A stretch of 39,218 nucleotides of DNA from Saccoglossus kowalevskii (taxonomy: Eukaryota > Hemichordata > Enteropneusta > Harrimaniidae): contig NW_003128371.1 in NCBI RefSeq assembly GCF_000003605.2, forward strand, positions 48,834 through 88,051, written 5' to 3'. Of the stretch, positions 1-39,218 are shown one piece after another. The translations under genes were made by a program, and so were the position numbers. The notes beneath the pieces were generated by a model that was not told the DNA's origin, did not search any database, and worked only from the letters and a program-made list of their open reading frames with translations. Position 1 is the first letter of the stretch. Every line of letters starts with the position of its first letter.

Positions 1-950
1 TTTTTGCATTGAATTAGCTTATTATGGTGGTTCATAAATATAAATATTGAATATTGGTATTCATAATTACCATTCACCCAAATAGATAACATGTACACTA
101 TAATTATAATGAAAGCAACAACTTCATGTTGATTCTATTGCTTTTGAAGTCATGTACAAGCCAAGGAACACATTGGGCAAACTGATTTCTTAAGCCATGC
201 TGCGGGCAATCACAGTGAATACAACGACAGCACGTACGTTGCTGGGTACATGTGACATTAACTGAATATCAGATATCATGCAAGTTGTCAGACATGTTTA
301 TTTTAGTGCATTATTCATCTCTTCCGTACGGCAGTATTATTTGGAATAGACTCATACATAACGCTTTCAAAATAAATATGAATAAAATATAAACTTTCTC
401 GGAGATTTGTTGGTGTTGAGTAAAAATCTCCTCTTGTTTGTGGAAATTTTTTAAACAAACATCACATTGCAATCGTTCGTGACGCCAGCCACGTCATTCT
501 TGTCAAGCGTAATGGAGCAGCCAGTTCAATATGGCATATATTGATTTCTTTTGGTGAAACAGTCTCACAAAATACAACTTCAGTCAATCTCATGCATTTA
601 AATGTGTTCCAATCGTCTAGACACTCACGTCTAGACTATGCATAAACATTATACTGTATATTATATATGGTATACTCTTATCATGAACACAATCACATAT
701 ATTCGTTTACGTGAATTTCGTTTACTGGAAATTGAGACTTGAGAATAGAGCACACTATAATAGAAGTTGACTTAATAGGGGTCGCGACTCTGTCATTAGT
801 ATTCTGATCCCTATTTATTAAACACTAACCAGAGGGTACGATTATCGCCTTATATTACTCGACAGTAAAACATATTGTTGTCGTATTCCCCCTATGTGAT
901 CTCTCTCTATTTTTTTCGCCATAATAGTATGTAACTAACTATATAACGTC
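1..950 (-). repeat. Dispersed long repeat, copy A (inverted)
   Basis: Read on the minus strand, this stretch aligns with 1430-2130 (copy B) and 2990-3391 (copy C). Shared blocks include the reverse complement of 1-300, which matches 1860-2130 (for example ctgtcgttgtattc and cagtttgcccaatgtgtt). Positions 490-640 match 3270-3391 (ttttgtgagactgttt, aaatcaatatatg, ttgacaagaa). The copy is cut off by the left edge of the window. No coding sequence was recognised, and the element class is unknown. Divergence between copies is substantial, with many substitutions and indels, so the copies look old. Confidence 0.75.
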
Positions 951-1197
951 AACAAACACCCTACTCTATAGCAGCGTTGTCAGTGAACAAACCCATTTGT
1001 CTATCAATACACCTAAGACAGGTTACACGTTAAGCATTTTATCTACATCAATTACTAATGGCCATGGAGTGGGGTGTAGCAAATAGGAGAAAAAATGTGT
1101 AGTCTATCGATTCCTTCACTTACTTTCAACAAGTTGTGTCGTAGTTCTTGTTGTTGTTGCCTTTTAGCTAAAAATAAATTAATCAAACTAATTCTTT

Positions 1198-2130
1198 TCT
1201 AGTCTGTTATGACATATAGTTCTTTTGCCCACCCACTAATAAAATATGGTATCGTCCACCACAATTTGGCTGAAAATGCATCGATAATAATGGGAAAGGT
1301 AATTGCAACAATATTAGTTTTACAAAGGAATCCAATGCAGTTTCCAACCGCCGCGAGTGAGCAAAACCTACGTAATTATGTTGTACGTCAATGCTATTGT
1401 TAGTACTCTTCAGTATCACGACTGATATTCGATTGTACCCTCGATGAATACATATCAAAATACTAATGAGAAAGCCGTTACCCCAGTCTCCTTGTATGAC
1501 AGTGTACACTATTCAGAAGCTCAGAGGAGTGTATTCCAAACGAACAAAGATCACTTAAAAGAATATCCGTGAATGTGTTCACATTGATTATAATATGTCA
1601 TATATAATACATAGCATGATGTATATGCATTGTCTAAACATGAGTGTGATCCTTTCTTATTGAATTGGCCACAAATGCTTTGAAAGCGTGAAATGATCAC
1701 TGCTTGTTAATTTCAAGTTGTATTGTGTTTATTTGTAAGTTTATTCTTAATAATACAGTGGCACTGAAGATAAACAATTCCTTAAAGTAAACATGTCCCT
1801 GTCTATATACAACATATTACGAGAATTAATTCTTCTTCTTCTTCTTCAAAAAAAAAACCGTGCATGATACCTGATATTCAGTTAACGTCACATGTACCCA
1901 ACATGAACAAGCAGCGTAAGTGCTGTCGTTGTATTCCCTGTGATTGCTCGCAGCATGGCTTAACAAATCAGTTTGCCCAATGTGTTCTTTTACTTGTATA
2001 TGACTTTAAAAGCAATGAAAGCAAAATAAAGACGTGGCTTCCATGTGATTACAGTGTACATGTTATTTATTTTCTAAAAGGTAATTATGAATAATAATAT
2101 CCAATATCAATATATGTAAATCACTATAGT
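1198..2130 (+). repeat. Dispersed long repeat, copy B
   Basis: This copy starts at tctagtctgttatgac, the same start as copy C at 2735. It shares with C the blocks aaccgccgcgagtgagcaaaa, about 1351 versus 2900 (one long block, read here in two overlapping parts), and ttgtatga.agtgtac, about 1490 versus 3145. Its right half (1860-2130) matches the inverted copy A. Relative to C it lacks about 100 bp near 1420, and relative to A it carries extra sequence near 1795-1855 that includes a short (CTT)n run. Small open frames here (61-100 codons) are not conserved between copies and are treated as chance. Confidence 0.75.
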
Positions 2131-2734
2131 CAGTCGTATGATAAATATATGAAAGAAAACATGGAGGTTTAGCATTGCACATGGAAATTTAGTTGGAATG
2201 GAATTGAGTTGAAGTTGAAGCATAAAAAACAAACATTTTAAACACTAAACTATGTTTTTTTTGTTGCCGGCTTTGGAAAATGACTTATGGTGTGTTAATA
2301 ATGTTTCGCTTCAATCCCCTCAGCGCATACATAAGTACATTACTTAATACTTATAGGCGAAATCAATATCAACCGTGAATGACAGAACACGCATGTAATA
2401 GTATCTAATATTAGTCTTTTTGAGACTTCAATGAATTATAATATATATGAGACATGCGAGTCTCTCGATAAATAGCACCATTGTTCCGGGCATGCACCAT
2501 TCAGCTGCAATCAGCATTCTATCATCAAACGTTGAGTGTGGGTATATCGTGGCTCTGACGGTTTCTGACCGTCACGTCAAATATGTAAATTATCTGTGAC
2601 CCAATATTGTGAAATAAATAAATTAATTAATTAATGTATTCATCATTTAATTTAATTTACTTATTATTTCCTAAAACTAATTATCTTGTGTAGTTATTGC
2701 TTGTCTCTATTCAGATTGTTTAGTTGATCTTTTT
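2131..2734. other. AT-rich spacer without a gene
   Basis: The spacer separates copies B and C. It contains simple AT-rich runs such as aaattaattaattaatg near 2618-2635. I see no splice-bounded exon, tRNA or transposon protein signature in it. Confidence 0.5.
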
Positions 2735-3391
2735 CTAGTCTGTTATGACGTATTGTTCGTTTGGCCACCCACTCATAATGGTATAGTATCCAACACAACT
2801 TGGCTGAGACTGGAAAAGGTAATTGCATTAATGTAATGTCTAGTTTTTACAATCGTTTAAAACGTGTAAATTTTACAAAGAAGAAGAATGCTCATTTTAA
2901 CCGCCGCGAGTGAGCAAAATCCACGCAATTATGTTGCCGGTTGTATGTCCACGCAGTTGTTAGCACTCTCCTGTGTAACGGCGGTCTGAGATAAAGAGAG
3001 AACATGGGGGAAATAATCTTACATCAACTGTATTTTATCGTGACGAATATCGCGAAAAAAGGAACATAAGGTCAATAATTGTACTCTCGAGAAAGTATTC
3101 AATAAATCAGAATACTAATGTGAAAACCGTTTCCACAGTCTACTTGTATGATAGTGTACCCTACTCAGAAGCCCAGAGGTGTCAATTTCCAACGAAGGGA
3201 ATTCACCTATCTGTTATATAGTTCACGATTAATTATAATATGTCATATATAATATGCAACATGTCACATGTGGAGTGTCTAGACATTAAAGTACATTTTG
3301 GTTTACAACAATGAATTGTGTTTTGTGAGACTGTTTGTGAGAAAATCAATATATGTTATAATGAATTGGCCTGATTACCATTGACAAGAAC
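2735..3391 (+). repeat. Dispersed long repeat, copy C, right end lost
   Basis: This copy is directly repeated relative to B, with an offset near 1537 bp at the start. It is inverted relative to A. Similarity to A runs up to ttgacaagaa at about 3382-3391 and then stops abruptly where DIRS-like sequence begins. This suggests insertion of, or truncation by, that element. A short block further on (gaaagcgtg..tgatcactg near 3461) also resembles B at 1681, so the exact junction is uncertain. Confidence 0.7.
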
Positions 3392-5960
3392 CAACAGGCG
3401 GAGATTGTTATGCACCATCAACAACCCTCTTCTAAAGCCGAGGACTGGCGAAATCCTACGAAAGCGTGTGGTGATCACTGACAGGGCTGCATATCACAAG
3501 GGCATATGCACAATCACCCACAAGTGTCTGGGATCCAATAGGGGTAGGTTTATTCTAAATAACAAAACAGAGTTTGGCCAATTTGGCAGAGAGGGTGATG
3601 CCACAAGAGCAGTAGTGGCAAATAAACTGTACGTTCCTTGGTATGGATGGTTTTCGACCATCTCACCACAATTGCAAGGCTTCACGGGAAACTCAAGAAA
3701 TCACCTCGGGTGACATGACTGGAGGCGTCAAACGCATGGGAGGAAGTAGGGAGGACATTTGACTTCAGAAAAAGGCCAAAGAACAAAGTTAGGCAAATTG
3801 CCCAGAAAACCTTGAACTTGGGCAAGGACAGATCCAACTGGGCATGAATACCCAGCAGGAGGCCTGGGGTGATTGGGAGCTTTCTACACATGATCATGCT
3901 TTTGACTCTTGCTAGGCCTTTCAAAAGGGAGGAAAGGAAGACATTACAATGAAGGGAGTCAGGGAGATTGCACTCTAAATGAATCAAAAACATATTATTG
4001 AGGTATCGGCGGACTGAAATGACCAAGAAACGCGAACCGCAAACTGGCATACCACTATTGGATCCACATGAACTGGGCGGTATCCAAATTGTGAGCAAAA
4101 GTTTAAGTAGACCCTGCGATTGGTGGCATATGACAACTTGTTGGCATATGCATGGCTTCTGTTGAAGGTAACTGTTGAAGGGTTTCTTGACAAGCCATGG
4201 TTAATGTTTGCCATAGCAACTTGACTATCGGTATTGATCAAAATAGTATGATCCTACCATTTATAGCCCCAACACATAGCTGTTAGCACAACAGACAAAG
4301 CCTTTTTGTGATTAATGTGCAAATTAGCGGCAGCAGGCCAGTCATGCTGCCATGAGGTGTGTTGCCAGTTCCCATCATAGTAAATGCTGGAGGCTGAATT
4401 AGATGAGGCTGAATCTATGTGTGCCATTAAATAATGCCGTATCAACCACCATCAAGCTATGTCCAGTTTTAATGCAAAAGACACAATTAACTTATGGGAG
4501 AGCATGCGTTCTACCCGCTCTCACAACCCGGCATGCCCAGGCAAGCTTCTCAGCAAGAGTCTCAAGGTGGCAGTGGCTAGCACGTTTCATAGAAGCAGAA
4601 GAAACAAGTAAAGAATGTCAGCAAGGTAAGGTTTTTAGTATCAATATCAATTCCCAGAAAGGTCAATTTCTGGGAGGGCTCCACTACCTTATGCCACGCA
4701 ATACTAATCCCCAGTCGGTGAAGGAGTGTGATAGTGGTATTGAGTGCAAGAATACATGATGCGTAATCTGGAGTGATGATTAAGAAATCGTCAAGGTTCA
4801 CAACCATTGCCGAAAAACCTCGCCTAGCCATCATACGACACATGCTCGATGTTAGACAATGGAATATTTCCGGTGACAGTTGAACTCCAAATGGGAGTTT
4901 GGTATCATACAAGTCAGCGGAGTTAGACGCCCCTAGAAATTGCCACTGTAGCCCTGTTGCTTAGAAATTTGAGGGGTGAATAGGAACCAATTGGTAAGCC
5001 TACTTAAGGTCAAGTTTTGCCAGGAAATCACCCGATTGATTATCATTAACGGTTTGATAGTGAAAGTATTCATGCGTTGCATAATCATTCAGGGCACCTC
5101 CTCGTGGTTAACTGTAGTTATGGATAAGATGTACCGCATCTGACTCTGGCTCAGGAATTACCCCAAGGGCACTCACAATGGTCGGTTTACATCAAATGTG
5201 GTACATCACTGCCACATGGGAAGTTGTAATTAGCTTGGAGCTGTCTATATTGTCTATCTTAAAGTAATACAGACACCCAAGCAAATTGTTAGCAAGCTGA
5301 GATATTTTGTCTGTATATGCTAAGTAGGTGTGAAGGCCGTTCCCCCAAAAATTGTGGGATTGTATGAGTTCGTGCATGATACGGGCATTAGCCCCAAACC
5401 ACTTGTTGTTCCATTACCACCACCACAGCCGATTGAACAAAATCAACACAAGCGGATCTAAATCTACCCTGGCATTAATGTGTTTTGTTGATTCCGAGTC
5501 TTGACATTGGTTGACAGGTTCATTGAGTATAATAACTGTTGTAGTGGCGCTGCTCTGAAGTCAGCGTTATACATGAGGACAGCCATGTTGGACTCATTAT
5601 TATGGACTACGTTGATGATGGTGGTGGCATTTCGGTGAACGGCTCTAGCAGTTGTTGGGAGTCGAGTCCGGTGTGCTTCCTGTTGTGTAATCGACATCTG
5701 GTGAGCATCCTGTTGCATAATTGTGTACTTGGCCTTTACGGTTTTAACAGCCTCTTCTAATCGTCATTGTTGGCCAAGCGATGAGATTTCCAAAGTGGTG
5801 ATGTCTGTTTCACGCAGGAGACGCTATCAAAGTCGGCTGTAACTAGGTGGTGCATAGTTTCAGATCACAGCCACAGCTCATTCTGTGTTGCCCACTGTTG
5901 CCCACTGTTTCTCCACTGTTGCCCAATATTCTGGAAAGTTGAGAACAGAAATGTTGGCAC
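3392..5960 (-). mobile_element. DIRS-type retroelement fossil 1
   Basis: This is a decayed tyrosine-recombinase retroelement read right to left. Parts that can be recognised separately are a reverse transcriptase core at about 4577-4912, an RNase H region at about 4170-4480 and a tyrosine recombinase region at about 3500-4180. The RT core shows LPFG, a run of the LDDFLII type and FLGIDID. The RNase H region shows LHINHKKAL and TDSQVA. The recombinase region has an N-terminal SAM-like stretch and a C-terminal ATTA..LPNW block. Sequence at 5190-5720 is probably the leader or gag-like part. The order RT, RNase H, tyrosine recombinase is characteristic of DIRS-order elements. The copy is clearly broken in many places and old. 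Terminal repeats were not identified, so both ends are approximate. Confidence 0.75.
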
Positions 5961-6969
5961 TGCATAAAATTCAGCTGCTTGTTGCTAGGTATGCAATGAA
6001 AGGGATTACCAATGTAATGGCAAACGTAAGCTTTGTTTATTTATTCAAAGTGGCTAGCGCTGATTGGTCACAATGGGACACACCTACTTATTACTGCCTC
6101 CAAGGAATGAAAATGAGCAGCTCCCCCAGATTTAAACCTGGTTAAATATTAACCTCACCCGAAAGCAAACATGTCCTTGAAAACTGTTATTCAAGGGTGG
6201 TGGCGTTGCGTCGTCACAGGAAGTGCTATCACAGCACAGACCTGTATCACATGACGTCATATTAGCCGATTTGGCTAAAATAGTGCTCCACCACCTTTTT
6301 ACACTAGTGTTAATACACGGAATTTAATACTTTTTTTTTTAAATTTAAGTTGCTTTTTAATCACATATTTTTGTGAAATATTGTGTGTGAAATAAATGTC
6401 ATAAATCATATAATAACGATAATCAAATTTGAGTGTGAAGTTCGAAGGTACTAGCATAGTTTCCGGTTTCAACTAGTTCCTTGAATGCAATAAAATCATG
6501 CATAGAATGCCTTTCGAACCAGACACCAGTAGCGTAAAGTTTGTGGGTTTGTTCTTACAATATTTCTGAGTTTAATTTATCATTATTTAGTAAACAGGCC
6601 CTGAAACAATTTAATATATTCATGAAATACGTGCCAACCGAGAATTGACTTCCAAACGTTTGAAGTTTCGAACAAACTCCCAGCACTCCTTGCGCGATAT
6701 TCGTCAGATCGTTACAGAAAATGCTGAATATGGGACTAATAGCGACGTACACAACGTGTGTAAAAACATTGTTTGTTTACATGAAATTCGAACACGTGCT
6801 GCATGATGACCACGGCCTCTTCAGCTATAGCAATTAATCCTATAGCAAATACATTTGAGTTACATTACTGTGAAAGGTATATCCCAGATAACATCTGCAC
6901 CATCAGCATATTGGACTAGGCAAAATTAGCATGGCTCTGGACCATACTTGCAAACACTTGAGGATCATG
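5961..6969. other. Intergenic stretch, no gene recognised
   Basis: The stretch contains a T-run near 6331 and AT-rich sequence. A short internal repetition of gcccactgtt sits just to its left at 5888-5925. Short open frames at 5885-6145 and 6555-6752 have no recognisable domains and no convincing splice context. Part of 5961-6250 could still belong to the neighbouring DIRS-type element. Confidence 0.4.
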
Positions 6970-8345
6970 TTTTACACACACAGTAGTTTCTTTGATGACT
7001 GATTTGGTAAATTATGCGGGTTGGAATGTTGTTCAGCTGTAACACGGGCTGATCTTCGAGGTTCAGTTATTACGTTATCGGAACTAGTCAACGTTTTTGC
7101 TGATCTATCATGAGGAGTTTCATTAGCAATGATCTCTGTTTTATTGCTAGTACTTGGTTGCTCAACCACTGTATTAGGAGCCATCAGCAGCTCTGTAGAT
7201 ATGCTTGGATCTGACCTTTTATTTTTACCAAGATTAACTTCATCTGAAAGGAGGAATAATACACAATTCATACCTGGTCTCACTATAATACGAAAGTCAT
7301 CACTGAATCACTGTCAGGCATTTCTTCAGATTTAACATATTCTTCTGTTGCACTGCCAACTTCCATGTCTTGACAAGACTTCTGGAATCTAGCAGCTCAG
7401 TTTGATGTACAATCTTGCTCGGTAGCCCACCAGTGACATGTTCCACTACATTAATATTTCCACCAGTGTCAAATCTTTCTGTCACCATATATGTTTCAGG
7501 ATTCCATTTATCTTGGATCTTATTGCGCCCCATCACCCTATTTTTTAAGAACACACGAGCACCAGGTTCAAAATCAGTTTCGTCAGCTTTACTATCATTC
7601 CCGACTCTTCTTCTTAGAGCTTCTTTCTCAGTCTTCCACGAGGCCATTTCAAATGCATCTGTGGTGACCTGCTATCCATTCATCTACTGAGCAATCACCC
7701 TTGCACAATGCCAAATTGATGATCGAGTACTGGTACAGGTACAGTGAGTACAGGTTCTCTGTCAAAAAACAAATAGTGAGGAGAGTATCCACACTCTCCA
7801 CTGCCATCTGGATGGTATGGAGTTGTGGGTCACTTTGTGATATTGTAGATGCTACAAAGTTCTTGACTAATTTTGCTTTCATAATTACAGCCTTGATCGC
7901 TATAAATTCTACGAGGTACTCCAAATCAAATAAACTCGAACTAAGACACAAGCTACTCTTGTTGCTTTCTGATCTCTGGTTGGTATTGCTTGAGCGAACT
8001 TGGTGAACACTTCTGTGAGCACAAGAACATTTTAAACACCACTAGAGAATGCTGTTGTCTTCTCAATTGCCTGATGCTAGACTTGAACATGCACTGCATT
8101 CAACATTGATCTCTTCTAGAAGCACTATTTTTTTCACTTCACTACCAGTCTCATGGACAATTCAATACACACACCTTCATCTTCCATGATCCGTTTCTGA
8201 GCACCTTACGCGCTGGTTTGGTTTTCCACATTAGTTGACGCTTAGAAGAAGGGTGTCTAGTTTTCAAGTACAACCACAGTCTGCTGATATTTTCATCAAG
8301 CATATGCATGCATGATAAGTCTGTCCTAGAGATAGACGGCAAAGT
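6970..8345 (-). mobile_element. Ty3/Gypsy pol remnant (integrase end)
   Basis: Read on the minus strand, this holds the 3' part of a Ty3/Gypsy-like pol gene. Integrase core sequence lies at about 7640-8060. An integrase C-terminal module lies at about 7370-7650, with the FEPGARVFLKNRV and IQDKWNPETYMV segments typical of the GPF-type domain. A C-terminal tail at 6972-7283 contains RRSARVTAEQHSNPHNLP, a recurring tail motif in this group. Protease, RT and RNase H are not visible, and no LTR pair was found nearby. The copy is a truncated, multiply broken and old fossil. Confidence 0.8.
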
Positions 8346-8368
8346 AGAAATAATCTTTGGCTCAATGT

Positions 8369-8751
8369 ACTATTGTACCAAACTAATGAATCAGTATATA
8401 TGGTTAACTATTTTGAACCAAACACATTGTCATTGTACCAGACTAATAATTTCGCCCATGTGGTTAACTATTTTGAACTAACACATTGCTTTTGTACCAG
8501 ACTAATGAATAATACACGTGGTTATTTATTTTGAACCAAACATATTGCCATTGTACCAGACTAATAATTTTGCATATGTGGTTATCTATTTTGAACCAAA
8601 CACATTACCATTGTACTAGACTAATGAATCAATACACGTGGTTAACTATATTCAATCACAAACATTACCATTGTACCAGACTAATGAATCAGTAAACGTG
8701 GTTATGTGTTTGGTTTGTATATATACTGATTCATTAGTTCGATACAATAGT
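8369..8751. repeat. Tandem array of ~60-bp units closed by inverted ends
   Basis: Six units of 59-60 bp start at 8374, 8434, 8493, 8552, 8612 and 8672. Each carries tgtacca.actaat followed by ...gtggtta...ttgaacc. Two flavours of the post-core segment alternate at first (aatgaatcagta versus aataatttcgcc), giving a dimer-like higher order. The first 33 bp (8369-8401) are the reverse complement of 8719-8751 with two mismatches, and the inverted similarity extends to about 8705. The whole could therefore fold back on itself. This fits a MITE-like element whose interior expanded, or an array with one flipped terminal unit. Confidence 0.85.
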
Positions 8752-10417
8752 CTTTAGGATGCGAGTAAATATGATAGTATGATGATGATTTAACTGCTCA
8801 TTGATTTAGCCAATAGTAAGTGGATATAGGTGTCAGAGGTAAATTGGTATTTAAATTGACAGAAATTGTTTGATTGATGCCAAGAACTCTGTGAGAATAA
8901 GACAAAGTTTGTACAGTGAAATGCATGATCCAGTTCGACTTTTTGAAAAAAAACTCACAGCGTTTGGTTAAGGAAGTTCAAGGAAAAGTTCATACTCTAG
9001 CTGTGAACTAAGTGTGATACCTTGGTTTCAGGTAAAAGTCATATTTGTGGTGACTTTGACTACTTGTTGAAGTGACTCTGTTGACTTGGAAACGGTGTAC
9101 ATTGCCAATGGCCGAGTGCTATTTGATAGTACATGGGATTTAGCTTTACGAAGCTCAAGGCATGAGTCGACATAGTGGGATCTGAATAAGCGTACTGGTG
9201 TGCATCGTGTTGATAGTGTTCTTAGACATCGCACGTATGGGGACATAGCAAAACCTGAACATCGCTACACCACGTTTTAGCAGTGTGACGAGTAAGTAAG
9301 AACGTGATTATGTTCTAAGTACCTGTGAATGATGAGCGAAGATTTCCGAAGAAATCATCATGAACTTGACTGGAGCGAGATAGAGTAGGATGCTACATTT
9401 CTAGTGTACTGTACTCTGGGACTGTGTTTAATACCACGTATTAAATGCATTGACATAGTAGTATAGGATTTCAAATATATACCAATCTTACATGACTAGT
9501 ACAGAAATCTACTACCTGAATATCGTGCCGAAAACGCAAAATATAGACTACCCAGCTTAATACATCGCTTATATGACCAATATGGATCATCTAATGGCTG
9601 CAGAGTACTATAATTCGTGTCTACTGTGTTAAGCGGAACTGAGTATATCAACCATAAGAAGATATTACCAGATGGTATAATGGTAATACTAGATCTTATG
9701 ACCCAGAAAAATGTTTCAGATGAATGTGCGCTGTTTATATTACATACTGTGTGCAAACACTTTATAGCACAATGATTACCATTCAAACTACATATATACA
9801 TACACAGATGTTATTGTGCTAATCATGTAGTACTGTGACCGCATTTTTTAGCATGTCAAACATGCGGAGTAATCCAGAAGATCTGGAGTAATCCAGAAGC
9901 ACTTGCCAGAAAGTCTTGAGATGGGAATTTTATTCTGTGCATACATTCTTAGAGGATGTGTTACTGTTAGCTTTCCCTGCAAGAAAAGGGAAAAAAAGCT
10001 GCAAAAGTTATTCTTGAAGTATATGGAGTTATTACCATTAGCGCAATATGCTGAGCCAGCTAAAGAGATTGCAGGAATCAAATGTGTTGTTTATTGCATG
10101 TGCACTATAGACCCAGTTACTTGTGGCAGAATAGAAGTGAGTAAGTTAGTGAAATATACATTTGTAATTGTTGAAATTACTATAATGATGTTATCTACAT
10201 ACAAAGTAATTTTTTTGCATTTCTTGATTTCGTGGTACATTTTATTGTTTATGTTTATATCCATAATTAAAAATTCTGGTATATGTCTTGAATAGATTAG
10301 TGAAAAATAATTGGTAATACAACTAATAATGTATTTTAATATGTCTAGTTGCTGTTTCTACTTTATATTGATCTTCAATTATATTGATAAATGTTAAATG
10401 TCATACAATAAAATATA
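8752..10417. other. Intergenic stretch with one unassigned open frame
   Basis: No domain was recognised. An open frame at 9903-10295 (+) uses a TTG as first codon; its first ATG is at 9920. It encodes a Lys-rich patch followed by hydrophobic sequence. A possible donor, gtgagtaag, lies near 10136, so it could be part of an exon, but nothing else supports this. Just upstream, ctggagtaatccagaag is partly repeated near 9860-9900. Confidence 0.35.
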
Positions 10418-10490
10418 TGTGTGTGTGTGTGTGTGTGTGTGCGTGTGTGTGTGTGTGTGTGGGTGTGTGTGTGTGTGTGTGTGTGTGTGT
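10418..10490. repeat. (TG)n microsatellite
   Basis: This is a run of TG dinucleotides interrupted by one C substitution (10442) and one GGG (10461-10463). Open frames across it encode Val-Cys repeats and are not genes. Confidence 0.98.
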
Positions 10491-11570
10491 ATCTATTAAC
10501 AAAATGTTTCTATCACATATATTTCATGGTATAGAACATACATTATGTAATTCTCCATATATACTTGCCTGTCTGTTGACGGTACCCTATCAGATTAAAC
10601 CCTCAGGTCTCTTCTTGATTAAAGGATGCGTATCTCCGGTGGTTTTGTTGTACTACTAACAATTGTATACAATTTGATTCAGACTCAGCGTGTTGTCAAT
10701 TGTTTTGCTACCTCGTGTACAACATCGCGCCTAAAGGCAAATCTTGTATAACACAATAAAACATTTCAATATTACCATGTAGCCAACACTCTTTTCTTTT
10801 ACTCCATAATATTACTAACGATTTTTTTATTTTTAGATCCTTTTAGAAAATTTCGATCTGCTGCTAAATCAATTGCCTTTAATATATATCATTTCGCACA
10901 AAATGTAATGGGAGTAGGTTACACTTACTCATTGTGGTTGTCTACAGAAAGTCCGTAACCTTTACAATTAGTAATATTTTCTATCAGACCTCCTCCCATG
11001 TTTAACAGCATTACTAATTTGCCATATTCAAATACTCCCGGGCCATTTTTCACCCGTTGTTTAGTTACGATGACTAGATTTCATTGGAAGTCGGCCATGA
11101 AGTTATGGTGTCGCATTGTCTTAAAGGATACACATTAGACAGGAGATATTTAGAATGACAAATGGAATCACAATTTAAAACACCGGTTGAAAACAAAGAT
11201 CACTGTGGCACAGGTTAATGTGAGGATGAATAATAATGTCGTGTTCATAGTATGAAACCAAGCACAGTACTGCTTAATTAATTAAACATTACCTGAAAAT
11301 AAGACAGCAACACCATATAGTATATATATATAGTATAATTATAGTTTTATTGTAAGTTTTGGCAATAGCAACAACTCTACCGTCTTCCCATGACAACAAG
11401 TAAATTTGTTATTAAAATAAACAAATGATTTGTCGCATGTACATTTTAATTTACATCATGTATTATTTATTTATTGGACACACGCGAGAAAAAAAGTGTT
11501 ATGCAATAGCTGTAATTTTATTTACGAAAATTACATCTTGTGTGTGGGTTATTTATCACTGAATACTAGC
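10491..11570. other. AT-rich intergenic stretch
   Basis: No open frame of note and no recognisable element was found on either strand. A short (TA)n patch lies near 11322-11333. Confidence 0.5.
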
Positions 11571-11575
11571 AATAT

Positions 11576-11622
11576 ATGTAATGTAATGTAATGTAATGTA
11601 ATGTAATGTAATGTAATGTAAT
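11576..11622. repeat. (ATGTA)n pentanucleotide microsatellite
   Basis: About nine perfect copies of the 5-bp unit. The complementary strand reads as an ITLHY repeat in one frame, which is an artefact of the microsatellite. Confidence 0.97.
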
Positions 11623-11879
11623 AGGGTGCACCGCGGTAAACCAATGTATCAAAACGTACCAATTTCGTTTCAAATTATAAACCGTACGTACCGTGAGTGA
11701 ATATTTGAGCCACATTAAATATATATATAGGATATATAACACACACAATAAACACTGGCCGGGAAGATACACGTAGTTCAATAGCAATTTGGTTTGGTTC
11801 GTTTAATTAAATTAAGTTTAAACATGGTGACGGTGAAATAGAATGCCTTTCACAGCATGACAACTAGCAAACTGGTTTC

Positions 11880-12600
11880 AATTTTTATCCTTTTTTGAAC
11901 TCATAAGCGAAGTAAATTTGTTGTAAGTGGGGTTAGTGCGAAACCACACAAGTGGAAATTCTGTTCTAATATGGTGGTAATAGTCCTGAATATGAAATTG
12001 ATTCAACACAATATTCACAAAATCTATTATCAAGAAGGGCATTTTCATGTCTATCTCGATCAATAAACTCTAAATTTGAAAACATGGATGCAGTGTTATA
12101 GTGTCAGACTTGTTACGTGGAATCTTCAATTATGTGTGTGAAATGTGTAAGAAACACAATTTTGGTCCCCACATCCTGGTTCAGTCATGCATTGCTTACA
12201 TGTATTTGTCGGTTAATGTTTATAGGCATAAAGAACCCACGGTTACGTCATCAAAGTTTTGAAGGTCGTTGTCATTGAAAAGACCCTCGCATCCAACAGT
12301 ACTAGTGTATGAAACGAGATCATTGATAAATATGATTAATAATATAGGACTAAGCATACAACCTTGACGTGTGCATTATATAGTGCATTCAGTGAGACCA
12401 CCAGGTGACATTACACACATTTTCAAGATACTGTACATTGAACAGATAACCGAATCTGCCATATTTCATTACTTTCGACCACAGAAAATCGTTTTGAATC
12501 GTGTTAAATGCCTTCGCGAAATCAATAAACATACAATAAAAACGACCTTTTTTCGGTGTTAAATATTTTGTTGTCATGGCTTGAATTGTATAAGAAGCCA
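11880..12600 (-). mobile_element. LINE ORF2 fragment (RT and C-terminal part)
   Basis: Minus-strand non-LTR retrotransposon remains. At 12389-12580 the frame reads FYCMFIDFAKAFNTIQNDFLW, close to the RT block with the first catalytic Asp (FIDF.KAFD); here Asn replaces the usual Asp of KAFD. At about 12240-12370 another frame reads GCMLSPILFIIFINDL, the next RT block. At 11880-12060 a further frame resembles the region after the C-terminal Cys/His motif (YHHIRTEFPL, then KFTSLMSS). The catalytic YADD segment and some 200-300 residues expected in between are missing, and the frames differ. This is a 5'-truncated, internally deleted, frameshifted copy. The clade within LINEs was not determined. 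Confidence 0.75.
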
Positions 12601-13129
12601 GAAGTCTTGACATTAATTTAGGATTTTTGTCAAAATGTTACTTGTTACAGATAGAAGGGAGAAACCCCTGCAATTGTGCATTGGTTTACAGCAGGTTACT
12701 GGAAAGTTACAACCGGAGAGAATGTTATTGAATAAAATCATTAAGACAGGACCAATGTGCGTCAAGCTATGTTTAAAGCGGGGGAGTCATCACATACGCA
12801 TGATTCAAATGGCCACCATTGCACGAGATATGAATTAGTGAAATCATTATTACTGTGACATTTAGCAAAAAACTTGAAGATATATATATATAGCTAAGAG
12901 CTAGCATCAGATCGGCAACAACCAACTAGCAATGAACACATCGCACTTACGGCAGTATTTTAATGATATTGGAAATATAGCCGCAATCGCATCGTCCGCT
13001 CGCACGATTTCGTATCCGTTCATCCTTCTTTCCACGAACCAGTGCGGTAATTCTATTCAGAAGCATAAATGTTTTAGGTCGTATTGAGGTCCTGATCGAG
13101 TTAGCAAATCGTAATGATTATAAACATCT

Positions 13130-13400
13130 ACTGTTTCATTTATTCAGAAGAGCTTCCAGTCTATGCTTTCACTATTCTCAAAAGTACAGTAGTACAAAGT
13201 TGTATTTGTTGTCCTTCAAAATCATAGTAATTGCACCAATACGTTTTCCCTGCTTATAATGATCTGCATCTTTTTAGTCTTTACTTATAACTTATTACAG
13301 TAATTATTAAGATTATCTAGACTATTTTGAAGCACATTACTCGAATTTGTCACTATCACAATATTATCTAGATAATAATAAACAGTTGAAAATCATTTTC
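13130..13400 (-). mobile_element. LINE RT fragment
   Basis: On the minus strand, a frame near 13290-13390 reads DNIVIVTNSSNVLQNSLDNL followed by NNYCNKL. This resembles the segment that follows the YADD box in LINE reverse transcriptases (DDIVL...L...L..YC...L.VN..KT). The usual YADD is not intact, since DN replaces DD. Only about 90 codons are visible, and stops follow. It may belong to the same insertion as the 11.9-12.6 kb piece or to a separate one. Confidence 0.5.
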
Positions 13401-14485
13401 TAAGCTTACCGAATTAGAAATAATACTATCAGAAAGGTCGTAATTTGTATAGCGTGTCATCTCACCGAACACTATCAATGATTTTTAAAATGAACAATCT
13501 ATCTATGGTACAATGCTTTTATTTAAAAACCGAATTGTGTATTTTTCATATAATTTTGATTTTCTAAAAGTAGTTGTATTCTGTTGTTTATTATAATATT
13601 TAGAACTTTTAGTGTGTGCAAGTAAAACGTATAATTATATCGCGATCACTGGCGTTCGGTACGTTTCTATATAATAAACCGAAGGTAAAAAGGGGAGATA
13701 TTTGTTGTAAGTTCGATGTATTCGCTTTAGTTACTGTTCATTATCCCGTAAACGTGCCGAGCGCCTCTGGCTGTGATAATCAACGGTGCTGGGAACGTAT
13801 TTGGCTGCTTTTGAATAGGGGGTTCCAAAACAAAATTAACACATTTGATATGAAACGTTTGAATTTCATAATTTTCGAAAAAAAAGAGCGTATTCTTTAG
13901 TGTTGTAGAGCTCAGTTACAAACATTTTTATATTCTCGGTTTTAAATTCAATTAGCTCACTTTGTGTTACGTTGTTAAGTTGTTTCACATAACATTTTTA
14001 ACTATTTTACCATTTTAGAGAAGGGGTTCCTGGGCCACCCCTCCCCACCCACAAACACATGCACGCCCTAGATCCACTACGGCAAATTGTTGTACTCAAC
14101 AAAAGACAAGATTGAACGTATCTTGGCATTATTGTCTAAACATTTTAAGGTAGAATGCTACCCACGAGTTATTTTGTTCTTCGTAGATGTTAGCGCACAT
14201 AGCAGTGATACAATTTCGTGTCGAAATCGTGTCTACAATTTAGTATTAGTCAATTTATTATTATGTAATTTTATTTCAGTACAGGGCCTCAGCCCATCGT
14301 TATAAAACAATACAACATCCATGTAAACATATGGTACTAAGAAAAGCTGGATTCATATTCATCTCGTCGCTTAAACACTTTTAAAAGTTACAGAGCTAGT
14401 TGATCAATGGTGTGGCAGTTTTTAGCGAAGAAGTAAGCACAGAGTGTCAGTATTTGCATAACTGCATAGGGTTATTTACAAAAGA

Positions 14486-14761
14486 TTAGATCAGATCATT
14501 ATAAAATGGATATATAAGAACAAAGTGAATTCCTACCATGCTAAATTCAAACGTATCACTGCAAAAACTAAAAAAAATTTGATCTGACGGTGTTTTTGTG
14601 TGTCTACCTAATTCAACATAAAGTTTATGACCAAAATTCTTCAGTATATATTTTAGTCTATAATTGCTTGCCAATAAATTTAAGTATATCTCAGGTGCTA
14701 ATATTTTTAATACGGCCTGGATGATTGTGAAATTGAGGAATGCCATACTTACTGACAACAA
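14486..14761 (-). mobile_element. LINE ORF2 C-terminal fragment
   Basis: The minus-strand frame of 91 codons contains VELGRHTKTPSDQIFFSFC and then HFVLIYPFYNDLI. This matches the C-terminal pattern of many LINE ORF2 proteins (E.GR....P...R.C..C...... E.HF...CP.Y...R). The second Cys of the motif has become Tyr (LIYPFY) and the intervening part is degraded. The preceding sequence up to about 14930 may also belong. I found no RT block attached. Confidence 0.6.
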
Positions 14762-14942
14762 TCTTTTTCTCTTTGAGTAAATATCTCTAAGAAATGTGCA
14801 GTGTCCCCAACATGTTTTTCAAACCAGACAATCCCGAAACTATATTTGAACAGAATATTTGTTATGTGGGTTTCCCAAATAAGTCAGCTGTCTCGTCTAA
14901 TCGTTTAAATACAACACGTTTTTGGCTTCCAGGTATTTTTTA

Positions 14943-15832
14943 CTTCAAGCATGGAAGGTACTAACGGAGGAGCCACGACGCCTAACAAGTAGCCACATAA
15001 GCCTCTTAAGTGGCGTATTTCCTTTAATTTGTTTAAAGCCAAATTAATCCTGATAAGGACATTGTTTAGCTCTTCTTTGATATCGATGCTTCTTTGATGT
15101 CGATGATAGTTTACGATTGTTTACACAAGTAACGAGTTAGCGGAGTACGATACAACCCCGCCATTTTTTTGATGTGACTATAAAATATACACGTATTATG
15201 AAACTACGGTCATCACACATGCGCACTGGGTTTGTTTAGGTGTGAAAGGTCAAAACAGTATTTCATAATCGGAAATTCAACAGATGAACGTTTAACTTCA
15301 CAAATTTCACATGTTTTAATTATTAGCAATTGTAACTAGAACAAGATTTCGAGTGCCTACAATTCCTAAGGACTCCTAAAAAATATTGTCACAGAGAAAG
15401 TGTCTAGGCATGCTCTTCTTTCAATACTATCTTTTCTGTTGGTGTTCGCCGATGTCCAGTGGTCAAAAATGTCAACAGTTTCGGGCGCCAAACCCAAGCA
15501 CTGAGTAATCCAATCGTCACAAGCAATCATTGATTAAGTCTCCTTACCATTACAAATACAAAATTCAGGACATTTCAACAGTTCTTCTTCAATCAATGTT
15601 ATATCTGACATTAAGTTCGCCAAGATTTCCGGAAACAACAGCATTCAACTAAACGCCATTTTCAATATTGTACATGCGAGGTTCGACTATCGCTTCCGAA
15701 CATGCTCCGAATAGTACCGAATGCTGAAAGCTAACAAGAACAATGTTTTGAACAAACACGGACAAACGATCATGGAGTAAAGCTAAAACAATAGCGTCGT
15801 GGCTCCTTCCGTTAGTACCTTCCATGCTTCAA
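14943..15832. mobile_element. Non-autonomous DNA transposon with ~39-bp TIRs
   Basis: Positions 14943-14981 (with ggaaggtactaacggagg and agccacgacgc) and 15794-15832 (gcgtcgtggctcc and ttccgttagtacct) are inverted repeats. They differ by one inserted base and about one mismatch. The 812 bp between them shows no transposase. The inverted arms run into the flanks (ttcaagcat versus ttgaagcat), so the exact termini and the target-site duplication are unclear. High arm identity suggests a fairly recent insertion compared with the other elements here. The superfamily is not assigned. Confidence 0.8.
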
Positions 15833-18800
15833 TATGAGATACAACGCTTGAAATAAACACAGCATAATGGCAGCTTTCCACATTCATCCAACAGTGTTTG
15901 TACAACTATTAACGCTAAGTATGTTGTCTGTACCCTCTCGATGATCTCCGTATATTCGTACCCCAATATCTCGCTACCATAACAATTACCTGGCTCAATG
16001 ATTGCATCAAGTTAAATGCACTAACCAATGGCGACCAAGTTTCTTACAGTATGTAAATTTGTTGGTTCACTGTAAATCTACTTTTTAGGGGGCGATAAAA
16101 TAATATGCATACAGTGGTAGTTTAACAGCGGTCTCCATAGACTACAGTGACTACTAACCCACTAAACATATAGTCAATTTTCTAAGACATCAAAAAGAAA
16201 CGTGTCAGGCACTATATATATTTATAACTTTTTCACCATATTTTACCGAGATAAATTGTGAGATATATGCTTTCCAAATGAAACAATAAGTATTATGCCC
16301 TAAAACAGACAAAACATATATTTCATTTTCTTCGTTCTTGTAACATCATTTTGTACAAGATATGTCATTTACGTAAAAATGTTCCGGGCAGACTTTCGAT
16401 TCTCTGTTTAGAATCGTCCTTTTACAAAAATTCATTAGACAATATGTGCAGATGCAAGCTACCTGTGCAGTGATTGGCTCTTCACTCAGTAATTCAGCTG
16501 TTAAGGTTTATTGTTCAGCTCTTTTGTTTAAATCCAAATTTGCATATGTTGGCCCCTGACTCCTGTTTGCCTTCAATCATATGGCAGCTCAGTGTTTCAG
16601 TGTGGTTCCAGTCTTCCTAAAGTGAAGATGTGTTCTGGGTTGTTTTAGCCAAAATTAGGTACGGCACAGTGGTGGTTTGGTTTACTTGTCCCGAAAGACG
16701 TCACTATTCAAGCTAAACATTATTAGTATTTTAATTTGTAGTATTCGTAGTTGTGTAATAATTTATTCTTTTGTGCACTAGACATTGAGCAAGTGCCCTT
16801 TGTATGTTTCCTTCATAGACCACATGGCATGGAGTAAACTACGGAACAAGATATTGGTGTCGACAGTTCTTTTGAAATACTCATTCGAAATTCAATTTAA
16901 TTTGTGTAACTTCGTTATTTGCTAATTTTTACTGTTTTTGAATTTCTATTTAGAACCGTGTCACATGTTTCGGTGTGTATTGTAACTCATGTACGTAGAA
17001 TAAATGGAAGTCACGTGTTACTTGATGGTGTTATTATACTCGTAAACCTCCGTAGGGTTTTGGATCCTACAATATGTATACTTTATTTTGTGCCAAAAGT
17101 ATAACACTTCTGTAAAAATTTGTACATTTTATATATACTTTTTTGTATAAAAAAATATCCTATATTTGGGACAGATTTGTAATGTACACAAACACTATAC
17201 AAATAGTATACACAAATTGCACTGTTTAAAAATAGTATTCTATATTTGGAACACTTTTGTATACAAATACTGTACAAAGAACAATTCAGAAAATGGCATT
17301 TGAAAAATATTCAAGATCTAATGTATGGTGGATTTTACGCTGTATAGCCATATTACTCGAAAGCTTGAAATTGTTTTTATCTATTTTGACATTTGAATTT
17401 GATATATCAGTTGTTTACTGAATGCTTACCTGACTGATTACACATATATTAACATACTACATTGTATGTGTTTGACTTACATGTTGGCCAAAGTGTACAA
17501 TGAACTGGTTCTAGTGAGAGGAATATTGATTTATTTCATTGTATTTTTCTCAAATGAAAAAAAGTCAAAAGTAGATATATAATGGGAGTTTTTATTTATG
17601 TTAAATATTTTGTAATCAGCGAATATTCAAATAAAATACCTGACATAAAAATAATTCACAAACACAAATAAGTCTAAAAGCATTACCTATTTGTTTAACA
17701 TTAACAAAGTGTACTGTGACTGAGCACATTATTACTGTAATGTTTGAAAAGTAGTAAAAGGTATATGCATCATCTTGAATTGTCAAAGTATAATGTTCTA
17801 GTTTACTGCATCCATGTTTGAGAAGAGACGGATGAAAAAAATACAAAACCGGACAAGCGAACGATTTGCTTGCATGTGTTCACAGCATGTTGCGACCCTT
17901 CCTTATTTGGCTGCGTGAGTTATTGTAGTCAGAATCGGCGAACGTCCCAACAAAACAACCGAATCTCTAAATCACAATAGAAATATTGAGCATTATCAAT
18001 GCAGTGATAAACAATAGCGATTCTTTAGTTGTATATCTCGTGCTTTAATAATATTTCCAGTTGAACATGGTCATGAAAGGTAGTACACGACAGATCATTT
18101 AACATTAGCAGTCAAACGGATTTGTTCATGTTATTTTCAATTCACATTAATATATAAAATATTTCTAACAAGTATATGTTCATCATATGAACATGCTGGG
18201 CACATGGATGCTCCAAGTGTCAAAATAGAAAACGCTCCATAAACAAACAGGTAACCTCACACAACCAGATTTTAATTTTATAATGTGTTTATTATTTATT
18301 TATGTAATAGAAGTACAATGGTTAGATCTAAAGTGTAGTATGTGTATCCCTGTAAAGTTATTCGATTTTATTCAATATCAGTTATGTCTAAACAGTCATG
18401 AACAGAACAAATTCATTATACGTACTTCATAGCCTCTAGTGCTGTTTCCTGTCAAATAAAGTGTGTATGTATGATCATAGCACTGGTAAACCAATGCAAA
18501 GATATACTAATTTAGGTGAAAGACTAATTCTGTCCACACAGACATTGTTTTTATCCACAATATACTGTTATCTTTGAGCATGCGAGGTATGCACGCTACA
18601 TGAATTTTAAGAAATTCTAAACGGTTCCTCTCGGGACACCTTTTGAAATTAACAACTTCTGGTTCTTCTGTTTTATCGTGTTAGCCAGATTATTTTAATC
18701 TGTATTTCATTCCCAGGCTTGTTTTTTGATTATTTAATATAAATAATTTCATAGAACATTACAACCGTTTGAGCTTGTATTGTATTCCAATTTTGTTCAC
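15833..18800. other. AT-rich stretch without a recognised gene
   Basis: Short open frames at 16919-17104, 17083-17277 and 17616-17846 lack domains. Positions 17120-17290 contain a local degenerate duplication (ctatatttgg.ac and tacaaata.t motifs, each appearing twice about 70-75 bp apart). No RNA gene was recognised. Confidence 0.45.
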
Positions 18801-18804
18801 TTGA

Positions 18805-19205
18805 TTGTTCCAGATGTCACAAAGAACTTTTTCCCTGCCGTATCAAACAACTGCGCGACTTAACAGACAATGTATTAATTGTCCACAACAAATATCTGGT
18901 AATTATACTGCACTTACAAACATAACATTTAGAAAAAAACAAATTCCTGATAATCACGAATCATTCATGAATATATGGATGAGTTGCCTAACTTGATACA
19001 TAAACACCCTAAAACGCCATACAAAGCTAGATTTATCGCTGGATTATATTAATCTTCTACCAAGGAGTTGTCTAAAATAGTAAAATCCTTTTTGTCTACA
19101 ATCAAAACTGAGACTTCAGAAATACTGCGATTTCATCCTTTCCAGAAGTGGTTTAAATCAAATGTTCCAAACATTTGTTGGATTAATTGAAATCGAGATC
19201 ACTTC
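18805..19205 (+). mobile_element. Reverse transcriptase fragment, N-terminal part (non-LTR, possibly Penelope-like)
   Basis: Plus-strand frames around 19000-19110 read PKTPYKARFIAGLY and then STKELSKIVKSFLSTIKTE. These match the N-terminal RT block of an abundant invertebrate family with the pattern LHK.PYK.RFIA....CTTK.LS. At least one frameshift is needed, and stops are present, so the copy is dead. The rest of the RT is absent here. A piece from further along the same type of protein lies at 26600-27370. Assignment to the Penelope-like group is a guess from the general pattern. Confidence 0.5.
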
Positions 19206-19249
19206 AAAACGTCACTTCAACTAACTTTTTAACTTTATTTAGTAAGGTT

Positions 19250-19492
19250 GTTTTAAAAATAAACATAGTTTAACTCTGACTTTGCCCTTGTGATATAATA
19301 ATAATAATTATGTCCTTATGAAAGTTTGTTTCGATATGAATATGCATTGTCAAAATCAATTTTGTGTACAAACAAGTTTTAGGATTGAAACAGCAGTGGG
19401 AAAGCGGTCTACCGAATGTCCTTGATTGATGTAAATATCTTACAAAAACATTGGTGCCTAATTTGTTTAATTATTTTAAGGAACATAATTTT
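19250..19492 (+). repeat. Dispersed repeat, copy 1 (pair at 28080-28322)
   Basis: About 240 bp aligned in the same orientation with 28080-28322. Shared stretches include ctaccgaatgtcctt, gatgtaaatatcttac and aaaaacattggtgcct followed by atttgtttaattatttt. The similarity ends at acataatttcca/acataattttca. It lies directly after the RT fragment at 18.8-19.2 kb. Confidence 0.85.
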
Positions 19493-19559
19493 CATTTGGC
19501 TGAACAGGACGAACAGTTGTAGTTGTATGCATTGTTTTATACATTCATAGCACAATATA

Positions 19560-19905
19560 TGTGAAGGGTATATTTTATGACACATTCTGAGGCCAAAACA
19601 TCCTTTTACAAGTGTAATATTCATAGTCTGTGAAAGGGTATAATTCACATCACACATTGAGAGCAGAAAATCTGTTCGGGGGAAGGAGGATACAATTAAT
19701 ATTGGGAATGGAATAACTACACATATTGGGGACATAAAATTAGCATATCTTTGTGTAAAGGGTATAATTCAGGCACATATTGGGAGCAGCATATCTGCAT
19801 GCAAGAGGGTATAATTTATGGATCATATTGACCTTCAGGGAATGGGGTGTTAATTCAGGGCGCAAATCGAAAGCAGACTATATTTTTATGTTTCTCTCTA
19901 GTAAA
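19560..19905 (+). repeat. Degenerate tandem repeat with gggtataatt core
   Basis: Roughly five or six loosely spaced units carry a core like aaagggtataattca followed by cacatattgggagcag and a variable tail. They begin near 19564, 19637, 19756, 19806 and 19842, with a poorer one near 19683. Unit length varies from about 35 to 75 bp, so this is an old, eroded array. Confidence 0.65.
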
Positions 19906-20529
19906 AGTCGACTGGTCTGGATTACAGTGTGAATGACATGTTGGTATACTTTTTGGAGAACAAAATGTATTTATTCAGGTATAGTAAAAAATATTTGCAG
20001 AGGAGGTATGGTTTTCATGAATTCAGTCTTGAGTCACAAATGAATGTCAACCTGCATTCAACTGGGGTGCAACACTTTAAAAAGACATGCATTCAACAAT
20101 TTTGAGCATAGAATGTAAATTTGAACAGATAGGGAAGGCACTATTTTTGTTTTGATAACTTTGGACTAAACAGACATGATGACAAGTTTGGCACCAACAG
20201 GGTTATTATTCATAGTTATCGATTATCTGAGATCTTCTTTTCTGTTACGATAGCTTATTTATTTTATTGGTATGTTGTATTAGACTTACCTCTTTATGAG
20301 TTGATTGAAACCAGTCTAGTATTCCCATGGGATTTGGGAGATACATTACCAATGACATTGATTACAAGATAAATGATTTACTTCATTTAACACATACAGC
20401 AATGAACATTCTCACAGGGAGCAGTGACCATTGAATGTGTATAAGCAGTAATCAGTAGAAACAGTCAATTTTTTTAATCAGAATTAGGCAGAGGGTTTTC
20501 AACACGCCTATTCATATAGTTCATACTCA
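19906..20529. other. Intergenic stretch, nothing recognised
   Basis: No coding or repeat signature was seen between the degenerate array and the left end of the second DIRS-like element. Confidence 0.45.
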
Positions 20530-20610
20530 CCATAGACTCTGGTCAATCAAAATGACTATTTTGAACTGTAGGCATTAATCTGCGATTCAGCCAATGATGG
20601 AGAGAGAAAT
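20530..20610. repeat. Left inverted terminal repeat of DIRS-like fossil 2
   Basis: About 80 bp (containing ttttgaactgtaggc and aatctgcgattcagccaatg) are inverted relative to 23697-23778, with few mismatches. Confidence 0.9.
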
Positions 20611-20760
20611 CGTATATATTTTTTTCCACGTCACATAACACGTGACCAAGGCAAAGAGACCAGCTCCATCTTGCCTCCCCTTTTTTCTCAGTATACGAGG
20701 ACTTATAGCCAATTGCTACGAAAAGTAGGGTGGTTGAGAGGGAATAATGCCTAAATTCAA

Positions 20761-20810
20761 TACGTTCAATTACCCACCATAGACTCTGTCAAAATGGCTA
20801 TTTTGAACTG
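20761..20810. repeat. Internal second copy of the terminal arm
   Basis: The sequence tacgttcaattaccca, followed by gactctgtcaaaatgg and ttttgaactg, repeats the outer arm directly and is complementary to about 23740-23790. This fits the internal complementary region known for DIRS elements. Confidence 0.75.
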
Positions 20811-23696
20811 AAGAGTAAGACTCCAAGAAGTGGCGGGTTCCCGAGAAAATCAGAAAATAATAGACTACTTGAAAGATAAAATTACTTATGTCTACCACCT
20901 AGCTACGACCAGTGAAACACTGTGTCTTATCTTACCAGTGTTGTTCCCAAAGTAAAAACATACTACTGATAGGGTCAGCATTGCCCGAAGATGCTAGACC
21001 CAAACCTAATTATAACTAGCATTCCAAAGAGGCCGAAACAGTTCTGCGTGAGGGCATAGGCCGAAAGCAAGACCTGGCAAGACTTCTGTGACTCCCTAGT
21101 ATGTCTCTCATAGCAACTCCTCCTGATCCTCTTTGCCGACAATATTTGTCAGACAGGGGGTGACGATCAGCTGTGGATCATGCCCTTGAATTTGGTTCTT
21201 GGCGAGATTCGTGTCTTTAGCACAGCTTGATTATCCATAAAGGCAGCACAACCGTCCGAGAAGGACTGGGCCCCTAACTCAGAATGCCACCTGAGCTACA
21301 AAGAAGACTGTGTTCTGCGTCAAATATTTCAATGATGCTGATTCTAGCATTTCAAAGGGTGGTTTGCTTAGAGCTGACAACACAGCCGACAAGTCAAAAT
21401 TGGGAGGTTCCCTAGATTGAGCAGCTCTGGGCCTTTGATTATGAAAAACAGTAAACAGTCTCCTAATAACAGGACAATAATAGGTATAATGTTGTCCCCA
21501 AAGAGTTCTCAATGGCGGGTGACAAGGCTTACCTATAGCCAACGATTGCTGCATAGGATAAACCTAACTCATCAAACAGACGGACAAAAAACAGTGGGCT
21601 GGATCAACCTCCTTTCCACTACACCAATTAACGCTCCGGCTAGGACCTTGGCAGCCCACTCAAATAAACCTTCCACCTGTGCGAGTCTACTGAGAGCTTT
21701 CATGCGTGTAAGTGGTACACTGCTGGGCTCATTGGCAGTGTGCTGTCCAGTTGGGACAGCAGATCAGGAGTGTCCGGAAGCACTACTGGTGTTTTGACTA
21801 ACATTTCCAACAGTAGTAGAAGTAGCGTCAAGATGCAGGTATGTTCCTGTTTCTCCAGTACCCAGTGAATCGTCAGGAAGGAAGGAAAAGCGTAGACGTC
21901 CATGTGGGTCCACAGGATTGATAATGTGTCCATGGCCCATGCTCGTGGAGTCACATACATCTGGAGCTTAGCATTCGGGATGTGGCTAGCAAATCCATTA
22001 GAGTACTTGCCACTCCGTGTTCAGGAAACGGAGTCGCCGTGGTAGGGCCTCCCCCTGGAAGGTGGTGCAGTTAGCTCAACAGTGCATTCCAGGCACCAAT
22101 GGAGAATTTGCTCCGCCAGATCTGACAGCAATGAGGATCTGGTCCCCTGCTTGTGTTGGAGGCCACCACTGTGTTGTTGAAAGTGTATCAGTGCTAAGTT
22201 TACTGCTTTCAGTTCGAGCCAATTGATATGGCGACCCTCAATCCAATGCAGGGGCATTATTCCTTGGACTTGTTCGTCCATTATGTGCACTCCGATGTGT
22301 ATCCATTATCAGAGTCATCACCGTGGCGAGTAGGTCCAAAAGGTCCCCCTGCCTGAGGTTCGCAATTGCCGTCCTCCAGGGCAAGGCATCCCTCACTTGG
22401 TCCAAGAAAGTAACTGTGCTTGCTCCTGGCGGCTGTGCAGTGCAGCTTGGGGAGCTACCCTATGGACTGACATCGACCCAATGATGCACGTCAGTTTCTT
22501 GGAGAGACACAGAGGGAACACTGACTAGATGTTCGATTAAACTGCTCATTGCCAGGCAATGAGTCTGAGATGGACTCACAGTCTGCCACTGTGTCGAACT
22601 CCATGCCCAGAAAGACCTGTCAGGTGACGTGTCAGGTGTGGATGGGACTTCTTTAGATTTAATTAGTGTAGTAAATTAGTCTTACCTGCTCGACCAACAA
22701 TCCCTTGTTTGGTTGTGTAGTAACCAGTCATTTTGGTACAGGTTGATGTGTACCGACGACTGATGCAGCAGCAGCTCCACCTGTTTCAACACTCTGTTGA
22801 ACATGTATGGAGCCGTGCCTAACTTGAAGGGGAGCACCCTGAATTCAAATACTTGGACCAAATGGTTAATCAAAGGAGTCAATGACTTGCTGGGTGTATT
22901 GGTACTTGCCGGTAAGCATCGCTCAAGTCTAGAGAGGCTAACCAATCAAAAGGTGCACGGAAAGTAAAGCAGTGGTTGGCGTCTACATGCGTAACTGATC
23001 GAGGAACACATACTGATGTGACTTGCCTAGATCCAGAACTGGACGCCAGTCACCCATATCTCTGAAACTACAAACACGCAAGTTTAGAAGCCCGGACTTA
23101 CTGTCCGGTCTTCTACCCAGTGTATGGTGCCGTTTGTAAGTAAATTGTCTACCTCCTGTCGGATTGCTTCCATTTTGAGGGGATCCGCTTGCAGCTCCCC
23201 CTATAGAGGGACATAACATTTTGTGTCACCACCTGGAGTGTCCAGGGATTGGTTAACCGTGGCCTCCAAGCCAGAATACACCGATGCAATCTGAGTGCGA
23301 CAGGGATATGTGGATATGCTTTCCCTCCTTCTAGACCATTTCAACTACTTTAAGAAATGAACAAGGCATGCATGAGTGAAACACAATTACAGTTGAAAGT
23401 GAAACTGACACACTGAAGCCCTACTAATGTGCTCTAATGCGTCATCCAAGTTTTTTTTAGTGCTGTTATCCCACGAGACCCTACGTCTTACTGTTACCAA
23501 TGGTCACAGAAGGAATACCTCAAAATACTCAGTCGAAGAACTGCTGACTGAAATCCACTCTTTTGCTACAATGCACACTCGGTGCGGAGATAACAGAGTG
23601 AAGATGGGGCAAGAAGGCGATGGCCTCTTTGCCTCAGCAACACAGTACATGACGAGGAAGAAAATCTATGAGGTCATAGGGCTTCCCCTGACCTAG

Positions 23697-23790
23697 ATTT
23701 CTTTCACCATCATTGGCTGAATCGCAGATTAAAGCCTACAGTTCAAAAAAGTCATTTTGACTGACCATATATAGTGGGTAATTGAACGTA
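23697..23790. repeat. Right inverted terminal repeat of DIRS-like fossil 2
   Basis: This is the reverse complement of the left arm (cattggctgaatcgcagatt is shared). It continues about 12 bp further than the left outer arm, and that extension is found only in the internal arm copy at 20761. Confidence 0.9.
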
Positions 23791-23879
23791 GTGAATTTGA
23801 CTACCTCAATTTTTGAATGATATTCTCACACAGGTCAGATGTCATTCGCACTAAGGGAAGATTTTATACTGATGAATTA

Positions 23880-24012
23880 GGTGACCAAGTTTGATAAAGT
23901 ATGGAATAGAATTAGTAATAAAAGATATTGTGCACACATTAACAATTAATGACGACGACAGACATTTACTTTTAATATACCTTTTCCTTTTGTCTTTGAT
24001 ATGGACAAGGTA
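23880..24012 (+). repeat. Hairpin-tailed repeat, copy 1
   Basis: About 130 bp aligned with 29206-29369: gtgaccaagtttgat, ggaatagaattagtaa, gcacacat/aataacaatta, gacgacgac and cttttaatatacc. The last 35 bp (23978-24012) form a stem-loop. The outer stem is tacctt..cc with gg.caaggta, and the inner stem is closed by a ttt loop. Confidence 0.85.
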
Positions 24013-25119
24013 AAAAACATAGCAAAACTATTGAAACCTTGCCCACAAGGGAATACTTGATACAACTGGTTAAATTGAGACCAAGAATTGGCTAAATTCT
24101 TGAAATAGTGAAATTTTATAACACATAATTTTCATTTCTTACTGCCAATGATCACGCTAAGGTATACATTTGAGGGGGGGGGGTGATTTTGTGATGTTCT
24201 GCTTCCATCGATTTTGTTGATTTTATTTTACTTCAGAATAGCAAAAATAATTATTAAGGTAATGTGAAATAGGAAATGGTTCACTATTACTAGAATATGT
24301 GATAAGAAGTTGCAAAACAGTAAACATTCTGATATGCACAGTGTTTTGATTTATATGTGTTATTATAGATACCCATAAATATACTTTGTTAAGTATATAC
24401 TGGCATATTATTACTGTTCACGTCATATTGTTCTAATATATCAAATATATTCACAAGAAACTCATGGGCATCATTTTCCACAACAGGATTAAATAGTTCA
24501 GTACTTTCAATGTATTTCTGTTACCATGCTGCACTATTAAAACTGTTGATACCCAAATACATCTGGATTATAAATGATTCTCGTTCACATGACAAGATGG
24601 TGTTTTATTTTTTTGCCATTGATGGATTTTTGATTTGGTAAGAATGTAGCTTGCAAATGCTAATACTTGTATAATAATATTTTGATAACATGTCCAATGT
24701 TTTGTAACCCAGCACAAGGGAGTCCATTTATAACATCTAACCAATCAGTACTCACAATATTCTTTTGATACAGGTGAAACTGATTTGGTAATTGCATTAC
24801 ATTTGAGGATATTTCTTTTTGATTTGTTAGTCTGTCAAGTTTGTGTATTATTTCGTCCAAAAAATTATCAATTTTATGGGTAACAACATTCTACATGATT
24901 AGCTGACTGGGTAAATATTTCACTATTTATTTACAAGGTTTTTTTGTTTATTGTACTGTTGAGGCTGTGACTCGCATGCTCTCATTTCAGCATGTATTTA
25001 CAATTTTGTTTTATTCTAAAACTCTTTTTCTTAAGTCAAGGCATTCTAATAATAATATTGGAATGACACCTATATAATTTTGCAAAGTTCCATGTAACTT
25101 AATATTCTGGAAATTAGCG
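24013..25119. other. AT-rich intergenic stretch
   Basis: No gene was recognised. A run of about ten G residues lies near 24174-24183. The minus-strand open frame 24660-24860 (66 codons) has no recognisable domain. Confidence 0.45.
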
Positions 25120-25860
25120 AATACTGCTCACTAAACAATAACAAATACTATATATGCTAACTTATCATATAATTATCTTATGTGACTTAATCGGATATAA
25201 CCCATTGTACAGTAATAACTTTAGTATAATTATTATATGTGAACTCTAGGATATTACTTATTGTACATGTACAGTAGCAACTTTACAAAACTTATTGCAC
25301 TTAGTTCATAACTCACTGAACAATGAGGACTAGTACAGAGTAGAACTGCTTACAGTAGAATATCATTTTATAATGTTTAACAAACTAAATAAACTAAAAG
25401 AATGTGTTTGTACTGACGATAGTACAGTAAAACTCACAAGGAGTTGTTGACAACTTTGACCAGATGTAATTACCATACAATGATTCTCACAATCATCAAA
25501 TGTTAACTAAAGTACAAATAGAAGGCATTTTCTAATAATGAACTCCAGATGGCCCTCATTATAATAAGATGGAAAAACATACTCAAGTCACACAATGGAA
25601 ATGAAATGATACAGATACCGGTAGTTGTACAAAATTAACCCAATGCAGCTATTTGAGAAGAGTACTGCTCACAGTATAAACTGACAAATGTGTTTGAAAA
25701 TAAACTTTGAAAAAATCTAATTACCATTATAGTGACTTCACACAAAGGTCAAATATTAACTAGAGTAAAAACAAAGTCATTTTTCTATAATGAACTTAAG
25801 ATGGCACTGATTCCAATAAGATGAAATGTATATGTAATCACACAACAATGGAAAATTCCA
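25120..25860 (+). repeat. Degenerate tandem duplications (~70 bp and ~251 bp)
   Basis: Two old duplications lie next to each other. At about 25165-25295, a segment of roughly 70 bp ending in cagta.ca.ctttac occurs twice. At about 25300-25860, a unit occurs twice with an offset of 251 bp, measured at taattaccat (25467 versus 25718). Each copy continues with tgttaacta/tattaacta, taatgaact and gatggc.ct. No coding content was seen. Confidence 0.7.
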
Positions 25861-26009
25861 AAGGATTTCAAACCAACTATTACACCACGGATTTTCTCGT
25901 TAAATCCTGATACAGATTAGTAGGATTGAATTTCAAAACATTAAAATTGCTTTTCTTTAATCAAAAAAAAGAGATTTCACATTTACGTTTTAACTGAAAA
26001 ATAATTGCT

Positions 26010-26505
26010 CCATATCTCATTATTATGCATGTAAAGTGCACCATTAATAAACTTGGTTATCCTTATACCTTTGTTTATAACATATATAAATTTGAAACCG
26101 ATAGAGTAAAAATTACTTGAGTTATGGTGCCCACAAGCGAAAACCAATCAGTAGCCGTCTCTCATTAATTATGCAAGCAAAATGCACAAACATCGAACTT
26201 GGCCATCATTTCACGTTTGTTTATACCATATATAAATTTGTAACCGATCATGCAAGAATTACTCGAGTTGTGGAGCGCACACAAGCAAAAACCAATCAGT
26301 AGCCATCTCTCATTAATTATGCAAGCAAAATGCACAAACATCGAACTTGGTCATCTTTGCATGTTTGTTTATAACGTATATAAATTTGAAACTGATCGTG
26401 TAAAAATTACTTGAGTTATCGCACCCACAAGTCACGCCAACAACAACGCCAAAATCTTCCCCTTACTATACCTTCCACTTCGTTTACACTGCGGGCAAGG
26501 CAATA
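26010..26505 (+). repeat. Core-repeat element: ~3 units of 148 bp plus hairpin tail, copy 2
   Basis: Units with a 148-bp period (accaatcagtagcc at 26143 and 26291). Each contains ctcattaattatgcaagc, a ttgtttataacatatataa block and ttacttgagtt. A first, more diverged unit starts near 26010. The array ends in acgccaacaacaacgcc, then ccttactataccttcca...gggcaaggcaa, which resembles the tails at 23.98 and 29.33 kb. Some copies of a unit are almost identical, showing later homogenisation or expansion. Confidence 0.85.
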
Positions 26506-26599
26506 AAAGTGGTTCTAGTCACTTCAAATATATATTGATTGGTTCTACCTATTATTGACGTGAAACTTTTCCAAACTGAAAATAACCAATACTAGCATA

Positions 26600-27370
26600 C
26601 TGATGTATGCTAGAATTTAATATTGACAACAGCTTTGTTGTAATAAATATTCATCAGCATTCCAATGGGAATAAAATGTGCTTCCTTACTGGCAGATTTA
26701 TTTCTTTATTCGTATGGAGCAATTATTTAAAAACTTATGGTATGAAGCCAAGTCCTTTAAGTTCACACTGTGGTATATTGATGAACTACCTTCTATCAAC
26801 AATCCTAAATTTAGTTGTAACATTCTAATGATATAACCAGTTGAACTTAAGATTAAGAAGACTATTGGATCTGCTTCTTCCATTTTGTACTTAGACGTGT
26901 GCCTTCAATTTGACTCGAAAGGACCAACTTTCTGCCAGACTATATGATCAAAGAGATGGTACATTTTCCAGCTGAGTTGCCATACAAGAGTCTGTTGTTG
27001 CTGACTTGTGAAAAGACATTGTTTTTGTCAAAACACCAGAAAGTCTTTTGGCAGATATGATGAGCTTGTGGTTAAAAACAATATCACTATTACAAAGATG
27101 ATTTCAGATAGCATCAATGTCACTTGTCTGATGCAGACATCAGGTTTCATAAAGAGAGCATTTGATTATGGCTCAGAAAGGCATATGGCGAGTCCCACAT
27201 GTGGAGCAAGATGTGCCCTCTATTTTCAAAATGTACAACATCCATATATACGTCTCCTATGTACTGTATTGTAGTGTAATTGTCAGTTGCTTTGTTCTTG
27301 TGGATTGTTTGTCAATTGATTTCAGTAGTCTGTTTCATGTTCTTGGGCTTGTAAGTTTCCCTAAATGATC
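26600..27370 (+). mobile_element. Reverse transcriptase fragment, central and C-terminal part
   Basis: Plus-strand frames show MLEFNIDNSFVVINI, then in another frame IPMGIKCASLLADLFLYSYG, then YIDELPSINNPKF (the catalytic YIDD box, here YIDE), then SASSILYLDVCLQFDSKG and finally KSFGRYDELV. This is the order found in an abundant invertebrate RT family with the pattern IPMGTNCAPLLADLFLYSYEA...FRYIDDVLSINN...YLD. Near 27165, GIWRVPHVEQDV resembles sequence often found after this RT. Several frameshifts and stops make it non-functional. The family is probably the same as for the 18.8-19.2 kb fragment; assignment to Penelope-like elements is uncertain. Confidence 0.75.
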
Positions 27371-28079
27371 TATGGTTTAGTCTTTACACAGACACATCAT
27401 GTAGCTTCACTGATTTTAGAAACAGATTCCCATAAAAGTTTCCCAATCGATCACAAAAATATTTCTAACCTTCAACCACAGAATGTCGCATAGAATGCTT
27501 TAGCCTTTCCTAAACAACTTTCTTTCCTTCCCCCACAAATTTCCTGACTTCTTAACAATTATACCAACTTCCCAGACAACTTTCACAAACATATACATAT
27601 ACCAGAATCTGAGATGTGGTTTGCTTTTAACAATTGGTATTGTTGTTCAGTGAATACATGTACACAAATTCTATTTATTATTATCACATGGCATACAAGG
27701 GCACCTGATGTACATTCCAAGTCACATGATATTCCAAGTTACATGACATTCCAAGTCACATGACAATGTCTACAATCAGAAATAGACCTTAGACAAAAAT
27801 GGCCGCCGAAATCTCATTGAGAGGTAGAGAAGGACTAGACTTGTTTTTGTCCCTAAAATGTGTGTTCTATTTTCTACAGAATGATAGACATTTAAAGTTT
27901 AACAATCAATCCATCTGCAATTATAGAACTATTTTTCAAACAGAATTACATTCATAGAGATTCATTTAACAAAATATGTGAAGTTAACAGTTGAAAAATA
28001 GCTAAAATGTTTTTTTCACTGAAACTTTGATACAAGAAAAAACTATTTTAAATTACATTAATTTCATTTGGCTTTTTAA
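27371..28079. other. Intergenic stretch with short local repeats
   Basis: Near 27708-27765, attccaagt.acatga occurs three to four times in a row with a spacing of about 18 bp, forming a very short tandem array. No gene was recognised. Confidence 0.55.
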
Positions 28080-28322
28080 AATTTTAAATAAAGAACATAG
28101 TTGAACTCTGGTGACCTTGCCCTTTGTTATATAATATAATTCCCTTGAACATAGTTTGTTTCAATATAAATATGCATTGTCATAATTAATTTTGAATACA
28201 AACAAGTTTTGGGGTTGAACTAACAGTGGGGAATCAGTCTACCGAATGTCCTTAAAAGATGTAAATATCTTACAAAAACATTGGTGCCTTATTTGTTTAA
28301 TTATTTTAAGGGACATAATTTC
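28080..28322 (+). repeat. Dispersed repeat, copy 2 (pair at 19250-19492)
   Basis: Same-orientation match to 19250-19492 over its full length. It ends about 100 bp before the assembly gap. Confidence 0.85.
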
Positions 28323-28424
28323 CAGCTTTCTTCAAAGTAATTCAGATATTTTAGTATAAAAACAAATGTCTCATTAAAAAAAAAGTGCTGCATGTAGATG
28401 TGAATAGATTCATAAAACATGTTC

Positions 28425-29200
28425 NNNNNNNNNNNNNNNNNNNNNNNNNNNNNNNNNNNNNNNNNNNNNNNNNNNNNNNNNNNNNNNNNNNNNNNNNNNN
28501 NNNNNNNNNNNNNNNNNNNNNNNNNNNNNNNNNNNNNNNNNNNNNNNNNNNNNNNNNNNNNNNNNNNNNNNNNNNNNNNNNNNNNNNNNNNNNNNNNNNN
28601 NNNNNNNNNNNNNNNNNNNNNNNNNNNNNNNNNNNNNNNNNNNNNNNNNNNNNNNNNNNNNNNNNNNNNNNNNNNNNNNNNNNNNNNNNNNNNNNNNNNN
28701 NNNNNNNNNNNNNNNNNNNNNNNNNNNNNNNNNNNNNNNNNNNNNNNNNNNNNNNNNNNNNNNNNNNNNNNNNNNNNNNNNNNNNNNNNNNNNNNNNNNN
28801 NNNNNNNNNNNNNNNNNNNNNNNNNNNNNNNNNNNNNNNNNNNNNNNNNNNNNNNNNNNNNNNNNNNNNNNNNNNNNNNNNNNNNNNNNNNNNNNNNNNN
28901 NNNNNNNNNNNNNNNNNNNNNNNNNNNNNNNNNNNNNNNNNNNNNNNNNNNNNNNNNNNNNNNNNNNNNNNNNNNNNNNNNNNNNNNNNNNNNNNNNNNN
29001 NNNNNNNNNNNNNNNNNNNNNNNNNNNNNNNNNNNNNNNNNNNNNNNNNNNNNNNNNNNNNNNNNNNNNNNNNNNNNNNNNNNNNNNNNNNNNNNNNNNN
29101 NNNNNNNNNNNNNNNNNNNNNNNNNNNNNNNNNNNNNNNNNNNNNNNNNNNNNNNNNNNNNNNNNNNNNNNNNNNNNNNNNNNNNNNNNNNNNNNNNNNN
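28425..29200. other. Assembly gap (776 Ns)
   Basis: Unresolved bases. Repeats lie on both sides (28080-28322 and 29201-29369), so the gap most likely contains repetitive DNA. Long open frames spanning it are artefacts. Confidence 0.99.
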
Positions 29201-29370
29201 GAACAAGGTGACCAAGTTTGATGAAGTTTGGAATAGAATTAGTAAAGTTATCATGCACACAATAACAATTATTAACGACGATGACAACGACGACGACGAC
29301 GACAACGCCGGACAAAATTTTTCCCTTAATATACCTTTCCCTTCCATCTTTGATGGTACGGGCAAGGTAA
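29201..29370 (+). repeat. Hairpin-tailed repeat, copy 3
   Basis: Aligned with 23880-24012 from ggtgaccaagtttgat onwards. It includes an expanded (gac)n tract at about 29274-29303 that is shorter in copy 1. The tail at 29332-29369 folds into a stem: tacctt with aaggta, then ccc with ggg, then ccatc with gatgg around a ttt loop. The left part of the copy is lost in the gap. Confidence 0.88.
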
Positions 29371-29833
29371 AAATAAAAATCCACAACATATTTCCATATC
29401 ATTAAGAATGATTAACAGACTTCAAGGTAAATAACTGAGATGTATATTAACAGCAAGTTTGCAAATTTCAAGAACTAAAATACAAATTGTTTTGACATTA
29501 AAAACATTAACAAAGGTAGTTACAAAAATCAAATGTGAGAAAACCAGAGGTCCACTCAAGTAATCATATCAACAGTCAGACAGTCAGTTTTTAATTAGCA
29601 TATTCTCAAATATCAGGTTTGACTAAAAGTGAGCAAAAATATATAACTGTAAATAAATCTGTGATAGCATGGTGACATTAAAACAGTTATTATTAAAATG
29701 ATGTTCTTTGACATGTTAAAATATTTTACGAAATTGTGGAATAGATACATGTATGGTCATCACAAGTTTGATTATTGTGTGTGTTGTGTAATCACAAACA
29801 TACATGGAGAATTATTAACTATTTTTATCACTT

Positions 29834-30647
29834 TTACTTATTTGGTTCAATCTTTCTCCATGTATCAGGTCCTGTTATTTCATACTCGTCAGTTTTGTAA
29901 CCCATTAGATGATTAACTCTGTGGTGATGTACAGCATCATATATTGATGGCACCACCCTAGATATTGGTTTCACCTTGGCCATCATGCAAAGTTGGTCAT
30001 TATAGTCCCACTGCATGTTTGACATACGATGAGCGTAGCGATTTGGAAACTGCAAATCATTCAGTCTCCAATTGTAATCTTTTTCTATATCTTTTTCCAT
30101 CTCATGACGACTTGGTAGTTGCTGTGAGCCGTCTAGAATAGACATTATGAATAAGGCCTGACAATCAAATTGTGGAAATGGACATATCACACTACATATT
30201 CCTATAAAAGACAGATATGGAAACTGTGTGTGTATTGCATGTTTGTATAGTGATGTCACTCGAGAGTCAATCACTTGTACATTACACTCGGGGGATAAAA
30301 AGGGAAAAGAATATTTGTAACCAGTACAAAGCATTAAGACATCAATTTCTTCTTCTTGATCATTTTTAAAAATAACTTTGTTATCTTTTAAGTATTTTAT
30401 TCCCGGTGCTTGGCTCATATTTTCTGGTAGAGCAGAAACTAGCGGATTCTTGTTGTGGCTTAAAATCACTCGCCTTGCACAAGGCGCAATATCAAGTGCC
30501 ACATCAATTCCTGATGCACCAGCTCCAAGTAATACAATGTTCTTGTCTTTGTAATCTTCTGGATGCCGGTAGTGATGACTGTGTACAATGTTGCCATGGA
30601 AACTACTCATTCCTTGGATGTTTGGAATTTGGGGTTCAGCGTAGTGT
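29834..30647 (-). CDS. FMO coding exon 4 (terminal)
   Basis: 814 bp including the TAA stop. The acceptor is ttttttag|ACACTAC. It codes residues 168-438 with the FMO signature (184-194), the NADPH Rossmann motif (209-214) and LCTGY. The C-terminus is ...RKIEPNK, without a peroxisomal or membrane signal. No AATAAA is visible in the first 240 bp downstream. An ATTAAA variant lies at 29590-29595 (minus strand). Confidence 0.95.
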
Positions 30648-33600
30648 CTAAAAAAAAGAAATGGTTTTATTACATCAAGTTGTGAATACTAACAAAGTAA
30701 CCAAAACAAGCAGCCTGTCGGCTGAGATAGCTCCGCTGTTAGCAATGCACATGGCAGTTAAAGAACAGAAGATATCATTAGAAAATGAACAAATCTGAGA
30801 GAGGTCCACATGTAGTACCTATATGTATAATATATCAAAGCAATTGGACTTGCGGTTTTTAACAAGAAGTCGAAAATATCACTTTTTACCAAAAATGACA
30901 AAAATATTCACCAAAATTAGAAAATTAAAGATATCATTACAAAATGAACAAATCTGAGAGAGGTCCACATGTAGTACCTATATATGTAATATCAAAACAA
31001 TTGGACTTGCGGTTTTTAACAAGAAGTTGAAAATATCACTTTTTACAAAAAATTACAAAAATATTCACCAAAATTGGAGAATTGAAGATATCATTACGAA
31101 ATGAACAAATCTGAGTAAGGTCGACATGTAGTACCTATATATGTAATATCAAAGCAATTGGATTTGCGGTTTTCAACAAGAAGTTGAAAATATCACTTTT
31201 CACCAAAAATGACAAAAATATTCACCAAAATTAGAGAATTGAAGATATCATCATGAAATGAACAAATCTGAAAGAGGTCTACCCAAGGTACATATACACC
31301 AAGTATCAAAGCATTCAGGCTGGTAGTTTTCAAGAAGAAGTCGAAAAAATAAAACATTGACACGGACGACGGACAATCACTCATATGATAAAGCTCCGCT
31401 CGACAAAGTCGACTGCGGAGCTAAAAAACCACAAGCATTTACACAAATAAATACAAATAATATTAATACATCACCATCGGAAAGCCGCCACAAATTGCTC
31501 CTATCATTTATTTTTTGAAAATTCTTTTTAGTATTTTCAACTTCATGTTTTTGCGAGCAATTGCAACTCTCTCAAGAATAAAAATTGGTGTTTCTCAAAT
31601 AAACAAACCCATGTGATTCTGTTTATGATTTGTACACAATGGTGTCAGACAATGATAATGTGAATATTGATCAAACACATTTGAATGGTTTAAAAAACAT
31701 GCACCCATACAATACATATTCTTACCCATTGCAAACAATGACTGCATCAAACTGTTGAGTCTCAATATCATCACTAGACTGTTCAATGCCACGGAAACCA
31801 ACATCCCATATTACTTGGTTTTCTTTAGAACTAGTAATAACTGGTTTGATATGGTCAACGCACGTTTTGAACTAAAAACAAAAAAAGACAATTGTACATA
31901 TTGTTTTTAAAACTGGTTTTATGGTAATCCAACACACCGTGAGTGGTACTGGAGAAATCAGACATGTCAAAGGTTGTGTTACAGTTTTCCAACACACCAT
32001 GGGTGGTTTTGGAAAGTCTGACATTCCAGTGCATGGTTTTAACGTCTGACATACAGTTGGTAAAAAATTAGAGAAGTCCAACACAGCAAGAGTGAGTTTA
32101 GAGAAAGCTGACATACTGAGGGTTTTACAAAGCAGAAACAGATTATTTACCTTAATGAATTTGTTGAGATCAAAATGTTGTGCATAATCTTTCAAGTATT
32201 GCAGAACTTGTTGGTGGGTGAGAAATGATGGGAGTGTCTTGTCAAAGGGAAAATCAGGAAATGCCATCACTTCCTTTGGTAAGTTGGTTCTGAAAACAAT
32301 ATGTTGAAGTAATCTGAGCCACGAAATAATAATTGGGATATATGTTGCTCTGGCAATGAAAGTGACGCAAACTAATGTTTACATTTATTTTGGGTAAAAC
32401 ATCATAAAAAGTTGTTTTTCCGAAATCTTTACTGCATGTTTGTAGACATCACTATTTTTAATTCTCCCAACCTCATTCTGGCAATGAACGGGATTTGTTT
32501 TTCCAACTGTTTCATTTGTCAATTGTGAATAAAAATGAAATGTGTGATACTACGGATAGAATTACCACAAAATTGCGTGAAATTTTGTCAATACTATAAT
32601 CAGAAGTATATTGAAGACCTCATAAATGAATCATTTTTTAATCACAGGTGATAAACTGACAGTAAAGCACTGTACAAGTAAAAATGTTCTGGTATGCAAA
32701 TAAATATGCTAATAAAATTAGGATTCACACACACAAATAACAATAGTGATGTCTTTTGAAGAAAGAGTTGCAGATTGGATACATAGGATAAATAGAATCT
32801 CAACATTTATGATATCAGATTTACTAATCTTGTGTTTGAATTTTACAAAAATTACTACCGGTACACCCATTCAATAAATCTGATATCATGGGTATGCATT
32901 GGATATCACATCAGTCTTAAACTGGACAATTTCCATGAATAAATGTTGTTAACTGCATAACTGGTTGGAACAAAAATTTGTTTCTTGTTCACAGATGTTC
33001 AACATTTTTTTAAATTTTCCTGAGGAAGGGGGTATTCAATGCATTTGGGCAGAAGCACCAGCAACCCACTACCCTCAAACCCATAAGGTGTCACGGCCAG
33101 TCTAGTTTGAAGAAAAAGAATACTCTCAACCCACCCCATCCAATCCTACCACACCCCATCCCCCCATAAGTAAGCACATATCATGTTTGATAATTTGAAT
33201 TCCAAGGAGCATTAACCTTTTCACCACCAGACTTCCTTGCCCAAATTTTTCTGACTTTTTTTCTTATATTCTTCAATATTTTTGAAAATTAACCCTAATT
33301 TTTAAGCCAACAGACCAAATTTGAGTCAATTTTCAGTTTTTACTCAAAAAATGTGGCTATGACACGAAGAGCATAGAAAACTTTCCCTGGTATATTTCAA
33401 AGCAAAATCGCCATCCAACTGTAAAGACCGTCGCTGATTAGCTCATTAAGTATGAGGATCGTCCCCTACTGTTAGATTCGTCTTAAGTGGGCGTGACTGC
33501 AAGACGGCGCCAGCGAGATTCGAAAGCCAACCGTTTAGTCAAAACCCAAGCAGTTAGCCAATTCGCTAGCGAGTTTGCAAATTGGCTGCCCCAATACTTC

Positions 33601-34636
33601 TGAGACTTGCTGTAAGAGATATGGCTCTAGAAGCCCAATCTTTAAAACAAAATGGCTGCCAGTCAGCCATTTTGAATCCAATCTGAAAAATAAAATGACG
33701 TGCATCAGGAACCCATAATGTCTAATGTATGTTTGAACGAAATCCATCTGTAAACAACCGAGAAATGCTTGATTTTTAGGATTTTTTAGCACAAAAATGG
33801 CCACCATTCGGCCATCTTGAATCAGACCGTGAAACAAATTGACGTGCATATGTATAATATCATGTATGATGTATGTGTGAAGTTTGATTGTGATTGGTCC
33901 AGACATTTCTAAGATACAGGTTCGTACGCACACACGAACACACAGAGGTCAAAACATAAGTTTTGTGTCCGAACGAGGACTAATAATAATGATATCATAA
34001 CACAAGCCAAAATAGAGATGTATAAAAAAAATCATCTAACATAAATCAGTCTGAAAATGAAATTTTTTTACCATTTTCCATAACATATGATATTTGGTAT
34101 TCCAACGGCAATAACATAAAAATGAACGATATACAATTTACTTCAAACTCACTTCAAAGGCAGTTTAAGCCAAATTCAAATTTAGCATAACTGAACATGT
34201 TACTGCAAATATGCGTATTTCATTACATTTTTGATATCGATAACAAAAGTATGACAAACATAAGATGTATTATTCAATTCCACTCAAAACTCTTTTAACA
34301 TATTTAAAATGTGTTTCATCTCCAAATATTATCATGACAGTCCCATACACTACAAAGTACATGTATATGTAGGTTGTGAGCCCTTAATTTATCTACCCTT
34401 GTTAATCATGCAACTCACTTCAGATTCTTGTACATACTGGAATGGACAGTGAATCCATATTTATTTTTTTCTACATCTTCAGTGTAAATCCATGTACCGC
34501 CGACTTGCTCTTCTTTTTCAAATACATGCGGTTGAAAGAGATGTGGTTTACTCGCTAAATGTCTTGCGGCGCACAGTCCGGCTGCCCCGGCTCCAATCAC
34601 AGCTACCTGTAATATCTTTGATGCGTCCCCGGCCAT
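29834..34636 (-). CDS. Flavin-containing monooxygenase, GS-OX-like, 4 coding exons
   Basis: Encodes a predicted 438-residue NADPH- and FAD-dependent monooxygenase, a family that oxygenates soft nitrogen and sulfur nucleophiles. Coding exons on the minus strand are 34636-34419, 32289-32151, 31871-31726 and 30647-29834. The introns have phases 2, 0 and 2, all with GT-AG ends. FAD-binding GAGAAG is at residues 15-20, VGGTW at 45-49, and NLKTNLPKEVMAFPDFPF at 71-88, including N75, which probably corresponds to the conserved active-site Asn of the family. The FMO signature FHGNIVHSHHY is at 184-194, the NADPH-binding GAGASG at 209-214 and LCTGY at 274-278. The length and VGGTW fit the short FMO GS-OX-like group. 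There is no hydrophobic C-terminal anchor like that of vertebrate FMO1-5, so it is probably soluble or only loosely membrane-associated. No defect was seen in the reading frame or splice sites. The orthologue was not determined. Confidence 0.95.
30729..31422. mobile_element. Core-repeat element in FMO intron 3 (~157-bp units, terminal hairpin)
   Basis: The 8-bp end agctccgc (30729-30736) pairs with gcggagct (31415-31422). Between them are about four units with spacings of 159, 157 and 157 bp, measured at aatgaacaaatctgag (30784, 30943, 31100, 31257). Each contains ccaaaattag, gaagatatcat and acaagaagt.gaaaatatcac. The right end is a strong hairpin, agctccgc-tcgac-aaa-gtcga-ct-gcggagct (31392-31422), preceded by gacacggacgacggacaatc. 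This layout resembles the pearl elements of bivalves and Helentron-derived non-coding elements, but no protein is encoded and the class is inferred from shape only. Confidence 0.82.
31726..31871 (-). CDS. FMO coding exon 3
   Basis: 146 bp. The acceptor is tttttag|TTCAAA and the donor AATGG|gtaaga. It covers residues 120-167 and part of 168, including FDAVIVCNG, the end of the first nucleotide-binding lobe. The reading frame is maintained into exon 4 (CNG/HYAEPQIP). Confidence 0.92.
31925..32125. repeat. Degenerate minisatellite in FMO intron 2
   Basis: Three full and at least one partial unit of the form tccaacacaccatggg followed by tggttttggaaa and tctgacat, at about 31928, 31988 and 32076, with variable spacing. 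They fill most of the 279-bp intron. Open frames across them are not coding. Confidence 0.7.
32151..32289 (-). CDS. FMO coding exon 2
   Basis: 139 bp. The acceptor is ttttcag|AACCAAC and the donor TTAAG|gtaaat. The exon completes codon 73 and runs to residue 119. It contains TNLPKEVMAFPDFPF, a well-conserved FMO segment. The splice junction restores this motif exactly, which confirms the intron 1 boundaries. Confidence 0.93.
33560..33985. repeat. Palindromic ~144-bp tandem repeat in FMO intron 1
   Basis: Two units about 144 bp apart start at 33648 and 33792. Each opens with a small inverted repeat: aaaatggctg..cagccatttt (perfect, 33649-33674) in the first, and aaaatggcc..ggccatctt (one mismatch) in the second. 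Each continues with gacgtgcat and atgtatg. The element seems to end near gtccgaacgaggactaataat (about 33966-33986, one block). A minus-strand open frame of 132 codons across it is a by-product. Confidence 0.75.
34419..34636 (-). CDS. FMO coding exon 1
   Basis: Codes residues 1-72 plus two bases of codon 73. The start ATG has A at -3 and G at +4, a strong context. The exon holds the FAD-binding Rossmann motif GAGAAG and VGGTW. The donor is CTGAA|gtgagt. Confidence 0.93.
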
Positions 34637-34660
34637 TATGACTTACACCTGAACAGAAAG
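34637..34660 (-). promoter_or_regulatory. Probable 3' splice site just upstream of the FMO start codon
   Basis: The minus strand reads ttatttctctttctgttcag (a polypyrimidine tract with AG at 34650-34649), only 12 bp before the ATG. This suggests that the first coding exon is preceded by an intron in the 5' untranslated region, with a non-coding first exon further upstream that I cannot locate. Confidence 0.5.
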
Positions 34661-36555
34661 AGAAATAAGTTTGAAATGCAGCGTTGTGATTCCACATGAT
34701 TTTAATATAAAGAATTCAATACAATTTCACCTTAAGAACTAAAGTTCTCCAAATACACTGGTTCAGTGTTGCTACTCATATAATAGAGTGCTCAACAAAA
34801 AAAGAACCATGGTCATCACGCACAGCTGTGTCAACAATGCATACACACTTTGTTCATGTTGCATGGGACCCACACTATGTATACATAAGATCCATATTAT
34901 AACATAGTATAAAGGTTAAAGTGGCATACAACTTGTGTGTTTGTAAGTGTACCCTATAACAGAGACAATGATTGAATTCTAAAACCATTTGTTATTGGTG
35001 GAATTCTTAGTGTATATGATATTGTGACCTTAATTGACTCTCTTACAACGGGATGTACAGAATACATGGAATACAAGAAGTACATGGTGTGGGTGAAATC
35101 AATGTAATAGACGTTAGTTTGGTTGTGTCAAGTTAATCGTCAAGAGTCGTTGATACAAGTATGATTGGTTTTAGTTTTTACTGTAGCGTTAAAACATGTA
35201 TTCAAATTTCTGATTGAATGTTTCAAACCGACGTGACCTTTGGAGACAACGTAATTGACCGCAATTTATGTTCACAGTACATTTCCTGGATTACTGTTAT
35301 AAATTAACTACCTGTAGTTCTTGAATGTGAAACGAAAAGCATTGTAACTGAGAAAAAAATTAATTGTTCTATTATTAATTAATTTCTTTTCTTTTGATCT
35401 GTGCATATTGTATTTTATAACGTTGAAATGACAAATCTTTTAAAACTTATTAAAATTTGTGTGTGCAATGAATAAAATTATCCCAAATTAAATGAAAATC
35501 AATAAATGACATGGAAAATTACTAAGTAAACTTAAGAATTAAGATACTGTTACAAAAGAAATTACATAAATGTACTGTAAAATGTAAATGTTGAAGGTTT
35601 TTTTTTTGGTATTGTATACAGAAGAATATAATTGTTCCTAAGACACTTTTGTTTGTTTGTTTACTTCCAAATTATCAGAAAGCTTGTTCGCTTGCAAACC
35701 AGTCAGAAATCACTTTGCTTATTAACAAATTAAAATAGGCTATATCAACTAGAAGCACAAACTTTTCATCCCTTTCCCAATCCTGCCAGTCTAAAAGCAG
35801 TGGGAAGAGCCAGCCAATTCTTAATTCAGTACAAGAGTAAAGTGATTCGTACCGACATTATAAATCTATTTTACGAGGAACCTGTCCAATAAAATGAAAA
35901 ACAATTACACACAGTTCCACAGACTATATATGTACTATAAACTATAAATAAATTAGTAGTCTTCATCACTAATACAAATTTCAGATATTTTCTCACCGTG
36001 GGAAACAATTTTAAAAATGAAAACATACTTTCATGAGCAAAATAACAAAACATGATTTTTTTCTATAAATTTAAAGATTCCACATCAGAGGTTTTTCTAG
36101 GAAAAATTAACAAGAGGCGATCGACCTGGAAACGCCATATCGGAAGGTTTCTACACCGTTTTAACGGTGTATCTATCGCCAGTTAAATATTTTTGGAGTA
36201 ATTTTAGTGTATTTGGTGTCCAGACACATTGTCAACTGGTGTTGCTGGGATGTTTTCACGAAGAAAAATATATTTGAGAAAAATTTCATGTTGTACGGCA
36301 GTACAGAAGTGCGCGGCTCAAGAAATATATTTATGACTTGAAAGTTCAATCGTCAATTCAGTAAGAGGGCGCCAGCCGAGAGTATCAGGACGGTGCGCCC
36401 CTGTTCCCCGGTTACGAAAAAAAAACTCTGCACATGATTTATAAGTGTTAAGACTATAAAACCATTTTCTGTTCACCTTGGTTCACATTTGAAAGTTTAG
36501 TGTTGGAATAAAAACTAACTATTATGTTAATAGTAACATTTATGAAAATAGGAAA
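34661..36555. other. FMO upstream region, no gene recognised
   Basis: AT-rich sequence expected to contain the FMO promoter and possibly a non-coding first exon. I could not pick a TATA box or initiator with confidence. A short perfect palindrome, acaccgtt-tt-aacggtgt, lies near 36151-36168. Confidence 0.45.
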
Positions 36556-36557
36556 TT

Positions 36558-36773
36558 TCAAATATCTTTTCCAATCAATGCACATACAAAAAAACAACAC
36601 ACAACCTTAATTTTATTTGCATTCTGTGTAATAAACGTGGTTGGATTTGATGTGCAGGAACTCTCTACAACTGCTGTATCATAAATATTTACAAATAGGT
36701 CCGTACCCCCTCCGTTTTTTTTATTTTTTAAGTCTAATTCATGATACATTGTTTCATTTTCTTGAGTTTCAAC
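36558..36773 (-). CDS. Candidate terminal exon with tyrosine-based tail motif (unrecognised)
   Basis: The minus strand has an acceptor, ttttttccag|GTTGAAAC, directly before a 71-codon open frame ending in TGA. It reads VETQENETMYHELDLKNKKN, then a Gly-rich turn and LFVNIYDTAVVESS. Acidic and Ser/Thr-rich sequence with YHEL (a Yxx-hydrophobic motif) is reminiscent of cytoplasmic tails of transmembrane receptors. No transmembrane segment or upstream exon is identified, and the hydrophobic end (VVCCFFVCALI) is unusual for a tail. A donor-like AAG|gttgtg inside it could shorten the exon. It may equally be a chance frame. Confidence 0.22.
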   Translation of the reverse strand, partial: VETQENETMYHELDLKNKKNGGGTDLFVNIYDTAVVESSCTSNPTTFITQNANKIKVVCCFFVCALIGKDI

Positions 36774-36799
36774 CTGGAAAAAAATGTTGTACATGTATT

Positions 36800-37130
36800 A
36801 TCTGAAATGGGGTACCCCTTTTTCCTTATTTCTGTCAGAGAAGGGGTTTATAGTTTCGAAAAACTGTCTCTAGAGCTTGAGTGATCCAACAATCAGGAGA
36901 ATGAAGCTGATTTTTTCTTTATGTAACTTCATTTCGATCGAAAGTCCATCCCCGGGAGTCCACCTGCTTTCCACTTGGTACTTGCTTACTGTCTGGAAAG
37001 GGGTGTCAAATACCCACAGTTTGTCTAAAAAGGGGTATGCAATTGGAGTTTATTTCTGTCTGATAAGGGGTAGGGGTTTCAAACCACCAGCTACACACCC
37101 CTGTCAGTATTTTTTGCAATCAGTGTATTA
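36800..37130. repeat. aaggggt-rich dispersed-repeat-like segment
   Basis: The motif aaggggt or ggggtac recurs at about 36810, 36841, 36998, 37031 and 37066, with irregular spacing and similar neighbours (tttctgtc, gtatgcaattgg, gtttcaaa). It looks like a decayed array or a piece of a dispersed repeat. The plus open frame 36877-37131 is not convincing as a gene. Confidence 0.5.
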
Positions 37131-37179
37131 GGCTACATTTTGTGTTCATTCTATATTCTGTATTCACCATTGGCTGCAA

Positions 37180-37345
37180 ATTGTCTTTATTGTTTTTGAT
37201 TTGTTTTATTTTTTTAGAAAAGTTTTTATTTTTTGTTTTATTTTTTAGATTGTATTTTTTTTAATTTCTTTCTGTAAGACCCTTTTTATCCTTTCCTAAG
37301 GATTTTATGCGTCTAATAAAAAAATAAATAAATATATTATTACAG
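37180..37345 (+). other. T-rich then A-rich stretch, possible LINE 3' end
   Basis: A T-rich tract is followed by taagaccctttttatcc and taataaaaaaataaataaat. This resembles the 3' end of a non-LTR element or a processed transcript, but no coding part is attached and the call is weak. Confidence 0.25.
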
Positions 37346-37456
37346 AGTGCACCAATCATGTCTGTAACTGTAACATACTTTGAACTTCATCAATGAATGC
37401 TCTCTTTCCCAACAAGTTTGTGTGATAACCAAGATGACAGTAAATAAGTAATTAAT

Positions 37457-37936
37457 GTTGACAGACCTTGGCAATGAACCCATACTGTTGACAGACCTTG
37501 GCAATGAACCCATACTGTTGACAGACCTTGGCAATGAACCCATACTGTTGACAGACCTTGGCAATGAACCAATACTGTTGACAGACCTTGGCAATGAACC
37601 AATACTGTTGACAGACCTTGGCAATGAACCCATACTGTTGACAGACCTTGGCAATGAACCCATACTGTTGACAGACCTTGGCAATGAACCAATACTGTTG
37701 ACAGACCTTGGCAATGAACCCATACTGTTGACAGACCTTGGCAATGAACCCATACTGTTGACAGACCTTGGCAATGAACCCATACTGTTGACAGACCTTG
37801 GCAATGAACCCATACTGTTGACAGACCTTGGCAATGAACCCATACTGTTGACAGACCTTGGCAATGAACCCATACTGTTGACAGACCTTGGCAATGAACC
37901 CATACTGTTGACAGACCTTGGCAATGAACCCATACA
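37457..37936 (+). repeat. 30-bp minisatellite, 16 near-identical units
   Basis: Sixteen consecutive 30-bp units (gttgacagaccttgg followed by caatgaacccatact). The only common variation is C or A at one site (gaaccCata versus gaaccAata), with A in three units (37561-37620 and 37681-37695). The near-perfect copies imply recent expansion. Because 30 is a multiple of three and the unit lacks stops in most frames, several long frames of 160-205 codons are open on both strands. They end just outside the array and are not genes. Confidence 0.98.
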
Positions 37937-38495
37937 TTATCAATTAAATTTAACAAAGAAATAAAAAACATTTTCTTTACAGGAAGCAAAACATTATCGA
38001 CATGCAAATCTCCCTGAGAGTGAAAAAAAATCCACTACATGAACAATTACGCCCCCTCCCCGAACAAAACTTGAAAGTCACCGTGACTGACACTATCTGT
38101 GGCTATTTTACCCCGTAATGGTTCATCACTATATAGCCGGTATTTTATTCAAAGTGGATTTTGAGCAGCTACCGACTGAATTCAAAATCACTACCCCCAC
38201 CTTAAAAACATACACACACGTCAAACAGAAATACTAAGCAGTGAATGTATCTATGAACTTGGCTTTCCTCTGATCTAGCACGTGTACATTTAACACATCC
38301 AATCCAAGGACACACATTCAAAAGGTTACAAGTCAGATTACACGTACATGTACTCGGATATAGACATGCCCAAATACATACACTGAAAACCAATGTCAAT
38401 GCGATCCATTGAACTGGTTCGCCTAGGCCAATCTTTGAACAAGGGAGAATGGGGAAAAGAACAGTGTTATAATTAGAGATTGAACTTGTACTTAC
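37937..38495. other. Spacer without a recognised gene
   Basis: No element or coding signature was seen. The part of the minus-strand 149-codon frame that lies here (38202-38495) has no recognisable domain. Confidence 0.4.
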
Positions 38496-38670
38496 TAAAT
38501 ACAGCAATAAAACCTTGATAAATGCACGTACACACGGAAGGCTTGCATCATTCAAACAGCTGTTTAAAGCTAACGTTGGTGGCGTCCTCTGTACAAACCC
38601 GGATATTTGCTTAAGAGTGTCTGTGAAATAATGCCTACCAACACATTTCACGCTTTGGATTTGTGTTCCA
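38496..38670 (-). CDS. Candidate internal exon (unrecognised, 58 codons)
   Basis: The minus strand has an acceptor, tctattttag|TGGAACAC, at 38671 and a strong donor, TATTTA|gtaagt, at 38495. The 175 bp between them are open in one frame (phase 1 in, phase 0 out), reading VGRHYFTDTLKQISGF, then TLALNSCLNDASLP and RAFIKVLLLYL. The composition looks more protein-like than most frames here. No family was recognised and no partner exon was found, so chance remains the simpler explanation. Confidence 0.18.
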
Positions 38671-38869
38671 CTAAAATAGAAAGTTATTGTTTTTTTTCGT
38701 TCGAAAGGATTTTTCGTATCCGCCCACCTATCTCGAAACAGTCGACTGTTTCCGGCTCTAGCCGAAGTAAATTTGCGCCACCAAGCGTAAATATATGAGA
38801 GAAAACCATACTCATGTACTAAACTTTTATAACACTAGTACTACGATAAATAGTTTTCGGGCAGCGCTT

Positions 38870-39060
38870 GCTCAGTGGCAGCGGCACAGTTGAATAGAAA
38901 TTTCTGTTTTGATCCTCAAAATGCAGGAAATAGCGTTTCCAGGGTCTAGACTTCAAAATTTCCCCGGAGGAACATGCCCGGGCCCCCGTAGTAAGGTCGC
39001 GCCTTTGGTGCGATGGATGGTGAGCAGACCCCCCCCCCCCATTCAAAATTTCGTGCCGCC
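38870..39060. repeat. GC-rich repeat-like segment
   Basis: Abrupt GC-rich sequence (ggaacatgcccgggccccc, a C run of about ten near 39031, then gtgccgccgcc) in an AT-rich setting. It has the look of a dispersed GC-rich repeat common in marine invertebrate genomes. No copy was found elsewhere in the window, so this is an impression only. Confidence 0.35.
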
Positions 39061-39218
39061 GCCTATGTTATTTTTAAGGCTAGTATTACTTGTATTACTA
39101 GTCTGAGGTTGTTTTAATGTGTATTGTAATAGTGTGAGAATTTACGCGTTTCCAAACGATCCAAAAGTGTGACATCAGTGAACGAAAGCTGTAACATTAA
39201 AGGGCGGTGGTCGTCGCG

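Follow-up and report, generated by a model that had tools for sequence, protein, structure and literature searches.

The window analysed here is a stretch of 39,218 nucleotides from the genome of the acorn worm Saccoglossus kowalevskii. It carries two elements of a known type, the HINE, a relative of the Drosophila DINE-1 and a common non-autonomous rolling-circle transposon, and a third, HINE-like one. The hairpin discussed below is the already known left-end structure of such transposons.

Architecture of the elements

Element B (28094..29374, minus strand, reading right to left) is a complete HINE of family F1, delimited by alignment with full-length copies. Six of these match it over two stretches, one running from its left border at 28094 to 28420/28421 (87.7-96.1%) and the other from 29201 to 29373-29375, on either side of an assembly gap of 776 bases (28425-29200). 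Its 5′ hairpin occupies 29332..29369 on the minus strand, the distal arm being the 5′ subTIR and the proximal arm the IR. The core of this 5′ subTIR reads ACCTTGCCC on the minus strand (29360..29368), while the IR arm (29332..29341, minus strand) is complementary to it with one mismatch, as seen in both sequence and fold. Just inside lies a GTC-type microsatellite (29275..29310, minus strand), recognized by its sequence, whose GAC/AAC runs vary among copies. Towards the other border, some 20 bp in from the end (28114..28122), lies the 3′ subTIR of this minus-strand element, which reads ACCTTGCCC on the plus strand. A short palindrome follows at 28096..28110 (element on the minus strand) with 6 of 7 positions complementary in a by-eye count; the fold of 28092-28125 does not rise above shuffles (z 0.41). 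The names 5′ and 3′ are given by analogy, since the elements contain no open reading frame, a caveat already raised for the ends of DINE-1 by Yang and Barbash.

Element A (19262..24016, minus strand) is an older copy of F1 that was interrupted by a later insertion at about 20486-23792; its alignments cover 19262-19494, 20217-20485, and 23805 to as far as 24021. Its 5′ hairpin, at 23978..24012 on the minus strand, has one arm that is 3 bases shorter. The third, HINE-like element belongs to family F3 (26010..26502, minus strand) and contains tandem repeats at 26010-26431; its 5′ end lies at 26469-26502 on the minus strand, and a second border was not found. The families seen have different bodies but a related 5′ end.

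The hairpins and their folding

Both F1 hairpins are real, and the letters and pairings given for them in the initial annotation are present as described. Folded as DNA, the 29332-29369 hairpin reaches -8.7 kcal/mol (z -4.60), a value equalled by none of 200 shuffles. The 23978-24012 hairpin is weaker, at -4.4 kcal/mol (z -2.31, equalled by 7 of 200 shuffles), and its inner stem is open in the DNA fold and closed in the RNA fold. The further hairpin that had been proposed to end the 26.0-26.5 kb element does not hold up: 26465-26502 gives z 0.34, equalled by 117 of 200 shuffles, and thus the F3 5′ end has no hairpin above chance. The same is true of the family as a whole, whose consensus folds no better than shuffles. 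The second outer-stem pair is A.C in all 25 rows of the F3 alignment, and no row has a double change; of these rows, L128 aligns poorly in one arm and L141 is gapped.

Two paired differences between the F1 copies had been read as compensatory. The first, at pair 8-31, is a real C-G versus T-A difference between the 24.0 kb and 29.3 kb copies. The second, in the inner stem, cannot be read as two matched substitutions: removing exactly 3 bases from the arm of a relative (L004) gives the 3′ arm of the 24.0 kb copy, and the pairing register has therefore slid.

Borders and copies across the genome

The repeat is present in hundreds of copies. Genome-wide, the anchor pattern gave 163 matches against 4 for its control, and the outer-arm pattern 260 against 10. 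The end was readable at 69 of 80 distinct loci, where the bases beyond AAGGTA are A at +1 (68/69), A or T at +2 (66/69), A at +3 (66/69) and A at +4 (66/69), after which they become mixed. The hairpin thus lies no more than about 4 nt from the repeat border, beyond which copies diverge, and the earlier proposal that a Helentron-type element carries it at its outermost edge is supported. The base composition at the border agrees with insertion at TT. When 20 joined flank pairs were compared with the sampled loci and the window, relatives spanned two junctions, one of them clearly; at this filled site they continue through the junction inside an A run, without clear duplication.

As in DINE-1 and Cg_HINE, a 5′ subTIR with a complementary IR lies within a few nucleotides of the terminus, and a GTC-type microsatellite sits inside the 5′ end. 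An inverted repeat is also present near the 3′ end, with a common subTIR core of 9 bp, compared with the at least 11 bp expected of the type. The 3′ end went unrecognized in the stretch available for 53 of the 80 loci; in 17 of the 25 copies with both ends readable, the inverted 9-mer at the other border is identical to that of the 5′ subTIR. Among the eight copies with unlike 9-mers, six are changed only at the 5′ end (L045, L053, L061, L075, L093, L105) and two only at the 3′ end (L072, L089); L085 shares a change between its two 9-mers. Three-way covariation of the 5′ subTIR, the IR and the 3′ subTIR was not seen.

A sister family, F2, has a G at position 7, its related copies being distinguished by their flanks. 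The F2 pattern count is at chance level (15 versus 19 in the control), and a length-varied pattern gave 57 matches versus 45. The F2 consensus was a by-eye reading and is therefore not the basis of any count.

Covariation of the paired bases

Do paired changes reveal selection on the fold itself, as had been suggested? Among 100 tails, 84 pair cells carry a one-sided change and 15 a two-sided one, with pairing preserved in 8 of the 15. A few of these tails are shortened by local alignment or scanning, the missing cells being skipped, and two (L009 and L027) duplicate other rows; the samples behind the counts of single and double changes overlap and are not independent. Against a tree-aware null, computed on the 78 of 100 tails left once poorly scoring, short-bodied or N-rich rows (element B among them) had been removed, 7 paired doubles are observed for 5.04 +/- 4.90 expected, and 177 of 1000 simulations reach 7. 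Significant covariation is thus lacking overall across the hairpin. Paired changes do not exceed single ones across copies, which is the outcome that the initial annotation had itself named as refuting its reading. Pair 13-25 alone is suggestive.

The paired changes are likely to be ordinary decay of C to T and of G to A, a C-G pair that takes both becoming T-A and so mimicking compensation. Each of the 8 paired doubles among the 100 tails turns C-G into T-A, and the unpaired intermediate C.A is common, filling 33 cells. Against this stands pair 13-25, where 6 paired-double cells exceed the tree-aware null (p 0.011, uncorrected, for one of 14 pairs). Decay of this kind is compatible with a HINE 5′ end and accounts for what the initial annotation had observed. 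Matched-letter differences between two copies therefore say little about selection on the fold, because C-G decays to T-A by ordinary transitions; they are also weak evidence because small deletions slide the register.

It is unlikely that the fold itself was selected in the source elements and that the paired changes are compensatory. Several versions of the hairpin do beat their shuffles: besides element B, this is true of the T-A class (z -3.76), the sister-family sequence read by eye (z -5.32) and the C.T class, the latter despite its broken pair (z -3.42). On two internal branches, moreover, a C.A at pair 13-25 becomes T-A. However, the 12 pair events on internal branches are all single, 6 of them breaking the pair, 5 restoring it (3 as returns to C-G) and 1 keeping it, and the anchored sample has 24 C.A mismatches at C-G pairs against 11 T.G wobbles. 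Tails with C.T at pair 13-25 form a common subfamily (8 of the 85 tails of 38-nt length among the 100 of 260 outer-arm matches listed, the other 15 being excluded), and F3 spread even though its consensus lacks a stable hairpin. That the inner pair 13-25 covaried under selection in source elements, in which case recognition of the 5′ end by the transposase would depend in part on a folded single strand, is similarly improbable.

A proposed role for the 5′ end

The tails are very probably the 5′ (left) ends of HINEs, with a stem kept by sequence conservation of its arms and not by compensation. They would be non-autonomous Helentron-type rolling-circle ends appearing backwards on the plus strand, with the terminal arm as the 5′ subTIR, the inner arm as the IR that pairs with it and the GTC-type microsatellite next, while the inverted subTIR and the small palindrome would mark the opposite, 3′, end. 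As judged from the literature on DINE-1/Helentrons and Helraiser, the Rep/helicase of a related autonomous element would most likely recognize the 5′ end mainly by its subTIR sequence and nick at the adjoining T run, where the rolling-circle copy would start. The stem would persist through conservation of both arms as sequence passed down from the source elements, not through changes of one arm being offset by changes of the other. Counting against this reading are the 9-bp subTIR core, the weak fold of the 3′ palindrome and the excess at pair 13-25. No autonomous partner with F1 ends was found: a search for Helitron_like_N matched 8 times, at 7 places, and within roughly 3 kb upstream of three of these places no F1 end outscored the best of 20 shuffles, one tying with it.

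The conclusion that the fold was selected, plausible as it was, had a weak basis and is corrected here. Were such selection at the 5′ end true, Helentron transposases would seem to read structure there, a question for which the families seen here, alike in their 5′ end but not in their bodies, provide useful material.

Comparison with known systems

Helitrons such as Helraiser share the rolling-circle class and a hairpin near one end, but in Helraiser (PMC4778049) the terminator hairpin sits at the 3′ end, the termini are 5′-TC/CTAG-3′ without inverted repeats, and the target is AT. That the present hairpin is likewise a 3′ termination hairpin is very doubtful, and the 3′ position first suggested for it is not supported, since its subTIR arm is terminal with the microsatellite just inside, and an inverted subTIR lies some 20 bp internal at the other end, as in DINE-1 and Cg_HINE, where such a hairpin belongs to the 5′ side. 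In mite HINEs the subTIRs are placed alike, but they are palindromic and there is no IR.

Cg_HINE of Crassostrea gigas, compared here by its described layout, shares the 5′ subTIR with its complementary IR, the GTC-type microsatellite, the inverted 3′ subTIR, the tandem repeats (here in F3) and perhaps oligo-T insertion without duplication, and its subTIR, IR, stem and loops are reported to vary from element to element (PMC7492417). In contrast to Cg_HINE, the F1 copies of the window, of which copy B is gapped, showed no central tandem array. The 9-bp subTIR core also contrasts with the 11-15 bp reported for HINEs and DINE-1. With the Drosophila DINE-1, the elements share a terminal 5′ subTIR with a partial IR, a GTCY-rich microsatellite and perhaps TT insertion, whereas DINE-1 has 13 bp subTIRs of another sequence and a 3′ stem-loop with stems of 7-11 nt (PMC2374699, PMC4067079). 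A compensatory-change argument was already made there, but for the 3′ stem-loop, while the present question concerns the 5′ stem.

Copies and Architecture of the Element

The genome (572 Mb, 4830 contigs) was searched using as query 401 bases surrounding the first tail, the hairpin-bearing end of element A, which is the older window copy of F1, a family of non-autonomous Helentron-type elements (HINEs). At least 41 matches were obtained, the best 40 of 1016 initial candidates being scored. Comparison of 40 loci side by side shows ...TTCCCTTAATATACCTTTCCCTTCCATCTTTGATGGTACGGGCAAGGTAA in most tails, little altered, with divergence setting in after it; in two (L021 and L035) the 3′ part is missing. 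Scanning with a 15-base pattern that lies outside the hairpin, except for an overlap with the first two hairpin bases, gave 163 places (4 in the control); when the outer arms and C at position 32 were specified instead, 260 places fitted (10 in the control).

Copies with enough upstream DNA have in common the left border AACATAGTTGAACTCTGGTGACCTTGCCC. This border lies at 28094 in the window, so that element B, which includes a 776-base gap, starts there and ends near 29374. Element A covers 19262 to about 24016 and is interrupted by an insertion of some 3.3 kb. The left end carries a 9-mer, ACCTTGCCC, that is reverse-complementary to the distal hairpin arm. Both ends are readable in 25 of 80 distinct loci, with identical 9-mers in 17 of these; in 53 of the 80, the inverted 9-mer end was not recognised within the stretch examined at each.

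On the hairpin side, the bases following the terminal AAGGTA are A in 68/69 tails at +1, A in 46/69 or T in 20/69 at +2, and A in 66/69 at each of +3 and +4, becoming mixed from +5 on. At the left end, CATAG is preceded by two A in 19/19 copies and by a third A in 15/19, a run of A that blurs the exact border. When 20 joined flank pairs (one partly N) were compared with the fetched loci and the window, junction-spanning relatives were found for two: L050 against L105 places the insertion within an A run and shows no clear duplication, and L083 and L043 have diverged too far to place the border.

Several neighbouring features were also recorded. The insertion splitting element A (20486–23792) carries, near its ends, inverted repeats that match at 86% over 95 bases, and GAATT occurs at both junctions, where it may be a target duplication. 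Positions 33612–33887 match two interior stretches of the full-length copy L072 at about 79%, and L072 thus contains either an interior duplication or a repeat of foreign origin. The minus strand carries an exon-like stretch resembling flavin-binding monooxygenases (29834–30688; PF00743, E 1.2e-28) and a reverse transcriptase fragment (4577–4957; PF00078, E 1.3e-8). Tandem arrays lie at 30768–31279 (period 157 bases, 3.2 copies, 91% matches) and at 37456–37935 (a 30-base unit repeated 16 times, 99% matches, several frames open). Elsewhere in the genome, at L118 (G000:C3364:13200-16300), a Helitron_like_N match is preceded by a frame containing the stretch DSHSHGPNG, which we take to be reminiscent of the deubiquitinase domains of such elements.

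Folding of the Hairpin

The hairpin is real. The tail letters described by the initial annotation at 23978–24012 and 29332–29369 are present in the window. Folding as single-stranded DNA gives −8.7 kcal/mol for the 29.3 kb hairpin (z −4.60, 0/200 shuffles as good) and −4.4 for the 24.0 kb hairpin (z −2.31, 7/200), the latter with its inner stem open. Two F1 classes, named after the state of one pair, also fold well: the T-A class (z −3.76, 2/200) and, despite its broken pair, the C.T class (z −3.42, 0/200).

A weaker version of the hairpin had been proposed at the end of the 26 kb element, where folding is no better than chance (z 0.34, 117/200 shuffles as good). This element belongs to a separate family, F3, with tandem repeats. 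Across 25 F3 tails (24 fetched plus the window copy) and 10 stem positions, 37 cells have a single-sided change and no cell a double one; 30 of these changes fall at the 8 positions where the consensus forms standard pairs. The second outer pair, numbered 2-38 here and 2-37 in F1, is A.C in 25/25. The F3 consensus shows no inner stem and folds no better than shuffles (z −0.15, 73/200), hence a family can spread without this fold. A further group, with bodies unlike F1, has G at position 7, pairing where F1 has a T.C mismatch, in a consensus read by eye from few, decayed copies.

Covariation Across Copies

Do the paired changes seen in the window reflect selection on the fold? The inner-stem T-A of the 24.0 kb copy had been read as matched substitutions. 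Its 3′ arm equals that of L004 minus 3 bases, however, so the simplest reading of the inner GATA is as GATGATA that has undergone a deletion; the T-A there would then have come about together with a change in the other arm and not through paired substitutions.

Copy-level counts were made first, and these take no account of relatedness among tails. The sample anchored outside the hairpin comprises 79 tails and 12 pairs; here 57 pair cells show a change in one partner and 6 in both, against 2.3 doubles expected under independence, and one of the 6 is still paired. For 85 of 100 listed outer-arm matches (8 inner pairs) the figures are 52 and 5, with 3 still paired and 2.2 expected, and for all 100 tails (14 pairs) 84 and 15, with 8 still paired and 5.0 expected. 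Doubles are thus somewhat above independence, and about half of them are unpaired. All 8 paired doubles of the 100 tails are C-G to T-A; pair 13-25 accounts for seven and pair 8-31 for the remaining one, which is in the 24.0 kb copy of the window. In the anchored sample, C-G pairs have given 24 C.A mismatches against 11 T.G wobbles, the opposite of what selection for pairing would be expected to produce; part of the excess comes from pair 10-29 (8 C.A cells), where G follows a C.

Changes were also placed on a tree built from element bodies alone (78 rows, 430 columns). Internal branches carry 12 pair changes, all single (6 breaking, 5 restoring, 1 keeping the pair), 7 at 13-25 and 3 at 3-36, where some back-and-forth may be a product of the parsimony rule. 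Among those at 13-25, C-G became C.A in two cases and C.A became T-A in two, indicating that the unpaired state itself was inherited. Terminal branches carry 91 changes, 6 of them double, of which one keeps the pair. When the same changes were placed randomly on the tree 1000 times, the 7 paired double cells observed (null 5.04 ± 4.90) were equalled or exceeded in 177 runs, and the observed share of paired cells, 0.920 (null 0.898 ± 0.040), was reached in 421. Among the 14 pairs, 13-25 alone stands out (6 paired double cells, p 0.011 uncorrected; p 0.093 by mutual information). Over many copies, the covariation claim is therefore unsupported beyond this one suggestive pair.

Polarity and Comparison with Known Elements

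The initial annotation regarded the hairpin as a possible 3′ recognition signal, a polarity that the F1 layout reverses. In F1 the terminal position is taken by the hairpin arm, with a GAC-rich run immediately internal to it, and the inverted subTIR sits about 20 bp inside the opposite border; together these identify the hairpin as a 5′ subTIR/IR pair. No reading frame was found in the F1 element, and its ends are for this reason named by analogy, on which basis the tail is an ordinary HINE 5′ end. The way in which a protein reads this end is something that we infer.

The DINE-1 5′ subTIR lies 0–2 nt from the end, with a partial IR beside it followed by a GTCY microsatellite, and the 3′ subTIR is internal (PMC2374699), the general layout also seen in F1. 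Cg_HINE follows the DINE-1 order: its left side holds the 5′ subTIR, IR and microsatellite, its right side the 3′ subTIR and a palindrome (PMC7492417). Mite HINEs carry 5′ subTIRs 2–4 nt from the end and 3′ ones 38–60 bp inside, without a separate IR (PMC4067079).

As to function, the Helraiser left end is described as essential for transposition, and deletion of its 3′ hairpin as lowering transposition without abolishing it (PMC4778049). A limited literature search found no formal covariation test of a Helitron hairpin. For Cg_HINE, element-specific changes are described in subTIR, IR, stem and loops (PMC7492417). Compensatory mutations were suggested by Yang and Barbash for the DINE-1 terminal stem (PMC2374699), but that stem is the 3′ one, whereas the hairpin described here is 5′.
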